Source: Streptomyces canus
Lineage (GTDB): Bacteria > Actinomycetota > Actinomycetes > Streptomycetales > Streptomycetaceae
NCBI RefSeq assembly: GCF_041435015.1
Contig: NZ_CP107989.1
Location: 3,596,001-3,660,000 of the forward strand
Length of the DNA stretch: 64,000 bases
Direction of reading: 5' to 3'
Made by a program: the position numbers and the translations under genes. The notes beneath the pieces were generated by a model that saw only the letters and a program-made list of their open reading frames with translations, was not told where the DNA came from and searched no databases. Position 1 is the stretch's first letter. Each line of letters starts with the position of its first letter. Below, piece by piece: positions 1 to 64,000 of this stretch.

Positions 1-2
1 CG

Positions 3-668
3 CCCGACGGCCCGACCGGCTGTCTGCATTCCGTCCCCTGGTTCACGGCCCGCCTCGGCGGGGCGCTGACCGAACTGGCCGTTTCGCTCAGGGATGTTCC
101 ACCGACCGAGGTGCTGTCCCGGGCCATCGCGCGCACAGCTGAGACACATGGTGAAGGTTGTGACCTTTCTCACCCGCGGACGCCGCAGGCGACGGTGGTG
201 ATGGCGCGGTGGTCCCCGGAGACGGTCGAGTACCTGGTCCTGTCGGACTCGGCGCTGCTCGTGGAGGCAGCCGACGGCACGGTCACGGCCGTACTGGACG
301 ACCGCCTCTCCCGTCTCCCCCGCACCTCCCTGGCCACGGACGCCTTGATCGACGCCAACCTCCGCAACAAGGAGGGCGGCTTCTTCACGGCGGCGGCCGA
401 TCCGTCGGTGGCGGGGCGCGCGGTGACGGGGGTGCTGCCACGATCGGCGGTACGGACCCTGGTGGCCCTGACCGACGGGGCGACCCGGTGGGTGGAGAAG
501 TTCCACGAGGGCGGCTGGGGGGACTGCCTCGGCCTCGTCCGCAAGGAGGGTGCGCAGGCACTGGTGGACCGTGTCCGGGAGCTGGAGCGGGCGGACGCGG
601 AGACCCGGACGTATCTGCGCCGCAGCAAGACCCACGACGACGCGACGGTGGTGTACGCGGAGCTTTGA
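3..668 (+). CDS. PP2C-family protein phosphatase-like protein, 5' end outside window
   Basis: The frame is open to the left window edge, so the N-terminus is missing; about 221 codons are visible. The C-terminal part reads like a PP2C (PPM) phosphatase fold: a beta-rich core (VVMARWSPETVEYLVLSD), a segment LVALTDGATRW resembling the PPM motif around the conserved DG, and a terminal KTHDDATVVYAEL matching the metal-binding DD-x-T end of PPM enzymes. Actinobacterial proteins of this kind are soluble and are presumed to act on phosphoserine/threonine, but the substrate cannot be read from sequence. It is followed by a 650-bp spacer rich in repeats. Family assignment is inference from motifs; a non-catalytic PP2C-like protein is possible because the first metal-binding motif lies outside the window. 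Confidence 0.7.
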   Translation, partial: PDGPTGCLHSVPWFTARLGGALTELAVSLRDVPPTEVLSRAIARTAETHGEGCDLSHPRTPQATVVMARWSPETVEYLVLSDSALLVEAADGTVTAVLDDRLSRLPRTSLATDALIDANLRNKEGGFFTAAADPSVAGRAVTGVLPRSAVRTLVALTDGATRWVEKFHEGGWGDCLGLVRKEGAQALVDRVRELERADAETRTYLRRSKTHDDATVVYAEL

Positions 669-891
669 GGGGCGGTGCCCCACCGAGCGGCGCGGGAATC
701 CCGGCCGCGTCGTCCGCCGAGGAGGTCCGCCGCCGTCACGTCCACGAGCCGCCCTCCCGGGGCGTCGCCGGGCCGGCCGGGGACGCCCGCCGCCGCGAGC
801 TGCCGCACCGGGCCCTGCACCGGGTCGTACCCTTCGTCCGGATCACGGAGGCCGCTCACGGCACCGCCCTCCCGGATAGCCACGTTCACCG

Positions 892-1322
892 CCAACCGGG
901 CGATCGTCCAGACGGCCGGTTCCCCGTCGGCGCCGCCGAGCACACCGCGCGACCGCCCGCCATGGACCGCGCCCTCGACCACCCACGGCTCGGCAGTGGC
1001 CCCACCCGGGCCCGCCCCGCGACGACACGACCAGCCCCCGGCGGTGGCCCACCAACCGGGCACCGCGCGCGCCCGTCCGCCGTCGAACGTCCGCTCGACC
1101 ACCCACGGCTCGCGAGCGGCCCGATCGGGGCCCGCCCCGCGACGACACGACCGGCGGCGGCCTACCAACCGGGCGATCGTCCAGACGGCCGGTTCCCCGT
1201 CGGCGCCGCCGAGCACACCGCGCGACCGCCCGCCATGGACCGCGCCCTCGACCACCCACGGCTCGGCAGTGGCCCCACCCGGGCCCGCCCCGCGACGACA
1301 CGACCAGCCCCCGGCGGTGGCC
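892..1322. repeat. Perfect 158-bp direct repeat with a degenerate middle copy
   Basis: Positions 892-1049 and 1165-1322 are identical over 158 bp (offset 273). Between them, 1052-1163, lies a shorter diverged copy sharing the ccaaccggg start and the cgccccgcgacgacacgacc core. The right copy ends on the last base of the MarR stop codon region (stop at 1322-1324). Read on the minus strand the region has coding-like third positions in places. The whole 669-1321 spacer shows no convincing gene; perfect identity implies a recent duplication or gene conversion. Confidence 0.9.
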
Positions 1323-1861
1323 TACTTCTCCATGCCGCGGTTCAGCTGGTGCAGCAGCCTTGCCAGTTCGGTGACCTCTTCCGGGTCCCAGTGCGCCAGT
1401 CGGCCCGCGTACCGGGCCCGGCGCGCGTCGCGGACCCTCTGCACCCGGGAGCGGCCCTCCTGTGTGAGGTCGACGAGCCAGGCCCGGCCGTCCGCCGGGT
1501 CCGGTGCGCGGGCGACGAGGCCCAGGTCTTCCAGGGCACGCAGCTGACGGGACATCGTGGCCTTGCCGACGCCGATGTAGGCGGCCAGTTCGGTGGCGCG
1601 CTGGCGGCCGCATTCATCCAGACGGACGAGCAGGCCGTAGGCCGCCGACTCCAGGTCGGGGTGGACCTCGCGTGCCATCTCACCCTGGTTGGCCCGGGCG
1701 CGGCGCAGCAGGACGGTCAACTCGCGTTCCAGTGCGAGGAATCCGGGCTGGTCCACACCGTGCGGCGCCACGTCGGCCCCGCCCCGGCCCCCGCCGCCGT
1801 TTCCGTCTTCGTGCACGTCAGCCCCTGCCTTGAATATCCCGGTCGTAAAGGTTTCCGCCAA
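1322..1861 (-). CDS. MarR-family transcriptional regulator
   Basis: A winged-helix MarR regulator, up to 179 aa. The helix-turn-helix region RATELAAYIGVGKATMSRQL and the wing LVARAPDPADGRAWLVDLT (with the typical D-x-R) are clear, and the dimerisation helices flank them. The longest frame uses a TTG at 1861; a GTG at 1816 preceded by aggcaggggctgac is the better-supported start because the first 15 or more residues and the Gly-rich stretch after them are unlike the family. It lies divergent to the GH25 lysozyme gene across a 190-bp gap, so the lysozyme is one plausible target. Members usually respond to phenolic or oxidant ligands; the ligand here is unknown. The 3' end abuts the 158-bp repeat. 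Confidence 0.85.
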   Translation of the reverse strand: MAETFTTGIFKAGADVHEDGNGGGGRGGADVAPHGVDQPGFLALERELTVLLRRARANQGEMAREVHPDLESAAYGLLVRLDECGRQRATELAAYIGVGKATMSRQLRALEDLGLVARAPDPADGRAWLVDLTQEGRSRVQRVRDARRARYAGRLAHWDPEEVTELARLLHQLNRGMEK

Positions 1862-2051
1862 ATTGCGCCATCACCGCGGCTCCGTAAGTATTTCGCAGGG
1901 CTGGACCAATGGCAGCCGCCGGTCCCGCTTCCCACCCTCGTCGTCGTACGCAGCGCCTTCGCCGAGCAGCGGCTGGCATGCTCACGCCAGCCCGGCCACG
2001 GCCGTCCCGTGTTCCCCCAACCGAGCATCACCGAGCCCTCGGAGGCACGCC

Positions 2052-2894
2052 ATGCCCGTGCACAGACCCGGACCGATACGTCCCCGACGCCTCTTCCTCG
2101 TCGCACTCCTGCTCACCGCGTTCTCCCTGCTCCACCCGGCCGCCGCCCCGGCCGCCGAAACCCCCGACACCCCCGACGCGACCGCCACCCCGGCCCGCGG
2201 CTCCGCCCACATGGGAATGGGCGTCGTAGCGCATGACGGCCAGGGCGAGCTGCCCGCCGGCACCCGCGCCACCCAGGCCGAGGGTGTCGACGTCGCCAGC
2301 TACCAGGGCAACGTCTCCTGGTCGACCCTGTGGAACAGCGGGGTGCGCTGGGCGTACACCAAGGCGAGCGAGGGGACGTACTACGCGAATCCCTCCTTCA
2401 GCCAGCAGTACACCGGCTCCTACGACGTCGGCATGATCCGCGGCGCCTATCACTTCGCCACCCCGGACACCAGCAGCGGTGCGACGCAGGCCGACTACTT
2501 CGTCGACAGCGGCGGCGGCTGGTACCGGGACAACAGGACCCTGCCCGGCACCCTCGACATCGAGTGGAACCCGTACGGCGACTCCTGCTTCGGCAAGTCG
2601 CCGAGCGCGATGGTCAGCTGGATCCGCGACTTCCTGAACCAGTACAAGGCGCGCACCGGCCGCAACGCCGTCATCTACACCGCCACCAACTGGTGGACCC
2701 AGTGCACCGGAAACTACGGCGGTTTCTCCGCCAACCCGCTGTGGATCGCCCGGTACGCCTCGACGGCGGGCACCCTCCCGGCCGGCTGGAGCTCGTACAC
2801 CATGTGGCAGTACACCTCCTCCGGCCCGACGGTCGGCGACCACGACCGCTTCAACGGCGCCCTGGACCGCGTACAGGCGCTCGCCGGCGGCTGA
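2052..2894 (+). CDS. Secreted GH25 lysozyme (N-acetylmuramidase)
   Basis: Hydrolyses the beta-1,4 bond between N-acetylmuramic acid and N-acetylglucosamine of peptidoglycan, acting outside the membrane. The ATG at 2052 follows a ggagg at 2041-2045. The protein is 280 aa: an arginine-containing signal peptide (RPRRLFLVALLLTAFSLL, then Ala-rich cleavage region near residue 35), a Pro/Thr-rich linker to about residue 75, then a complete GH25 barrel. The first acidic residue lies in VDVASYQG and the catalytic pair in TLDIEW (D-x-E), as in cellosyl-type enzymes. Arg-Arg before the hydrophobic core leaves Tat export possible, but there is no strict twin-arginine motif. Likely role is wall turnover or attack on other bacteria. 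Confidence 0.93.
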   Translation: MPVHRPGPIRPRRLFLVALLLTAFSLLHPAAAPAAETPDTPDATATPARGSAHMGMGVVAHDGQGELPAGTRATQAEGVDVASYQGNVSWSTLWNSGVRWAYTKASEGTYYANPSFSQQYTGSYDVGMIRGAYHFATPDTSSGATQADYFVDSGGGWYRDNRTLPGTLDIEWNPYGDSCFGKSPSAMVSWIRDFLNQYKARTGRNAVIYTATNWWTQCTGNYGGFSANPLWIARYASTAGTLPAGWSSYTMWQYTSSGPTVGDHDRFNGALDRVQALAGG

Positions 2895-2911
2895 CCCACC
2901 CGGCGTACGGC

Positions 2912-2948
2912 GAAGGCCCGGGCCTCCCTCACGAGAACCCGGGCCTTC
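2912..2948. terminator. Bidirectional hairpin between lysozyme and lon
   Basis: An 11-bp perfect inverted repeat, gaaggcccggg (2912-2922) and cccgggccttc (2938-2948), lies between two convergent genes, so it can end transcripts from both sides. Confidence 0.75.
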
Positions 2949-2994
2949 ACCTCGTCCGGCAGCCGCGGACCGAGCCCGCTGACGGACTACGGCC

Positions 2995-5409
2995 TCACGC
3001 CGCCACCGGAACCTCCGGCGTGGCCCCGTTGGTCGCCGGGGACAGCGCCAGCTCCAGGACCTGGCGGACGTCGGTGACGGCGTGGACGTCGAGCTTGTCC
3101 AGCACCTCCGCCGGGACATCGTCCAGGTCGGCCTCGTTGCGCTTCGGGATGATGACGGTCGTCACCCCGGCGCGGTGCGCGGCGAGCAGCTTCTGCTTGA
3201 CGCCGCCGATCGGGAGGACCCGGCCGGTCAGCGAGACCTCGCCCGTCATCGCCACGTCCGTGCGGACCAGACGGCCGGAGAGCAGCGAGGCCAGCGCCGT
3301 CGTCATGGTGACGCCCGCGCTCGGGCCGTCCTTCGGGACCGCGCCCGCCGGGAAGTGGATGTGCACGCCCCGGTCCTTCAGGTCGCCCACCGGCAGTTCG
3401 AGCTCCGCGCCGCGCGACCGCAGGAAGCTCAGCGCGATCTGCGCGCTCTCCTTCATCACGTCACCCAGCTGGCCGGTCAGCGTCAGACCCGCCGCGCCCG
3501 TCTCGGGGTCGGCCAGCGACGCCTCGACGAACAGCACGTCTCCGCCCGCTCCGGTGACCGCGAGTCCGGTCGCCACCCCGGGGACCGCCGTGCGGCGCTC
3601 CGCCGGGTCCTGGGCCGACTCGGGCACGTGGTGCGGCCGGCCGATCAGACCGCGCAGCTCCTCGTCCGTGACGGTGAACGGCAGCTCCCGCTCGCCCAGT
3701 TCGTGCTGGGCCGCCACCTTGCGCAGCAGCCTCGCGACGGACCGCTCGAGGGTGCGGACGCCCGCCTCACGGGTGTACTCGCCGGCGAGCTTGCGCAGCG
3801 CGCTCTCGTCGATGACGACCTCGTCCTTGGCGAGCCCCGCCCGCTCCAGCTGGCGCGGGAGCAGGTGGTCCCTGGCGATGACGATCTTCTCGTCCTCGGT
3901 GTACCCGTCGAGCCGGACCAGCTCCATCCGGTCGAGCAGCGCCTCCGGGATCGCCTCCAGCACGTTGGCCGTGGCGAGGAAGACGACATCCGACAGATCG
4001 AGCTCGACCTCCAGGTAGTGGTCGCGGAAGGTGTGGTTCTGCGCCGGGTCCAGGACCTCCAGGAGGGCCGCCGCGGGGTCGCCGCGGAAGTCGGAGCCCA
4101 CCTTGTCGATCTCGTCGAGCAGGACCACCGGGTTCATCGACCCGGCCTCCTTGATCGCCCGCACGATCCGGCCGGGCAGCGCGCCGACGTACGTCCGCCG
4201 GTGGCCGCGGATCTCCGCCTCGTCCCGTACGCCACCGAGGGCGACGCGGACGAACTTGCGGCCCATGGCGTGGGCCACGGACTCCCCGAGGCTGGTCTTG
4301 CCGACGCCGGGCGGCCCGACGAGGGCCAGGACCGCACCGCCGCGCCGGCCGCCGACGACACCCAGTCCCCGGTCGCTGCGGCGCTTGCGCACCGCCAGGT
4401 ACTCGGTGATCCGCTCCTTCACGTCCTGGAGGCCCGCGTGCTCGGCGTCGAGGATCGCCTGGGCGCCCTGGATGTCGTAGGCGTCCTCGGTCCGTTCGTT
4501 CCACGGCAGTTCGAGGACCGTGTCCAGCCAGGTCCGGATCCAGGAGCCCTCCGGGGACTGGTCGCTGGACCGCTCCAGCTTGTCGACCTCCTTGAGGGCG
4601 GCTTCCCGCACCTTCTCGGGCAGGTCGGCGGCCTCCACGCGGGCGCGGTAGTCGTCGGACTCCTCGCCCTCCTGCTCGCCGTTGAGCTCGCGCAGTTCCT
4701 TGCGTACGGCTTCCAGCTGACGGCGGAGCAGGAACTCCCGCTGCTGCTTGTCGACGCCCTCCTGGACGTCCTTGGCGATGGTCTCGGCCACGTCCTGCTC
4801 GGCGAGGTGGTCGCGGAGCTGCTGGGTGGCGAGCTTGAGGCGGGCGACCGGGTCGGAGGTCTCCAGCAGTTCGACCTTCTGCTCGGTGGTCAGGAAGGGC
4901 GAGTAACCGGAGTTGTCGGCAAGGGTGGAGACGTCGTCGATGGCCTGCACCCGGTCGACGACCTGCCAGGCGCCGCGCTTGCGCAGCCAGGCGGTGGCGA
5001 GGGCCTTGTACTCCTTGACGAGTTCGGTGACGTGACCGGGCAGCGGTTCGGGGACGGTCTGGTCGACCGTGGTCCCCTCGACCCACAGGGCGGCGCCCGG
5101 GCCGGTGGTCCCCGCACCGATCTTCACCCTGCTGCGGCCGCGGATGAGCGCGCCCGGGTCGCCGTCGGCCAGCCGGCCGACCTGCTCGATGGTGCCGAGC
5201 ACACCGGTGCCGGCGTACTCGCCGTCGATGCGTGGCACCAGAAGAACCTTCGGCTTTCCGGGTTCCGAGCGGGCGGCGGCCTGGGCGGCCTCCACCGCGG
5301 CGCGGACGTCGGTGTCGTTCAGGTCCAGCGGAACCACCATTCCGGGCAGCACGACCTCGTCGTCGAGCGGCAGCACGGGCAGGGTGAGCGGTGTGGACGT
5401 CGAAGCCAT
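2995..5409 (-). CDS. lon: ATP-dependent protease La (Lon)
   Basis: A cytoplasmic AAA+ serine protease that degrades damaged and regulatory proteins, 804 aa, the normal length. Order: N-terminal substrate-binding domain (about 1-200), coiled linker, AAA+ module with Walker A GPPGVGKTSL near residue 366 and Walker B VVLLDEIDK, then the C-terminal protease domain with the Ser in PKDGPSAGVTM and the Lys in GGVKQKLLAA, the Ser-Lys dyad. The ATG at 5409 has aaggggag just upstream. It is transcribed alone, convergent to the lysozyme and divergent from a GNAT gene, and is preceded by a HAIR-like inverted repeat, which predicts repression by HspR and heat induction, as reported for Streptomyces lon. 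Confidence 0.98.
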   Translation of the reverse strand: MASTSTPLTLPVLPLDDEVVLPGMVVPLDLNDTDVRAAVEAAQAAARSEPGKPKVLLVPRIDGEYAGTGVLGTIEQVGRLADGDPGALIRGRSRVKIGAGTTGPGAALWVEGTTVDQTVPEPLPGHVTELVKEYKALATAWLRKRGAWQVVDRVQAIDDVSTLADNSGYSPFLTTEQKVELLETSDPVARLKLATQQLRDHLAEQDVAETIAKDVQEGVDKQQREFLLRRQLEAVRKELRELNGEQEGEESDDYRARVEAADLPEKVREAALKEVDKLERSSDQSPEGSWIRTWLDTVLELPWNERTEDAYDIQGAQAILDAEHAGLQDVKERITEYLAVRKRRSDRGLGVVGGRRGGAVLALVGPPGVGKTSLGESVAHAMGRKFVRVALGGVRDEAEIRGHRRTYVGALPGRIVRAIKEAGSMNPVVLLDEIDKVGSDFRGDPAAALLEVLDPAQNHTFRDHYLEVELDLSDVVFLATANVLEAIPEALLDRMELVRLDGYTEDEKIVIARDHLLPRQLERAGLAKDEVVIDESALRKLAGEYTREAGVRTLERSVARLLRKVAAQHELGERELPFTVTDEELRGLIGRPHHVPESAQDPAERRTAVPGVATGLAVTGAGGDVLFVEASLADPETGAAGLTLTGQLGDVMKESAQIALSFLRSRGAELELPVGDLKDRGVHIHFPAGAVPKDGPSAGVTMTTALASLLSGRLVRTDVAMTGEVSLTGRVLPIGGVKQKLLAAHRAGVTTVIIPKRNEADLDDVPAEVLDKLDVHAVTDVRQVLELALSPATNGATPEVPVAA

Positions 5410-5430
5410 GATCTCCCCTTAGGCAGTCAA

Positions 5431-5451
5431 GTTGAGCTATGCCGACTCAAT
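5431..5451. promoter_or_regulatory. HAIR-like operator (HspR) upstream of lon
   Basis: TTGAG at 5432-5436 and CTCAA at 5446-5450 are separated by nine bases, the arrangement of the HAIR element CTTGAGT-N7-ACTCAAG recognised by the MerR-family repressor HspR. The outer C/G and inner T are lost on one side, so it is an imperfect site. It lies about 22-42 bp upstream of the lon start codon, where a bound repressor would block the promoter. Confidence 0.75.
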
Positions 5452-5588
5452 GCACAGGGCGCTTCGAATGTTCCCCACCCGCTTGCCTGTTCGCTGTCGG
5501 CGATCACTGCTGCCGGAATCGGCGGGTCGGGGCCTATGGTCATCCAGTAATAGACACATGACGCTAGAGACCATTACAGGGGGATGTC

Positions 5589-6245
5589 ATGGACGGAGTC
5601 GTACAGGCGTGGGTGACCGGCTGGGTCGTGTCCCGCGGGGCGGCGACGCCGGAGCGTGAGCCGTGGGGGTTCACCGTCGACGTGGGGCAGGTCGCGCAAG
5701 TGTCGCGACACGTGTTCGACGCGCTCGGCGACGGCGTGGACGAGGGGGTCGTGCGCAAGGTGGCGGGCGGGGTGACCGGGGCCGGGGTGTGGCTCAAGGT
5801 GTTCCATGATCCGGAGATGGTCGGGCCCTGGCTGGACGAGGGCTGGTGGGTGGATCCCGAGCCGGGTTACCTGATGACGGTCCCGCTGACCGCGCCGGCG
5901 CAACGGACCACCGTCCCCGACGGATACCGACTGCGCACCTGGTCCGTGGGCGGCGTCACCCGCGTACTCGTCGCCGCACCCGACGGTTCCCTCGCGGCGC
6001 GCGGTCAGGTCGCTCCGACCGGCGCGACCGCCGTCTTCGACCAGATCGAGACCGTGGCCGCCCATCGGCGCCGGGGGCTGGGCAGCGTCGTCATGCGCAC
6101 GCTCCAGGCCGTCGCGGCCGACACGGGTGCCGAGACGGGCGTCCTCGCGGGAACGCCGGCGGGGCGGGGGCTGTACGAGTCTCTGGGCTGGCATGTGGAA
6201 GCTCCGCTCACCAGTGCGAAGTTCGTGGGATCGAACGCCGGGTGA
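5589..6245 (+). CDS. GNAT-family N-acetyltransferase
   Basis: A 218-aa cytoplasmic protein with the C-terminal GNAT core: beta4 VFDQIETVAAHRRRGLGSVVMR holds the acetyl-CoA pyrophosphate loop R-x-x-G-L-G, followed by helix 4 and the GLYESLGW end typical of the fold. The N-terminal 100 residues are a second, degenerate domain without recognisable acetyl-CoA motif, so this may be a tandem-type GNAT with one active half. The ATG at 5589 follows caggggg. Divergent from lon with a 180-bp shared upstream region. Substrate unknown. Confidence 0.85.
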   Translation: MDGVVQAWVTGWVVSRGAATPEREPWGFTVDVGQVAQVSRHVFDALGDGVDEGVVRKVAGGVTGAGVWLKVFHDPEMVGPWLDEGWWVDPEPGYLMTVPLTAPAQRTTVPDGYRLRTWSVGGVTRVLVAAPDGSLAARGQVAPTGATAVFDQIETVAAHRRRGLGSVVMRTLQAVAADTGAETGVLAGTPAGRGLYESLGWHVEAPLTSAKFVGSNAG

Positions 6246-6309
6246 CCGTCCGTCGCCGCCCGCGGAAAACCCGGAGGCGACCGGGGACGGCCTCTGTCAT
6301 GCTGCGCCG

Positions 6310-7041
6310 GTGATCGCCCCGATACCTCCGGTGGTTCCCGCCGGCCGCATGGCGGACAACACCCAGCCGGTCCTCGCTCTTCCCGGCGGCCTGAAACTCC
6401 GCCCCTGGCGCACGACGGACGCCGGTGCCCTGGTGGCCGCGGGCCACGATCCGGCCATCAGCCGGTGGAACCTGCTGCCGACCATGACCGAGGACGAGGC
6501 ACGCGCGCGTATCGGGCGGATGCGGGAGAGGTGGGAGAGGGAGACGGCGGCGGTGTGGGCGGTTGCGCGGGAGGACGAAGGCGAAGGGGCGGGCGTCCTG
6601 ACGAGCACCGGCATCGGCCCCGCCGCCGGTCCGCGGGACGAGCACGCCAAAAACCCCGGCCCCGGCGACATCCTCGGCCTCGCCGCCTGGATCAACGTCG
6701 ACCTCGACCGGGGCCACGCCGAGATCGCCTACTGGGTGCTGCCCGCCGGCCGCGGCACCGGCATCGCGGTCGAGGCCGCCCGTCGGCTGACCGACTGGGC
6801 GCTGCACGATCTCGGCCTGCACCGCCTCACCCTCTGCCACGCCGTCGCCAACGAGGCCTCCTGCCGGGTGGCGGAGAAGGCCGGCTTCCGACTGGAGGGC
6901 ACCATGCGCCACGCCCTGCTCCACGCGGACGGCTGGCACGACCAGCACCTCCACGCGCGCGTGCGGGGAGACGACCAGAACGACCGATACGACCGAGACG
7001 ACCGAGACGACCGAGACGACCGGGGGAACGAACGACCATGA
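6310..7041 (+). CDS. RimJ/RimL-type GNAT acetyltransferase with repetitive acidic-basic tail
   Basis: An acetyltransferase of the RimJ/RimL subgroup (protein N-terminal or small-molecule acetylation). The core runs from LKLRPWRTTDAGAL to KAGFRLEGTMRHALL; AEIAYWVLPAGRGTGIAVEA carries the acetyl-CoA loop (G-R-G-T-G). The start is uncertain: GTG at 6310 gives 243 aa, ATG at 6349 gives 230 aa, and neither has a clear ribosome site. The C-terminus ends in a run of Asp-Asp-Arg repeats encoded by six 9-bp tandem units (6972-7025), a feature not seen in the family core. The stop TGA overlaps the ATG of the next gene (ATGA), so the two are translationally coupled. Confidence 0.85.
   Translation: MIAPIPPVVPAGRMADNTQPVLALPGGLKLRPWRTTDAGALVAAGHDPAISRWNLLPTMTEDEARARIGRMRERWERETAAVWAVAREDEGEGAGVLTSTGIGPAAGPRDEHAKNPGPGDILGLAAWINVDLDRGHAEIAYWVLPAGRGTGIAVEAARRLTDWALHDLGLHRLTLCHAVANEASCRVAEKAGFRLEGTMRHALLHADGWHDQHLHARVRGDDQNDRYDRDDRDDRDDRGNERP
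6972..7025 (+). repeat. Six tandem 9-bp units in the 3' end of the GNAT gene
   Basis: Units of the form cgaccgaga start at 6972, 6981, 6990, 6999, 7008 and 7017; the middle three are identical. Being a multiple of three, copy-number changes would keep frame and alter only the length of a Asp/Arg-rich tail. Confidence 0.85.
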
Positions 7042-7838
7042 CCACCGCAGACATACAGCCCCTCCTCTCCGCCTACGACGACCAGATGCGCGGCGCTCCC
7101 CCAACCCCGCCCGCGGGGGTGACGTACGAGCAGGACGGACCGCTGCTCAGGATCGTCGGCCAGTTCCGCGGGTTCGTGAGCGGGCCGCGCGACCTCGGTG
7201 TCGAGGGCGGCGCGCTCGACGAACTCGTCGCGCGGCAACGTGACTTCTTCGCGGCTCGCGGCGAGGCCGTCGAATGGAAGACCCGCTCCCACGACACCCC
7301 GGACGACCTCACCGAACGACTCCGCGCGGCCGGTTTCGTGCCCGAGGAGCGGGAGACGGTACTGGTCGGCCGGGCCGCCGAGATGGCCGTACGACAGCCC
7401 GCGCCGCCGGAAGGCGTCACCGTGCGCCGCGTCACGGCGGACGCGGACATGCGCCGGATCGCCGCGATGCAGTCGGCGGTGTGGGGGCAGGACTGGAGCT
7501 GGCTCGCCGACGACCTGATCGGCAGGGTGGCCACCGCGCCGGACGACATCGCGGTGTACGTCGCCGAGGTGGACGGCGAAGTGGTGTGCGCCGCCTGGCT
7601 GGTGTTCCGCACGGGCACGGGATTCGCGAGTCTGTGGGGCGGATCCACGCTCGCCGAGTGGCGGGGCAGGGGCATCTACCGCGCCCTGGTCGCCGTACGC
7701 GCCGCTCTCGCCGTCTCCCGCGGAGTCACCTATCTGCACGTGGACGCGTCCGACGACAGCGCGCCCATCCTGCGCAGGCTCGGCATGCACGCGGTGACCA
7801 CGACGACGCCGTACGTCTGGACTCCCCCGGGTCGCTGA
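7038..7838 (+). CDS. GNAT-family N-acetyltransferase, coupled to the upstream GNAT
   Basis: A 266-aa protein starting at the ATG that overlaps the previous stop. The N-terminal half (to about residue 130) is an inactive-looking GNAT-like domain; the C-terminal half has the full fold: VTVRRVTADADMRRIAAMQ at its start, GGSTLAEWRGRGIYRALVA with the acetyl-CoA loop R-G-R-G-I, and YLHVDASDDSAPILRRLGM as the conserved end. Operon with the RimL-type enzyme suggests a common purpose, but no substrate can be assigned. Confidence 0.87.
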   Translation: MTTADIQPLLSAYDDQMRGAPPTPPAGVTYEQDGPLLRIVGQFRGFVSGPRDLGVEGGALDELVARQRDFFAARGEAVEWKTRSHDTPDDLTERLRAAGFVPEERETVLVGRAAEMAVRQPAPPEGVTVRRVTADADMRRIAAMQSAVWGQDWSWLADDLIGRVATAPDDIAVYVAEVDGEVVCAAWLVFRTGTGFASLWGGSTLAEWRGRGIYRALVAVRAALAVSRGVTYLHVDASDDSAPILRRLGMHAVTTTTPYVWTPPGR

Positions 7839-7951
7839 CACCGCGTGTGCCGGGACGTGCGGGAGCCGATGAGCGGGGGACCCGTCGACGACGCGATGCG
7901 CGACCTGCACGAGCCGGCCGCGCAGGTCGGTGCCCCACCCGCCCGGGCAGC

Positions 7952-8039
7952 GAGGTCCCGTTCCGACCCTCCTGGCTGCTCGACATCGCCCCCCACCTTC
8001 CTCGACGCGGCCGGCATCGCCCCGGACACCGAACTCGAC
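7952..8039 (+). pseudogene. Sulfatase C-terminal remnant with a C-run frameshift
   Basis: Two adjoining frames give EVPFRPSWLLDIAP and then TFLDAAGIAPDTELD. Joined by loss of one C in the run of six at 7989-7994 they read LLDIAP-TFLDAAGIAPDTELD, the segment that follows the catalytic core in arylsulfatases (LLDIAPTLLDLAG type). No sulfatase catalytic region exists nearby, so this is a decayed fragment in the 240-bp gap between two convergent genes. The match is by motif memory only. Confidence 0.45.
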
Positions 8040-8078
8040 CGGCCGGCCGCCCATCAGCCGTGTCAACAACCCCGCGGG

Positions 8079-8954
8079 TCAGGACACCCGGCGACCGGCG
8101 AGGGGCTGACGTGCGCGGTGCCAGCGCCGTACCGCCGGCCAGGTCGCGACGCCGATCGCCAGGGCGATCAGATGACCCCAGTCCGTCATCGGGTCGGTGA
8201 ACGCGATCAGGTCCGTCACCAGCATCCAGCCGAACAGGGCGAGCAACGGCCGGCGCAGCCACGGCCGGAGAAGCCCCGCCAGCGCGCCGAGGCTCGCGGC
8301 GACACCGAAGCTGACTCCGTAGTCGAGACGGTGCAGTGAGCTGGCGGGCAGATGCCCGACCAGGACCGCGAGTCCTATGGGGACCTCCGTGGCAAGGGTC
8401 GCCCCGGCATGCCCGAGCAGAAAGACACCGGCCGTGCGCACGCCACCGATCCGCCGCTCCAGCGCCGTGAGGACGAACAGCAGGGCGACGGCGTACGGCG
8501 AGAGGATCCCGCCCGCGATCCACAACGCGCTGGCGACCAGCACCAGTACGGGCGTCCGCACGAGGTGGGCGACATCGGTGCTGGAGCCCTGGTGCAGGGT
8601 CTGCACCAGGGCGGGGTCAAGATGCGCGGCGACGAGCGAGACGACGGCCAGGACGGCGCCGTAGACGAAGGTGAACGGGGTCCCGGCGGGAGTGGGGAAC
8701 AGCCGCCGGAGGCGGGGGACACGGAGCCGGGTGTCCGGGGCGGCCGTCGCCAGGGGTGTCACCGGTGTCTCGCCGGCTCCCGTCCCGCCGCGTTCCCGCT
8801 GCCGTGGCATCCCGTCGAGCAGTCCCGCCACATCCGGAAAGCACGCGTCCGACGCAGGGGCGTCCGACGCGGGGTCGGGCGCAGCCGGTGCGGGCGCGTC
8901 GGAAGGCGCTGCGGGCACGGTCCGTTCCAAGGTGAGCTGCTCCCTCCGTTTCAC
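8079..8954 (-). CDS. Rhomboid-like integral membrane protein
   Basis: A 291-aa protein with an unstructured Pro/Ala-rich cytoplasmic N-terminus (about 80 residues) and about six membrane helices starting at FVYGAVLAVVSLVAAHL. Rhomboid-like landmarks are visible: ALERRIGG in the first loop, GHAGATLATE in the second helix, a Ser in DYGVSFGVAAS at the position of the rhomboid GxSG helix, and a His in DWGHLIALAIG in the last helix. A Ser-His intramembrane dyad is therefore possible, although GxSG reads GVSFG. GTG at 8954 follows gaagg and fits the frame; ATG at about 8810 is an alternative. Either an active atypical rhomboid protease or a pseudoenzyme. Confidence 0.75.
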   Translation of the reverse strand: MKRREQLTLERTVPAAPSDAPAPAAPDPASDAPASDACFPDVAGLLDGMPRQRERGGTGAGETPVTPLATAAPDTRLRVPRLRRLFPTPAGTPFTFVYGAVLAVVSLVAAHLDPALVQTLHQGSSTDVAHLVRTPVLVLVASALWIAGGILSPYAVALLFVLTALERRIGGVRTAGVFLLGHAGATLATEVPIGLAVLVGHLPASSLHRLDYGVSFGVAASLGALAGLLRPWLRRPLLALFGWMLVTDLIAFTDPMTDWGHLIALAIGVATWPAVRRWHRARQPLAGRRVS

Positions 8955-9068
8955 CCCAGCCTTCGCGCCCGACCCACCCGCTGTCTGTGACCTGCGCCAC
9001 CTCGCCCCCCATTCACAGGGACTTCTCAAGAAGTCCCGCTCGGACGCCGTACCTGCCAGGATGGGCCG

Positions 9069-9746
9069 ATGCCCACCTCGTACGACATTCCCGACGTCCT
9101 GGACCGTCGCGAGGGCCCCTACGGGGAGGTGGTCCTGCGGCGCCACGGCGAGTTGCTCCAGATCATCGCCAACGGCTGCTTCCTGATGGACACCTCCGAC
9201 GGACGCTCGGAGCGGATGCTCGTCGACGCGGCGCTCGACGCCCTCGACGACCGCCCCGCCCCGCACGTCCTCATCGGCGGCCTCGGTGTCGGCTTCTCGC
9301 TCGCACACGCGGCCGCGAATCCGCGCTGGGGGCGGATCACGGTCGTCGAGCGGGAACCGGCGATCGTCGACTGGCACCGCGCGGGCCCGCTCTCGGCCCT
9401 CTCGGCCGAGGCGCTCGCCGATCCCCGGACGAACATTCTGGAAACGGATCTAGTCGGATTCGTCAATGAGACATGCGCCACTTTTGACGCGCTGTGCCTC
9501 GACATCGACAACGGACCCGACTGGACGGTCACGGAGGGCAACGGCGGACTCTACGCGCGTGCCGGACTCACAAGCTGCGCAAGGGTGTTGAAGCCGGGCG
9601 GGGTTCTGGCCGTGTGGTCCGCGCAGCCCTCTGCGGAATTTGAGGGATCCCTATCAAATGCCGGGTTCCAGCAGGTACGTACCGAGGAGATCCCCGTTGC
9701 CCGGGGCGTACCCGACGTCGTGCATCTCGCCGTCCGACCTGGATAG
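9069..9746 (+). CDS. Spermidine-synthase-like protein (Rossmann methyltransferase fold)
   Basis: A 225-aa cytoplasmic protein of the spermine/spermidine synthase superfamily. It shows VLIGGLGVGFSLAHA (nucleoside-binding loop), ITVVEREPAIVDWH (acidic end of beta2, E-R-E) and FDALCLDIDNGPDW, close to the YD-x-I-x-D/DxxD pattern of the family. It is shorter than true spermidine synthases (about 280-300 aa) and lacks the N-terminal tetramerisation beta domain, so the aminopropyl-transfer role is doubtful; a methyltransferase-like or unknown reaction is possible. The 3' third (from about 9440) is noticeably lower in GC than its neighbours. Monocistronic, 90 bp before the two-component genes. Confidence 0.8.
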   Translation: MPTSYDIPDVLDRREGPYGEVVLRRHGELLQIIANGCFLMDTSDGRSERMLVDAALDALDDRPAPHVLIGGLGVGFSLAHAAANPRWGRITVVEREPAIVDWHRAGPLSALSAEALADPRTNILETDLVGFVNETCATFDALCLDIDNGPDWTVTEGNGGLYARAGLTSCARVLKPGGVLAVWSAQPSAEFEGSLSNAGFQQVRTEEIPVARGVPDVVHLAVRPG

Positions 9747-9836
9747 CAAAGGGGTGATGACTCCCCGTACTCTGCTTCCCTACGCCGATCATTCAAGCGT
9801 CAATCGCAGTCATGCGCAGACAAGGAATCACCCCAC

Positions 9837-10607
9837 ATGGTTCCGGAAAGCACTCCCCAGGGGCGGGCGATGGAGCAGACACACACCTCCCACAACGGCA
9901 CGACGGCCACGCCGGGCGCACAGCGCCGGGTTCTGGTCGTCGAGGACGATCCGACGATCGTCGACGCCATCGCGACCCGCCTGCGCGCCGAGGGATTCCT
10001 CGTGCAAACGGCGGTCGACGGTCCGTCGGCGGTGGACACGGCAGAGGCCTGGCAGCCGGACCTGCTGATCCTCGACATCATGCTGCCCGGCTTCGACGGT
10101 CTCGAGGTCTGCCGCCGTGTGCAGGCCGCCCGTCCGGTGCCGGTGATGATGCTCACCGCGCGGGACGACGAGACCGACATGCTGGTCGGGCTCGGCGTCG
10201 GCGCCGACGACTACATGACCAAGCCGTTCTCGATGCGCGAGCTGGCCGCGCGCGTGCACGTCCTGCTGCGGCGGGTCGAGCGGGCCGCGCTGGCCGCCGC
10301 GACGCCCCGGTCCGGCATTCTCCGGCTCGGCGAGCTGGAGATCGACCACGCGCAGCGCCGGGTGCGGGTGCGCTCGGAGGACGTGCACCTGACGCCCACC
10401 GAGTTCGACCTCCTGGTGTGCCTGGCGAACACCCCGCGCGCGGTGCTCTCCCGTGAGCAGCTGCTGGCCGAGGTGTGGGACTGGGCGGACGCCTCCGGCA
10501 CCCGCACGGTCGACAGCCACATCAAGGCGCTGCGCCGGAAGATCGGCGCCGAGCGGATCCGTACGGTGCACGGCGTGGGCTACGCCCTGGAGACGCCGAC
10601 GCCATGA
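9837..10607 (+). CDS. OmpR/PhoB-type response regulator
   Basis: DNA-binding response regulator, 256 aa from the ATG at 9837 (aaggaa lies about 10 bases upstream); a second ATG at 9870 with a Gly-rich leader is also possible. Receiver domain: acidic pair EDD in VLVVEDDPT, phospho-acceptor Asp80 in LLILDIMLPG, Thr in MMLTARDD, Lys in YMTKPF. The C-terminal winged helix holds LTPTEFDLLVCL and the recognition region RTVDSHIKALRRKIG, ending VHGVGYALE. Its stop overlaps the kinase start (ATGA). From memory it is syntenic with SCO5283, upstream of the 2-oxoglutarate enzyme; targets unknown. Confidence 0.95.
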   Translation: MVPESTPQGRAMEQTHTSHNGTTATPGAQRRVLVVEDDPTIVDAIATRLRAEGFLVQTAVDGPSAVDTAEAWQPDLLILDIMLPGFDGLEVCRRVQAARPVPVMMLTARDDETDMLVGLGVGADDYMTKPFSMRELAARVHVLLRRVERAALAAATPRSGILRLGELEIDHAQRRVRVRSEDVHLTPTEFDLLVCLANTPRAVLSREQLLAEVWDWADASGTRTVDSHIKALRRKIGAERIRTVHGVGYALETPTP

Positions 10608-11710
10608 GCGAGGGTCCGGCCGGCCGGAGCAGCCCCAGGGAGCCCTGGGGCGGCGTAAGCCCGTTCTCGATCAAGACCAAGCTGGGCGTCCTGGTCGTCA
10701 TCGCGGTCCTCATCACCACCGGGCTGATGATGATCGCGATGCGCACGGCCACGGAGCTGCGCTTCATCACGGTCTTCTCGATGATCGCCACACTGCTCAT
10801 TACGCAGTTCGTGGCGCATTCGCTCACCGCGCCGCTGGACGACATGAACGCGGTCGCCCGGTCCATCTCGCACGGCGACTACACCCGCCGGGTGCGCGAG
10901 AACCGGCGGGACGAGCTGGGCGACCTGGCCCAGACGATCAACCGCATGGCGGACGACCTGGAGGCCCAGGAACGCCAGCGCAAGGAACTTGTGGCAAATG
11001 TCTCCCATGAGCTGCGCACGCCCATCGCGGGCCTGCGCGCGGTGCTGGAGAACATCGTCGACGGGGTCACCCAGGCCGACCCCGAGACCATGCGCACGGC
11101 CCTGAAGCAGACCGAGCGGCTCGGCCGGCTGGTGGAGACGCTGCTGGACCTGTCCCGGCTCGACAACGGCGTCGTACCGCTGAAGAAGCGCCGTTTCGAG
11201 GTGTGGCCGTATCTGTCGGGCGTGCTGAAGGAGGCCAACATGGTCGCCACGGCGCGCGCGGGCATCGCGTCCGGGTCAGGCAGTCACACCCGCAACGACG
11301 TCCATCTGCACCTCGACGTGTCCCCGCCGGAGCTCACCGCGCACGCCGACCCGGAGCGCATCCACCAGGTCGTCGCCAACCTCATCGACAACGCGGTCAA
11401 GCACAGCCCGGCGCACGGCCGGGTGACGGTCAAGGCGCGGCGCGGGTCCCTGCCGGAGTCGCTCGAGCTGGAGGTGCTCGACGAGGGCCCCGGCATTCCG
11501 CGCTCGGAGTGGCACCGCGTCTTCGAGCGGTTCAACCGCGGCCAGGTCCGGCGGCCGCACGGGCCGGGCAGCGACGGCGGCACCGGACTCGGGCTCGCGA
11601 TCGCCCGCTGGGCGGTGGATCTGCACGGCGGCCGGATCGGAGTGGCCGAATCCGATCGGGGTTGCAGGATCCTTGTCACCCTTCCAGGCCTTCCATCTCT
11701 GCCAAGTTGA
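10604..11710 (+). CDS. Sensor histidine kinase with short extracytoplasmic loop
   Basis: A 368-aa membrane kinase that phosphorylates the overlapping regulator. Transmembrane helices lie at about 27-46 and 53-72 with only some six residues (around RTATEL) between them. HAMP follows (about 72-124), then the dimerisation helix with His135 in VANVSHELRTP, the N-box HQVVANLIDNAVKH, the G1 box DEGPGIP and the G2 box GGTGLGLAIARW. Such a short loop is the hallmark of intramembrane-sensing kinases, which typically respond to envelope stress or to a partner membrane protein rather than to a soluble ligand. Located just upstream of kgd, but separated from it by about 295 bp and a promoter-like sequence. 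Confidence 0.95.
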   Translation: MSEGPAGRSSPREPWGGVSPFSIKTKLGVLVVIAVLITTGLMMIAMRTATELRFITVFSMIATLLITQFVAHSLTAPLDDMNAVARSISHGDYTRRVRENRRDELGDLAQTINRMADDLEAQERQRKELVANVSHELRTPIAGLRAVLENIVDGVTQADPETMRTALKQTERLGRLVETLLDLSRLDNGVVPLKKRRFEVWPYLSGVLKEANMVATARAGIASGSGSHTRNDVHLHLDVSPPELTAHADPERIHQVVANLIDNAVKHSPAHGRVTVKARRGSLPESLELEVLDEGPGIPRSEWHRVFERFNRGQVRRPHGPGSDGGTGLGLAIARWAVDLHGGRIGVAESDRGCRILVTLPGLPSLPS

Positions 11711-11922
11711 CGTAAAGTTCAAAGCGGAGCCACAAGATCCATCTCTGTTCCGCGCCGACGGACACGTGTGATCAGGCAGAGGGCCGCGCCACCGTCGCGC
11801 AGGGCCCCGCTCGGCGCTTCCCTCCCGTGGATTCACGCAGCGGAACCACGCTTGTTTCCCGCCATTTCCACCCCCGAAACCCGCTCTTTGATGTGACTTA
11901 CACGACGATGGACGGGCCCGGC

Positions 11923-11952
11923 CTGACCTTCACCGTCTTGGGGGCGTAGCCT
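11923..11952 (+). promoter_or_regulatory. Candidate promoter for the 2-oxoglutarate enzyme gene
   Basis: CTGACC (11923-11928) and TAGCCT (11947-11952) are 18 bases apart and resemble HrdB-type -35 and -10 boxes (TTGAC-n, TAnnnT). Transcription would begin near 11959, leaving a leader of about 45 bases before the GTG at 12005. The rest of the 11711-12004 gap shows no gene. Confidence 0.4.
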
Positions 11953-12004
11953 TTATTCCCGCTGTCCATCACCTTGTGAGAAGCGGAAGAGGGCGGTTGC
12001 CGCC

Positions 12005-15000
12005 GTGTCGCCACAGTCCCCCAGTAACTCGAGCATCTCGACCGACGCAGACCAAGCGGGCAAGAACCCCGCTGCCGCGTTCGGCCCGAACGAGTGGCTC
12101 GTCGACGAGATCTATCAGCAGTACCTCCAGGACCCGAATTCGGTAGACCGTGCCTGGTGGGACTTCTTCGCCGACTACAAGTCGGGGGCCGCCGCTCCGG
12201 CTGCGGCGGGTACCGCGGCCGCGGGGGCCGCGGAGACCACCACTGCGGCCGCGGCCGCACCGGCCCCCACCGCTCCGGCTCAGGCCGCCGCGCCGGCCCC
12301 GGCCGCTGCTCCGGCCGCCAAGCCGGCCGCCGCGGCTCCGGCCCCCGCCAAGGCCGCTCCCGCCGCCGCTCCGGCTCAGGCCGCTCCGGCTGCCAAGCCG
12401 GCCGCCGCGAAGCCGGCTGCCGCCGCGAAGCCCGCCACCGCGGGTTCTTCCGCGGAGGGCCCGGAGATGGTGACCCTGCGCGGTCCCGCCGCCGCGGTCG
12501 CGAAGAACATGAACGCCTCCCTGGAGCTGCCCACGGCCACGTCCGTGCGCGCGGTCCCGGTGAAGCTGCTGTTCGACAACCGCATCGTCATCAACAACCA
12601 TCTGAAGCGGGCCCGGGGCGGGAAGATCTCCTTCACGCACCTGATCGGCTACGCGATGGTGCAGGCCATCAAGGCCATGCCGTCGATGAACTGGCACTAC
12701 GCGGAGAAGGACGGGAAGCCCACCCTCGTCAAGCCGCCGCACGTCAACTTCGGCCTCGCCATCGACCTGGTGAAGTCCAACGGCGACCGCCAGCTGGTCG
12801 TCGCGGGCATCAAGAAGGCCGAGACGCTGAACTTCTTCGAGTTCTGGCAGGCCTACGAGGACATCGTCCGCCGCGCCCGTGACGGCAAGCTGACGATGGA
12901 CGACTTCTCGGGTGTGACGGTCTCCCTGACGAACCCGGGCGGCCTCGGTACGGTCCACTCCGTGCCGCGTCTGATGCCCGGCCAGTCGGTCATCATGGGC
13001 GTCGGCTCCATGGACTACCCGGCGGAGTTCCAGGGCACCTCCCAGGACACCCTGAACAAGCTCGGCATCGCCAAGGTCATGACGCTCACGTCGACCTACG
13101 ACCACCGGGTCATCCAGGGTGCCGCCTCCGGCGAGTTCCTGCGGATCGTCGCGAACCTCCTCCTCGGTGAGGGCGGCTTCTACGACGAGATCTTCGAGGC
13201 GCTGCGCATCCCCTACGAGCCGGTCCGCTGGCTCAAGGACATCGACGCCTCGCACGACGACGACGTCACGAAGGCCGCCCGCGTCTTCGAGCTGATCCAC
13301 TCCTACCGGGTCCGCGGCCACGTCATGGCCGACACCGACCCGCTGGAGTACCGCCAGCGCAAGCACCCCGACCTGGACATCACCGAGCACGGCCTCACCC
13401 TGTGGGACCTGGAGCGGGAGTTCGCGGTCGGCGGCTTCGCCGGCAAGTCCCTGATGAAGCTGCGCGACATCCTCGGTGTGCTGCGCGACTCGTACTGCCG
13501 CACCACCGGCGTCGAGTTCATGCACATCCAGGACCCGAAGCAGCGCAGGTGGATCCAGGACCGCATCGAGCGCTCGCACACCAAGCCGGAGCGCGAGGAG
13601 CAGCTGCGCATCCTGCGCCGGCTGAACGCCGCGGAGGCCTTCGAGACCTTCCTGCAGACGAAGTACGTCGGCCAGAAGCGCTTCTCCCTGGAGGGCGGCG
13701 AGTCCGTCATCCCGCTGCTCGACGCGGTGCTGGACTCGGCCGCCGAGTCCCGCCTGGACGAGGTCGTCATCGGCATGGCCCACCGCGGCCGGCTGAACGT
13801 CCTGGCGAACATCGTCGGCAAGTCGTACGCGCAGATCTTCCGCGAGTTCGAGGGCAACCTCGACCCGAAGTCGATGCACGGCTCCGGCGACGTGAAGTAC
13901 CACCTGGGCGCCGAGGGCACCTTCACGGGCCTGGACGGCGAGCAGATCAAGGTCTCGCTGGCCGCGAACCCCTCCCACCTGGAGACGGTCGACCCGGTCA
14001 TCGAGGGCATCACCCGTGCCAAGCAGGACATCATCAACAAGGGCGGCACGGACTTCACGGTCCTGCCGGTCGCCCTGCACGGCGACGCGGCCTTCGCGGG
14101 CCAGGGCGTGGTGGCCGAGACCCTGAACATGTCGCAGCTGCGGGGTTACCGCACCGGCGGCACGGTCCACATCGTCATCAACAACCAGGTCGGCTTCACG
14201 GCCGCCCCGGAGTCCTCCCGCTCGTCGATGTACGCGACGGACGTGGCGAGGATGATCGAGGCCCCGATCTTCCACGTGAACGGCGACGACCCGGAGGCCG
14301 TGGTCCGGGTGGCCCGTCTGGCCTTCGAGTTCCGCCAGGCGTTCAACAAGGACGTGGTGATCGACCTCATCTGCTACCGCCGCCGCGGTCACAACGAGTC
14401 GGACAACCCGGCCTTCACCCAGCCGCTGATGTACGACCTGATCGACAAGAAGCGCTCGGTGCGCAAGCTGTACACCGAGTCCCTGATCGGTCGCGGCGAC
14501 ATCACCCTGGAAGAGGCCGAGCAGGCCCTGCAGGACTACCAGGGCCAGCTGGAGAAGGTCTTCACGGAGGTCCGCGAGGCCGTCACGGCCCAGCCGGCCG
14601 CCGGACCCGTCTCCGACCCGCAGGCCGAGTTCCCGGTCGCGGTGAACACCGCGATCTCCTCGGAGACCGTGAAGCGGATCGCCGAGTCCCAGGTCAACAT
14701 CCCCGACACCTTCCACGTCCACCCGCGTCTGCTGCCGCAGCTGCAGCGCCGGGCGTCGATGGTCGAGGACGGCACGATCGACTGGGGCATGGGCGAGACG
14801 CTGGCCGTCGGCTCCCTGCTCCTGGAGGGCACCCCGGTCCGTCTGTCCGGCCAGGACTCCCAGCGCGGCACCTTCGGCCAGCGCCACGCGGTCCTGATCG
14901 ACCGGGAGACGGGCGAGGAGCACACCCCGCTCCAGTACCTCAACGAGGACCAGGCCCGCTACAACGTCTACAACTCCCTCCTGTCCGAGTACGCGGTCAT

Positions 15001-15826
15001 GGGCTTCGAGTACGGCTACTCGCTGGCCCGCCCCGACGCGCTCGTGCTGTGGGAGGCGCAGTTCGGTGACTTCGTCAACGGCGCGCAGACGATCGTCGAC
15101 GAGTACATCTCGGCGGCGGAGCAGAAGTGGGGCCAGACGAGCGGTGTGACGCTGCTCCTCCCCCACGGCTACGAGGGCCAGGGCCCGGACCACTCGTCCG
15201 CGCGCGTGGAGCGCTTCCTCCAGCTCTGCGCCCAGAACAACATGACGGTCGCGATGCCGACCCTCCCGTCGAACTACTTCCACCTCCTGCGGTGGCAGGT
15301 GCACAACCCGCACCACAAGCCGCTGGTGGTCTTCACCCCGAAGTCGATGCTGCGCCTCAAGGCCGCCGCGTCGAAGACGGAGGAGTTCACGTCGGGTCAA
15401 TTCCGCCCGGTCATCGGCGACACGTCCGTGGACGCGGCCGCGGTCAAGAAGGTCGTCTTCTGCGCCGGCAAGGTCTACTACGACCTCGACGCCGAGCGTC
15501 AGAAGCGCGGTGTCACGGACACGGCGATCATCCGCGTCGAGCGCCTGTACCCCCTTCCGGGTGCCGAGCTCCAGGCCGAGATCGCCAAGTACCCGAACGC
15601 CGAGAAGTACCTCTGGGCCCAGGAGGAGCCGGCGAACCAGGGCGCGTGGCCGTTCATCGCCCTCAACCTGATCGACCACCTGGACCTGGCGGTCGGCGCG
15701 GACATCCCGCACGGCGAGCGCCTGCGCCGGATCTCCCGCCCGCACGGCTCGTCCCCGGCGGTGGGCTCGGCGAAGCGCCACCAGGCCGAGCAGGAGCAGT
15801 TGGTGCGTGAGGTGTTCGAGGCGTAA
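12005..15826 (+). CDS. kgd: Multifunctional 2-oxoglutarate decarboxylase/dehydrogenase E1-E2 protein (Kgd/OdhA type)
   Basis: The actinobacterial fusion of the 2-oxoglutarate dehydrogenase E1 with an E2-type acyltransferase core, 1273 aa. An N-terminal E1 helix ([16 protein letters not shown]) is followed by an Ala/Pro-rich linker (about 60-150), the acyltransferase core (about 155-390, ending with [10 protein letters not shown], whose His is the E2 catalytic type) and the ThDP-dependent E1 domain ([32 protein letters not shown]). No lipoyl domain is present, as expected for this family, which uses an external E2. It converts 2-oxoglutarate in the TCA cycle; in mycobacteria it is inhibited by unphosphorylated GarA, an FHA protein, so similar control is likely. 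GTG start with gagggcgg upstream. Confidence 0.97.
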
Positions 15827-15849
15827 CCGCTCTCGAAGGCTGTACGTGA

Positions 15850-15885
15850 CCGGGCCGCACCCCTCTTCGGAGGGGTGCGGCCCGG
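15850..15885 (+). terminator. Strong hairpin terminator with UUCG tetraloop after kgd
   Basis: A perfect 16-bp stem, ccgggccgcacccctc (15850-15865) paired to its complement (15870-15885), closes on the very stable c(UUCG)g tetraloop, followed by a short T-containing stretch. Confidence 0.9.
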
Positions 15886-15912
15886 CCGTTTCGGCGCACT
15901 TATCCTTGAGCC

Positions 15913-16092
15913 ATGTACTTCACGGACCGTGGCATCGAGGAACTGGAGAAGCGGCGCGGCGAGGAGGAAGTCACCTTCGAGTGGCTCGCCGAGCAGCTGA
16001 GGACGTTCGTCGACCTCAATCCCGACTTCGAGGTGCCGGTGGAGCGACTGGCCACGTGGCTGGCCCGGTTGGACGACGAGGACGACGAGTAG
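15913..16092 (+). CDS. Small DUF6104-family protein
   Basis: A 59-aa acidic protein, MYFTDRGIEELEKRR at the start and WLARLDDEDDE at the end, conserved in Streptomyces directly after the 2-oxoglutarate enzyme gene. It is predicted helical with two amphipathic stretches and a strongly acidic tail. Enclosed between two terminators, so it has its own transcript. Function unknown; position suggests but does not prove a link to kgd. Confidence 0.85.
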   Translation: MYFTDRGIEELEKRRGEEEVTFEWLAEQLRTFVDLNPDFEVPVERLATWLARLDDEDDE

Positions 16093-16111
16093 GCCGTACG
16101 GCTTCTCGGCC

Positions 16112-16137
16112 GCGGGGCACCCCTTGAGGTGCCCCGC
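16112..16137 (+). terminator. Hairpin terminator after the DUF6104 gene
   Basis: Perfect 10-bp stem gcggggcacc (16112-16121) / ggtgccccgc (16128-16137) with a 6-base loop and trailing ttt. Confidence 0.85.
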
Positions 16138-16165
16138 TTTGCGTGGCGGCGATCGGACGTAGGGG

Positions 16166-17008
16166 TCAGTCGCGGGGGTGCGTCAGGTCGTACGACAGCC
16201 CGAGCGCCCCGTGCGCCAGCAGCAGCGCTCCCGCCGTGAGCCAGCCGCCGCTGCGGTGTCGCAGGCCCCAGGCGGCCAGCGGGAGGCCTGCCGCCATCTG
16301 GGCCAGGGCGAGGGTGCGGGCCTTCGGGTCCCCTGACCAGGGGAGCCAGGGGGTGAGGCGGCGGCCCGCGACCACCTCGAGTTCGCCGCGGACCGTCTGC
16401 CATCCCTCCCACTCGATCGGGCGGGCGTCCGGCCGGTCCCGGGCCACCTCGCGGAGGCGGTCGGTCGGTTCCCCGGGAGCGAGGCCCGCGGGGAGGTCGA
16501 GGCCCACGCGTGTGAGGACCGCCAGCAGGCCGCGCAGGCGGGCGCGGGCGTCGGAGGCGGGGTCCGGTTTCGTGAGGTGGTCGAGGGACTGGACGTCCAG
16601 GACCGGGTCGAGGTCCAGGCGGGCCGCGAAGGTGCGCATGGCCTCGTCCTCGCCCGCCGGGGTGCCGTTGGCGAGCCAGACGTAGCCCACAGGGCGGCGG
16701 AAGCCCGACGCGAGGGTGTAGCCGCCGCGGTCGGCGTCCCACCACAGGGCGAGAACGGGCCAGGGAGCGCCGACGGCCAGGGCGGTGGCCCAACCCGTCA
16801 TGACGCGGTCGACCGGCTCCCCACCGTGCAGCCACGGCCCGCCTCCCGGCACGAGGACGCTCCAGCCCTGCCCCGCGTGCATCAGCAGCATGCGGTCGCG
16901 CAGCAGCCGGGCGGCGGGGGCGACGGAATCCGGCTCGGCCCGGCAGAGCAGCAGGGCGCCGGGGGCGGGACCGGTGCGGCCGGTTCGGGAGGTGGCTTCC
17001 GTCGACAT
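16166..17008 (-). CDS. Hypothetical protein with C-terminal membrane helices
   Basis: About 280 aa. The soluble part (LLMHAGQGWSVLVPGG, WPVLALWWDADRGGYTLASGF) has a mixed alpha/beta look typical of uncharacterised Streptomyces proteins; two hydrophobic segments near the C-terminus (ALAQMAAGLPLAAWGL and AGALLLAHGALGLSY) could be membrane helices. ATG at 17008 and GTG at 17014 are both possible starts, neither with a ribosome site, so a leaderless transcript is possible. No function recognised. Divergent from the DUF4097/PadR unit. Confidence 0.75.
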   Translation of the reverse strand: MSTEATSRTGRTGPAPGALLLCRAEPDSVAPAARLLRDRMLLMHAGQGWSVLVPGGGPWLHGGEPVDRVMTGWATALAVGAPWPVLALWWDADRGGYTLASGFRRPVGYVWLANGTPAGEDEAMRTFAARLDLDPVLDVQSLDHLTKPDPASDARARLRGLLAVLTRVGLDLPAGLAPGEPTDRLREVARDRPDARPIEWEGWQTVRGELEVVAGRRLTPWLPWSGDPKARTLALAQMAAGLPLAAWGLRHRSGGWLTAGALLLAHGALGLSYDLTHPRD

Positions 17009-17093
17009 GGTCACACGCTAGGGCGATTTGCGGCGATTGGTCATATTTGAAGCCCTGAACGTCCCCGGAAAGAGCGCCTTGACTTTCGACGTC

Positions 17094-17107
17094 CACGATA
17101 TATCGTG
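17094..17107. promoter_or_regulatory. 14-bp perfect palindrome upstream of the DUF4097-padR operon
   Basis: cacgatatatcgtg is a perfect palindrome placed 49 bases before the first start codon and 10 bases after a TTGACT -35-like hexamer (17079-17084). AT-rich palindromes of this kind are typical PadR operators, and a padR gene is second in the operon, so autorepression is the simplest reading. Confidence 0.7.
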
Positions 17108-17155
17108 AATTACAGGAGACGCGATATGGCGCGTTGATACGGGGAGGTTCGCACC

Positions 17156-18196
17156 ATGCCCGAGTGGTCCGTCACGGAGCCCAGGAAGCTCACCTTCGAC
17201 GAGCCCGTACGCGAACTCCACGTGCGCATCGTCAACGGAACGGTGAACGTGGTGGGCACGGACGAAGGTTCCGCACGCCTGGAGGTGTCCCAGATCGAGG
17301 GACCGCCTCTGGTCGTCACCCAGGAGGCCGGCACCCTCACGGTGGCCTACGAGGACCTGCCCTGGAAGGGCTTCCTCAAGTGGCTCGACCGCAAGGGCTG
17401 GCGGCGCAGCGCGGTCGTCTCGCTGGCCGTGCCGGCCGACACCCGCGTCGAGGTGGGTGTGGTCAGCGCCGCGGCCGTCGTGTCGGGGATGCGCGGCCCG
17501 TCGGTGGTGAAGGGGGTCAACGGCGACACGACCCTCGTCGGCCTCTCCGGCCCCGTCCGCGCCGACACCGTCTCCGGAAACCTGGAGGCCCAGGCTGTCA
17601 CCGGTGACCTGCGTTTCAACTCGGTCTCCGGGGATCTCACCGTCGTGGAGGGCTCCGGCCCGTCCGTGCGGGCCGACTCGGTCAGCGGCTCGATGATCGT
17701 GGACCTCGATCCGGAGGGCCCCACCGACGTCCGGCTGACCAGCGTCTCGGGCGAGATCGCCATCCGGCTCCCCCAGCCCGCGGACGCGGAGGTGGAGGCC
17801 AACACCGCGAGCGGGACGATCTCCAACGCCTTCGACGGCCTGCGCGTGCACGGCCAATGGGGCGCCCACAAGGTCACGGGCCGCCTCGGCGCCGGAACCG
17901 GCAAGCTCCGCGCGACCACCGTCTCCGGCTCCATCGCCCTCCTGCGCCGCCCACCCCGGGAGGACGAGGAGGAGCGGTGGGAGACGGATCCTTTCGTGAA
18001 GGACAGGGGCACGGGGGCCGGACCGGCCGACGCCGCCGACCCGGTGGCCGGCGAGGCCGGCGCCTCGGGGGACAATTCCCTTTCCGGCCCGGCCGACGAC
18101 CGTGACCTCACGGACGACCACGACCCCACGGACGACCCGACGGACGAGCCCACCCGCGCCCCGGCCGACGGCACGACCGACAAGAAGGTGCTCTGA
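17156..18196 (+). CDS. DUF4097-family beta-helix protein
   Basis: A 346-aa protein made of repeated short beta strands (VRADTVSGNLEAQ, RFNSVSGDLTVVEG, VRADSVSGSMIVD, RLTSVSGEIAI), the repeating S-V-S-G signature of DUF4097/adhesin-like right-handed beta-helices. No signal peptide or membrane helix is visible. The last 70 residues are disordered and acidic, rich in Asp/Thr/Pro with DD-x repeats. ATG at 17156 follows ggggagg. It is one base from the padR start, forming a two-gene operon common in actinobacteria. Function unknown; family members are often partnered with PadR or anti-sigma-like proteins in envelope stress units. Confidence 0.88.
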   Translation: MPEWSVTEPRKLTFDEPVRELHVRIVNGTVNVVGTDEGSARLEVSQIEGPPLVVTQEAGTLTVAYEDLPWKGFLKWLDRKGWRRSAVVSLAVPADTRVEVGVVSAAAVVSGMRGPSVVKGVNGDTTLVGLSGPVRADTVSGNLEAQAVTGDLRFNSVSGDLTVVEGSGPSVRADSVSGSMIVDLDPEGPTDVRLTSVSGEIAIRLPQPADAEVEANTASGTISNAFDGLRVHGQWGAHKVTGRLGAGTGKLRATTVSGSIALLRRPPREDEEERWETDPFVKDRGTGAGPADAADPVAGEAGASGDNSLSGPADDRDLTDDHDPTDDPTDEPTRAPADGTTDKKVL

Positions 18197-18197
18197 C

Positions 18198-19271
18198 ATG
18201 CCTCCCGTCTTCGCCCACGGCCGCCTCCGTCTCTATCTGTTGAAGCTGCTGGACGAGGCCCCACGCCACGGTTACGAGGTGATCCGGCTCCTGGAGGAGC
18301 GTTTCCAGGGCCTGTACGCCCCCTCGGCGGGCACCGTCTACCCCCGGCTGGCCAAGCTGGAGGCGGAGGGCCTGGTCACCCACACCACGGAGGGCGGCCG
18401 CAAGGTCTACGCCATCACGGACGCGGGCCGCGCCGAGCTGGCCGACCGCAGCGGCGAACTGGCCGACCTGGAGCTGGAGATCCGCGACTCGGTCGCCGAG
18501 CTCGCCGCCGAGATCCGGGCCGATGTGCGTGGCGCGGCGGGTGATCTGCGGCGCGAGATGCGGGCTGCCGCGACGCAGGCGCGCCGTGGCGGTGGCGCCA
18601 AGGAAACCGGCGAACACGAGGGCCCCTTCGGGGACTTCACGGAATACGCCGACAAGGAGGCGTGGCGCACCGCCAAGGAGGAGATGCGCCGCGTCAAGCA
18701 GGAGTGGAAGGAGCAGGCCCGGCGCGCCAAGGACGAGAGCCGCCGCGCCCGCGAGGAGGCCCAGCGGGCCCGCCGTCAGGCCAAGGAGGCCCAGGACCGG
18801 GCCCGGGAGCAGGCGCAGGAGGAGGTGCAGCGCATCGCCAAGCGCGTACAGGAGCAGGTGCAGGACCACTTCGCGCGCGGCGACTGGCCGACGGGGGTGC
18901 GCGAGGGGCTGACCGAACTGGCCAAGGAGTTCGGCGAGTTCGGGAAGGACTACGGCAAGGAGTTCGGGAAGGACTTCGGCTTCGGCCGGGGCGGCGCGAA
19001 GTCCGAGAAGGCCGAGGGGACGCCAACCGGGCCCCAGTACTCGCACACCCCGGAGGACTTCCCCGCCGAGTACGAACCCTCCTGGGCCCACGAGGACTCC
19101 ACCGGCGACCCGGCCCGCGACCTGGACCGTCTGCTGGACCGCTTCCGCGACGACATCCGCGACGCGGCCCGCGACCACGGCATCACGCCCGACCAGCTGC
19201 GCGACGCTCGTCGGCACCTGTCGACGGCGGCGGCCCGCATAGGAGCACTGCTGCGGGCGCCGAAGGCATGA
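18198..19271 (+). CDS. PadR-family regulator with long charged coiled-coil extension
   Basis: Residues 1-90 are a PadR winged helix (RLRLYLLKLLDEAPRHGYEVIRLLEE, then the wing EGLVTHTTEGGRKVYAITDAG). The usual PadR protein is about 110-200 aa; this one is 357 aa. Residues about 150-230 are an uninterrupted Arg/Glu/Lys/Ala helix predicted as coiled coil, and a Gly/Lys/Phe-rich patch (FGKDYGKEFGKDFGFGRGG) follows near 255. The C-terminal 50 residues form another helical segment. It probably represses its own operon through the palindrome at 17094-17107; the extension could sense or bind the partner beta-helix protein, which is inference. Confidence 0.9.
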   Translation: MPPVFAHGRLRLYLLKLLDEAPRHGYEVIRLLEERFQGLYAPSAGTVYPRLAKLEAEGLVTHTTEGGRKVYAITDAGRAELADRSGELADLELEIRDSVAELAAEIRADVRGAAGDLRREMRAAATQARRGGGAKETGEHEGPFGDFTEYADKEAWRTAKEEMRRVKQEWKEQARRAKDESRRAREEAQRARRQAKEAQDRAREQAQEEVQRIAKRVQEQVQDHFARGDWPTGVREGLTELAKEFGEFGKDYGKEFGKDFGFGRGGAKSEKAEGTPTGPQYSHTPEDFPAEYEPSWAHEDSTGDPARDLDRLLDRFRDDIRDAARDHGITPDQLRDARRHLSTAAARIGALLRAPKA

Positions 19272-19315
19272 GCCGGACGGGCGCCGCCGTCCTGGACGTC
19301 GGCGCCCCGCGGGAC

Positions 19316-19879
19316 TCAGCCGGCCTTCGCCTCTCCCCCGCCGTAGAGGACACGCGCGACCGACTCGTAGGTCACCCCGTGGTCGGCGAGGACCTCCCCC
19401 GGCACCCCCGGCCTGACGGTCAGGGCCAGCAGGATGTGCTCGTCACCGATATGTCGGTCCCGCCGGGCCACAGCGATACGGAGCGCCTTCTCCAGGATCT
19501 CCTTGGCACCCCGCCCGAAGGAGCGCCGCCCGGACCACCACCCCTTGTCCTTCCGGTCGCCGGACATCGCCCCGACCCCGTGCACCTCCTCGACCCGGGC
19601 GACGATCTCCGAGACGTCGATCCCCAGCCCGGCCAGCGCCTCGGCGTCCGCCTGGGACAGCCCGGCCCGCCGCCGCGCCTCGCCCAGCGCCTCCCGTACG
19701 GCGTCCCCACGCTCGGCGAGCCCGAGAGCGGCCAGGGCGAAGGAGGCCCGGCCGGCCTCCCGGTCCAGCAGCGCCAGCAGCAGGTGCTCGGCCTCCACGG
19801 AACCCGCCCCGGCCCCCTCGGCGTGTTCGACCGCACCCATGACCACCGCCCGGGCGTCCTTCGTGAACCGCTCGAACAT
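19316..19879 (-). CDS. Clp N-terminal (ClpN) domain protein
   Basis: A 187-aa cytoplasmic protein with the double repeat of the Clp R domain: MFERFTKDARAVVMGAVEHA...HLLLALLDRE near the start and RRSFGRGAKEILEKALRIA...HILLALTVRPG in the second half. It has no ATPase domain, so it resembles stand-alone ClpN/ClpS-like adaptors or decoys that bind substrates or the Clp chaperone. The ATG at 19879 shares its A with the stop of the upstream HTH gene (TGATG), so the two are co-translated. Regulated by the double operator in front of the HTH gene. Confidence 0.88.
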   Translation of the reverse strand: MFERFTKDARAVVMGAVEHAEGAGAGSVEAEHLLLALLDREAGRASFALAALGLAERGDAVREALGEARRRAGLSQADAEALAGLGIDVSEIVARVEEVHGVGAMSGDRKDKGWWSGRRSFGRGAKEILEKALRIAVARRDRHIGDEHILLALTVRPGVPGEVLADHGVTYESVARVLYGGGEAKAG

Positions 19880-20088
19880 CAATGCCTCCCGTACTTCTTG
19901 TGCACGGCCTGCCTGCTCACTCCGAGTTCCGCGGCGATCTCCTGCCACGACCAGCCCTGATGGCGCGCGCTGCGCACCTGCAGCGACTCCAGCTGCTCCA
20001 GCAGCCTGCGCAGTGCGGCGACGGCACGCAGTCCGACCCGGGGATCGCGATCACCGGCGCGCTCGGCGAGATCCGTTGCTTCGGTCAT
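19879..20088 (-). CDS. Small helix-turn-helix regulator of the ClpN operon
   Basis: A 69-aa protein: a short N-terminal helix pair (GLRAVAALRRLLEQLESLQ) and a C-terminal HTH (WSWQEIAAELGVSRQAVHKKYG) whose recognition helix resembles sigma-70 region 4.2/HTH_23 types. First gene of the two-gene operon. The start ATG lies six bases downstream of a well-formed -10 box, implying a leaderless mRNA. Two identical-half-site operators cover its promoter, so it is very likely an autorepressor that also controls the ClpN gene. Confidence 0.88.
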   Translation of the reverse strand: MTEATDLAERAGDRDPRVGLRAVAALRRLLEQLESLQVRSARHQGWSWQEIAAELGVSRQAVHKKYGRH

Positions 20089-20090
20089 GA

Positions 20091-20135
20091 TGTCAACCTA
20101 CGTTGACACTCGCCGCATGTCAACCACGATTGACA
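20091..20135 (-). promoter_or_regulatory. Promoter with two 18-bp operators for the HTH-ClpN operon
   Basis: Two inverted repeats, TGTCAA-N6-TTGACA, lie at 20091-20108 and 20118-20135, 27 bases apart. On the minus strand the left-hand site supplies TTGACA (20123-20118) as a consensus -35, followed by 17 bases and TAGGTT (20100-20095) as -10, which sits inside the other site. Transcription should start at or next to the ATG at 20088, i.e. leaderless. Each operator therefore covers one promoter hexamer. Confidence 0.85.
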
Positions 20136-20192
20136 AACGTCGGCGGCCGATCCGAAACCGGACCGGCCGCCGACGCGAAAAGAAAGAAGAGA

Positions 20193-21158
20193 TCAGCCGT
20201 TGGTGAGCACGACCTTCCCGAACTGCTCACCGGACTCCACCCGTTGGAAGCCCTCACGCGCACGGTCCATCGGGAGCACCTCGTCGATCACGGGCCGCAC
20301 CCCCGTGGCCGCGCAGAACGCGAGCAGATCCTCCAGCTCGTCCTTGGTCCCCATGGTCGAGCCGACGACCTTGAGCTCGAGGAAGAAGATCCTGGTCAGT
20401 TCGGCGTGCGAGGGGCGGTCGCCGCTCGTGGCACCGGAGATGACCACCGTGCCGCCCGGCTTGAGCGACTTGACGGAGTGCGACCACGTGGCCGCGCCCA
20501 CCGTCTCGATGACGGCGTCCACCCGCTGCGGCAGCCGCGCGCCCGACTCCAGCGCCTCCACGGCCCCGAGTTCCACGGCACGCTTCCGCTTGGCCTCGTC
20601 CCGGCTGGTGGCGAAGACCCGCAGCCCTGCGGCCTTCCCCAGCACGATCGCGGCCGTGGCGACGCCTCCGCCCGCACCCTGCACCAGCACGGAGTCTCCG
20701 GGCCGGACGCCGGCATTCGTGAACAGCATCCGATACGCCGTCAACCAGGCCGTGGGCAGACAGGCGGCCTCCGCGAAGGACAGCTCCTTCGGCTTGGGGA
20801 GGATGTTCCAGGTCGGCACGGCAACCTGCTCGGCGAACGTCCCCTGATAGCGCTCGGTGAGGATGGAGCGGGGCTCCTTGGGGCCGATACCGTGCCCGCT
20901 CTGCCCGATGACGGAGTGCAGGACGACCTCGTTGCCGTCCTCGTCGACACCGGCTGCGTCACAGCCGAGGATCATCGGCAGCTTGTCCTCCGCGAGGCCT
21001 ACGCCGCGCAGGGACCAGAGGTCATGGTGATTGAGGGAAGCGGCCTTGACGTCGACGACGCTCCAACCCGGGCGGGCTTCGGGGGCCGGGCGCTCCCCCG
21101 ACTCCAGTCCCGAGAGCGGGTTGTCGCGGTCGATTCGGGCGGCGTAGACAGCGAACAT
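20193..21158 (-). CDS. Zinc-independent quinone oxidoreductase/MDR-family alcohol dehydrogenase
   Basis: A 321-aa NAD(P)H-dependent medium-chain reductase. It has the N-terminal GroES-like fold (VDVKAASLNHHDLWSLRG, MILGCDAAGVDEDGN) and the Rossmann motif VLVQGAGGGVATAAIVLGK, with VFATSRDEAKRKRAVELGA as the dinucleotide-specific segment. Zinc-binding Cys residues of classical alcohol dehydrogenases are absent, as in quinone reductases. ATG at 21158 follows caaggtc. The gene stands alone downstream of the malic enzyme terminator; substrate unknown. Confidence 0.9.
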   Translation of the reverse strand: MFAVYAARIDRDNPLSGLESGERPAPEARPGWSVVDVKAASLNHHDLWSLRGVGLAEDKLPMILGCDAAGVDEDGNEVVLHSVIGQSGHGIGPKEPRSILTERYQGTFAEQVAVPTWNILPKPKELSFAEAACLPTAWLTAYRMLFTNAGVRPGDSVLVQGAGGGVATAAIVLGKAAGLRVFATSRDEAKRKRAVELGAVEALESGARLPQRVDAVIETVGAATWSHSVKSLKPGGTVVISGATSGDRPSHAELTRIFFLELKVVGSTMGTKDELEDLLAFCAATGVRPVIDEVLPMDRAREGFQRVESGEQFGKVVLTNG

Positions 21159-21343
21159 GACCTTGACGATAGGCAACGGGGACCGCGTGGGGAACCGGGT
21201 CGCGTTGTGACACACGCCCTCTTGCGGAATGGTGCGCCGCAGGCATCCAGGGGCGCGGGGAACCGCGCACAGCGCCGGCCTCCACCCGCCCGCAGCCAAG
21301 CGACAACCCCACCGCCACCCGATCAGCCGCACCCGAAAGCAAA

Positions 21344-21385
21344 GAGGTGGCCCCGCCCGGAACCACGCCCGGACGAGGCCACCTC
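21344..21385 (-). terminator. Hairpin after the malic enzyme gene
   Basis: gaggtggcc (21344-21352) pairs with ggccacctc (21377-21385) around a 24-base GC-rich loop that can fold further; it follows the malic enzyme stop at 21400 on the minus strand. Confidence 0.6.
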
Positions 21386-21399
21386 ACAGCCCGCAGAAC

Positions 21400-22623
21400 T
21401 CAGCGGCGAGCGACACCCTCAGCCCGAGCCGCCGCGGCGACCGCCGCCGTCACGGCCGGAGCCACCCGCTCGTCGAACGGGGAGGGGATCACGTAGTCCG
21501 CCGCCAGATCGTCCCCGACCACCGAGGCCAGCGCCTCGGCCGCCGCGATCTTCATGCCCTCCGTGATCCGCGAGGCCCGCACCTGCAGCGCCCCCGCGAA
21601 GATCCCCGGAAACGCCAGCACGTTGTTGATCTGGTTCGGGAAGTCGGACCGCCCGGTGGCCACCACGGCCGCGTACTTGTGCGCGACATCCGGGTGCACC
21701 TCGGGGTTCGGGTTGGCCATCGCGAACACGAAGGCCCCCTCCGCCATGGAAGCGACCGCGGACTCCGCGACCGTACCGCCGGACACGCCGATGAAGACGT
21801 CCGCACCCGCGAGCGCGTCCTCCAGGGACCCCGACAGCCCCGCCTTGTTCGTGAACCCGGCCAGTTCCCGCTTCACGGACGTGAGGTCGTCCCGGTCGGC
21901 GGACACGACACCCTTGCGGTCGGCGACGGCGACATCCCCGATGCCCGCCTCGACGAGCATCTTGGCGATGGCCACGCCCGCCGCACCCGCACCGGAGATC
22001 ACCGCACGAAGATCCCCGATCGACCGCCCGCTCAGCCGCGCGGCGTTCCGCAGTGCCGCCAGCGTCACGACCGCGGTCCCGTGCTGGTCGTCGTGGAACA
22101 CGGGAATGTCGAGCCGCTCCTGGAGCCGCCGCTCGATCTCGAAGCACCGAGGAGCCGAGATGTCCTCGAGGTTCACGCCGCCGAAGGACGGCGCGAGTCG
22201 GACCACCGTCTCGATGATCTCGTCGACGTCCGTGCAGGCCAGCGCGAGCGGAACCGCGTCCACGCCGCCGAACTGCTTGAACAGGATCGCCTTGCCCTCC
22301 ATGACCGGGAGGGAGGCCTCGGGCCCGATGTCACCGAGCCCCAGCACGGCCGTACCGTCCGTCACGACGGCGACGACCGACGACTTCCACGTGTAGTCGT
22401 GGACGAGGTCCGGCTGCTCGGCGATGGCGCTGCACACCTTCGCCACGCCGGGTGTGTACGCGAGGGACAGGTCGTCCTTGTCACGGACCGGCACGGTGGC
22501 CTGCACAGCCATTTTGCCGCCGCGGTGCAGCGCGAACGCGGGGTCGATGGAATCGAGGGGCTCCGCCCCTCCGTCCTGTCCCGTATCGCTGTCGCTGCGA
22601 GGATTGACGATCTCCGCTGCCAC
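21400..22623 (-). CDS. NAD(P)-dependent malic enzyme
   Basis: Oxidative decarboxylation of malate to pyruvate and CO2 in the cytoplasm, 407 aa, the short bacterial form. Conserved parts: LAYTPGVAKVC with the catalytic Tyr, AVVTDGTAVLGLGDIG, the Lys in MEGKAILFKQFGG, metal-binding EDISAPRCFEIE and FHDDQHGTA, the Rossmann loop VISGAGAAGVAIAK, and NPNPEVHPD. Length and composition fit the NAD-type enzyme described in S. coelicolor, but cofactor preference is not certain from sequence. GTG at 22623 preceded by ggggtaagac. Monocistronic, divergent from the amino-acid ABC operon. It links C4 metabolism to acetyl-CoA supply. Confidence 0.95.
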   Translation of the reverse strand: MAAEIVNPRSDSDTGQDGGAEPLDSIDPAFALHRGGKMAVQATVPVRDKDDLSLAYTPGVAKVCSAIAEQPDLVHDYTWKSSVVAVVTDGTAVLGLGDIGPEASLPVMEGKAILFKQFGGVDAVPLALACTDVDEIIETVVRLAPSFGGVNLEDISAPRCFEIERRLQERLDIPVFHDDQHGTAVVTLAALRNAARLSGRSIGDLRAVISGAGAAGVAIAKMLVEAGIGDVAVADRKGVVSADRDDLTSVKRELAGFTNKAGLSGSLEDALAGADVFIGVSGGTVAESAVASMAEGAFVFAMANPNPEVHPDVAHKYAAVVATGRSDFPNQINNVLAFPGIFAGALQVRASRITEGMKIAAAEALASVVGDDLAADYVIPSPFDERVAPAVTAAVAAAARAEGVARR

Positions 22624-23269
22624 TTTGTCTTACCCCTTAGGTCTGCATGGTTTTGAGGGTGGCCACTCCTGGTTGAGAAGTGGGCGGGCACCGCGTACGG
22701 CCCTGTTCACTGATGCGTACGGGCCGGTACACGACGGGCGCGCCGCACACGCGCCCTGAGCCCCGGATGAGGGGTGTAAAGAACCTTCTTACCGGACGAC
22801 CGGCGTCGGGGACGAGTCCAATACGTCCAAGGTCACATGCCGGAACGTAAATCGATCATCGATCATCGGAGGCCGGTGACATGAATCATGGAGGGCCATC
22901 CGGACAAACCAGCAACGGGCCCTTGACGATCACCGGACGGCCGCTCAACCGGCCGCGGGCCGCCCCGCCCCGGTCGCCCGCTCGGCGACGCGCGCCGAAG
23001 ATCTTCCGGCCGGAATGCCAGATTCCCGCAGATGGTCCGGTCGTGATGTACGGACATGGTGCGGTTCGGGGGTCACCCGTTATCCGATTTTGACATGACC
23101 GGCCCCCTGAATGGTCCAGTCCGAATGGCAAGATGCCGTCATCACACGAGGTCGCGACACTCGAAGGCGTGTGCTCTCGTCGACCTGAGGAATGAAGGCA
23201 GTGCTGCCGAACCACTCGGCAGTCGCCCCGCCCATCGGCAACTCCACCCATCCGCCGGAGGAACCCACC
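22624..23269. other. 646-bp regulatory spacer between malic enzyme and ABC operon
   Basis: No confident gene. It contains an inverted repeat gggcgcg (22736-22742)/cgcgccc (22750-22756), a doubled cgatcat (22855-22868) just before a gga-gg, and a 70-codon open frame at 22881-23093 with a good ribosome site but weak third-position bias, probably not coding. TTGACA at 23089-23094 could be a -35 box for the ABC operon, though no matching -10 at 17-18 bases was found. Confidence 0.6.
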
Positions 23270-24229
23270 ATGACCGCAAGCTCCACCCGTCGTACGACCA
23301 CCGCGCGCACCAGGACAGCCGCGGTAGGTGCGATCGCGGTCGCAGGCGCCCTGATTCTCACCGGTTGCGGTGACCAGACGGACAGCGGCGGCAGCACCAA
23401 GGAGTCGGCGTCGTCCAGCAAGGCCCCGCTGTTCGACAAGCTGCCCGCGAAGATCCAGAAGGCGGGTGTCATCAAGGTCGGCACCAACGCCGAGTACGCG
23501 CCCATGGAGTACCAGGAGGGCGGCAAGATCGTCGGTGTCGACCCCGACATCGCGGCCGCGCTGAGCAAGCAGCTGGGTGTGGAGTTCCAGTTCACCTCGG
23601 GCTCCTTCGACGGCCTGATCAGCTCCCTGAACTCCGGGCGCTACGACGTCGCCATGTCCTCCATCACGGACACCAAGGCGCGCCAGGAGGGTCTGGACGA
23701 CAAGGGCAAGAAGCTGGGCCCGGGTGTCGACTTCGTCGACTACTTCACGGCCGGCACCGCCATCTACGTCCAGAAGGGCAACCCGAAGAAGATCGGCTCG
23801 ATCGAGGACCTCTGCGGTCAGAAGGTCGCCGTGCAGCACGGCACGACCTACGAGCAGGCCCTGCAGAAGCAGTCCAAGGCGTGCACGACGGCCGGCAAGA
23901 AGAAGCTCGACATCGAGGCCTTCGACAACGACACCGAGGCGCAGACCCGCGTGAAGTCGGGCGGCGCGGTCGCGGGCGTCAACGACTACCCGGTCGCCGT
24001 CGACATCGCCCGCAAGGCCGATGGCGGCAACGCCTTCGAGGTCGTCGGCGAGCAGGTCGACGCCGGGCCGTTCGGCATCGCCGTGAACAAGGAGAACAAG
24101 GAGCTCACGAGCGCCCTCGAGGCGGCCGTGAACGCCATCATCAAGGACGGCACGTACAAGAAGGTCCTGGACAAGTGGGGCGCCCAGACCGGTGCCGTCG
24201 ACAAGTCCGCCGTCAATGGCGGCAAGTGA
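23270..24229 (+). CDS. Polar amino-acid (glutamate-type) ABC transporter, substrate-binding lipoprotein
   Basis: A 319-aa lipoprotein, first gene of the importer. ATG at 23270 follows ggagga. The signal peptide ends in the lipobox LTGC, anchoring the protein to the outer face of the membrane. The SBP_bac_3 domain follows: VIKVGTNAEYAPMEY, KIVGVDPDIAAALSKQLG, FTSGSFDGLISSLNSGRYD, MSSITDTKARQEG, VAVQHGTTYEQAL. The Arg in TDTKARQ and Asp in FDNDTEAQ fit amino-acid carboxylate/amine recognition. Operon with the permease and ATPase genes. Specificity (glutamate, glutamine, or other polar amino acid) is inference. Confidence 0.94.
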   Translation: MTASSTRRTTTARTRTAAVGAIAVAGALILTGCGDQTDSGGSTKESASSSKAPLFDKLPAKIQKAGVIKVGTNAEYAPMEYQEGGKIVGVDPDIAAALSKQLGVEFQFTSGSFDGLISSLNSGRYDVAMSSITDTKARQEGLDDKGKKLGPGVDFVDYFTAGTAIYVQKGNPKKIGSIEDLCGQKVAVQHGTTYEQALQKQSKACTTAGKKKLDIEAFDNDTEAQTRVKSGGAVAGVNDYPVAVDIARKADGGNAFEVVGEQVDAGPFGIAVNKENKELTSALEAAVNAIIKDGTYKKVLDKWGAQTGAVDKSAVNGGK

Positions 24230-24259
24230 CGGACCCCGCACCACTGAAGGGCAGTCACG

Positions 24260-25198
24260 GTGACTGACAAGATCGACAAGGAGCCTGCGGACACACCGCC
24301 GCGGGCCTCCCTCGCACCGGAGACCATCAAGGCCATCCCGGTCCGCCACTACGGCCGCTACGTCAGCGCGGTCATCGTGCTGGCGCTGGTGGCCCTGCTG
24401 GTCAACGCGTTCGCCACCGCCGAGAAGATCCAGTGGAGCGCGGTCGGCGACAAGCTGTTCGACTCCACGGTCCTCGCCGGTGCCGGCCGCACCCTGCTGA
24501 TCAGCGTCCTCGCGATGATCGTGGGCGTGGTCCTCGGCGTCGTGCTGGCCGTGATGCGGCTCTCCAAGAACCCGGTGACGAGCTGGGTGGCCTGGTTCTA
24601 CATCTGGTTCTTCCGCGGAACTCCGGTCTACGTCCAGCTGCTGCTGTGGTTCAACCTGGCGCTGATCTTCCCGATGCTGAATCTCGGTCCGATCTACAAG
24701 GACGAGATGACGGACGTGATGACCCCGTTCATGTGCGCCCTGCTGGGCCTCGGCCTGAACGAGGCGGCGTACATGGCGGAGATCTGCCGCGCCGGTCTGA
24801 TGGCCGTCGACGAGGGACAGACCGAGGCCGCGCACGCGCTCGGCATGAGCCACGCCAAGACGCTGCGCCGGATCGTGATCCCGCAGGCGATGCGGGTGAT
24901 CGTGCCGCCGACGGGCAACGAGTTCATCAACATGCTGAAGACCTCGTCGCTGGTGTACGCGGTGACGTACAACGAACTGCTGCGCGCCACCTCGACGATC
25001 GGCTCGACGTCGTACGCCGTCATGGAGATGCTGTTCGTGGCCTCCATCTGGTACCTGGTCATGACCAGCGTGTTCAGCGTCTTCCAGTACTACCTGGAGC
25101 GCCGTTTCGCCCGCGGTTCGTCCCGGAGCCTGCCGCCGACGCCGTGGCAGAAGATCAGGGTCAACCTGATGGCCTTCAGTCGCGAAAGGGGCGTGTGA
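24260..25198 (+). CDS. Polar amino-acid ABC transporter permease
   Basis: A 312-aa integral membrane protein with about five helices and a 40-residue cytoplasmic N-terminus. It carries the HisM/GlnP family start [18 protein letters not shown] and the EAA loop [23 protein letters not shown], the site that docks the ATPase. Only one permease gene is present, so the transporter is likely a homodimer in the membrane. GTG start; stop TGA is one base from the ATPase start. Confidence 0.94.
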
Positions 25199-25199
25199 C

Positions 25200-25961
25200 A
25201 TGACCGCCATGGTGAAGGCCGAGAGCGTCCACAAGTCCTTCGGCCTGGTGGAGGTCCTCAAGGGCATCGACCTGGAGGTGAAGACCGGCGAGGTCTTCTG
25301 CCTCATCGGCCCCTCGGGCTCCGGCAAGTCGACCTTCCTCAGGTGCATCAACCACCTGGAGAAGGTCAACGCCGGCCGGCTCTACGTCGACGGCGAGCTG
25401 GTCGGCTACCGCCAGAAGGGCGACAAGCTGTACGAGCTCAAGGACAGCGAGGTCGCGCTGCAGCGCCGGGACATCGGCATGGTGTTCCAGCGGTTCAACC
25501 TGTTCCCGCACATGACGGCCGTCGAGAACGTCATGGAGGCACCCGTCCAGGTCAAGGGCACGGGCCGGACCCAGGCCCGGGAGCGGGCGCGTGAGCTCCT
25601 GGAGAAGGTGGGCCTGGCCGACAAGGCGGGCAGCTACCCCGCCCAGCTCTCCGGCGGCCAGCAGCAGCGCGTGGCGATCGCCCGGGCGCTCGCGATGGAC
25701 CCGAAGCTGATGCTGTTCGACGAGCCGACCTCGGCGCTCGACCCGGAGCTGGTCGGTGACGTCCTCGACGTCATGCGCGACCTCGCCGAGTCCGGCATGA
25801 CGATGGTCGTCGTCACCCACGAGATGGGCTTCGCCCGCGAGGTCGGCGACAGCCTCGTCTTCATGGACGGCGGCGTGGTCGTGGAGTCCGGCGACCCTCG
25901 CGAGGTCCTGACGAACCCTCAGCACGAGCGCACGCAGGCCTTCCTGTCGAAGGTGCTCTAG
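25200..25961 (+). CDS. Polar amino-acid ABC transporter ATP-binding protein
   Basis: A 253-aa ABC ATPase of the GlnQ/HisP type. Walker A is [11 protein letters not shown], the Q-loop VFQRFNLF, the signature [15 protein letters not shown] and Walker [13 protein letters not shown], with the switch His in VVTHEMGF. A 14-residue insert after the first strands ([16 protein letters not shown]) is typical of actinobacterial members. Third gene of the operon, followed by a strong terminator. Confidence 0.96.
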
Positions 25962-25974
25962 CGGTACGACGCCG

Positions 25975-26007
25975 AAGGGGCGGTACGGGAATCCCGTACC
26001 GCCCCTT
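25975..26007 (+). terminator. Hairpin terminator of the ABC operon
   Basis: 16-bp inverted repeat aaggggcggtacggga (25975-25990) / tcccgtaccgcccctt (25992-26007), convergent with the methyltransferase gene, so usable in both directions. Confidence 0.88.
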
Positions 26008-26019
26008 TCGCATGGGCGC

Positions 26020-26778
26020 CTACTTGAGCGCGAGCAGCAGCGTGTCCGAGGGGGAGCACCACACCGGCCGGGCCTCCCCGAAGCCCTTCTCGCGCAGCAC
26101 GCGCGCGTGCCACGCGGCGGACGGCATGTCCCCGTCGGCGTGCTCGCCGTAGATCTCGAAGCGGCGCGCCGTCGGCCCGGCGAGGACGGGGTCCTCGGCG
26201 GCGACCTGCCACCATGCGGCCCAGTCGAGGGCGCCGTCCCGCTTGGCCTGATCCATGTGCGCGTGGCGCTGCGCGCGTTCGGCCGCGTTGATCCGGGGCG
26301 TGGTCTCGTCGATCATGTGGTCCGCGTTCATGAAGACACCGCCGTCGCGGACGAGTTCCGCGATCCGGCCGTAGAGGGCCGCGAGGGGTTCGCTGTGCAG
26401 CCAGTGCAGGGCCGTGGCGGTCAGGACGGCGTCGTACGCGTCGTACGGCAGCCTCGCGGGCCAGTCGGGGTCCTTGAGATCGGCCGTCACGAGGGTGACC
26501 CGCTCGTCGTCCGCGAACGTGCCCTCGGCGATGGTGAGGAGCGCCGGGTCGAGGTCCACGCCGATGCTGGTGGCCTCGGGGAACCGGGCGAGCAGCCTGG
26601 CCGTGATGGTTCCCGTGCCGCACGCGAGGTCGAGCACGCGCGGCCGGGGCCCGACGAGGGCCTCGACCATGTCGAGCATCACCCGGAACCGCTCCTCGCG
26701 GTCCGGCATGTACCACTCCTGCTGCCGGTCCCAGCTCTCCTGCCAGGCCTGCCAGTCGGTGCCGACACCCGTCGTCAT
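26020..26778 (-). CDS. Class I SAM-dependent methyltransferase
   Basis: A 252-aa soluble methyltransferase from the ATG at 26778 (caggggg upstream). The SAM-binding motif is VLDLACGTGTITARLL, followed by the acidic IGVDLDPALL (end of beta2) and VTADLKDP; ALHWLHSEPL is the motif IV/post-I region. The start could extend seven codons further. Similar to trans-aconitate or small-molecule methyltransferases in fold; substrate not assignable. Divergent from the CGNR gene. Confidence 0.9.
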   Translation of the reverse strand: MTTGVGTDWQAWQESWDRQQEWYMPDREERFRVMLDMVEALVGPRPRVLDLACGTGTITARLLARFPEATSIGVDLDPALLTIAEGTFADDERVTLVTADLKDPDWPARLPYDAYDAVLTATALHWLHSEPLAALYGRIAELVRDGGVFMNADHMIDETTPRINAAERAQRHAHMDQAKRDGALDWAAWWQVAAEDPVLAGPTARRFEIYGEHADGDMPSAAWHARVLREKGFGEARPVWCSPSDTLLLALK

Positions 26779-26877
26779 GGGAGCCCCCTGTCCGCTCACT
26801 GTCGTAATACCCTGGAAGCACGATCAGCTGTTACCCGACCGTGCCACGACGATAGAACGCCTCCGTAAGGACTACAA

Positions 26878-27507
26878 GTGGAACTGGCCTATTACTCGGA
26901 CTACGCCGTACGTCTGGTCAACAGCGAGGACCCGGCCCGCGGCAAGGACACCCTGACCTCGGTGGAGGCCGTCCGCGATCTGTTCGGCGGCTACGGCACG
27001 GGCGCCCGCCGCGCCACCGACGCCGACGTCACCCGGTTCCGTTCGGTCCGGACCCGGCTGCGGTCGGTCTTCGAGGCGGCGGACGACGGCGACGAGACGC
27101 TCGCGGTGGACCTGCTGAACTCGCTCCTGCTGGAGTTCCCGGTGAGCCCGCAGATCTCCGGGCACGACTTCCGCGACGACGACGGCCGCCCGCTGTGGCA
27201 CATGCACCTGGCGGACCACCCGTCCAACGCCACCGCCGGGTACGCGGCGATCGCGGCGATGGGCCTGGCGTTCCACCTCACCGAGTACGGCGTGGACCGG
27301 CTGGGCCTGTGCGAGGCGGCCCCCTGCCGCAACGCCTATCTGGACACCTCGACCAACCGCTCCCGGCGTTACTGCTCCGACCGCTGCGCCACCCGCGCCA
27401 ACGTGGCCGCCTACCGGGCCCGCAAACGCCTGGAGGCCGACCGGTCGGGGAAGACGGGCCGCACGGCCGACAGCGCCCAGCGCGCGGCGGCCAGCGGCGA
27501 GCGCTGA
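26878..27507 (+). CDS. CGNR zinc-finger domain protein (ABATE type)
   Basis: A 209-aa protein with an N-terminal alpha-helical domain (the putative stress-induced binding domain, about 1-125) and a C-terminal CGNR zinc finger: LGLCEAAPCRNAYLD, RYCSDRCATRANVAAYRARK, with four Cys spaced as C-x4-C...C-x3-C. Such proteins are thought to bind nucleic acid as regulators. GTG at 26878 follows taagga. Its last 97 bp overlap the sodX gene on the other strand, an unusually long convergent overlap. Confidence 0.9.
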   Translation: MELAYYSDYAVRLVNSEDPARGKDTLTSVEAVRDLFGGYGTGARRATDADVTRFRSVRTRLRSVFEAADDGDETLAVDLLNSLLLEFPVSPQISGHDFRDDDGRPLWHMHLADHPSNATAGYAAIAAMGLAFHLTEYGVDRLGLCEAAPCRNAYLDTSTNRSRRYCSDRCATRANVAAYRARKRLEADRSGKTGRTADSAQRAAASGER

Positions 27508-27848
27508 CCCGGCTTGAGCGGCCGGTAACGCAGCCGGGCCTTGCCCAGCACGAGGTCCTCCGGGACGACGCCGTAGTCCGTGCTGTCACCGCCCGCGAAC
27601 GCGTTGTCCCCGAGCACCCACCAGCCGCCCTCACGCCGCTCGACGGCCCGCTTGACGACGAGCAGGTCCTGCTGGAACGGATGCCGCAGGACCACGATGT
27701 CACCGGGACCGACCCTGGCCCCCCAGTGCACCACGAGTTGGTCACCGTGCTGGAGCGTGGGCACCATCGACGGCCCGGTCACCTCGGCCACTCCCACGAA
27801 GGGCAGCAACGACCTCTCCCGCTCGGTCTCCTGCGACAGCTCCGGCAT
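27411..27848 (-). CDS. sodX: Nickel-type superoxide dismutase maturation protease
   Basis: A small S24/S26-type signal peptidase relative, 145 aa, that removes the propeptide of nickel SOD to expose His1 for metal binding. Catalytic Ser in VTGPSMVPTL and Lys in LVVKRAVERR; GGWWVLGDNAFAGGDST is the conserved box. The ATG at 27848 has ggagg eight bases before it; an upstream ATG at 27917 would add 23 unlikely residues. Unlike signal peptidase I it shows no membrane helix. Divergent from sodN, its substrate gene, with 145 bp between. The 3' end overlaps the CGNR gene. Confidence 0.93.
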   Translation of the reverse strand: MPELSQETERERSLLPFVGVAEVTGPSMVPTLQHGDQLVVHWGARVGPGDIVVLRHPFQQDLLVVKRAVERREGGWWVLGDNAFAGGDSTDYGVVPEDLVLGKARLRYRPLKPGQRSPLAAARWALSAVRPVFPDRSASRRLRAR

Positions 27849-27993
27849 CCCCGGCACCTCCCCGGTACGTTCATCCACCAGTCTCAGTTTGACCCCGGAC
27901 TTTTGTCCTAAGCCCATGGGGGCACCCGCGATTTCGGCTCTCCCAGGGAGTAATGTCGCACCTGAGAAGACGATCACGAGGAAGGAATGCTCC

Positions 27994-28389
27994 ATGCTTT
28001 CCCGCCTGTTTGCCCCCAAGGTCAAGGTCAGCGCACACTGCGACCTGCCCTGCGGTGTGTACGACCCGGCCCAGGCCCGCATCGAGGCGGAGTCGGTGAA
28101 GGCCGTGCAGGAGAAGATGGCCGCCAACGACGACCCGCACTTCCAGGCGCGTGCCACGGTCATCAAGGAGCAGCGCGCCGAGCTCGCGAAGCACCACGTT
28201 TCCGTGCTCTGGAGCGACTACTTCAAGCCCCCGCACTTCGAGAAGTACCCGGAGCTGCACCAGCTGGTCAACGACGCCCTCAAGGCCCTCTCGGCCGCCA
28301 AGGGTTCGACCGACCCGGCCACCGGTCAGAAGGCTCTGGACTACATCGCCCAGATCGACAAGATCTTCTGGGAGACCAAGAAGGCCTGA
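27994..28389 (+). CDS. sodN: Nickel-containing superoxide dismutase
   Basis: Converts superoxide to O2 and H2O2 with a Ni(II/III) centre. The 131-aa precursor has a 14-residue leader, MLSRLFAPKVKVSA, then the nickel hook H-C-D-L-P-C-G-V-Y that begins the mature protein; His1, Cys2 and Cys6 bind nickel. The four-helix bundle follows (EAESVKAVQEKMAAND, EKYPELHQLVNDALKAL). The leader must be cut by the divergent sodX protease. ATG at 27994 follows gaggaagg. In S. coelicolor sodN is raised by nickel and opposed to sodF through Nur; a direct Nur site was not identified here. Confidence 0.98.
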   Translation: MLSRLFAPKVKVSAHCDLPCGVYDPAQARIEAESVKAVQEKMAANDDPHFQARATVIKEQRAELAKHHVSVLWSDYFKPPHFEKYPELHQLVNDALKALSAAKGSTDPATGQKALDYIAQIDKIFWETKKA

Positions 28390-28410
28390 CCCCAGGGTCG
28401 GTGAACGTGT

Positions 28411-28450
28411 GGAAGGGGCTCGGCCGGGTGATACCGGCCGAGCCCCTTCC
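28411..28450 (+). terminator. Hairpin terminator of sodN
   Basis: A perfect 17-bp stem, ggaaggggctcggccgg (28411-28427) with its complement (28434-28450), closes a 6-base loop 21 bases after the sodN stop. Confidence 0.92.
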
Positions 28451-28460
28451 GCGTCGGACG

Positions 28461-28746
28461 TCAGCTCAGGACGAGCAGCACGGCCAGTGCGACGAGCAGC
28501 GAGTCGATCCGGTCCAGCAGTCCGCCGGAGCCGGGCAGCCAGTGGCCGGCGTCCTTGACCTGCGCGCCCCTCTTGATCATGGATTCCAGCAGGTCCCCGG
28601 CCGGTCCGCCGACCACCACCGCGACCGCCATCGGCAAGCTCAGCGCGGACAGCACGGCCAGCACGCCGAGCCCGGCCGCAGCCCCGGCCAGGGTCCCGCT
28701 CCACCGCTTGGCCGGTGACAGCGGCGACAAGGTGCGTGGCGTGCCA
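28461..28746 (-). pseudogene. Truncated cdsA (phosphatidate cytidylyltransferase) C-terminal fragment
   Basis: The last 90-odd residues of a CTP_transf_1 protein: [20 protein letters not shown] matches the CdsA S-P-x-K-x-W-x-G segment, and [18 protein letters not shown] then [11 protein letters not shown] fits the family signature (S-x-x-K-R-x4-K-D ... D-R-x-D). A full enzyme is about 260-290 aa with several membrane helices before this; they are missing. In place of them the frame runs into an aminotransferase gene in a different reading frame. A TTG at 28730 is the only visible start and has no ribosome site, so a product is doubtful. An intact cdsA is presumably elsewhere. Confidence 0.75.
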
Positions 28747-30171
28747 GCGGTCGAGGTAGTACTCCGGTGCGCGCAGTGCCGCCACGGCGGCCGGCTGGGC
28801 CGGCAGACTGACCGGCCAGGGCGGAGTCCATCGGCGCAGCTCCTCCGCCGTGGCCGGTTCGGCCACCACGTAGGCGGCCCGCATGCCGGACAGCGCGTAC
28901 ATCTTCGACAGCGAGGTGCAGACGGTCACCCGCGGGTCCGTCGCGGCGAGGCCGGCGAGTGACTCGTCCAGGCCGACGTAGCCCAGGTACGCCTCGTCGA
29001 TCCACCAGTGCGTACGGTCAGGGGCGGCCGCGATCAGTGCGCGCAGCCCGGACGCCGGCGCGTGCCGCCCGGTCGGGTTGTTCGGGTTGACCACCACGAC
29101 GAGGTCGTAGCGGCCGGAGTGGACGGCCGCGGACAGCCGGTCCGGATCGATCCGCCAGCCGTCCTCACGGCGCAACGGGAAGCGGTCCACCCGGCATCCG
29201 ATCACCCGCTCCGTGACGTGCGCGTACTCGCCGTAGCACGGGTCGGTCAGCAGCACCCGGCTCTGCGGGGTCAGCCGGCGGCCGAACGCCCGGAAGATCA
29301 GGTCCGACGAACCGGCGCCCACCGCCAGCGCCTCCTGCGGCAGCCGCCGGGCCGCGGCGATCTCCGCCGACAGCCCCTCGGCGCCGGACGGCGGCGAGGT
29401 ACGGGCGGCCCAGTCCGGATCGTCCGTGAGAGCCGCCCGCACTCCGAGGGCCGGCGGGAACCAGGCATCCAGCACATCGGCCATGACGATGTCGTGCCGC
29501 CGGTGCAGGGTGCGGAAGTCCGTGCCGATCGCCGTGAACGAGGCACCGCCGTGCTCGCAGCCGTCCGGCCGCGGCGCGAACGGCATGTCCAGCCGCCAGT
29601 CCACCACGGACCGCAACCGCTCCAGCGCGCTGCCGTACCGCTCCCTCGCCCGCCTCGTCAGCTCGGGCACACCGCCGGTCAGCACCTCGAACGTCACCGC
29701 CCCGCTGCGGACGGTGCGGCCGACCGGGCGCAGACCGACGGCCCGGTACAGGTCGAGCACTTCGGTACGCCCCATCGCCACCACCCGACGGCCGCCCCGG
29801 GAGGCGATCCAGCGCAGCGCCGCGTACATCAGCAGGGGTGCCGCCGAGGTGGTGCGCCAGCGCGGCTCGACGGTGAGGATGCGCACCTCGAACACGTCGT
29901 CGCCGTCCAGCGCCGGCACCTCGTCGCGGGTCAGGTACTTGTCCAGCCCGAACCGCCCCAGCCAGGGCGGAGTGAGGCTGACGAAGCCGATGCGGACGGC
30001 TCCGCGCGCCGCGACGAGGTAGACGTTGTCGCCGTCGAGGCCGTCGCGCAGCCGCCCGGCCGGATCCGGCGCGTGCTGGCCCAACTCCTGTGCGTAGACC
30101 CGGTGACGCAGTTCGTGGATCCAGTCGAGATCCTCGGAAGTGGCCGAGCGCAGCTGCAGGTCACGAACCAT
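28747..30171 (-). pseudogene. GNAT-aminotransferase fusion truncated at its 3' end
   Basis: From the ATG at 30171 (agaggt upstream) the first 165 residues form an acyl-CoA N-acyltransferase (GNAT/FeeM-like) domain with VEPRWRTTSAAPLLMYAALRWI. Residues about 200-475 form a fold-type I aminotransferase: GAGSSDLIFRAF, LLTDPCYGEY, VVVNPNNPTGR, WWIDEAYLGYVG, and the PLP lysine in [13 protein letters not shown]. The C-terminal small domain, normally another 80-100 residues, is absent: after [10 protein letters not shown] the sequence becomes the cdsA tail in another frame. The open frame continues as low-complexity antisense to sodN, so no normal stop exists. The junction looks like a deletion or rearrangement. 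Confidence 0.75.
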
Positions 30172-30320
30172 GAGCACCTCTTTCGACGCGGGTGGGTTGC
30201 ATCATGGAAAACCCGCGTCGCCCCGGCCAGAGTCGCGCGCCGCAACCGGCCTGAGTACATGTACTCAAGCGCGATCGCGCCCTGTGTGCTCCCGCGCTCG
30301 GCCCGCTCCCCTCCCGCCTC

Positions 30321-31193
30321 CTAGGCCTCGCCCGCCTCCAGCAGTCCGGCCGCCGCGCCCACGATCCGCGGGTCCGGCGTGCCGACCACCTCGTCGTCCT
30401 TGTCGGAGTAGTCGAAGCGGGCCAGCACACTGCGCATGGCCTCGACGCGGGCCCGCTTCTTGTCGTTGCTCTTGACCACCGTCCAGGGTGCGAACTGGGT
30501 GTCCGTCTCACGGAACATGGCGACCTTGGCGGCGGTGTAGTCGTCCCAGCGGTCCAGGGACGCGAGGTCCATCGGGCTGAGCTTCCACTGCCGTACGGGG
30601 TCGATCTGGCGGACGGTGAAGCGGGTGCGCTGCTCGCCCTGGGAGACCGAGAACCAGAACTTCAGCAGGTCCACGCCGTCGTCCACGAGCATCCGCTCGA
30701 ACAGCGGGGCCTGCCGCATGAAGCGCCGGTACTCGTCGTCCGTGCAGAAGTCCATGACCCGCTCCACCCCGGCCCGGTTGTACCAGGACCGGTCGAACAG
30801 CACGATCTCGCCCGCGGTCGGCAGATGTTCGACGTACCGCTGGAAGTACCACTGCCCGCGCTCGCGCTCGGTGGGCTTCTCCAGCGCCACCACGCGCGCG
30901 CCACGGGGGTTCAGGTGCTCCGTGAAGCGCTTGATGGTGCCGCCCTTGCCGGCCGCGTCCCGCCCCTCGAAGACGATGACGAGCCGGCGCCCGGTCTCCT
31001 TGATCCAGCTCTGCAGCTTCAGCAGTTCGATCTGCTGGAGCCGCTTGTGCCAGTCGTACTCCTTGCGCTCCATACGGTGCGCGTAGGGGTAGTTCTCCCG
31101 CCAGGTGTCGATCGGGCTGCCGTCCGGGCGGATGAGGACGGGGTCGTCGGGGTCGGTGTAGTCGACCTTCAGGTCGGTCAGCAGGGGCGTCAT
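30321..31193 (-). CDS. ppk2: Polyphosphate kinase 2 (PPK2 family)
   Basis: A 290-aa cytoplasmic kinase using polyphosphate to phosphorylate nucleotides (ADP/GDP to triphosphates in class I). Walker A is FEGRDAAGKGGTIK, the acidic metal site includes the Asp of LFDRSWYNRAGVER, and the lid helix is EKPTERERGQWYFQRYVEHL. The length fits a one-domain class I enzyme. ATG at 31193 preceded by gagagggg; upstream in-frame codons are not conserved. Lies directly after a small membrane protein and a phosphate permease gene on the same strand, a phosphate/polyphosphate unit. Confidence 0.95.
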   Translation of the reverse strand: MTPLLTDLKVDYTDPDDPVLIRPDGSPIDTWRENYPYAHRMERKEYDWHKRLQQIELLKLQSWIKETGRRLVIVFEGRDAAGKGGTIKRFTEHLNPRGARVVALEKPTERERGQWYFQRYVEHLPTAGEIVLFDRSWYNRAGVERVMDFCTDDEYRRFMRQAPLFERMLVDDGVDLLKFWFSVSQGEQRTRFTVRQIDPVRQWKLSPMDLASLDRWDDYTAAKVAMFRETDTQFAPWTVVKSNDKKRARVEAMRSVLARFDYSDKDDEVVGTPDPRIVGAAAGLLEAGEA

Positions 31194-31219
31194 CGTTGTT
31201 CCCCTCTCGTCTCGGTGGA

Positions 31220-31456
31220 TCAGTGGAACTGCGGCACGATCAGATAGATGCCGTACGCCACCACCGCCGCGCAGGCGAGGAAGCACAGGCCGGCCTGGGC
31301 GATGCCGAGCGTGGAGGTGCCACCACCGCCGTCCTCCCTCGCCCCCTCGAAGCGGGCGAGGCCCAGGACGCCGAGGGCGAAGACGACGACCACGGCGACG
31401 GTGACGCCGACGCTCACCGCGGTGACCTGGCCGAGTGCGGTCCAGTCGATGCTCAT
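31220..31456 (-). CDS. Small two-helix membrane protein of the Pit/PPK2 operon
   Basis: A 78-aa protein: MSIDWTALGQVTAVSVGVTV begins the first hydrophobic helix, a short charged Gly-rich loop follows, and AQAGLCFLACAAVVAYGIYL is the second helix. ATG at 31456 has aggag eight bases upstream. Twenty bases separate it from the pit stop. No known domain; conserved placement beside pit genes suggests an accessory subunit, which is inference. Confidence 0.85.
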   Translation of the reverse strand: MSIDWTALGQVTAVSVGVTVAVVVVFALGVLGLARFEGAREDGGGGTSTLGIAQAGLCFLACAAVVAYGIYLIVPQFH

Positions 31457-31476
31457 GACAGGAACTCCTGAGGGGT

Positions 31477-32631
31477 TCAGGCGGCCGTGCCGACGCGGGC
31501 CGGCGGCTCGGTGCGGAGGGTGACCTCGTGGGCGTCGTTGACGTTGTCCGCGCCGACCGGGTTGCGGCGCGAGAGCAGCACGATGCCCGCGGCGACGGCG
31601 GCCCCGACCAGCGCGACGACGACCGTGCCGAAGTTGCCGCCGTGCTTCACGGCGCTCGCGGAGATGCCGCCGACCAGCGCGGCCGCCGGCAGGGTGATCA
31701 GCCAGGCAGCGACCATGCGCCCGGCGATGCCCCAGCGGACCTCCGCCAGCTTCCGGCCGAGGCCCGCGCCGAGGATGCTGCCCGAGGCGACCTGGGTGGT
31801 CGACAGGGCGAAACCGAGGTGGGCGGAGGTCAGGATGACCGTCGTGGACGCGCTCTCGGCGGCGAAGCCCTGCGGGGACTGGATCTCGGTGAGGCCCTTG
31901 CCCATGGTGCGGATGATCCGCCAGCCGCCGAGGTAGGTGCCGAGGCCGATCGCCAGACCGGCGGAGGCGATGACCCAGACCGGCGGACCGGCGTCGTGGC
32001 CGAGCGCGCCCGCCGAGATGAGGGTCAGCGTGATGACGCCCATGGTCTTCTGGGCGTCGTTGGTGCCGTGCGCGAGGGAGACGAGGGACGCGGAGGCGAT
32101 CTGGCCGAGCCGGAAACCCTTGGTCACCGAGTCCTTGCGGGCACGGGCGGTGAGCTTGTAGGCGAAGTAGGTGGCGATCAGCGCCGCCACACCCGCCACC
32201 ACCGGCGAGGCCACCGCGGGGATCAGGATCTTCTCGACCACCTTGTCGACGTGCACGCCGTGGGAGCCCGCACCGACCCACACCGCGCCGATGAGTCCGC
32301 CGAACAGGGCGTGCGACGAGCTCGACGGCAGGCCGATCAGCCAGGTCAGCAGGTTCCACAGAATCGCTCCGACCAGCCCCGCGAAGATCATCCCCGGTGA
32401 GACGAGGGCGTCGTCGACGATGCCGCCGGAGATCGTCTTGGCGACCTCGGTCGACAGGAAGGCGCCGACGACGTTCAGGACGCCGCTCACCAGGACCGCG
32501 GTCCTGGGTTTCAGTGCGCCGGTCGCGATGGACGTCGCCATCGCGTTGGCCGTGTCGTGGAATCCGTTGGTGAAGTCGAAAGCCAGGGCCGTGACGATGA
32601 CGACCGCCACGAGGAACGTGATGTGGTCCAT
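31477..32631 (-). CDS. pit: Low-affinity inorganic phosphate transporter (Pit family)
   Basis: A 384-aa inner-membrane H+/metal-phosphate symporter of the PHO-4 family with about ten helices. Both inverted-repeat signature motifs are present: DFTNGFHDTANAMAT near the N-terminus and LAHGTNDAQKTMG in the middle, whose Asp residues are needed for phosphate binding. The start is uncertain: ATG at 32631 (MDHITF) or ATG at 32640; the gaggggc between them is too close to the first. First gene of the operon with the small membrane protein and ppk2, pointing to coupled phosphate uptake and polyphosphate-based energy use. No Pho box was found. Confidence 0.93.
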   Translation of the reverse strand: MDHITFLVAVVIVTALAFDFTNGFHDTANAMATSIATGALKPRTAVLVSGVLNVVGAFLSTEVAKTISGGIVDDALVSPGMIFAGLVGAILWNLLTWLIGLPSSSSHALFGGLIGAVWVGAGSHGVHVDKVVEKILIPAVASPVVAGVAALIATYFAYKLTARARKDSVTKGFRLGQIASASLVSLAHGTNDAQKTMGVITLTLISAGALGHDAGPPVWVIASAGLAIGLGTYLGGWRIIRTMGKGLTEIQSPQGFAAESASTTVILTSAHLGFALSTTQVASGSILGAGLGRKLAEVRWGIAGRMVAAWLITLPAAALVGGISASAVKHGGNFGTVVVALVGAAVAAGIVLLSRRNPVGADNVNDAHEVTLRTEPPARVGTAA

Positions 32632-32734
32632 GCCCCTCATGGGAACAAGCGCTTCCATACGGCAGGCGAACGCGAGGCAAAGCCCGTTCCAGATCCACGC
32701 GCCCAGCTCGTGAGCGTCGTGCGATGCTGGCGTG

Positions 32735-33130
32735 ATGGTGAGCATCGAGGACCTGGTGCGGCTGCGACAGGCGCGGGACCGGATGGACCGCGAGTACACC
32801 GAGCCACTCGACGTGACCGCGCTCGCCCGCACCGCGCTGATGTCACCTGGCCACTTCCAGCGCAGTTTCCGCGCCGAGTTCGGTGAGACGCCGTACGGCT
32901 ACCTCATGACCCGGCGCATCGAGCGCGCGAAGGCGCTGCTGCGGCGCGGGGACCTGTCCGTCACCGAGGTCTGCATGGCCGTGGGGTGTACGTCCCTCGG
33001 GTCCTTCAGCTCGCGCTTCACGGAGTTGGTGGGCGAGACGCCGAGCGCGTACCGCGCCCGCTCCCACGAGGAGATCGCTCAGATCCCTCCATGCGTGGTC
33101 CGCAGGCACACCCGGCCCCGACGGGCCTAA
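32735..33130 (+). CDS. AraC-family regulator (DNA-binding domain only)
   Basis: A 131-aa protein that is essentially the AraC double HTH: LDVTALARTALMSPGHFQRSF and DLSVTEVCMAVGCTSLGSFSSRF, with the G-E-T-P-Y and G-E-T-P-S-A-Y-R loops. There is no effector domain. ATG at 32735 or the neighbouring GTGs may be the start; no ribosome site, so leaderless translation is likely. It is nine bases upstream of the VOC gene, which is probably its target, a frequent AraC/VOC pairing in Streptomyces. Confidence 0.92.
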   Translation: MVSIEDLVRLRQARDRMDREYTEPLDVTALARTALMSPGHFQRSFRAEFGETPYGYLMTRRIERAKALLRRGDLSVTEVCMAVGCTSLGSFSSRFTELVGETPSAYRARSHEEIAQIPPCVVRRHTRPRRA

Positions 33131-33139
33131 CGTGAAGCC

Positions 33140-33553
33140 ATGGACATCAGACTCAAGAACTGCTTCATCGCCGTGGACGACCACGACAAGGCGATCGCGT
33201 TCTACCGGGACGTCCTGGGCATGGAGGTGCGCGGTGACGTCGGGTACGAGGGCATGCGCTGGGTGACGGTCGGCTCGCCGCTCCAGCCGGACCTGGACAT
33301 CGTCCTGGAGCCGCCCGCCGCCGATCCGGACGCCTCCCCCGCGGACAAGGAGGCCATGGCCCGGTTGCTGGCCAAGGGGCTGCTGCGCGGGGTCAACTTC
33401 ACCACGTCCGACTGCGACGCGTTGTTCGCCCGGGTACGGGAATCGGGAGCGGAGGTGATCCAGGAGCCCACCGACATGCCGTACGGAGTGCGGGACTGCG
33501 CCTTTCGGGATCCGGCGGGGAACATGCTGCGGTTCATGGAAGCGCCGAAGTAG
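33140..33553 (+). CDS. VOC-family (glyoxalase/bleomycin-resistance fold) protein
   Basis: A 137-aa single-unit vicinal oxygen chelate protein. It shows paired beta-alpha-beta-beta-beta modules: KNCFIAVDDHDKAIAFYRDVLGMEV at the N-terminus and CAFRDPAGNMLRFMEAPK at the C-terminus with the D-P-x-G-N motif. Metal ligands are not complete enough to predict glyoxalase activity. Likely co-transcribed with the AraC gene. Confidence 0.92.
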   Translation: MDIRLKNCFIAVDDHDKAIAFYRDVLGMEVRGDVGYEGMRWVTVGSPLQPDLDIVLEPPAADPDASPADKEAMARLLAKGLLRGVNFTTSDCDALFARVRESGAEVIQEPTDMPYGVRDCAFRDPAGNMLRFMEAPK

Positions 33554-33571
33554 GGCGCCTACGATCACGGC

Positions 33572-34315
33572 ATGACCACCCGCTGGACGTACGCCTTCAT
33601 TGACCGGCCCGTGCCACGATTCGCTCAGGCCTGCGACTTCTGGACCGTCACCACCGGCACTCGATTGTCCGACCCCCGGGGCGAGCGGCGGGAGTTCGTG
33701 ACCCTGGTGCCGCCCGGCGGGGCCGACGCCTGCGTCAAGGTCCAGGCCGTCGCCTCCGGGCCCGGCGGTGCTCATCTCGACTTCTGCGTCGACGACGTAC
33801 GGAAGTTCACGAAGGGGGCGGAGGCGCTCGGCGCGCATGTGGTCGCCGATCAGGGCACGTTGGTCGTGCTCCGCTCCCCCGCCGGCCAGTTGTTCTGCGC
33901 CGATCCCTGGCGCGGCCAGTCGACCCGCCCGCCGGTGGTCCACGGCACCCGCCTCGACCAGGTCTGCCTCGACGTCCCGCCCTCCCTCTACGACGCCGAA
34001 GTCGCCTTCTGGGCCGCCCTGTTGCCCGACTGGGAGTCCCTCTCCGGCTCGCTCCCCGAATTCCATGTGCTCAAGCCCCCGGCCGGCCTCCCGGTCCGTG
34101 TCCTCCTCCAGCGCCTCGACGAGGAACGCCCCGTCTCCGCGCATCTGGACCTCGCCTGCGCGGACATCGGGGCGGCCCGGGCCGAACACGAGCGCCTGGG
34201 CGCCGAGTTCGTCGCCGACGGCAGCCGCTGGACGGTGATGAGGGACCCGGCGGGCGGCACCTACTGCCTGACGGGCCGGGACCCGGAGACGGGCGGACTG
34301 CCTAGCCGGAGATGA
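33572..34315 (+). CDS. Two-unit VOC-family protein
   Basis: A 247-aa protein with two tandem VOC modules: the first ends at SPAGQLFCADPWRG, the second begins HGTRLDQVCLDVPPSLYDAEVAFWAALL and ends MRDPAGGTYCLTGR. The D-P-A-G signature appears in each. This is the duplicated form common in actinobacteria, where one half is often inactive. Its 3' end overlaps a small minus-strand gene by 14 bp. Substrate unknown. Confidence 0.9.
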   Translation: MTTRWTYAFIDRPVPRFAQACDFWTVTTGTRLSDPRGERREFVTLVPPGGADACVKVQAVASGPGGAHLDFCVDDVRKFTKGAEALGAHVVADQGTLVVLRSPAGQLFCADPWRGQSTRPPVVHGTRLDQVCLDVPPSLYDAEVAFWAALLPDWESLSGSLPEFHVLKPPAGLPVRVLLQRLDEERPVSAHLDLACADIGAARAEHERLGAEFVADGSRWTVMRDPAGGTYCLTGRDPETGGLPSRR

Positions 34316-34541
34316 ACGCGCAGGCCACGACCGTCCGACCCGCCTCGGGGTCGGAGGTGGGGCTGGGGCACAGGGAATGCCATCCCTCCGGAAGCGCGGG
34401 TGTCGGACTGTTCTCCTCCCAGCTGTACGGCCCCGGCGGCTCCGCCGAGTCCTGCAGCCAGAGCGTCAGCACGCCCGCGACGACCACGAGAGCCGCCCAG
34501 ACCACCACGGCCCACGCCCACGCCCGGCGGCGACCGCTCAC
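34302..34541 (-). CDS. Small membrane-anchored hypothetical protein
   Basis: A 79-aa protein: Arg-rich start, one hydrophobic helix (WAWAVVVWAALVVVAGVLTLWL), then an extracytoplasmic Pro-rich tail with two Cys (SLCPSP and VVACAFISG) that could pair. The GTG at 34541 overlaps the stop of the upstream DUF952 gene (GTGA), so it depends on coupled translation. No known family. Confidence 0.7.
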   Translation of the reverse strand: MSGRRRAWAWAVVVWAALVVVAGVLTLWLQDSAEPPGPYSWEENSPTPALPEGWHSLCPSPTSDPEAGRTVVACAFISG

Positions 34542-34867
34542 CCCCACGGTTCCACGTCGACGACCGCCTCCACCGGGATCGGCCCGTAGATGTGCGGGAA
34601 CTCCTCCGCACCGGGCTCGGGGGCCTCGTACTTCAGCGGAACGGCCAGCCGCGCGGGGTCGATGACCAGGAGCACCAGGTCGTCGGGGCCGTCGTAGGAG
34701 CCGTACAGGAAGGCGGCGACGGCGGGCAGTTGCTCGCGCGTCGAGCAGTGGATGAACCCCTCCTCCTGGAGGGTGCGGCCGCGCGTGGACATCTCGTACG
34801 TGCCCCGGGCGCGCGCCTCGTCCCACAGGGAGCGTTCCGTGAGGTGCAGGATCGGTGTCGTGGACAT
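34538..34867 (-). CDS. DUF952-family protein
   Basis: A 109-aa soluble protein with the DUF952 signatures: ILHLTERSLWDEARARG, EEGFIHCSTREQLPAVA, LVLLVIDPARL and the FPHIYGPIP end. Members resemble ADP-ribose-type folds and act on unknown small molecules. ATG at 34867 is preferred over a GTG nine bases earlier. Coupled to the small membrane protein gene. Confidence 0.9.
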   Translation of the reverse strand: MSTTPILHLTERSLWDEARARGTYEMSTRGRTLQEEGFIHCSTREQLPAVAAFLYGSYDGPDDLVLLVIDPARLAVPLKYEAPEPGAEEFPHIYGPIPVEAVVDVEPWG

Positions 34868-34877
34868 GGGACCCACG

Positions 34878-36083
34878 TTAGGGCCTCAGCCGGGCCGCCC
34901 GCCCCTGCAAATAGCGCTGCTCGGGCAGGCTCAGGGTCCTGGCCGCCGCCGACTCGTACGCGGCGCGGGCCTGCTCGCGGGAACCGGCCCGCTCCAGCAG
35001 ATGCCCGCGTACGGCGTCCAGGCGGTGCCCCAACGCGCCGGTGAGCGAGTCCAGTTCCGCGAGTCCGGCCTCCGGGCCGTGGACCATGGCGACGGCGACC
35101 GCCCGGTTCAGCCGCTCCACGGGCCCGGGAACGAGCCGTACGAGAACGTCGTACAGGCCGAGGATCTCCCGCCAGTCGGTCGCCTCCGCCGAGGGCGCCT
35201 CGTCGTGTACGGCGGCGATGGCCGCGCGGATCTGGTAGGGCCCGGCACGGCGGTGGGCCAGCGCCCGGGTGACCAGCGCGACGCCCTCCTCGATCGCCGC
35301 CTCGTCCCAGCGGGCGCGGTCCTGTTCGTCCAGGGGAACCAGGTCGCCGTCCGGGCCGGTGCGGGCGTCGCGGCGGGCGTCGGTGAGGAGCATCAGGGCG
35401 AGCAGGCCCGCGATCTCGCCGTCCTCGGGCAGGAGACGGTGGACCGTGCGGGTCAGACGGATCGCCTCGCCCGCGAGGTCGCGCCGCTGGAGAGCCGGGC
35501 CCGAGGTCGCCGTATGGCCCTCGTTGAAGATCAGGTAGAGGGTCTGCAGGACGGCGGGCAGCCGTTCCTCCCAGTTGTCGGGCCGCCCGAAGCCCACGCC
35601 CCGCACCTTCAGCTTGGCCCGGCTGATGCGCTGGGCCATGGTCGCCTCGGGGACGAGATATGCCCGGGCGATCTCCGCCGTGGTCAGCCCGCCGACCGCG
35701 CGCAGGGTGAGCGCGATCTGCGCGGACGCGGTGAGCTGCGGATGGCAGCACAGGAACAGCAGGGACAGCGTGTCGTCCTCGCGCGGCGCGCGATCGGCGA
35801 CGGCCGTGTCCCGCACGTCCAGCGCCGCCGCCCGCTCCTCGCGCGCCCGCCGCGCCTCCTCCGCGCGCAGCGCGTCCGTCAGCCGCCGCGAGGCCACCTT
35901 GATGAGCCACCCCCGCGGATTGTCGGGCACGCCTGCCGAGGGCCACTGCCCGGCCGCGGCGAGCAGTGCCTCCTGTACGGCGTCCTCGGCGGCGTCGAAA
36001 TGGCCGTACCGCCTGACCAGCGCGCCGAGGACCTGCGGCGCGTGCAGGCGCAGCAGGTCCTCGGTCTCGGCGGCTCCTCGCAC
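34878..36083 (-). CDS. ECF-type RNA polymerase sigma factor with C-terminal TPR-like (DUF6596) domain
   Basis: A 401-aa sigma factor of the large ECF group paired with YciI proteins. Region 2 is seen in VLGALVRRYGHFDAAEDAVQEALLAA and NPRGWLIKVASRRLTDALR; region 4 in TLRAVGGLTTAEIARAYLVPEATMAQRISRAK. The C-terminal half (from about residue 180) is the DUF6596/TPR-like region (LYLIFNEGHTAT, GPYQIRAAIAAVH, LGHRLDAVRGHLLERAG). No anti-sigma gene is linked; in this group the extension and the partner protein take over control. GTG at 36083 follows tgagg, five bases after the YciI stop. Confidence 0.93.
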   Translation of the reverse strand: MRGAAETEDLLRLHAPQVLGALVRRYGHFDAAEDAVQEALLAAAGQWPSAGVPDNPRGWLIKVASRRLTDALRAEEARRAREERAAALDVRDTAVADRAPREDDTLSLLFLCCHPQLTASAQIALTLRAVGGLTTAEIARAYLVPEATMAQRISRAKLKVRGVGFGRPDNWEERLPAVLQTLYLIFNEGHTATSGPALQRRDLAGEAIRLTRTVHRLLPEDGEIAGLLALMLLTDARRDARTGPDGDLVPLDEQDRARWDEAAIEEGVALVTRALAHRRAGPYQIRAAIAAVHDEAPSAEATDWREILGLYDVLVRLVPGPVERLNRAVAVAMVHGPEAGLAELDSLTGALGHRLDAVRGHLLERAGSREQARAAYESAAARTLSLPEQRYLQGRAARLRP

Positions 36084-36088
36084 GGTCC

Positions 36089-36502
36089 TCAGATGTCCCC
36101 GGCGCCGTCCAGGATGGGCCGGATCACCACCGGGTAGTCGGGGGCGCCGGCGGGCTGGGGGCACTGGGCGATGCGCTCGGCGATCTCCGTGACGCGCTCC
36201 AGGCTCTCGCACTCCAGCACCCAGTAGCCGCACAGCAGCTCCTTGGTCTCGCTGTAGGGCCCGTCGGTGATCACGGCCTTGCCGTCCGCGCCCCGGTTGA
36301 CGTGCCGGACCTTCGCGGGCTCGGCGAGCCCCTGGGCGTCGAGCATCTCGCCGGTCTCGGACAGGTCGTCGTTGATGGCGCTCATGAACGCGTACATCGT
36401 CTGGATCTCCTGCTCGCTCCAGGCCGGGGAGTGCTCGGAGCCCTTGCCGCGCATGGCCTCGTAGTCGGCCTGCGTTCCCTGCACCATGACCAGGTACTTC
36501 AT
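36089..36502 (-). CDS. YciI/DGPF-domain protein, partner of the ECF sigma factor
   Basis: A 137-aa protein with MKYLVMVQGTQADYEAM at the start, ITDGPYSETKELLCGYWVLE (the DGPF-type motif, here D-G-P-Y) and CPQPAGAPDYPVVIRPIL. YciI proteins are ferredoxin-like dimers with a conserved His-Asp pair and unclear chemistry. The operon order YciI then ECF sigma factor is widely conserved, and the protein is thought to help control the sigma factor. ATG at 36502 follows ggagcgga. Confidence 0.93.
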   Translation of the reverse strand: MKYLVMVQGTQADYEAMRGKGSEHSPAWSEQEIQTMYAFMSAINDDLSETGEMLDAQGLAEPAKVRHVNRGADGKAVITDGPYSETKELLCGYWVLECESLERVTEIAERIAQCPQPAGAPDYPVVIRPILDGAGDI

Positions 36503-36587
36503 GATTCCGCTCCTTCGGCTTCGGCCGCCCCGTGCGGGCGGCTCTCACGGGGGACGTCGGAGCCGGGGACGGATTCTCGACACGGAT

Positions 36588-36803
36588 TCAGGAACTTTTC
36601 TCGGCAGGGGCGCCACCGCGGTCCTCGCCGGGCGCGGTGACCTCGTCGGACTGGGTGACCTTGTCGACGTTCGCCTTGCACCCGGGGTTGTGGCACGGGC
36701 CGCCCACCCACAGGGGGACCCACGCACCCAGCGTCTTGTGACGCCGTACCACTGTCTCGACCGGCTGTCCGCAGACGGGACAGACGTGTTCGTCGCTGTC
36801 CAT
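36588..36803 (-). CDS. Small zinc-ribbon protein
   Basis: A 71-aa protein with two Cys pairs, CPVCG near residue 8 and CHNPGC near residue 37, spaced as a four-Cys zinc ribbon, and a polar tail rich in Asp/Glu. RRHKTLGAWVPLWVGGP lies between the pairs. Possibly a nucleic-acid- or protein-binding ribbon; no partner is evident. ATG at 36803. Confidence 0.8.
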   Translation of the reverse strand: MDSDEHVCPVCGQPVETVVRRHKTLGAWVPLWVGGPCHNPGCKANVDKVTQSDEVTAPGEDRGGAPAEKSS

Positions 36804-36875
36804 GCCTTCAGGGTAGAGCGAGGGGGCCGCGGGCGCTTCCCGCCCTGGACGCCCGGCTCGCCGGGGCTTTCGCGG

Positions 36876-37460
36876 TCAGCCCTTCCTGCTGTACGTCCGC
36901 ACCAGGACGCCGTTGTCGAACAGGCGGACCTCGTCGAGCGCGAACCCGGTGACGGCGAAGTCGGCGGCGAACATCGGCATGCCACTGCCGAGCACGACCG
37001 GGTAGGTCTTGATGACGAGTTCGTCGATCTCGTCGCGCAGTTCGCCGGCGAGCTGGGAACCGCCGCACAGCCAGATGCCGAACTCGCCGCCCTCCGCCTT
37101 CAGTTCGCGCACCCTGCCGACCAGGTCGTCGGCGATGATCTCGACGTGCGGGTCGGGCGACTCGGCGAGCGTGCGCGAGGCGACGTACTCGCGCAGGTGG
37201 GAGTACGGGCTGGTGATGCCCTCCTTCAGCCCCACCTCGTAGCTGCCGCGGCCCTGGATGACCGTGTCGAACCTCTTGTTCTCCAGATCGTCGATGCCGA
37301 GGCTTCTGCGGCCGTGGGTCGCGACGGTCTCCGGGTACTCGGTCGTGAGGTACGCGAGGAACTCCTCGTCGAGGAACGCGTACATGAACGACGCGTCGCC
37401 GTCCGGGTCTCCGATGAAGCCGTCGATCGAGCAGGCGACGAAGTACGTGAGCTTTCGCAA
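36876..37460 (-). CDS. Dihydrofolate-reductase-like (RibD C-terminal) protein
   Basis: A 194-aa protein of the RibD_C/DHFR superfamily: RKLTYFVACSIDGFIGDPDG at the N-terminus, RFDTVIQGRGSYEVGL, and FGIWLCGGSQLAGELRDEIDE with the Gly-rich NADPH-binding loop. Actinobacterial paralogues act on unknown pterin- or other substrates; it is unlikely to be the housekeeping DHFR. TTG at 37460 is the probable start, with aaaagaga upstream. Divergent from a broken tetR gene, with two TTGTAGT copies (37508-37514 and 37522-37528) in the shared 118-bp region that look like a remaining operator. Confidence 0.9.
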   Translation of the reverse strand: MRKLTYFVACSIDGFIGDPDGDASFMYAFLDEEFLAYLTTEYPETVATHGRRSLGIDDLENKRFDTVIQGRGSYEVGLKEGITSPYSHLREYVASRTLAESPDPHVEIIADDLVGRVRELKAEGGEFGIWLCGGSQLAGELRDEIDELVIKTYPVVLGSGMPMFAADFAVTGFALDEVRLFDNGVLVRTYSRKG

Positions 37461-37578
37461 GCGGGTCTCTTTTCGTAGGCTGCGCCCTGGCGCGTGAACC
37501 ACATCAGTTGTAGTACTTCACTTGTAGTGTTTGCAAGCTGTTTTCGACATCGGACGCAACTGGGAGGGGAGATTCCGC

Positions 37579-38087
37579 ATGGCCGGCACCCCGGAGCGCC
37601 GGGCCGCGCTCGTGGACGCGGGGGTCGAGGTGCTCGCCCGCGAGGGGGCACGCGGGCTGACGTTCCGCGCGGTCGACACCGAGGCGGGGGTGCCGGTGGG
37701 CACGTCCTCGAACTACTTCACCAGCCGCGACGACCTGCTCCGCCAGATCGACGCCCGTCTCCCTGTGACCGCACGGGCTACCTGCGCCTCCTGGAAACGC
37801 GCCTGGAAGCCACTCGCCGCCCCGAACCACGGTCCTCCTACACCCAGTCGGTCCGGGCAGACCTGGACGAGGGCATGCGGTTCCACCGCGAGGCGGGCCT
37901 GCCGGGCGGAGACGAGACGGTCATGGTGCTCTATCTGGCCATGCTGGGGCTGCTGTTGGAGCACCTGACGCCACCGGGGGTGCTGGAGGGTGCACTGCCG
38001 GGGACGAGCGTTCCGGAGGCTCTGGTGGAACGGATCGTGGAGACGATCGTCCCGGCGACCGAGTCAAGGGGCGCGGGGCCGCATTGA
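37579..38087 (+). pseudogene. TetR-family regulator, disrupted by deletion and frameshift
   Basis: The N-terminal HTH is intact from the ATG at 37579: ERRAALVDAGVEVLAREG, RGLTFRAVDTEAGVPVGTSSNYF, SRDDLLRQIDARL. Right after this, near 37750-37770, the frame changes and the sequence resumes as GYLRLLETRLEATRRPEPRS and LYLAMLGLLLEHLTPPGVLEG, the ligand-binding part of a TetR. About 40 residues that normally lie between the first and second ligand-domain helices are missing, so a deletion not divisible by three occurred. The natural stop is now inside a degenerate intergenic repeat. The HTH fragment alone could still bind DNA, but a stable dimer is doubtful. Confidence 0.8.
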
Positions 38088-38394
38088 ATCTGCGGCTGCG
38101 GCCACGTGGGCGCGACCGGACCCCACTCGAGGCGGGGCCTCATCGCATCTACGCCTACCGCCACGCCGCGTGGTCACGACGGGCACCCACTCGGCCGCAG
38201 CGCAAAACGCCCTGCCCCGGCACCAACGCGCGAGCCAAACGGCGCCCACTGCACTGATCTACGGCCGCCGCCACGTGGGCCGCGTCCAAACCCCACCCGA
38301 CCGCAGCCGCAGCACGACCCACGCCGGCACTATCGCGCGAGTCAAGGCGCGCCGGCCGCACTGAAACTGCGGCCACCGCCACCTGGGCTGCGTC
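38061..38394. repeat. Three degenerate copies of a ~56-bp Streptomyces intergenic repeat
   Basis: Copies at about 38061-38117, 38232-38287 and 38340-38394 share the order gagtcaagg, gcactga, ctgcggc, cgccacgtgggc, gcgacc/gcgtcc. The first supplies the end and stop of the broken tetR; a related ggcactatcgcgc motif occurs at about 38326 and 38403, the latter touching the 3' end of the next gene. Similar GC-rich elements are scattered in Streptomyces genomes. No gene is seen in 38088-38406. Confidence 0.65.
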
Positions 38395-38406
38395 CCCGCC
38401 CCGGCA

Positions 38407-39012
38407 CTATCGCGCAGGGCGCGGCTCGCGCCACATGGGCCACATCTGAGGTCCGTCCGGCAGGTCGAGCGGCCGCTCCACCAGCTCAAAGCCGAGCCGC
38501 TCGTACAACTCACGACTCCGCGCGCTGCTCGCCTCCAGATAGGCGGGCACCGTCTCCCGGTCGCACCGCTCCAGAACCGCCCCGATGAGCGCGGTCCCGA
38601 GCCCCTCCCCCTGCCGCTCCGGAGCCACCCCGATCATCCACAGATACTCGTGCGCCCGTCCCGACGGATGCACATCCGCAGTGAGCCGCCCGATCAACTC
38701 GATCCGCTCGTTGCCCGGATCGATCGCCTCCCTCAACTGGGCGAACCCGTCCTCCTCGTCATGCCCGTCAGCACTCTCGGCCGGCACCGGCAGCCACAAC
38801 GCGCACGCCGCCCCGTCCTCCGTGACATCGACCCGCCCCTCGGCGAGCACGATGTCGACGAACGCGGCCATCAACCGGGGGTGGAGCGTCCGGCGCTCCT
38901 CCTCCCCCGGAAAGATCCACCCACTGACCGGATCGCCCTGGAAGGCCGCGTCCAGCAGCCGCGCGACCAGCTCGCGGTCATCTGCGCCGGCCGTCCGTAT
39001 CGCCACGCCCAT
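38407..39012 (-). CDS. GNAT-family N-acetyltransferase
   Basis: A 201-aa acetyltransferase starting at the ATG at 39012 with aaggag seven bases upstream. The fold is complete: VAIRTAGADDRELVARLLD, the beta4 strand YLWMIGVAPERQGEGLGTALIGA with the acetyl-CoA loop Q-G-E-G-L-G, and YLEASSARSRELYERLGFE. The F-x-G-D-P-V-S-G-W-I-F-P segment near the start is typical of actinobacterial small-molecule acetyltransferases. Substrate unknown. Lies convergently beside the repeat cluster. Confidence 0.9.
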   Translation of the reverse strand: MGVAIRTAGADDRELVARLLDAAFQGDPVSGWIFPGEEERRTLHPRLMAAFVDIVLAEGRVDVTEDGAACALWLPVPAESADGHDEEDGFAQLREAIDPGNERIELIGRLTADVHPSGRAHEYLWMIGVAPERQGEGLGTALIGAVLERCDRETVPAYLEASSARSRELYERLGFELVERPLDLPDGPQMWPMWREPRPAR

Positions 39013-39180
39013 GCCCCACTCCTTTGTCTCAACCACCTTTGGCCACAAGGATGTTGAGACTATCCGGTGAGCGCGGAAACGGGCCCCGCACACCGTGGGG
39101 ATGTGCGGGACCCGCCGACCGGAGCCCCCGGAGGGCCGCGCGGGGTCAGGAACCGCGCGGTACCGGGCGCTCCGGGGTTC

Positions 39181-40677
39181 TCAGGCGCTGCGCCGCGTCA
39201 CGAACTCCGCGAGGGACAACAGCCCACCCGCCGCTTCCGGATCGGGCACCGCACGGGCCAGCTGCCCCATCGCCCGGGCCATCCGGTCGGCGGCCTGCAC
39301 CTGCGCCCAGTCGCGTCCGCCTGCCTCCTCGACGGCGAGGGCCGTACGCGCCAGATCCCCTTCGTCGTACGGCGCCGAGTACAGCGCGGCCAGTTCCGCG
39401 GCCGCCGCCGTACCGGAGGTGAGGGCGGCGACCACCGGGAGGGACTTCTTGCGGGCGGCGAGGTCCGCGCCGGCCGGCTTGCCGGTGCGGCTCGGGTCGC
39501 CCCATATGCCGATCACGTCGTCGATGAGCTGGAAGGCGAGCCCGGCCTCCCGGCCGAACGCGTCCATCGCCCCGACCTCCTCGCCGGACGCTCCCGCGTA
39601 CAGCGCCCCGAGGGCACAGGCACACCCGAGCAGCGCCCCCGTCTTGGCCTCGGCCATGACCAGGACCTGGTCGAGGGTGACCTCGCCGGGGTCGAGTGCC
39701 TCCATGGCGGTGTCCTCGTGCTGGCCCTCGCACAGCTCGACGACACAGTCCGCGAGCCGGGCCGCGGCCATTCCCGCCGCGGGGTGCGGGTCCTCGGCCA
39801 GCAGCCGGAGCGCCAGCGCCTGGAGGGCGTCCCCGGCGAGGATCGCGTCGGCGTCGCCGAACACCGTCCACGCGGTGGGCCGGTGCCTTCGGGTGGTGTC
39901 GCGGTCCATCACGTCGTCGTGCAGCAACGTGAAGTTGTGGACCAACTCCACCGCCACGGCCGCCCGGACGGCCGCCGCCCTCGCCCGGTCACCTCCGAGG
40001 GCGGTGGCCGCGGTGAGGACGAGTGCGGGCCGTATCGCCTTGCCCGCGTTGCCCGCCGCCGGGGTGCCGTCGGCGTGCTCCCAGCCGAAGTGGTAGAGCG
40101 CGACCCTGCGCAACGAACCGGGCAGCGACTCCAGGGCGGAGCGCAGCTCGGGATCGACCGACGCCCGGACCCGCTCCAGGATCACCCCGGCCTCATGGCC
40201 GTCGAGCGGAGACGTCTCGGACCGCGGGGCAGGGCCATGAAGCGGAGGGTCCTCGGGCCGCGGGGCGGGCACGTGAAGCGGAGTCGTCTCGGGACACGGG
40301 TCAGGGCCGCGAAGCGAAGGCGTCTCGGTCCGCACTTCGGGCCCAGGGAGCGGAGGCAACTCGACCCGCACCTCGGACCCGTGCAGCGGACGCGCCTCGG
40401 ACCGCGGGGCAGGCCCGTGAAGCAGAGGCGTCTCGGCCCGCACCCCGGACCCCTCAAGCAGAGGCGTCTCGACCCGCGCCTCCACCCCCTGAAGCTCACG
40501 CGCCTCGGCCTCCTGGTGCGAACGGGTCTCGTGACCGTCGCGTGGGCCCGTCTCACCTGCCTGTGCCCGCTCCCCGGGCCGTGCGGTGGCCGGCACCGCC
40601 GTCCCCCCGGCCGCCGGCACCCGCACCTCCGCCCTTTGTGATGCCCACGTCTGCGTCCCCGTCGTGAATTCGGCCAT
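39181..40677 (-). CDS. Polyprenyl diphosphate synthase with repetitive N-terminal domain (candidate encapsulin cargo)
   Basis: An isoprenyl diphosphate synthase of about 498 aa; the catalytic part is residues 165-498. First aspartate-rich motif LLHDDVMD (Asp254, Asp255, Asp258), second QLIDDVIGIWGD (Asp386-387), basic GKAIRPALV before the first motif; product is likely C15-C20 but is not certain. The usual enzyme is about 330-360 aa; the extra 165 residues are low-complexity, rich in Pro/Glu/Arg/Gly, with nine 12-residue repeats at 58-165 (consensus E-x-x-x-L-x-G-P-x-x-R-x). It lies 141 bp downstream of an EshA-type shell gene on the same strand. Disordered N-terminal extensions are the known cargo-loading signals of family 2 encapsulins, so this enzyme is probably packaged in that shell. 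ATG at 40677 follows gaggggggtt. Confidence 0.92.
   Translation of the reverse strand: MAEFTTGTQTWASQRAEVRVPAAGGTAVPATARPGERAQAGETGPRDGHETRSHQEAEARELQGVEARVETPLLEGSGVRAETPLLHGPAPRSEARPLHGSEVRVELPPLPGPEVRTETPSLRGPDPCPETTPLHVPAPRPEDPPLHGPAPRSETSPLDGHEAGVILERVRASVDPELRSALESLPGSLRRVALYHFGWEHADGTPAAGNAGKAIRPALVLTAATALGGDRARAAAVRAAVAVELVHNFTLLHDDVMDRDTTRRHRPTAWTVFGDADAILAGDALQALALRLLAEDPHPAAGMAAARLADCVVELCEGQHEDTAMEALDPGEVTLDQVLVMAEAKTGALLGCACALGALYAGASGEEVGAMDAFGREAGLAFQLIDDVIGIWGDPSRTGKPAGADLAARKKSLPVVAALTSGTAAAAELAALYSAPYDEGDLARTALAVEEAGGRDWAQVQAADRMARAMGQLARAVPDPEAAGGLLSLAEFVTRRSA
40183..40506 (-). repeat. Nine in-frame 36-bp units encoding 12-residue repeats
   Basis: Glu residues fall at exact 12-residue steps (58, 70, 82, 94, 106, 118, 130, 142, 154). 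Leu is at position 5 in all nine units, Gly at position 7 in eight, Arg at position 11 in most. DNA units are diverged but keep the 36-bp period, so the period is under selection or recent expansion. Units such as ETPLLHGPAPRS and EDPPLHGPAPRS show the pattern. Confidence 0.93.
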
Positions 40678-40770
40678 GGAACCCCCCTCGGTCAGGCCGC
40701 GGACGGTGGCACTTCCGCTGTGTGCGGGCGCGTTCCACGGGGGTGTCTCCACCTCGGCGTCCGACCGGGG

Positions 40771-40796
40771 TGTACCCGCCCCGGTGGGCGGGGACA
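40771..40796 (-). terminator. Hairpin between shell and cargo genes
   Basis: cccgccc (40775-40781) pairs with gggcggg (40786-40792) across a cggt loop, and the flanking tgt/aca extend it with one mismatch. It may attenuate read-through so that shell and cargo are made in unequal amounts; it has no T-run. Confidence 0.5.
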
Positions 40797-40817
40797 CGCC
40801 TCCCACGTGCAGAAACG

Positions 40818-42224
40818 TCACCTCCAGCGGCCGATCTCGACGTTCTCCAGGACTCCGAGCGCGTCCGGCACCAGCACGGCCGCCGAGTAGTAGGCCGTCA
40901 CGAGGTACTTGATGATGGACTGCTCGTTGATGCCCATGAACCGCACCGACAGACTCGGCTCGATCTCGTCCGGGATACCGGCCTGCTGGAGGCCGATGAC
41001 CCCCTGGTCGGCCTCACCGGTACGCATGGCGATGATCGACGTGGTCCGCTCCGGGGTGACCGGGATCTTGTTGCACGGGTAGATCGGCACCCCGCGCCAG
41101 GTGGGGATGCGGTTGCCCCCCATGTCGATGGTCTCGGGCACCAGTCCGCGCTTGTTGAGCTCGCGGCCGATCGCGGAGATCGCGCGCGGGTGGGCGAGCA
41201 GCAGCTTGGTACCCCGGCGGCGGCTGAGCAGCTCGTCGAGGTCGTCGGGGCTGGGCACGCCGTCGTGCGGTTGGAGCCGCTGGTCGTACTCGCAGTTGTT
41301 CAGCAGCCCGAACTCGCGGTTGTTGACGAGTTCGTGCTCCTGCCGCTCCTTGAGCGCCTCGACGGTCAGCCGGATCTGCTGTTCCGTCTGGTTCATCGGC
41401 TGGTTGTACAGGTCGGCCACCCGCGTGTGGATGCGCAGGACGGTCTGGGCGATGCTCAGCTCGTACTCACGCGGACTCGCGTCGTAGTCGACGAAGGTGT
41501 GCGGGATGTCGGGCTCGCCGTCGTGGCCCGCCGCGAGGTCGATCTCCTTCTCGCCGTACTTGTTGGTGCGCTGCGAGGGGATCGCGCGCTGTTCCCGGAG
41601 GTGCTCGCGCAGGGCGTCGGTGCGCTCCGCCACCTGCTCGACGTCCTGGCGGGGCAGTACGAGGACCGTACAGGCGGTGGCCGCGCGGGCGGTGTACTCC
41701 CAGATGGCGTCCGGGTCGAGGAGCGCCTGGTCGCCGAAGTAGGCGCCGTCGGCGAGGACTCCGAGGACCGCGTCGTCGCCGTAGGGGCCGGTGCCGACCT
41801 TCTCCACCCTGCCGTGCGCCAGCAGGTACACCTCGTCGGCCTGGGCGCCGAACGAGGCGATCACCGAGCCCGGGGTGAACTCCCGCTGCTGGCAGCGTCG
41901 GGCGAGTTCGGAGAGCACGTCGTCGTCCTCGTACGACCTCAGCGCCGGCAGTTCGCGCAACTCGTCGGGGATCACCTCGACCCGGTCCCCGGTCTTCACG
42001 AAGGTCACCCGGCCGTCGCCCACGGCATAGCTCAGCCGTCGGTTCACCCGGTACGTGCCACCCTGGACGTTCACCCAGGGCAGCATGCGCAGAAGCCAGC
42101 GGGAGCTGATCTCCTGCATCTGGGGTGCGGACTTGGTGGTGGTGGCCAGGTTCCGCGCGGCCGCCGTGCCAAGGCTCTGCTGCGGCCGGTCCTGCTCGGT
42201 GCGGACCTCTTCGCCTACCGACAT
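40818..42224 (-). CDS. eshA: EshA-type family 2B encapsulin shell protein with cyclic-nucleotide-binding insert
   Basis: A 468-aa protein of the EshA family, now recognised as HK97-fold encapsulin shells with an inserted cNMP-binding domain. The N-arm and E-loop region ([41 protein letters not shown]) precede the insert at about 95-205: [23 protein letters not shown] and the phosphate cassette YFGDQALL...TARAAT, where Asp replaces the usual Glu and the Arg is kept. The remaining HK97 part follows ([59 protein letters not shown]). EshA is known in Streptomyces for effects on growth and antibiotic production. The ATG at 42224 has ggagg ten bases upstream. A polyprenyl synthase follows downstream. 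Confidence 0.93.
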
Positions 42225-42536
42225 AAGGAATTGCCCTCCCGGTACATGCCCGGACGCGATCTGCTCCCGGGCATCGTGTGCAGGGACAAGCCTTCCTTAC
42301 GGAACGTGGCGGTGCTATTACACGAAAGAGCGGGAATGGATCATCGCGAGGCTGGGCATATGCGCGGTTCATGTCCGCTGACGACAGGTCAAGTCCACTT
42401 CCTGGAACGGAATTTGTCTGTCCGAATCAGCTCGCACGCTGTACGAACCAGGAGTCGGAGACCGCCGTTTTCGGTACAAGCACCGGTACGAGCCGGGCGC
42501 GGTCGGCGGCCGGTGCGCAGTGCGAAGGAGGGGGCC
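42225..42536. other. 312-bp divergent promoter region between eshA and the amidase
   Basis: No gene is seen. The sequence is less GC-rich than its neighbours around 42300-42340 and 42400-42480, as expected for promoters firing both ways, but no convincing paired -35/-10 boxes or operator palindromes could be assigned by eye. Confidence 0.5.
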
Positions 42537-43127
42537 ATGGCCTCACCCATGTCCGCGGACAGATTCCTGGCCGTCCTACGGGCGGAGGGCGCCACCGTCG
42601 TCGAGGTCGGCGACTGGGAGCACCACAACCGCAACCACGTCGGCGCCTGGGGTCCGGTGCACGGCGTGATGATCCATCACACGGTGACGAAGGGCAGCGC
42701 GGCGACGGTGGAGCTGTGCCGCAAGGGCTACACGGGCCTGCCCGGCCCGCTCTGCCACGGTGTCATCACCAAGGACGGCACCGTCCATCTCGTCGGCTAC
42801 GGCCGCGCCAACCACGCCGGTCTGGGCGACGACGACGTCCTGCGCGCGGTGATCGCGGAGAGGGCGCTCCCCGTCGACAACGAGGCCAACACCGACGGCA
42901 ACCGCCACTTCTACGGCTTCGAGTGCGAGAACCTCGGCGACGGCGAGGACCCCTGGCCCGCGGCCCAGCTGACGGCGATCGAGCGGGTCTCCGCCGCGGT
43001 GTGCCGCCACCACGGCTGGACGGAACGGTCGGTCATCGGTCACTTGGAGTGGCAGCCGGGAAAGGTGGACCCGCGGGGCTTCACGATGGCCTCGATGCGG
43101 GCGCGCATCCGGGAGCGCCTCACGTGA
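42537..43127 (+). CDS. N-acetylmuramoyl-L-alanine amidase (Amidase_2/PGRP fold)
   Basis: A 196-aa zinc amidase that cuts the bond between MurNAc and L-Ala in peptidoglycan. The zinc ligands appear as the His in GVMIHHTVTKG, the His in GYGRANHAGLG region, and the late His in SVIGHLEWQPGKVDPRGF, with the W-Q-P-G-K-x-D-P end typical of T7-lysozyme-like enzymes. No signal peptide is visible, as in phage endolysins and some cytoplasmic recyclers. ATG at 42537 follows gaaggaggggg. Confidence 0.92.
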   Translation: MASPMSADRFLAVLRAEGATVVEVGDWEHHNRNHVGAWGPVHGVMIHHTVTKGSAATVELCRKGYTGLPGPLCHGVITKDGTVHLVGYGRANHAGLGDDDVLRAVIAERALPVDNEANTDGNRHFYGFECENLGDGEDPWPAAQLTAIERVSAAVCRHHGWTERSVIGHLEWQPGKVDPRGFTMASMRARIRERLT

Positions 43128-43137
43128 CAATGGGACG

Positions 43138-44049
43138 GTGTCCAGCCCCGGCGTTCCCGACCTCACCACCCTGCGTCCCCGGCTCCCGTCGCCGCTGCAG
43201 GAGGTCGAGGACGAGCGCTTCACCCGCCGGGGCGTGCGGCTCCTCCTCAAGCGCGACGACCTGATCCACCCGAACCTCGTCGGCAACAAGTGGCGCAAGC
43301 TCGCTCCGAATCTCACGGCCGCGGCCGGCCGCCCGATCCTCACCTTCGGCGGCGCGTACTCCAACCACCTGCGCGCCACGGCGGCCGCGGGCCGCCTCCT
43401 CGGCCTGCCCACGATCGGCCTGGTCCGCGGCCAGGAACTGGCCGACCGCCCCCTGAACCCCTCCCTGGCCCGCTGCGCGGCGGACGGCATGCGGCTGCAC
43501 TTCGTCGACAGGTCGACGTACCGCCGCAAGACCGAGCCAAAGACGCTGACGGCGCTGCTGCGGGCGGCGGGAGCGACGGACGCGTACGTCGTCCCTGAGG
43601 GCGGCAGCAACACCCTCGCCGTACGGGGGTGCCGCGCACTCGGCGAGGAGCTGTCGGGGCGGGCCGACGTCGTCGCGATCGCCTGCGGCACCGGCGGCAC
43701 CCTCGCGGGCCTGGCCGCGGGCCTCTCCCCGGACCAGCGCGCCCTGGGCGTGCCGGTCCTCCGAGGCGGCTTCCTGACGGCCGACATAAGGGCTCTCCAG
43801 CATCAGGCCTTCGGCGGTCCGCGCGGCGACTGGCAGCTCGACGACCGCTTCCACTTCGGCCGCTACGCCCGCACCACTCCCGAACTCGATGCCTTCGCCG
43901 AGGACTTCGAGGAACGGCACGGCCTGCCTGTCGAGCGTGTCTATGTCGCCAAGTTGTTGTACGGACTTGTCGTCCTGACCGACGAAGGCGCCTTCCCGCG
44001 CGGCTCGGCGATCGTGGCGGTCGTCACGGGGACACCCCAGGAGGCCTGA
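43138..44049 (+). CDS. PLP-dependent D-cysteine desulfhydrase/ACC deaminase-like enzyme
   Basis: A 303-aa fold-type II PLP enzyme. RLLLKRDDLIHPNLVGNKWRKL holds the Lys that binds PLP (NKWRK), LTFGGAYSNHLRATAAAG the Asn/Ser that contact the cofactor, and VAIACGTGGTLAGLAAGL the phosphate loop. The combination matches the D-cysteine desulfhydrase/1-aminocyclopropane-1-carboxylate deaminase group; which amino acid is used is not clear. GTG at 43138 lies ten bases after the amidase stop, so the two may be co-transcribed. Confidence 0.9.
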   Translation: MSSPGVPDLTTLRPRLPSPLQEVEDERFTRRGVRLLLKRDDLIHPNLVGNKWRKLAPNLTAAAGRPILTFGGAYSNHLRATAAAGRLLGLPTIGLVRGQELADRPLNPSLARCAADGMRLHFVDRSTYRRKTEPKTLTALLRAAGATDAYVVPEGGSNTLAVRGCRALGEELSGRADVVAIACGTGGTLAGLAAGLSPDQRALGVPVLRGGFLTADIRALQHQAFGGPRGDWQLDDRFHFGRYARTTPELDAFAEDFEERHGLPVERVYVAKLLYGLVVLTDEGAFPRGSAIVAVVTGTPQEA

Positions 44050-44103
44050 CGGAGGACCGACGGGCCGGTGGCAGCCGTTGTCGGAGCCCAGGCGAGCGGC
44101 GCC

Positions 44104-45699
44104 TCACTCCGCCTCCCGATACGCAGCCGCCTCCTCCAGGTCCAGCCTGCGCAGCAGTGTCCGCAGCATCTCGTCGTCGATGTAGCGCAGGTCCCGCAGC
44201 TTCACGAACACCGCGCGCTCAGCGCCGATCATCTCCCCGGACAGCCGGCGGTAGGTGTCGTCGACGGTCTCGCCGGTGAGGGGGTTGGACTGGCCGAGGC
44301 GTTCCCAGACGGCGTTGCGGCGGCGGTCCAGGACCATGCGCAGGCGGTCGGCGAGGGGCGGTGGGAGGGCGTTGCGCTCGTCGGAGAGGAGTTCGTCCAG
44401 GCGGCGTTCGGCGGCCCTGGAGGCCTGCGCCTGGGCGTTGGCCTCGGCCAGGGTCTCGGCCTGCTGGTCGCGGCCGGGGAGCTTGAGCACGCGGATCAGC
44501 GGGGGCAGGGTGACGCCCTGGACGACGAGGGTGCCGATGACCGTGGTGAAGGTGAGGAAGAGGATCAGATTGCGGCCCGCGAACGGCTCTCCGTTGTGCA
44601 GGTGCTCCGGGATCGAGAAGGCGATCGCCAGCGAGACCACGCCCCGCATCCCGGCCCAGGCGATGACGAACGGCGCCTTCCATGTGGGGTTGTCCTCACG
44701 CGCGCGGATCCGCGCGGAGAGCATGCGCGGCAGGAAGGTCGCCGGATAGACCCAGACGAACCTCGACACGACGACCACGAGGAAGACGGCGACCGCGTAC
44801 CAGGCGGCGCGGCCGCCCTCGTACTGTCCGAGACCCTTCAGGACGACGGGCAGTTGCAGCCCGATGAGGGCGAACACCGACGATTCCAGGACGAAGGCAA
44901 CCATTTTCCATACGGCGTCCTCCTGGAGGCGCGTCGCGAAGTCGACCTCCCACGCGCGGTGTCCGAGGAAGAGCGCCACCACGACCACCGCGAGCACCCC
45001 GGACGCGTGGAACTGCTCGGCCGCCGCATAGGCGACGAACGGGATCAGCAAGGAGAGCGTGTTCTGCAGCAGCGGCTCCTTGAGATGTGTGCGCAGCCAG
45101 TGGATCGGCACCATCAGCACCAGGCCCACCGCGACGCCGCCGACCGCCGCGAGCAGGAACTCGCCGATGCCGCCCGCCCAGGTGGCGCCCTCGCCCACCG
45201 CGGCCGCGAGCGCGACCCGGTAGGCGGTGATCGCTGTGGCGTCGTTCACCAGGGACTCGCCCTGGAGGATGGTCGTGATCCGGGACGGCAGCCCCACGCG
45301 GCGTGCCACCGCCGTCGCCGCGACCGCGTCCGGCGGCGCCACCACGGCTCCCAGCACGAGCGCCCCGGTCAGCGAGAGCCCCGGCACGATCTGGTACGCC
45401 GCCCAGCCGACGACCAAGGTCGCAAAGAGGACGTATCCCACCGACAGCAGCGCCACGGGCCGCATTTGCGCCCTGAGATCGAGATAGGAGCTGTCGGTCG
45501 CCGCGGAGTGCAGCAGCGGCGGCAGGATGATGGGCAGGACCACGTCCGGGTCGAGCGTGTACACCGGGACCCCGGGGAGGTACGAGATCACCAGGCCGGC
45601 CGCGACCAGCAGCAGTGGCGCCGGAATCGGGGTGCGCCGGGCGGCCGCGGCGATCACCGCGCTCCCCGCCACCAGCAACAGCAGTGGCATCACGTCCAT
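44104..45699 (-). CDS. CPA1-family Na+/H+ antiporter
   Basis: A 531-aa integral membrane exchanger with about twelve helices. ALVLGAVVAPPDAVAATAVA and LVNDATAITAYRVALA carry the acidic ion-binding positions (P-D and N-D), and AWAGMRGVVSLAIAFSIP is the conserved later motif. The last 110 residues form a cytoplasmic helical regulatory tail (AEANAQAQASRAAERRLDELL). ATG at 45699 follows gagggcgaggg. A gene for a UBP zinc-finger protein diverges from it, an arrangement often seen in Streptomyces. Confidence 0.94.
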   Translation of the reverse strand: MDVMPLLLLVAGSAVIAAAARRTPIPAPLLLVAAGLVISYLPGVPVYTLDPDVVLPIILPPLLHSAATDSSYLDLRAQMRPVALLSVGYVLFATLVVGWAAYQIVPGLSLTGALVLGAVVAPPDAVAATAVARRVGLPSRITTILQGESLVNDATAITAYRVALAAAVGEGATWAGGIGEFLLAAVGGVAVGLVLMVPIHWLRTHLKEPLLQNTLSLLIPFVAYAAAEQFHASGVLAVVVVALFLGHRAWEVDFATRLQEDAVWKMVAFVLESSVFALIGLQLPVVLKGLGQYEGGRAAWYAVAVFLVVVVSRFVWVYPATFLPRMLSARIRAREDNPTWKAPFVIAWAGMRGVVSLAIAFSIPEHLHNGEPFAGRNLILFLTFTTVIGTLVVQGVTLPPLIRVLKLPGRDQQAETLAEANAQAQASRAAERRLDELLSDERNALPPPLADRLRMVLDRRRNAVWERLGQSNPLTGETVDDTYRRLSGEMIGAERAVFVKLRDLRYIDDEMLRTLLRRLDLEEAAAYREAE

Positions 45700-45789
45700 G
45701 GCCCTCGCCCGCCCTCGCTCATCGTCGTGCGCCCGCCCCTCGTTGTCTTTGTGCGCGTCCGCCCGCGCGGCCGTCGTAACCTGGCAATC

Positions 45790-46050
45790 ATGAAACAGTG
45801 CACGCACACCGACGCGCTGCCGCTCCCGGAACCCGAGCCGCTGGCCGACACGTGTCCGGAGTGCCTGAGGGACGGTACCCACCCGGTACAACTGCGCCTG
45901 TGCCTGTCCTGCGGTCACGTCGGCTGCTGCGACTCCTCGCCGGGACAACACGCGACGAAGCACCACAAGGACTCCGACCACCCGATCATGCGGACCCACG
46001 AACCGGGTGAGAACTGGCGTTGGTGCTTCGTGGACCATGTCCTTGTGTGA
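45790..46050 (+). CDS. UBP-type zinc-finger protein
   Basis: An 86-aa protein that is almost entirely a ZnF-UBP domain: CTHTDALP, TCPECLRDG, LRLCLSCGHVGCCDSS and HATKHHKDSDHPIMR, with the Cys/His ligands in standard order, ending in the W-R-W-C-F-V-D pattern. Bacteria lack ubiquitin, so the role is unknown; because it is divergent from a Na+/H+ antiporter gene, it may help regulate pH or ion homeostasis. ATG at 45790. Confidence 0.93.
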   Translation: MKQCTHTDALPLPEPEPLADTCPECLRDGTHPVQLRLCLSCGHVGCCDSSPGQHATKHHKDSDHPIMRTHEPGENWRWCFVDHVLV

Positions 46051-46167
46051 CCCTGGACCGTCGGGTTCCAGGACGGTTCGACCGTCTGACGTCTGGGTAC
46101 GTCAACCCGGCGCGCGTTCTTCCCAATTGGAGCCGCAAACCCCTAGACACGGAGCGTGTTCACAGTT

Positions 46168-46180
46168 TTACTGTGAGTGA
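46168..46180. promoter_or_regulatory. BldD-like box upstream of prsH-sigH
   Basis: TTACTGTGAGTGA matches the BldD consensus TNACNCWGNGTNA at all but one fixed position. It overlaps a 17-bp palindrome TCACAG-ttttta-region-CTGTGA at 46160-46176. sigH is an established BldD target in S. coelicolor, so direct repression until development is likely. The site lies about 130 bp before the prsH start. Confidence 0.65.
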
Positions 46181-46310
46181 CGGCAAGGGGTTGGGGTCCC
46201 GGGGACAGGAAAGTCGAGAGCGCGATAGCGTCACCGCTGAACCACACTTCGCGTTACTCCGGGGGGCGACCCTCGGCCCCCGTAAAGCTTGTACCACCTT
46301 GGAGGTGAGG

Positions 46311-46724
46311 GTGTCCCAGATCGCAGGCGAGCCCGCGACCCAGGACTTCGTGGAAGTCCGGCTGCCGGCCGCGGGTGCCTACCTGTCGGTGCTGCGGACG
46401 GCCACGGCCGGCCTCGCAGCCCGTTTGGACTTCACCCTCGACGAGATCGAGGACCTGCGCATCGCGGTGGACGAGGCCTGCGCGATCCTGCTCCAGCAGG
46501 CCGTGCCCGGCTCGGTGCTCAGCTGTGTCTTCCGACTCGTCGACGACTCGCTGGAGGTCACCGTCTCGGCCCCGACCACGGACGGTCACGCACCCTCGCG
46601 GGACACCTTCGCCTGGACCGTCCTCTCGGCCCTCGCGGGCAAGGTCTCGTCGGCCGTGGACGAGGACAAGACCGTTTCGATCAGCCTCTACAAACAGCGC
46701 GGCGCGGGACCCGGGCCGGCGTGA
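46311..46724 (+). CDS. prsH: Anti-sigma factor of the RsbW type
   Basis: A 137-aa serine-kinase-like anti-sigma factor. The GHKL fold is visible in AGLAARLDFTLDEIEDLRIAVDEACAILL (N-box, E-D-L-R-I-A-V-D-E-A) and TFAWTVLSALAGKVSSAVDED near the C-terminus. It is expected to hold sigma-H until an anti-anti-sigma such as BldG or another partner displaces it. GTG at 46311 follows ggagg; its stop overlaps the sigH start (GTGA). In S. coelicolor the gene is called prsH or ushX. Confidence 0.93.
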   Translation: MSQIAGEPATQDFVEVRLPAAGAYLSVLRTATAGLAARLDFTLDEIEDLRIAVDEACAILLQQAVPGSVLSCVFRLVDDSLEVTVSAPTTDGHAPSRDTFAWTVLSALAGKVSSAVDEDKTVSISLYKQRGAGPGPA

Positions 46725-47887
46725 GGAACGGGGACGGGCCGGTGCGGGACGAAGAGCGCGGCACACGGGAGCTGCCGGCCGAGGGCGGACACCGCCCTCC
46801 TTGCCCGAGCGGCGCCGACAGCCTGGGCGACGACGGCCCCGGCGGTTCCCGACGCATGGCGGACGGCATCGACGGCATCCCCGAGCAGGCCCGGCCGCAT
46901 CCGGAGCAGGACGCCGTCGACACCACGGCGACCGGCTTCCTGGACGACGGGCAGCGTGATCGGAAAGGTGCCGTGCAGGGTGCGCCTCCGGCAGGGCGGG
47001 CCGGGGTCTTCCCGGTGCCGACGGAGGCGAGGGCTCGTGGAAGGGCAACGGGCGGGACGATGAGCGAGCACGAGCGAAACGCAGAGGACGGCGTGGCGGG
47101 CGCGAACAACACGCCGGTCCCGCGGCACGATCCCCAGGACCGCAGCGGGGCACGCGCCCTGTTCGTCGAGCTGCGCGCGCTGAAGGACGGCAGCCCGGAG
47201 TACGCGGAGCTGCGCAACAGGCTGGTCCGGATGCACCTGCCGCTCGTCGAGCACCTAGCGCGCCGCTTCCGCAACCGAGGCGAGCCGCTGGACGACCTCA
47301 CCCAGGTCGCCACCATCGGCCTGATCAAGTCGGTCGACCGTTTCGACCCTGACCGCGGGGTGGAGTTCTCGACCTACGCGACTCCCACGGTCGTGGGTGA
47401 GATCAAGCGCCACTTCCGCGACAAGGGCTGGGCGGTGCGGGTGCCGCGGCGCCTGCAGGAGCTGCGCCTGGCGCTCACGACGGCCACGGCGGAGCTCTCG
47501 CAGCAGCACGGCCGCTCCCCCACGGTCCATGAGCTGGCCGAGAAGCTGGCCATCTCCGAGGAGGAGGTCCTGGAGGGCCTGGAGTCCGCCAACGCGTACT
47601 CCACCCTGTCCCTGGACGTCCCCGACACGGACGACGAGTCCCCGGCGGTGGCGGACACCCTCGGCGCGGAGGACGAGGCGCTGGAGGGCGTCGAGTACCG
47701 GGAGTCACTCAAGCCGCTGCTCGAGGATCTCCCCCCGCGCGAGAAGCGCATCCTCCTCCTCCGCTTCTTCGGCAACATGACCCAGTCGCAGATCGCCCAG
47801 GAGGTCGGCATCTCCCAGATGCACGTCTCCCGCCTGCTGGCCCGCACCCTGGCCCAGCTCCGGGAGAAGCTCCTGGTGGAGGAGTAG
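46721..47887 (+). CDS. sigH: Stress/development sigma factor sigma-H (sigma-B family)
   Basis: Up to 388 aa. Region 2 (LRNRLVRMHLPLVEHLARRFRNRG, DLTQVATIGLIKSVDRFDPDRGVEFSTYA), region 3 (GRSPTVHELAEKLAISEEEVLE) and region 4 (REKRILLLRFFGNMTQSQIAQEVGISQMHVSRLL) are all intact, so it directs RNA polymerase to sigma-B-type promoters. The first 110 residues are a disordered Gly/Pro/Arg-rich extension not seen in sigma-B of Bacillus. Three plausible starts exist: GTG at 46721 (overlapping prsH), ATG near 46857 and ATG at 47060; S. coelicolor sigma-H is known in several sizes, in line with this. Co-translated with prsH. Confidence 0.96.
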   Translation: MRNGDGPVRDEERGTRELPAEGGHRPPCPSGADSLGDDGPGGSRRMADGIDGIPEQARPHPEQDAVDTTATGFLDDGQRDRKGAVQGAPPAGRAGVFPVPTEARARGRATGGTMSEHERNAEDGVAGANNTPVPRHDPQDRSGARALFVELRALKDGSPEYAELRNRLVRMHLPLVEHLARRFRNRGEPLDDLTQVATIGLIKSVDRFDPDRGVEFSTYATPTVVGEIKRHFRDKGWAVRVPRRLQELRLALTTATAELSQQHGRSPTVHELAEKLAISEEEVLEGLESANAYSTLSLDVPDTDDESPAVADTLGAEDEALEGVEYRESLKPLLEDLPPREKRILLLRFFGNMTQSQIAQEVGISQMHVSRLLARTLAQLREKLLVEE

Positions 47888-48099
47888 GCCCAGGAGCCGC
47901 CCCGAGCGGCGGTTCCGCCACGGGTCCAGGCTTCGGAGGAACGGATTCGGGGCGGACGACATCCACTTCGAGCCCGACGTCCCGCTCGCCACCGCGCGTC
48001 GGCCTCGGGCCGGGAGCAGGCCGGAGGCCGTCACCGCGTCCGCCCTACGACCCCACCGGCGCCCTGGGACCACGGTTCAACAGCTCGCCGCTCGCCCCC

Positions 48100-48340
48100 G
48101 TCAGGTGCCACCGCCGCCCTCGGCCGAGAGCCGCACACCGAACGACAGCCGCGGCTCCCACCGGAACCGCGCTCGCCGCCCCCTTGGGCGCCACCACCCC
48201 CGGCCGATGGCAGCACACCGGACCGACAGCTGCCGCGCCCACCGGAACCGCGCTGCCCCTCAGGTGACACCGCCACCCCGGCCGGCAGCCGCACACCGGA
48301 CCGACGACTGCGGAGCCCACCGGAACCGCCCTCGCCGACC
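48100..48340. repeat. Three tandem ~80-bp GC-rich repeats after sigH
   Basis: Units at 48100-48180, 48181-48259 and 48260-48340 share gccacc, cggccg, gcacaccg, gaccgaca, gcg-cccaccggaaccgc and ctcgcc in order. On the minus strand they would spell a 27-residue repeat rich in Val/Gly/Ala, but frame use is not gene-like. The whole 47888-48550 interval holds no convincing gene. Confidence 0.7.
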
Positions 48341-48550
48341 GCACCTGGATTCCGCGACGATCGCCCGTCGCCTCGGCCACGGATCGGTCCGACGCTCGCG
48401 CTCGGGAGTTGCTGCGGCTCGATCCGACCAGGCAGCCGCCCAGAGCCCTACGGTCGCTTCCCGCCACCTCGGCCCGCAGCGCTGGCAGCACTCGGAGCCG
48501 ACAGCCGCGGCTCGCCCACCGGGCGGCGCGCCCCGCTCACAGCCGCACCG

Positions 48551-48994
48551 CTACTGCTTGCCGTCCTGTGCCCGTCCCGGGCCCCTGATGCCGAGGGCCT
48601 GGGTCGTCGCCGGGTTGATCAGGAGGATCAGCGCGATCACCGCGACGACCGCGAGGGCGATGCCCGCCGGGATCGCCACGCTGTCCGCCTGGAGGAGGTT
48701 GTAGGCGACGGGCAGGGCCATGATCTGGGTGATGACGGCCGGCCCCCGGCTCCAACTGCGCCGAGCCAGCAGTCCGCGCGCGGCGAGGAGCGGCAGCAGC
48801 GCGAGGACGATCAACGTGACGCCCCCGGTGACGGCCGACTGCCGGTCGTCCGGGTCACCGGCGAGGCCCTCCACGAGCATCCAGGCGCCTCCGACGACGA
48901 GCGCGAGCCCTTCCAGCGCGGCCAGGACGGCGGCGTACGTCAGGCGCCGCGGGCGCGGACCGGCGGTCTCGGGGAGGGTCTGCTCGCTGCTCAC
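48551..48994 (-). CDS. Small integral membrane protein
   Basis: A 147-aa protein with four hydrophobic helices: AVLAALEGLALVVGGAWML, AVTGGVTLIVLALLPLLAAR, AVITQIMALPVAYNLLQA and IPAGIALAVVAVIALILLI, plus short polar ends. GTG at 48994 has only gggg directly before it, so translation may be leaderless. No family is recognised; similar proteins sit near wblE in other streptomycetes by recollection. Confidence 0.8.
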   Translation of the reverse strand: MSSEQTLPETAGPRPRRLTYAAVLAALEGLALVVGGAWMLVEGLAGDPDDRQSAVTGGVTLIVLALLPLLAARGLLARRSWSRGPAVITQIMALPVAYNLLQADSVAIPAGIALAVVAVIALILLINPATTQALGIRGPGRAQDGKQ

Positions 48995-49163
48995 CCCTGA
49001 AGAGTAGCCCTCGCCCCCGAAGCCTCACGGGTGAGGAGTGGGCAACGCACAACGCCGCACTCGGGTTGACCCACGCCCCCGTGGCAAGGTTCACGCGCCG
49101 AAGTCTTACGTGATCCCTACCTCGGCCTGTGCCCGGTACCACCCAGTAGGTACGCTGCAACCC

Positions 49164-50132
49164 ATGCGTGCACTTCTCGTGGTCAATCCGGCGGCAACCA
49201 CCACAAGCGCACGTACGCGCGATGTCCTGATCCACGCGCTCGCGAGCGAGATGAAACTGGAAGCGGTCACCACCGAGTACCGCGGCCACGCGCGCGACCT
49301 GGGCCGGCAGGCGGCGGAGAGCAAGGACATCGACCTGGTGGTGGCCCTGGGCGGCGACGGCACGGTCAACGAGGTCGTCAACGGCCTTCTGCACTCCGGT
49401 CCCGCCCCCGAGCACCTCCCCGGCCTCGCCGTGGTCCCCGGCGGCTCCACCAACGTCTTCGCTCGCGCCCTCGGCTTGCCCAACGACGCCGTCGAGGCCA
49501 CCGGCGCCCTCCTGGACGCCCTGCGCGAGGGCAGCGAACGTACGGTCGGCCTGGGTCTGGCCTCCGGTACACCGGGCACCGAGGACGAGGCCGTCCCGGG
49601 ACGCTGGTTCACCTTCAACGCGGGGCTCGGATTCGACGCCGGTGTGGTCGGGCGGGTCGAGCAGCAGCGTGAGCGCGGCAGGAAATCCACCCACGCTCTC
49701 TACGTCCGCCAGGCACTGCGCCAGTTCTTCGGCGAGGCGCACCGCCGCCACGGGACGATCACCGTGGAGCGTCCGGATGCCGAGCCGGTGACCGATCTGG
49801 TCCTTTCCATAGTCTCGAACACCTCTCCGTGGACCTTCCTCGGCAATCACCCGATGTACGCGTCACCTAAGGCCTCGTTCGATAAAGGCCTCGACGTCCT
49901 CGGTCTCAGCCGTATGACGACGACCGCGATCACCCGATATGGCACCCAGTTGCTCACTTCGTCCCCCGAACGCGGCCCCCATGGCAAGCACGCCGTGTCC
50001 CTGCACGACCTGGACCAGTTCACCTTGCATTCGAAGGTGCCCCTGCCCCTCCAGATGGACGGCGACCACCTTGGGCTGCGTACGAGCGTGACGTTCACAG
50101 GCGTACGCCGTGCACTGCGTGTGATTGTGTGA
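49164..50132 (+). CDS. Diacylglycerol/lipid kinase-like protein
   Basis: A 322-aa protein of the DAGK catalytic family. The nucleotide-binding loop is VVALGGDGTVNEVVNGL, followed by AVVPGGSTNVFARALGLP and the metal-site region FTFNAGLGFDAGVVGRVEQ. These are soluble, membrane-associated kinases acting on diacylglycerol or related lipids. ATG at 49164; the VVNPAA start (MRALLVVNPAA) is conserved. It precedes wblE with about 320 bp between. Confidence 0.93.
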   Translation: MRALLVVNPAATTTSARTRDVLIHALASEMKLEAVTTEYRGHARDLGRQAAESKDIDLVVALGGDGTVNEVVNGLLHSGPAPEHLPGLAVVPGGSTNVFARALGLPNDAVEATGALLDALREGSERTVGLGLASGTPGTEDEAVPGRWFTFNAGLGFDAGVVGRVEQQRERGRKSTHALYVRQALRQFFGEAHRRHGTITVERPDAEPVTDLVLSIVSNTSPWTFLGNHPMYASPKASFDKGLDVLGLSRMTTTAITRYGTQLLTSSPERGPHGKHAVSLHDLDQFTLHSKVPLPLQMDGDHLGLRTSVTFTGVRRALRVIV

Positions 50133-50453
50133 GCAGAAGGGGCCAAAGTCCTTTCACTCGAACGTTTAGACCAGGGTCCACCCCATGGAAGTACGGCTGT
50201 GACCTAGTCGACACCGAGGAATCAAAAAAAACTTTCCGGAAGGGGTTGTATCCGCCGCTGAGGTTTGCGAGTCTCTACGTGGCGGTCGGGACAGCCCGCA
50301 ACACCAGCGTCCACAGACCACCGGAACCCCTCTTCAATCCACAGGACCACGCCGGGGAAGACTCGGCGGACGGCCCTTCACTTGTTGAGGGATTCGTGAA
50401 AGCGTTCACATTCACAAGCAACTTGCACGTAATACCAAGGAGAGGTAGCAGCC
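50133..50453 (+). promoter_or_regulatory. Untranslated region before wblE
   Basis: 321 bp without a gene. An A-tract (50223-50231) and a relatively AT-rich part at 50350-50440 suggest a promoter, and the ribosome site aaggagagg lies eight bases before the ATG. GGAAT (50218) and GTT (50245) resemble a sigma-R promoter but are 22 bases apart, too far. Confidence 0.45.
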
Positions 50454-50711
50454 ATGGACTGGCGTCACAACGCCGTTTGCCGCGAGGAAGACCCCGAGCT
50501 CTTCTTCCCCATCGGCAACACCGGTCCTGCGCTGCTGCAGATCGAGGAAGCCAAGGCCGTCTGCCGTCGCTGCCCCGTTATGGATCAGTGTCTGCAGTGG
50601 GCGCTCGAGTCCGGCCAGGACTCCGGCGTCTGGGGTGGTCTCAGCGAGGACGAGCGTCGCGCCATGAAGCGCCGTGCCGCCCGCAACCGGGCCCGTCAGG
50701 CCTCCGCCTGA
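50454..50711 (+). CDS. wblE: WhiB-family iron-sulfur regulator
   Basis: An 85-aa 4Fe-4S protein of the WhiB1/WblE group. Cluster ligands are Cys9 (NAVCREED) and the triplet in AVCRRCPVMDQC (C-x2-C-x5-C), followed by the turn GVWGG and the basic C-terminus RRAMKRRAARNRARQ that binds DNA near the sigma factor. WhiB1 is nitric-oxide-responsive in mycobacteria. The ATG at 50454 has a strong aaggagagg. Placement beside a PdtaS-type kinase mirrors Rv3219-Rv3220c in M. tuberculosis. Confidence 0.97.
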   Translation: MDWRHNAVCREEDPELFFPIGNTGPALLQIEEAKAVCRRCPVMDQCLQWALESGQDSGVWGGLSEDERRAMKRRAARNRARQASA

Positions 50712-50829
50712 CATACCCGCCCCGCACAGCCTGAGCTTGGCGGCGCGTACACCGCGTACGCTTCTCCCGCCCCCGAGCCGCAGCGCGCAGTACCCCCGAT
50801 GCGCAGCAAACGCTGGCAACGAGCATTTG

Positions 50830-50862
50830 AGCCCCGGACCCCTGAACGGTCCGGGGCTTTTT
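50830..50862 (+). terminator. Factor-independent terminator after wblE
   Basis: An 11-bp stem agccccggacc (50830-50840) / ggtccggggct (50848-50858) followed by five T residues, a textbook intrinsic terminator and uncommon in this GC-rich window. Confidence 0.95.
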
Positions 50863-50893
50863 GCTGTGCCGGCGCCCCGGCCCGGGAGCGGAT

Positions 50894-52360
50894 CTACTTG
50901 TGCGCCAGCACCGGTACGTCCAGGATCACCCGGGTGCCGCCCTCCGGAGCCGGGACCATGTCGAACGTACCGCCCAACTCGCCCTCCACCAGCGTCCGTA
51001 CGATCTGCAGGCCCAGGTTGCCCCCGGTGTGCGGGTCGAAGCCCTCGGGCAGACCGACGCCGTCGTCCTGGACGGTCACGAGGAGGCGGGCCTCCTTGGT
51101 GGTGCCGCCGCGGACGGCCGAGACCTCGACCGTGCCGGTCTCGCCCTCGCGGAACCCGTGCTCCAGGGCGTTCTGCAGGATTTCCGTCAGGACCATCGAC
51201 AGGGGGGTGGCGACCTCGGCGTCCAGAATGCCGAAGCGTCCGCTGCGGCGGCCGGTGACCTTGCCCGGGGAGATCTCGGCGACCATCGCGAGCACGCGGT
51301 CGGCGATCTCGTCGAACTCCACGCGTTCGTCCAGGTTCTGAGACAGCGTCTCATGCACGATCGCGATGGAGCCGACCCGCCGTACCGCCTCCTCGAGGGC
51401 CTCCCGGCCGCGGTCGGACTCGATGCGCCGGGCCTGGAGGCGGAGCAGGGCCGCCACCGTCTGGAGATTGTTCTTCACCCGGTGGTGGATCTCCCGGATG
51501 GTCGCGTCCTTGGTGATCAGCTCCCGCTCGCGTCGGCGCAGCTCGGTCACGTCCCGCAGCAGGACCAGCGAACCGATGCGGGTGCCCTTGGGCTTGAGCG
51601 GAATCGCCCGGAACTGGATGACCCCGTCGTGCGCCTCGATCTCGAACTCACGGGGCGCCCAGCCGCTGGCGACCTTGGCGAGCGCCTCGTCCACCGGGCC
51701 ACGGGTCGGGGCGAGTTCGGCGGTGGTCCTGCCGAGGTGCTGGCCGACGAGGTCCGAGGCGAGGCCCATGCGGTGGTACGCGGACAGGGCGTTCGGAGAG
51801 GCGTACTGGACGATGCCGTCCGCGTCCAGCCTGATCAGCCCGTCGCCGACGCGCGGGGCGGCGTCCATGTCCATCTGCTGGTTGGGGAACGGGAAGGAAC
51901 CGGCCGCGATCATCTGCGCCAGGTCCGACGCGCTCTGCAGATAGGTCAGTTCGAGACGGCTCGGGGTGCGCACGGTGAGCAGGTTGGTGTTGCGCGCGAT
52001 GACACCGAGGACGCGCCCCTCCCGTCGTACCGGAATCGACTCGACACGGACCGGGACCTCCTCGCGCCACTCCGGGTCGCCCTCGCGCACGATCCGGCCT
52101 TCGTCGAGCGCCGCGTCCAGCAGGGGGCGGCGGCCGCGCGGGACGAGGTGGCCGACCATGTCGTCCTGGTAGGAGGTGGGGCCGGTGTTGGGGCGCATCT
52201 GCGCGACGGAGACATAACGGGTGCCGTCGCGGGTGGGGACCCACAGAACGAGGTCGGCGAAGGAGAGGTCGGAGAGCAACTGCCACTCCGAGACCAGCAG
52301 ATGCAGCCACTCGAGGTCGGAGTCGTCGAGGGCAGTGTGCTGGCGGACCAGTTCGTTCAT
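50894..52360 (-). CDS. PdtaS-type cytoplasmic sensor histidine kinase
   Basis: A 488-aa soluble kinase of the HisKA_2/HWE class. It begins with a GAF-like domain (about 10-150), then a PAS domain (GLIRLDADGIVQYASPNALSAY near 180), then the histidine box REIHHRVKNNLQTVAALLRLQ and the ATPase (VLTEILQNALEHGF, DDGVGLP, GNLGLQIVRTLVEGELGG). No membrane segment is present. Orthologues partner a PdtaR-type ANTAR antiterminator, which is not in this window. ATG at 52360 is preferred to a GTG nine bases upstream. The sensed ligand is unknown, and it lies convergently with wblE. Confidence 0.93.
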   Translation of the reverse strand: MNELVRQHTALDDSDLEWLHLLVSEWQLLSDLSFADLVLWVPTRDGTRYVSVAQMRPNTGPTSYQDDMVGHLVPRGRRPLLDAALDEGRIVREGDPEWREEVPVRVESIPVRREGRVLGVIARNTNLLTVRTPSRLELTYLQSASDLAQMIAAGSFPFPNQQMDMDAAPRVGDGLIRLDADGIVQYASPNALSAYHRMGLASDLVGQHLGRTTAELAPTRGPVDEALAKVASGWAPREFEIEAHDGVIQFRAIPLKPKGTRIGSLVLLRDVTELRRRERELITKDATIREIHHRVKNNLQTVAALLRLQARRIESDRGREALEEAVRRVGSIAIVHETLSQNLDERVEFDEIADRVLAMVAEISPGKVTGRRSGRFGILDAEVATPLSMVLTEILQNALEHGFREGETGTVEVSAVRGGTTKEARLLVTVQDDGVGLPEGFDPHTGGNLGLQIVRTLVEGELGGTFDMVPAPEGGTRVILDVPVLAHK

Positions 52361-52611
52361 GGAGGGCACAGGTGCGAGCGTACCTGGGGGTATGTGAGTG
52401 ACCTAAAAGCGCCGGGCCCTGAGAACACCCGCGGGCCGCGGCGCCTGGGAAGGACCCTCAACCTTCCCGGCACCGCAGCCCGGAGCAATATCGGCCGTGG
52501 GGTGTGCGGTCCCGGTCGGCCGAGGATGAGGACCCGGGGCAGTCAGGGCAGAGAGCTCCGGTTCCTCGGTCCGCCTTCCTGTGCGGGGAAGACGGAAGTC
52601 ACGCGTTCAAT

Positions 52612-52627
52612 TGTGGACTAGACCACT
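52612..52627. promoter_or_regulatory. DasR-type (dre) site in the spacer after the small gene
   Basis: TGTGGACTAGACCACT matches the dre consensus AGTGGTCTAGACCACT at all but two positions. It is located about 105 bp beyond the end of the 52733-53044 gene and 250 bp from the PdtaS-type kinase start, so its target is unclear. The rest of 52370-52732 shows no gene. Confidence 0.6.
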
Positions 52628-52732
52628 AGGTGTGTCCATGCGTTGGAGCGTGTTTGTTGTTGGAGCTTTCCCTCACGGGAGTCACCTACTCGGACGCCCT
52701 AATAACCACCACGCAGCCTAACCCGTGTGGGT

Positions 52733-53044
52733 TCATGTGCGGGGCCAGATAGCCAGGGCAATTTCCGCGACCGCCTCCGACACCTCCCGGCTCGCGCCGT
52801 CGCGCGCCTGTGGGGACATGGCCTGGATCACCGCCTGGAGCAGTTGGTCGCGGCATGGATGACGAGGCAGCCGTGCGGGCGGCCGGGAGCCGTGTACTCG
52901 ACCGCGGCCTCGCGCAGCTATCCGCTCCATGGCGGCCCGGACGGTGGGCTCCTCGGCGAGAGCCCGGTCACTGAAGGAGCCGTACCGCGCTCCGTTCTCG
53001 TCCCGCCCGGCAAGGAAGAGAACGTCCCCACAACCATCCCCCAC
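52733..53044 (-). CDS. Small hypothetical protein after the SIS gene
   Basis: A 103-aa open frame with moderately coding third positions, starting at a GTG 11 bases after the isomerase stop (ccgggg lies upstream). DVLFLAGRDENGARYGSFSDRALAEE and the C-terminal LLQAVIQAMSPQ...VSEAVAEIALAIW give two helical halves; the Pro/Arg-rich middle is irregular. No family recognised. It could also be non-coding read-through; the position in the amino-sugar operon is the main support. Confidence 0.5.
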   Translation of the reverse strand: MGDGCGDVLFLAGRDENGARYGSFSDRALAEEPTVRAAMERIAARGRGRVHGSRPPARLPRHPCRDQLLQAVIQAMSPQARDGASREVSEAVAEIALAIWPRT

Positions 53045-53054
53045 ATGCCCCGGC

Positions 53055-54128
53055 TCAGTGCGTTTCCGTCACCTTCGCCAGGGCGCGCGGTGCGTCCGGG
53101 TCCTGGCCGCGGGCGATCGTGACCTCGTAGGCCAGGAGCTGGAGCGGGATGATCTCCAGGACGGGCTGGACCTCCTCGGCCACGTTCTCGGTCGGCAGGA
53201 CGAAGCCGGCCGAGGCCTGCTCGACCTGGCTCCGGGGGCCGACCACGACCAGGTCCGCGCCCCGGCCGCGCAGGCGGTCGAGGACGGGCTGGAGGGCCTC
53301 GCCGCCCTTGCCGTCGGTGACGACCGCGATGACCGGCGAGACGTTGTCGACCATGGCGAGGGGGCCGTGCATCAGGTCGGCACCCGAGTAGGCGAGCGCG
53401 GGGATGTAGCTGGTCTCCATCAGCTTGAGGGCGGCTTCCTTGGCGGTGGGATAGCCGTAGCCGCGGGAGGTGATCACCATGCGCTCGGCGAAGCGGTAGC
53501 GGGCGGCGAGGGCGCGGACCTCGTCCTGCCGGGCGAGCAGTCCGGCGGCCAGGTCCGGCAGCACCCGGGCGGGAGCGCCGTCGCCGCCCCGCAGACCTTC
53601 GACGAAGAGATAGAGGGCGAGGAGGGAGGCCGTATACGTCTTGGTCGCGGGAAGGGCCTTCTCCGGTCCGGCCATGATGTCGACGTGGTATTCGGAGACG
53701 CCGGCCAGCGGGGAGTCGGGGTTGTTGGTCACCGCGAGGGTGAGGGCGCCGGCCTCGCGGGCTGCCCGGGTCGAGGCCACCAGGTCCGGGGAGCCGCCGG
53801 ACTGACTGACGGTGATGACCAGGACGTCGGTGAGGTCGGGGCGGGCCCCGTAGGCGGTGGTGGTCGACATGGAGGTCAGGCCGCAGGGCAGCCCGAGGCG
53901 GATTTCGAGGAGGTATTTGGCGTAGAGGGCCGCGTTGTCGGAGGTGCCGCGGGCGGTCAGCAGGACGAAGCGGGGTGCGCGGGCGGCGATCTCCTGGGCG
54001 ACCTTGCGGATCGCCGGGGCGCCCTCGTCCAGGATGCGGCGCAGGACGGCGGGCTGTTCGGCCATCTCGCGGGCCATGATCCGGCCGGGCAGGTCGCGCT
54101 GGGGGTCGGGTGTCGTGACGGTGGTCAT
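53055..54128 (-). CDS. SIS-domain sugar-phosphate isomerase/GlmS-like protein
   Basis: A 357-aa protein with two SIS domains and no glutaminase domain. First: FVLLTARGTSDNAALYAKYL and VITVSQSGGSPDLVA (the S-x-S-G-x-S/T substrate loop); second: RMVITSRGYGYPTAKEAALKL and YSGADLMHGPLAMVD. It resembles the isomerase half of GlmS and aldose-ketose isomerases, so it likely interconverts amino-sugar phosphates. It is divergent from nagB and shares its dre site, placing it in the DasR regulon. ATG at 54128. Confidence 0.93.
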   Translation of the reverse strand: MTTVTTPDPQRDLPGRIMAREMAEQPAVLRRILDEGAPAIRKVAQEIAARAPRFVLLTARGTSDNAALYAKYLLEIRLGLPCGLTSMSTTTAYGARPDLTDVLVITVSQSGGSPDLVASTRAAREAGALTLAVTNNPDSPLAGVSEYHVDIMAGPEKALPATKTYTASLLALYLFVEGLRGGDGAPARVLPDLAAGLLARQDEVRALAARYRFAERMVITSRGYGYPTAKEAALKLMETSYIPALAYSGADLMHGPLAMVDNVSPVIAVVTDGKGGEALQPVLDRLRGRGADLVVVGPRSQVEQASAGFVLPTENVAEEVQPVLEIIPLQLLAYEVTIARGQDPDAPRALAKVTETH

Positions 54129-54238
54129 GGCCCCTATTCCACTCCCCCTCCCGCCCCACCGCGCGGAAGGGGGCCTGTCCGAGATGTGGCGCGGTGATGG
54201 CTTTCGTGGACCTGGGCCGTGGAACCCGATTCTGCTAG

Positions 54239-54254
54239 ATTGGTCTAAACCACT
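54239..54254. promoter_or_regulatory. dre site between the SIS gene and nagB
   Basis: ATTGGTCTAAACCACT differs from the dre consensus AGTGGTCTAGACCACT by two positions and lies 50 bp before nagB and 111 bp before the divergent SIS gene. nagB is an established DasR target, so GlcNAc/GlcN phosphate would relieve repression of both genes. Confidence 0.9.
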
Positions 54255-54303
54255 CAGACCGTTTCTCCAGATCAGACCGTTTCCTCAGATCGGCAGGCCC
54301 AGC

Positions 54304-55089
54304 GTGGAAGTTGTCATCGTTCCGGATGCCAAGGCGGGTGGCGAGCTCATCGCCGGGGCCATGGCCCAGTTGCTCCGGCACAAGCCCGACGCCCTGCTCG
54401 GCGTGGCGACCGGCTCGACCCCGCTGCCCATCTACGAGGCGCTGGCGGCCAAGGTGCGGTCCGGCGCCGTGGACGCCTCGCGGGCGCGGATAGCCCAGCT
54501 CGACGAGTACGTGGGGCTGCCGGCCGAGCATCCGGAGTCGTACCGTTCGGTGCTGCGGCGCGAGGTGCTGGAGCCGCTGGGGGTACCGATGTCCTCGTTC
54601 ATGGGGCCGGACGGGACGGCCGAGGACATCCCCGGCGCCTGTGAGGCCTATGACTCGGCGCTGGCCGAAGCCGGGGGTGTGGATCTGCAGGTGCTCGGGA
54701 TCGGGACGGACGGGCACATCGGTTTCAACGAGCCGTGTTCCTCGCTGGCCTCGCGGACTCGGATCAAGACCTTGACCGAGCAGACCCGGGTGGACAACGC
54801 GCGGTTCTTCGACGGGGACATCGAGCAGGTCCCGCATCACGTCATCACCCAGGGCATCGGGACGATCCTGGAGGCTCGGCATCTGGTGCTGCTCGCCACG
54901 GGTGAGGGGAAGGCCGATGCGGTCGCGGCGACGGTGGAGGGGCCGGTCGCCGCGGTGTGTCCTGCGTCGGCGCTTCAGCTGCATCCGCACGCGACGGTCG
55001 TGGTCGACGAGGGCGCCGCTTCCAAGTTGAAGCTGGCGGACTACTTCCGGCACACGTTTGTCAACAAGCCCGACTGGCAGGGGATTTAG
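54304..55089 (+). CDS. nagB: Glucosamine-6-phosphate deaminase
   Basis: Converts glucosamine-6-phosphate to fructose-6-phosphate and ammonia, the step that brings GlcNAc into glycolysis. 261 aa, standard length. Motifs: LGVATGSTPLPIYEAL, AQLDEYVGLPAEHPESYRS with the catalytic Asp, and VLGIGTDGHIGFNEP with the ring-opening Asp-Gly-His. GTG at 54304 with an AGG upstream. A dre site precedes it. The perfect 31-bp inverted repeat after the stop ends the transcript. Confidence 0.97.
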   Translation: MEVVIVPDAKAGGELIAGAMAQLLRHKPDALLGVATGSTPLPIYEALAAKVRSGAVDASRARIAQLDEYVGLPAEHPESYRSVLRREVLEPLGVPMSSFMGPDGTAEDIPGACEAYDSALAEAGGVDLQVLGIGTDGHIGFNEPCSSLASRTRIKTLTEQTRVDNARFFDGDIEQVPHHVITQGIGTILEARHLVLLATGEGKADAVAATVEGPVAAVCPASALQLHPHATVVVDEGAASKLKLADYFRHTFVNKPDWQGI

Positions 55090-55108
55090 GGCGGTTCTCC
55101 CGTTTGCC

Positions 55109-55171
55109 GGGTTGTACGGCGCGAAGGTGCCGGTCCCTTGAAGGGACCGGCACCTTCGCGCCGTACAACCC
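55109..55171. terminator. 31-bp perfect inverted repeat between nagB and the GH3 gene
   Basis: 55109-55139 and 55141-55171 are exact reverse complements with a one-base centre; the stem can fold to a cttgaag loop. Its size and symmetry suit a bidirectional terminator for the convergent genes. Confidence 0.92.
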
Positions 55172-55181
55172 CGCTACAGCC

Positions 55182-56666
55182 CTACTCCCCCGCGATGATC
55201 TCCGCCGCCGCTCTGGCGCAGACCCGGGCGGCGCCGTGGGTCGCGATGTGCAGGGCTCCTCGGGCGGGGGCCTGAGGGAGGCCCATCTCGATCACGATCG
55301 TGTCGGGGCGGGTTCTGAGGACGGTGTCCAGGGCCGCTCCCATCCAGGAGTGGCGGTGTTCGTCGCGCACCACGGCCACGATGCGGCGGGGGCCGGCCGC
55401 GGCCAGGGTGGCGAGGCCCGCGTCCTCGCCGGCGAAGCTGCCCGTTTCCGTGCCCGGGATCAGCCGGGCGAGTTCGGCGGCGACGCCCCAGGGCGTTTCG
55501 TCGCCGACGGCCACATTGGCCACCGGGGTGAAGGCGGCGACGTAGGGCGCCGTGGTGAGGGGGGTGAAGCCGTCCGCGCCCGTGATGCGCAACGCCCTTC
55601 GGGCCGCGCGCAGTCCCACCTCCGCGTCGGCCGGCAGCTGCGTGTCGGCCGCGCCGGCCGCCGTCCAGTGGGCCAGCGTGCGCACGCGCTCCGCCGCTTG
55701 TGCGAGCCGCTCCTCGGGGAGTTCACCCGAGCGCACCGCGGAGACCAGGGCGTCGCGCAGGCGCCGTACCGTCTCGTCGTCGGCCAGGCCGCCGCCCACG
55801 CAGATCGCGTCGGCACCGGCGGCAATGGCCAGGACGCTGCCCCGCTCGATGCCGTAGGTGCCGGCGATGGCCTGCATCTCCATGCCGTCGGTGACGATGA
55901 GGCCGGTGTAGCCGAGTTCGCCGCGGAGCAGGTCGGTCAGCACCCGGCCGGACAACGTGGCCGGGCGGTCCGGGTCCAGGGCCGGGACCAGGATGTGGGC
56001 GGTCATCACCGCGCGGGTTCCGGCGGCGATGGCCGCGCGGAACGGGGAGAGCTCCCGCGATCCCAGGACAGAGGTGTCCACGTCGATGCGTGGGAGCGCG
56101 TGGTGGGAGTCGACCGCCGTGTCGCCGTGGCCCGGGAAGTGCTTGGTGCACGCCGCCACACCCGCCGACTGGAGGCCGGTGACGTAGGCGGCGGTGTGGC
56201 GGGCGACCAGTGTCGAGGAGGCCCCGAAGGAGCGGACGCCGATCACCGGGTTGGACGGGTTCGAGTTCACGTCGGCCGACGGGGCCCAGTTGAGGTTCAC
56301 CCCGCAGGCCGCGAGACGACGGCCGAGTTCCGCGGCCACCTCCCGTGTCAGTTCCACGTCGTCCACCGCGCCGAGGGCGTGGTTGCCGGGGAAGGACGAG
56401 CCGGTGCGCACCTCCAGGCGGGTGACGTCACCGCCCTCCTCGTCGATGGCCACCAGGACGTCGTCGCGCTCGGCGCGCAACTGGGCCGTCAGGGCGGTCA
56501 GTTGCTGCGGCGAGGCGATGTTGCGGCCGAACAGGCCGACCGAGGCGAGGCCCTCGCCGAGGCGGCGCAGCAGCCAGTCGGGGGCGGTGGTGCCGGTGAA
56601 GCCGGGCTGCAGGACGGTCAGCGCGTCGCGGGTCAGCGTGTCTGTGCCGCTGGCGAATGTCGTCAT
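55182..56666 (-). CDS. GH3 beta-N-acetylglucosaminidase
   Basis: A 494-aa NagZ-like glycosidase. TKHFPGHGDTAVDSHHALP is the GH3 NagZ loop with the Asp-His dyad, YTGLIVTDGMEMQAIAG carries the nucleophile Asp, and LVAIDEEGGDVTRL-type residues (VAIDEEGG) lie near the N-terminus. No signal peptide is visible, so it acts in the cytoplasm on imported chitosugars. ATG at 56666 lies nine bases after the dasC stop, giving a das operon of four genes; together they import and split chitobiose. Confidence 0.95.
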   Translation of the reverse strand: MTTFASGTDTLTRDALTVLQPGFTGTTAPDWLLRRLGEGLASVGLFGRNIASPQQLTALTAQLRAERDDVLVAIDEEGGDVTRLEVRTGSSFPGNHALGAVDDVELTREVAAELGRRLAACGVNLNWAPSADVNSNPSNPVIGVRSFGASSTLVARHTAAYVTGLQSAGVAACTKHFPGHGDTAVDSHHALPRIDVDTSVLGSRELSPFRAAIAAGTRAVMTAHILVPALDPDRPATLSGRVLTDLLRGELGYTGLIVTDGMEMQAIAGTYGIERGSVLAIAAGADAICVGGGLADDETVRRLRDALVSAVRSGELPEERLAQAAERVRTLAHWTAAGAADTQLPADAEVGLRAARRALRITGADGFTPLTTAPYVAAFTPVANVAVGDETPWGVAAELARLIPGTETGSFAGEDAGLATLAAAGPRRIVAVVRDEHRHSWMGAALDTVLRTRPDTIVIEMGLPQAPARGALHIATHGAARVCARAAAEIIAGE

Positions 56667-56675
56667 CGGGGGGCG

Positions 56676-57518
56676 TTATCCCTTCACGGCGCCCGCGGTG
56701 AGGCCCGCGGCCATCTTGCGCTGGACGAGGAGGAAGAGGACCACGATCGGCACGGCCATCATGGTGGAACCGGCCATCATGGGGGCGTATTCGGTGCCGT
56801 GTTTGGTGGTGAAGTTGCCGAGCCAGACGGTCGCGGTCTGGTTCTTCTGGCTGAGCAGCATGAGGGCGTAGAGGTACTCGTTCCAGGCCTGGATGAAGGC
56901 GTAGACCGAGGTGGCGACCATGCCGGGGGCCAGCAGCGGGAAGACCACCCGCAGAAAGGCGCCCGTGGGCGAGCAGCCGTCGACCATCGCCGCCTCCTCC
57001 AGCTCCTTCGGGATGTTGACGATGAAGCCGCGCAGCGTCCACACCGTGAAGGGGAGGATGAAGGTCAGGTACGTGATGATCAGACCCGACAACTTGTCGT
57101 ACTGGTCGAGGTCGTTGAGGAGCAGGAAGACCGGGATGATCATCGCGACCAGGGGGATCATCTGGACCGCGAGGATGCCCACGATCACGATTTTGCGGCC
57201 GCGGAAGGCGAAGCGGGAGATGGCGAGGGCGGCCAGGGTGCCGACCACGACGCCGATCGCCACGACCGACAGGGAGACGATCAGGCTGCGGCCGACCGGG
57301 CCCCAGAAGTCGGCGATGTCCAGCGCGCGGCTGAAGTTGCCCAGCGTCAACCCCGTCGGCAGCAGGCTCGGGTCCGGGTCGATGGCGTCCTTCGCCGGTT
57401 TGAACGCCGTGTTCACCATCCAGTAGACGGGGAAGCCTGCGGTGACGAAGACGAGGAGGCCGAGGAGGTTCCAGCCGGCCTTGGACTTCCGGCGGGCCCC
57501 AGGAGCGAGCGTGCTCAT
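56676..57518 (-). CDS. dasC: Chitobiose ABC transporter permease DasC
   Basis: A 280-aa MalG-type permease with six membrane helices. The ATPase-docking EAA loop is ELEEAAMVDGCSPTGAFLRVVFPLL. It pairs with DasB; the ATPase (MsiK) is encoded elsewhere, as no ATPase gene is in this cluster. ATG at 57518 overlaps the dasB stop by four bases (ATGA). Confidence 0.95.
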   Translation of the reverse strand: MSTLAPGARRKSKAGWNLLGLLVFVTAGFPVYWMVNTAFKPAKDAIDPDPSLLPTGLTLGNFSRALDIADFWGPVGRSLIVSLSVVAIGVVVGTLAALAISRFAFRGRKIVIVGILAVQMIPLVAMIIPVFLLLNDLDQYDKLSGLIITYLTFILPFTVWTLRGFIVNIPKELEEAAMVDGCSPTGAFLRVVFPLLAPGMVATSVYAFIQAWNEYLYALMLLSQKNQTATVWLGNFTTKHGTEYAPMMAGSTMMAVPIVVLFLLVQRKMAAGLTAGAVKG

Positions 57519-58495
57519 TCGACCTCTCCGATCTTCAGCATCTGGCGCATGTAGACCGCGACGACCCCGAGCAGCAGGAGCACGGTGATGAGGGCGATCG
57601 CCGAACCCTGCCCGTAGTCGTTGACCACGAAGGCGCGGTCGTACGAGTACGTCGTCAGTATCTGGAACTCAGGCTCCGGGTGGCCGTTGCGCATGACGAA
57701 CACCTGGGGGAAGACGCCCATGTCCCAGATGACCGAGAGGGTCGTCAGCATCACGATGAGCGGCTTGAGGATCGGCAGGGTGACGTACCGGAAGATGCCC
57801 CACGCGCCCGCGCCGTCCAGCCGGGCCGCCTCCTCCAGCTCGGCCGGGACCTGGGTGAGCCCGGCGCTCAGGGTGATCACGACGAACGGCACCGCGCCCC
57901 AGACCACGAGCAGCATGATCACGGCCAGGCCCTGAGGGCCGCTCGCGAACCAGTTGTGGCCGATCATCTCGACCCCGGGCAGCTTGCTGAGCAGCGCGTT
58001 GAGGATGCCGTAGTCCGCGTCGAACAGCCACTTGAAGACCGTGGTGGCGACGATGATCGGCATGCCCCAGCTGGCCACCAGCGCGATGTTGACGAGGGTC
58101 TTCACCCAGCCGGAGACCCGCTGGAGCAGCAGCGCGATGAGCATGCCGGCGACCATGGTGAAGATCACGCAGCCCGCCGCGAAGACGAAGGTCCGGACGA
58201 CGACCGCCCAGAACTCGCCGTCGTCGAGGACGCCGGTGAAGTTGTCGAATCCGACCCAGTCCGCGGGCAGGAAGCCCCACAGCTGGGACTGTCCGAACTT
58301 CTGGAAGGACAGCGTGACCAGGCGGACCAGCGGATAGCCGAGGACCAGCACCAGGATCAGCAGACAGGGGGCGAGCAGGAGCCAGGGCGTGGCGTTGAAG
58401 GTCCGCTTTCTGCGCGGCAGAACCGGCCTGGACGGCGGTGGTACCGACATCGGCGGCGGCACCTCGGTGGGGGTGGTCGTGTCTGCGGCACTCAT
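57515..58495 (-). CDS. dasB: Chitobiose ABC transporter permease DasB
   Basis: A 326-aa MalF-type permease with a 30-residue cytoplasmic start rich in Pro and six helices (PWLLLAPCLLILVLVLGYPL opens the first). EAA motif: ELEEAARLDGAGAWGIFRYVTLPIL. Seventy-five bases after the dasA stop, so part of one operon. Confidence 0.95.
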   Translation of the reverse strand: MSAADTTTPTEVPPPMSVPPPSRPVLPRRKRTFNATPWLLLAPCLLILVLVLGYPLVRLVTLSFQKFGQSQLWGFLPADWVGFDNFTGVLDDGEFWAVVVRTFVFAAGCVIFTMVAGMLIALLLQRVSGWVKTLVNIALVASWGMPIIVATTVFKWLFDADYGILNALLSKLPGVEMIGHNWFASGPQGLAVIMLLVVWGAVPFVVITLSAGLTQVPAELEEAARLDGAGAWGIFRYVTLPILKPLIVMLTTLSVIWDMGVFPQVFVMRNGHPEPEFQILTTYSYDRAFVVNDYGQGSAIALITVLLLLGVVAVYMRQMLKIGEVE

Positions 58496-58570
58496 CGCGT
58501 GCTCCTCAGCGGTCCTTCACGTCGTACGAGAGGCAGGGCCCCGCCGGTCTCAACGGGGCCCTGCCTGCGG

Positions 58571-59854
58571 TCACTTGGTGTTGATGACCTTGTCGATCGC
58601 GGCGTCCGCCTCCTTCGCGGCGGCCTCGACCGACTTCTTGCCGGTGCCGATGTTCTGCAGCATGTTCTGCAGGACCTGGGCCTTCTCGACCTGGCCCCAA
58701 CCGGGCGCCATCGGGACGAACCAGTTGGACTCGGCCGCGGTGGCCGGGACCGCGGTCGCCGGGTCGTTCTTCAGGGTGGCGAGGTCGGTCTTGTTGTTGG
58801 GCAGGTTGCCCTTGGCCATCAGGCCCTTCTGGCCGGAGGGGCCGGTGAAGGCGTTGATCCACTCGGCGGCGACGGCCTGCGCCTTCGACTTCACCGGGAC
58901 GGCGAGGTCCGAACCGCCCAGGAAGACGGGCATGTTCTTGCCGGACGGGCCGGGCATCACGAAGTTCTCGAGGTTGCCCTTGAGCTTGCCGGTCTTGTCG
59001 TTCTTCGGGTCGGCGGAGGTCGCGCCCTCCCAGGCAGCGCCGAAGATCATGCCGGACTTGCCCTGGCCGTAGACGATGTAACGGTCGGACTCGTCCTTGG
59101 TCTTGTCGCCGTGCATGTACGTGTCGACGACGTTCTTGAACTCGGTGAGGCCCTTGACGGACTCCGGCGAGGAGAGGTTGCCCTTCCACTGGCCGCCGTC
59201 CTCCTTGGCGATGGAGCCGCCGGCGTCGTAGACGAAGGACATGGCCGCGTACCAGTCACGGGTGGGCTGGTACCAGGCGGAGAACTTGTCGCCCTCCTTC
59301 TTCTGGACCTTGTCCAGGGCGGCGGTGAGCTCCGCGTAGGTCTTCGGCGTGGACTTGACGCCGACCGAGGCGAAGAGGTCCTTGCGCCAGTTGCCGACGC
59401 GACCGCCCGCGTAGTAGGGGACGCCGTAGGTCTTGCCGTCGTAGGACACCGAGGCCTTGAGACCGTCGAGCCAGGCGGACGAGTTGGTGAACTTCGCTGT
59501 GTCCAGGGGCGCGAAGGCGCCCTTGACCATGTAGCCCAGCATCTCGGTATTGCCCATCTCGACCACGTCGGGGGCCTTGTCGGTGGCGAGGACCGCGTCG
59601 AGCTTGGTGTTCTTGTCCGGCCAGCCGTAGTACTCGTGGTTGATCTTGATGCCGGGGTGCTTCTTCTGGACCGCGGCGTCCGCGGCCTTCACCAGCTCGG
59701 GCCAGTTGTTCTGAGCGTCGACGGTGAGCCAGACGGTCAGCTCCTTGGCGTCCGCGCCGCTGTTGTCCGAACTTCCGCTGTCGCTGTTCCCACATGCCGC
59801 GACGGAGACCACCATGCCCGCGATACCGATCGCGGCTGCCAGCTTGCGCTTCAC
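58571..59854 (-). CDS. dasA: Chitobiose-binding lipoprotein DasA
   Basis: A 427-aa solute-binding lipoprotein (SBP_bac_1) for N,N'-diacetylchitobiose. GTG at 59854 follows gaggaggg; the signal peptide KRKLAAAIGIAGMVVSVAAC ends in the lipobox VAAC. Sugar-binding features include ELTVWLTVDAQNNWPEL and DVVEMGNTEMLGYM. First gene of dasABC; the dre site at 59909-59924 is 55 bp upstream of the start and is a known strong DasR target. Confidence 0.97.
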   Translation of the reverse strand: MKRKLAAAIGIAGMVVSVAACGNSDSGSSDNSGADAKELTVWLTVDAQNNWPELVKAADAAVQKKHPGIKINHEYYGWPDKNTKLDAVLATDKAPDVVEMGNTEMLGYMVKGAFAPLDTAKFTNSSAWLDGLKASVSYDGKTYGVPYYAGGRVGNWRKDLFASVGVKSTPKTYAELTAALDKVQKKEGDKFSAWYQPTRDWYAAMSFVYDAGGSIAKEDGGQWKGNLSSPESVKGLTEFKNVVDTYMHGDKTKDESDRYIVYGQGKSGMIFGAAWEGATSADPKNDKTGKLKGNLENFVMPGPSGKNMPVFLGGSDLAVPVKSKAQAVAAEWINAFTGPSGQKGLMAKGNLPNNKTDLATLKNDPATAVPATAAESNWFVPMAPGWGQVEKAQVLQNMLQNIGTGKKSVEAAAKEADAAIDKVINTK

Positions 59855-59908
59855 GCCACCCTCCTCAGGGATGCCCACACCTCCCGCCCACAGGCCGGGA
59901 CCTGGACC

Positions 59909-59924
59909 AATGGTGTAGACCAGT
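59909..59924. promoter_or_regulatory. dre site of dasA
   Basis: AATGGTGTAGACCAGT, the reverse of ACTGGTCTACACCATT, which I recall as the S. coelicolor dasA operator. It lies just upstream of the dasA ribosome site. Confidence 0.92.
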
Positions 59925-59932
59925 AGGGGGAG

Positions 59933-59948
59933 CTTGGACCAGACCACG
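59933..59948. promoter_or_regulatory. Second dre-like site in the dasA-dasR interval
   Basis: CTTGGACCAGACCACG matches the dre consensus except at positions 1, 2, 6, 8 and 16, nine bases from the dasA site, so two DasR dimers could bind next to each other. Confidence 0.65.
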
Positions 59949-60056
59949 AAGCCTGTCAAGGGCCCACGAAATGGCTCTGACCAGCCGTTATGCGAGCTAC
60001 ATATGCAGGAACCATTAGTAAAGAAGCCAGCGAAAACAGCCGCGCCGGAGTACTGT

Positions 60057-60925
<869 letters not shown>

Positions 60926-60971
60926 TCCTGTCCGGTACCGCACGCGGTTCCTGTCCGGCACCGCACACGGT
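60926..60971. repeat. Tandem 23-bp repeat after dasR
   Basis: tcctgtccggtaccgcacgc begins the unit at 60926-60948, which is followed at once by 60949-60971 with two mismatches. It follows the dasR stop directly and is not a hairpin. Confidence 0.75.
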
Positions 60972-61097
60972 GTGGCGCAACCGCACATCCTGCTCTACGG
61001 TCCTCCCGACTCCGTCCGGACGGGAGGACCGCCTCGTGCGTACCGCGAACGTCCGAACCATCGTCATCTGGACCCTCGTCGCCCCGGTCGGCGCCGC

Positions 61098-61200
61098 CGG
61101 CTGGTCCCGGCCGTGCGCCGGTACGTCCGTGAGTTGACCGACGAGTCGGCCTACGACCGCTGTGTCGCGCACGTGCGCCAGGACCACCCGCAGGCACCGG
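61098..61200 (+). pseudogene. YbdD/YjiX-family remnant
   Basis: A short stretch, AVRRYVRELTDESAYDRCVAHV then RQDHPQAPG, has the conserved order of YbdD/YjiX proteins (W-Y-V-R-E, Y-D-R-Y, H-H-P-x-A), small proteins that accompany CstA-type peptide/pyruvate transporters. The conserved Cys-rich C-terminus (G-F-R-C-C) is missing and the frame continues into unrelated sequence, so the gene is decayed. The surrounding 60972-61358 has no other gene; a doubled gctgctgttg at about 61220-61246 was noted. Confidence 0.5.
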
Positions 61201-61358
61201 GATCCCCGCCAGGGCTTCCGCTGCTGTTGATTGATGCTGCTGTTGTTGCTTCACAGAATCGACATACCGATATGCGGACGAGGTCTTCCGCTCACCTGAC
61301 ACCGTGACCTAGATTGCCTGCGCGTTACAGGTGATCAGCCAGGGGACGGAGTCGCGGA

Positions 61359-61610
61359 ATGTCGGACGCACCTGAAGTGAGACCGCCGGTGGTGACACCG
61401 GCAAGGGTGGTCATCGCCCTCTGTCTGTTCGCCCCGTTCGTGGCGATGCTGTGGGTCGGCTCGTACGCCAAGGTCGACCCCGCGTTCATCGGCATCCCGT
61501 TCTTCTACTGGTACCAGATGCTGTGGGTGCTGATCTCCACCGCGCTGACGATGACCGCGTACAAGCTGTGGCAGCGTGACCAGCGTGCCCGCCACGGAGG
61601 TACCAAGTGA
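61359..61610 (+). CDS. DUF3311-family small membrane protein
   Basis: An 83-aa protein with two hydrophobic helices (VVIALCLFAPFVAMLWVG and FFYWYQMLWVLISTALTMTAY), the second holding the conserved F-x-Y-W-Y-Q motif. Its gene always lies before MctP-like symporter genes and it is probably the small subunit, like YhjB/YwcA-type partners. The stop overlaps the next start by four bases (GTGA). Confidence 0.94.
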   Translation: MSDAPEVRPPVVTPARVVIALCLFAPFVAMLWVGSYAKVDPAFIGIPFFYWYQMLWVLISTALTMTAYKLWQRDQRARHGGTK

Positions 61611-63217
61611 ACGACGGCGTCAACGGCGTGGCACTCGCCGTCTTCATCATCTTCTTCCTGGCCGTCACGGTCATGGGCTTCCTGGCCGCGCGCTGGCGCA
61701 AGGCCGAGAACGAGCACAGCCTCGACGAATGGGGCCTGGGCGGACGGTCGTTCGGCACCTGGGTCACCTGGTTCCTGCTCGGCGGCGACCTCTACACCGC
61801 GTACACCTTCGTCGCGGTCCCCGCGGCGATCTACGCGGCGGGCGCGGCCGGCTTCTTCGCGGTGCCGTACACCATCCTGGTGTACCCGCTGATCTTCACG
61901 TTCCTGCCCCGCCTGTGGTCGGTCTCCCACAAGCACGGATACGTGACGACCTCGGACTTCGTGCGCGGCCGCTTCGGCTCCAAGGGCCTGTCGCTGGCGG
62001 TGGCGGTCACCGGCATCCTCGCGACCATGCCGTACATCGCGCTCCAACTGGTCGGTATCCAGGCGGTCCTCGATGTGATGGGCGTCGGCGGCGGCGAGAA
62101 CACGAACTGGTTCGTCAAGGACCTCCCGCTGCTGATCGCCTTCGGTGTCCTCGCGGCCTACACGTACTCCTCCGGCCTCCGGGCCCCCGCTCTGATCGCG
62201 TTCGTGAAGGACACGCTGATCTACATCGTCATCGCGGTGGCGATCATCTACATCCCGATCAAGCTGGGCGGGTTCGACGACGTCTTCGGCGCGGCAAGCG
62301 AGAAGTACACGGCGGCCAAGGCCGGCGGCCTCGTCCCGCTGGAGGCGGGCCAGTGGACCTACGCCACGCTGGCACTGGGCTCCGCACTCGCGCTCTTCAT
62401 GTACCCGCACTCGATCACCGCGACGCTCTCCTCCCGCAGCCGGGAGGTGATCCGCCGCAACACCACGATCCTGCCGCTGTACTCACTGATGCTGGGCCTG
62501 CTCGCGCTGCTCGGCTTCATGGCGATCGCGGCCGGAGTCAAGGTCACCAACCCGCAGTTGGCGATCCCGCAGCTCTTCGAGGACATGTTCCCGGACTGGT
62601 TCGCGGGCGTGGCCTTCGCGGCGATCGGCATCGGCGCGCTCGTGCCCGCGGCCATCATGTCGATCGCGGCCGCGAACCTGTTCACCCGCAACATCTACAA
62701 GGACTTCATCAAGCCGGACGCCACACCCGCGCAGGAGACCAAGGTCTCCAAGCTGGTCTCGCTCCTGGTGAAGGTGGGCGCGCTGGTCTTCGTCCTCACG
62801 ATGGACAAGACGGTCGCCATCAACTTCCAGCTCCTGGGCGGCATCTGGATCCTCCAGACCTTCCCGGCCCTGGTCGGCGGCCTCTTCACCCGCTGGTTCC
62901 ACCGCTGGGCCCTGCTCGCCGGCTGGGCGGTCGGCATGATCTACGGCACGGTCGCCGCGTATGGCGTCGCCTCCCCGACCCAGAAGCACTTCGGCGGCTC
63001 GGCGAAGGAGATCCCGGGCATCGGCGAGATCGGCTACATCGGCCTGACGGCGTTCGTGCTCAACGTCGTCGTGACGGTGGTCCTGACCTTCGCCCTGAAG
63101 GCGGCCAAGGTCCCCGACGGCGTGGACGAGACCAGCCCGGAGGACTACACGGCGGACGCGGGCGACCCCGGGGTCCAGGTGGAGCTTCCGCCGGCGACCG
63201 CGGGTACGACCCACTAG
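61607..63217 (+). CDS. mctP: MctP-type sodium:solute symporter (monocarboxylate permease)
   Basis: A 536-aa SSSF-family transporter with about thirteen helices. DEWGLGGRSFGTWVTWFLLGGD is the family start with the GG-R motif, SVSHKHGYVTTSDFVRGRFG the loop and GIGALVPAAIMSIAAANLFTRN the conserved core (each quoted partly). It imports monocarboxylates such as lactate, pyruvate or alanine with Na+ or H+. Coupled to the DUF3311 gene. Confidence 0.93.
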   Translation: MNDGVNGVALAVFIIFFLAVTVMGFLAARWRKAENEHSLDEWGLGGRSFGTWVTWFLLGGDLYTAYTFVAVPAAIYAAGAAGFFAVPYTILVYPLIFTFLPRLWSVSHKHGYVTTSDFVRGRFGSKGLSLAVAVTGILATMPYIALQLVGIQAVLDVMGVGGGENTNWFVKDLPLLIAFGVLAAYTYSSGLRAPALIAFVKDTLIYIVIAVAIIYIPIKLGGFDDVFGAASEKYTAAKAGGLVPLEAGQWTYATLALGSALALFMYPHSITATLSSRSREVIRRNTTILPLYSLMLGLLALLGFMAIAAGVKVTNPQLAIPQLFEDMFPDWFAGVAFAAIGIGALVPAAIMSIAAANLFTRNIYKDFIKPDATPAQETKVSKLVSLLVKVGALVFVLTMDKTVAINFQLLGGIWILQTFPALVGGLFTRWFHRWALLAGWAVGMIYGTVAAYGVASPTQKHFGGSAKEIPGIGEIGYIGLTAFVLNVVVTVVLTFALKAAKVPDGVDETSPEDYTADAGDPGVQVELPPATAGTTH

Positions 63218-63290
63218 TCACGGTGCGCACGGGCCGTCGGAGTTCTTCTCCGGCGGCCCGTTGTCGTACCCGTCGGGCACACTCACCCGC

Positions 63291-63788
63291 ATGGACATCC
63301 TGATCCGCCCCGCGGTACCCGCCGACTACGAGCCCCTCGGTGAGATCACCGCCCAGGCCTACCTCCAGGACGGCCTTCTCCTGTTCGGTCAGAGCGACTG
63401 GTACCTCGAAGAACTCAAGGACGTGGCCAAGCGGGCATCCGCCGCGGACGTCCTGGTGGCCACGGAGAACGACGACATCCTCGGCGGGGTCACCTTCGTC
63501 CCCTCCGGGGGCCCTCTGGCCGACCTCGCCCGCCCCGGAGAGGCGGAGATCCGCATGCTCGCGGTGGCGCACGCGGCCCGGGGCAGAGGCATGGGGCATG
63601 CCCTCGTACAGGCCTGCGTCGACCGCGCGAGCGGCGTGGCCACCGGCGTCGTCCTGTGCACCCAGCCCACGATGCACACCGCCCACCGCATCTACGAACG
63701 CCTCGGCTTCACCCGCGCCCCCGAGCGCGACTGGAAACCGATACCCGGCGACGACTTCACGCTTCTCACCTACGAGTTGACGCTTTGA
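63291..63788 (+). CDS. GNAT-family N-acetyltransferase
   Basis: A 165-aa acetyltransferase starting at ATG 63291 (MDILIRPAVPADYEP). The acetyl-CoA loop lies in IRMLAVAHAARGRGMGHALVQA (R-G-R-G-M-G), and TMHTAHRIYERLGFTRAP is the conserved end. Substrate unknown. The cobalamin riboswitch begins about 50 bp after its stop. Confidence 0.92.
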   Translation: MDILIRPAVPADYEPLGEITAQAYLQDGLLLFGQSDWYLEELKDVAKRASAADVLVATENDDILGGVTFVPSGGPLADLARPGEAEIRMLAVAHAARGRGMGHALVQACVDRASGVATGVVLCTQPTMHTAHRIYERLGFTRAPERDWKPIPGDDFTLLTYELTL

Positions 63789-63837
63789 AGTCACCGCGAC
63801 ACAACATATGGGCCTGCTTTCCTCACCCGGCACAAGA

Positions 63838-63965
63838 TGTATGCTCATGCTCGCTGTCGCCGCAGGGGAATCCGGTGTGAATCCGGAACTGTCCCGCAAC
63901 GGTGTACTCATGTGTGCTTGAGCACATATGAGAGTCAGTCCGAGGACCTGCCGACAGCACGCCCG
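63838..63965 (+). ncRNA. Cobalamin (adenosylcobalamin) riboswitch
   Basis: The core is unmistakable: gcaggggaatccggtgtgaa at 63862 onward, then ccggaactgtcccgcaacgg, and later gagtcagtccgaggacctgcc with the B12-box-like section. gctgtcg (63853-63859) pairs with cgacagc (63952-63958) as an outer stem. When bound to B12 it lowers expression of the gene to the right, outside the window. Confidence 0.97.
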
Positions 63966-63973
63966 AGCCATAC

Positions 63974-63999
63974 GGCCCGGGTGTCCTGACGTCCGGGCC
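63974..63999 (+). terminator. Hairpin of the riboswitch expression platform, cut by the window edge
   Basis: ggcccgg (63974-63980) can pair with ccgggcc (63993-63999) around a 12-base loop directly after the riboswitch, a plausible terminator or ribosome-site sequestering hairpin. The rest lies beyond the window. Confidence 0.55.
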
Positions 64000-64000
64000 T

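Follow-up and report, generated by a model that had tools for sequence, protein, structure and literature searches.

A clade-specific repeat array in the N-terminal tail of a polyprenyl diphosphate synthase encoded beside a family 2B encapsulin of Streptomyces canus

The pairing of family 2B encapsulin shells with polyprenyl diphosphate synthases is already published: the synthase gene has been described as the most frequent neighbour of 2b shells (PMC8049743), and the available text of a 2021 survey counts 900 polyprenyl transferase 2B operons, the enzymes of which have disordered N-termini of 50-100 residues with no conserved targeting motif (PMC8346489). How 2B shells capture prenyl synthases, for which that text describes no targeting motif, is the question raised by a locus of Streptomyces canus in which the linked synthase carries an unusually long, repeat-bearing N-terminal tail. 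The locus lies in a 64,000-nucleotide stretch of DNA (NZ_CP107989.1, positions 3,596,001 to 3,660,000; hereafter the window) of a 10.68 Mb genome, and the relatives with which it is compared are Streptomyces. The original prediction, made from the letters of the window, held that the enzyme is encapsulated, that its repeats form the cargo-loading domain, and that a cyclic nucleotide-binding (cNMP) domain gates or tunes the shell. N-terminal cargo loading has been published for family 2A (PMC8346489); a literature search that covered a minority of subscription journals found no report of polyprenyl transferase cargo loading into 2B shells and no paper on repeats in encapsulin cargo.

The assignment of the shell gene (Table 1) to family 2B with a cNMP-type insert is well supported. 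The protein scores 770 bits against the 2B model NF041163 (cut-off 400) and 354 bits against the 2A model NF041162, which is under the 380 cut-off of the latter, and it contains a PF19307 (SrpI-like) match of 448 bits at residues 216-466, with the PF00027 match ahead of it. Solved shells can be aligned over nearly its full length, namely PDB 9bhu to residues 6-467 (E 2e-198), 9bix to residues 9-465, and 9bje to residues 11-465. By homology to these solved 2B shells, the window shell would have an HK97 fold, and a position of the insert in the E-loop can be provisionally carried over from the same relatives; a structure prediction of the shell, made from an alignment whose members were 82-98% identical to its first sequence, reached a pLDDT of 51 and was unusable. 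The earlier designation of the shell as EshA-type was right as to family 2B, but the name appears to belong to the paralogue. We take SCO5250 of S. coelicolor to be a prenyl synthase and SCO7700/7701 to be 2-MIB genes, and by this synteny the window shell is presumably the EshB-type paralogue and a likely orthologue of EshB, with the second shell of the genome (L002) being the EshA type. In the published naming, SCO5249 of S. coelicolor is eshB and its paralogue SCO7699 is eshA (PMC3878966, in its available part). On the other strand, antisense to the shell gene, positions 41686-42194 (+) match the Rfam family Sernc350, an antisense RNA of Saccharopolyspora, with 147.7 bits; conserved coding sequence alone may account for this match.

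Table 1. Positions of the principal features of the locus, numbered from the first letter of the window
Feature	Position	Strand	Basis
GNAT-family acetyltransferase, downstream of synthase	38407..39093	-	comparison of relatives
Polyprenyl diphosphate synthase of cargo type (498 aa, ATG at 40677)	39181..40677	-	Pfam, NCBIfam, model
Repeat array, 12 residues (36 bases), nine diverged units, consensus approximately ETPPLHGPAPRS; last unit is the junction	40186..40506	-	
Junction motif PLDGHEA (residues 157-163), where catalytic helix 1 starts	40189..40209	-	comparison of loci, model
N-terminal peptide MAEFTTGTQT (in relatives M[AG]EFMTET[KQ]Q)	40648..40677	-	comparison of relatives
Ribosome-binding site GAGGGGGG before the ATG	40682..40689	-	sequence, relatives
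Hairpin GTGTCCCCGCCC-ACCG-GGGCGGGTACAC, 20 bases past the shell stop codon	40770..40797	-	comparison of loci
Family 2B encapsulin shell, 468 aa, HK97 domain with cNMP-binding-like insert	40818..42224	-	Pfam, NCBIfam, homology to solved shells
cNMP-binding-like domain, shell residues 114-201	41622..41885	-	PF00027, 65.8 bits

Within the insert, W175 and E176 are without variation across 32 aligned shells, and in an alignment made by eye with a segment of CRP they fall at the phosphate-binding Arg-Ser site of that protein, Trp175 corresponding to Arg82. The insert of a related 2B shell is reported, on the strength of earlier work cited in the available text of PMC12407261, to bind no cyclic nucleotide, and the inserts are described there as lying over the two-fold pores, with another ligand or the pore position itself suggested as the basis of their role. 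Gating or tuning of the shell by cyclic nucleotides is thus doubtful, and gating by another ligand may be envisaged.

The gene adjoining that of the shell encodes a polyprenyl-type synthase (PF00348, polyprenyl_synt, 190 bits) that exceeds the cut-off of NF041169, the NCBI model for family 2 polyprenyl transferase cargo (484 bits, cut-off 450), and both its position and this score agree with its prediction as cargo. Its reading frame could begin at the ATG at 40677 or at an alternative GTG at 40821. The ATG is favoured by the ribosome-binding site in front of it and by the M-A-E-F start common to relatives; furthermore, the distance between shell stop and enzyme start occurs in all three frames (25, 21, and 8 of 54 loci, window included), so that the 48 codons upstream of the ATG are probably noncoding and the GTG is judged to be unlikely. 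In a predicted model, the catalytic domain is a confident isoprenoid synthase fold (TM 0.93 with 3nf2, by target length). The geranylgeranyl diphosphate synthase equivalog NF045549 was not passed (358 bits, cut-off 475). An aromatic residue five positions ahead of the first aspartate in the first Asp-rich motif is the mark of a C20 product, and the enzyme has such a residue, as does 1wy0; its sequence suggests a short-chain, GGPP-like (C20) product. The window contains no terpene cyclase, as had been noticed originally, with zero matches to PF19086; the nearest match (C1:3666796) lies 6.8 kb outside the window, at a distance of approximately 30 kb from the enzyme gene. Two more pairs of prenyl synthase and terpene synthase genes, both without a shell, are found elsewhere in the genome (G000:C1 2171173-2173059 and 1728093-1732257).

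Among 296 genomes of the window's class there are 37 matches above the NF041169 cut-off, and a shell is present upstream in 33 of them, the window's own locus included, with none in the fetched flank of the remaining four (L118, L128, L130, and L131). A further 99 matches were listed below the cut-off; 35 of these were examined (33 fetched loci and two paralogues from the window's own genome), and neither these nor a third paralogue of that genome were shell-linked in the fetched flank. A closer comparison comprised the best 80 of 523 named Streptomyces loci, 81 with the window, and in 78 of the 80 a same-strand shell gene immediately precedes the synthase, and the contigs of the remaining two break off at that point.

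Counted from the ATG, the N-terminal extension of the window enzyme is 164 residues, one short of the 165 low-complexity residues first described, and its predicted disorder is borne out by pLDDT values below 50 at residues 1-124 and 126-157, only residue 125 escaping before residue 158. The repeats themselves are real. They span residues 58-164 as eight units of 12 residues and a final one of 11, and lag-12 identity amounts to 46 of 95 positions, whereas 5000 shuffles reach no more than 26 at any lag from 1 to 29; TRF likewise detects a 36-base period in the DNA of the array. Between the units of the window pN/pS is 1.44; in this genome they drift and show no purifying selection, whereas within-array values of 0.67-0.74 in L011, L013, and L014 make some constraint on the units possible there; all of these ratios are simple counts from units and loci that are not independent. 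The reading frame is open throughout the array in all five loci of the canus group. A genome-wide minisatellite was considered and ruled out, as the search of the genome for a second array of this kind returned only one 43-base DNA look-alike and weak protein matches (best E 0.03).

The extent to which the tail varies among relatives could be determined for the 54 of 81 loci, window included, that have a confident start under a rule scoring likeness to M-x-E-F-M-T-E-T, the ribosome-binding site, and the ATG; the other 27 stand outside the tail counts. Tails in the 54 loci range from 17 to 219 residues with a median of 42, and four have at least 160. The twelve shortest, of 17-28 residues, adjoin shells that are 88-93% identical to that of the window, and locus L024 has a tail of 35 residues without the 12-residue array beside a shell that is 98% identical. 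The enzymes of the window, L011, and L012 are 98% identical in their catalytic parts and have tails of 164, 196, and 104 residues, respectively. With the long-tail state set at 90 residues or more (eight rows) and the 27 loci lacking a confident start treated as not long, among them L046 with a tail of maybe 270 residues, four changes of state are needed on the enzyme tree, three of which are forced by well-supported branches, and the sisters around the window clade have tails of 24, 35, and 58 residues. The array is therefore recent and arose inside one clade, the other long tails being separate; on this comparison of sequences, it represents an insertion specific to this lineage, flanked by an N-terminal peptide and a junction that are both conserved. 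Other long tails, of low complexity or made of repeats of other unit types, were seen in L046, L056, L067, and L076, the starts of the first three being uncertain. Of the 32 linked enzymes that the wider set contains beyond the window, 10 could accommodate no more than 23 residues in the stretch from the shell stop to the catalytic domain, on the assumption that enzyme starts do not lie within the shell gene, and in two of these (L107 and L120) the start codon overlaps the shell stop. A long disordered tail is thus not general for shell-linked enzymes.

Two elements bound the array. In the N-terminal peptide, 53 of the 54 loci have E3 and 48 have T6, counts that are inflated because the start rule scored likeness to this peptide. 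Conservation of the junction is independent of that rule, and among the best 80 of 523 loci plus the window the A is present in 81 of 81, the E in 78, and the G in 69. Across loci, pN/pS, again from simple counts on loci that are not independent, falls from 0.70 in the N-terminal peptide to 0.48 in the junction and 0.36 at the start of the catalytic domain, the first value being no lower than those within the arrays of L011, L013, and L014. Inner copies of P[x][DH]G number 29 where shuffles average 5.5 (0 of 1000 as high), and 11 where they average 3.7 once the canus group is left aside (2 of 1000 as high), an excess which suggests that arrays were seeded from the junction unit. In the wider set, counted without L110 as a near copy of L012, a strict junction pattern is matched by 15 of 21 closer linked enzymes, by 0 of 10 distant linked ones, and by 0 of 40 without a detected same-strand shell. 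The junction was rejected as a universal tag, given its absence from all ten distant linked enzymes and its alteration in six of the 21 closer ones. It is nonetheless a candidate loading element, with a distribution that is confounded by descent and by its position at helix 1, and, as judged from the predicted model, it may be purely structural as the start of that helix. The published terpene-cyclase tag GPTGLGT was also considered; neither the window tail nor any tail region among the 81 loci contains a GP-x-GLG pattern, and no tag common to close and distant shell-linked enzymes was found.

Beyond the two proteins, the operon has a conserved intergenic hairpin. In 48 loci (window included, 47 distinct), selected for a confidently placed start and a gap of 80-160 bases, 93.4% of the cells of its helix are paired; for the whole named structure, which includes a second, weaker helix, the figure is 91.3%, compared with 36-60% when the partners are slid. 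The covariation score of the named structure lies above 500 of 500 shuffles. Two-sided changes are limited to 2 of the 11 pairs of the main helix, with a structure-wide count that is unexceptional (52 of 500 shuffles as high), and RNAalifold alone paired only five hairpin columns with covariation nearly nil. Under a looser scan, 59 of 106 regions contain the hairpin; the close set, window included, contributes 55 of its 79 regions and the wider set 4 of its 27. Allowing up to one mismatch, its degenerate form was found nowhere else in the genome; Rfam has no family for it at E up to 1, and a sigma-70 promoter scan of 38800-42600 returned none. The hairpin probably lowers expression of the cargo relative to the shell, or stabilizes the shell message, and its conservation points to a possible mechanism for setting the levels of shell and cargo. 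Of the 74 relatives with enough flank (from the best 80 of 523), 57 likewise have a same-strand GNAT homologue downstream of the synthase, making this gene a possible operon member.

As a whole, the locus is best explained, with fair probability, as an ordinary Streptomyces 2B operon in which loading occurs via short elements and the repeats are an inserted spacer. Its one shell protein would be expected to form a T=1 shell of approximately 28 nm, like a solved relative, and this shell would confine a prenyl-diphosphate supply step, the predicted cargo being a short-chain, probably geranylgeranyl, diphosphate synthase. Loading would most likely proceed via the N-terminal peptide, the junction [DE]G[HQ]EA, or the enzyme surface, with the repeats not being used. 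The nine-unit repeat would be a lineage-specific expansion between both elements that apparently began with a duplicated junction unit, and would serve as a disordered, fast-evolving spacer that at most alters the distance of the enzyme from the shell wall. The limiting case of this explanation, in which the array is a neutral minisatellite without any role, tolerated in a tail predicted to be disordered, is somewhat unlikely: the drift of the window units without selection and the different repeat types of other lineages are what it would lead one to expect, whereas the open frame in all five canus-group loci, the recurrent enrichment of junction-like units, and the lower pN/pS in L011, L013, and L014 argue against it.

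That the synthase is a non-encapsulated operon partner outside a shell that holds another protein or none would accommodate the four over-cut-off enzymes of 37 without a shell in the fetched flank and the lack of a tag common to close and distant linked enzymes, and the frequently following GNAT gene would provide another candidate cargo; it is nevertheless unlikely in view of the shell adjacency in 78 of 80 relatives (best 80 of 523) and of the way in which the NF041169 cut-off divides linked from unlinked enzymes among the matches examined. A little less likely again is the originally proposed reading, in which the repeat-bearing region is the cargo-loading domain and every repeat a shell-binding unit. 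It draws on the N-terminal loading of family 2A and on the disordered polyprenyl transferase N-termini of 50-100 residues described in the portion of PMC8346489 available, as well as on the resemblance of the repeats to the junction unit, copies of which exceed shuffles in other lineages too. The region is, however, absent from shell-linked relatives that have tails of only about 12-35 residues, the array turns over between enzymes with 98% identical catalytic parts, and its units drift in the window with a pN/pS above 1. Improbable as well, and the least probable reading of those weighed here, is a multivalent loading tag in which repeated copying of a shell-binding junction unit, P-L-[DH]-G-x-E-A, raises avidity or forms a dense disordered phase in the shell; were it true, copy number would tune the prenyl synthase content of each shell. 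The relatives provide a natural series in which shells 88-99% identical to that of the window stand beside tails of 17-219 residues bounded by two short end elements, and this makes the loading question simple to test experimentally.

Known systems place these features in context. The genome itself contains a second 2B system (L002/L091; L091 10042-13447, minus strand), the shell of which is 59% identical to that of the window and has a methyltransferase and a partial match to a terpene synthase (11112-11531) as its neighbours, with no prenyl synthase; the system is apparently of the 2-methylisoborneol type. The cyclase frame of L091 looks disturbed, with low GC3 in overlapping frames. EshB and EshA of S. 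coelicolor (SCO5249 and SCO7699) belong to the same protein family as the window shell (PMC3878966, in its available part). By the diagnostic motifs given in the available text of PMC12407261, 9bix is Enc2 and 9bje is Enc1 of the two-component 2B shell of S. lydicus, to which the window shell is homologous over its residues 9-465, and motif 1 of the window shell, RRRG, is closer to that of the self-assembling Enc2 (RRRK) (PMC12407261). Unlike S. lydicus, the window has a single shell gene, the only other shell match in the genome being distant, and the cargo class differs. With the polyprenyl transferase systems of the 2021 survey, as far as its available text describes them, the locus shares the cNMP-like insert in the shell, the linked synthase, and the disordered N-terminus (PMC8346489). 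It departs from that description in having a tail of 164 residues with a 12-residue array, the Streptomyces set departs from it in having a conserved junction and N-terminal peptide, and the tails of some linked enzymes have only 12-20 residues. The tail is an unusual local elaboration of a known kind of system.
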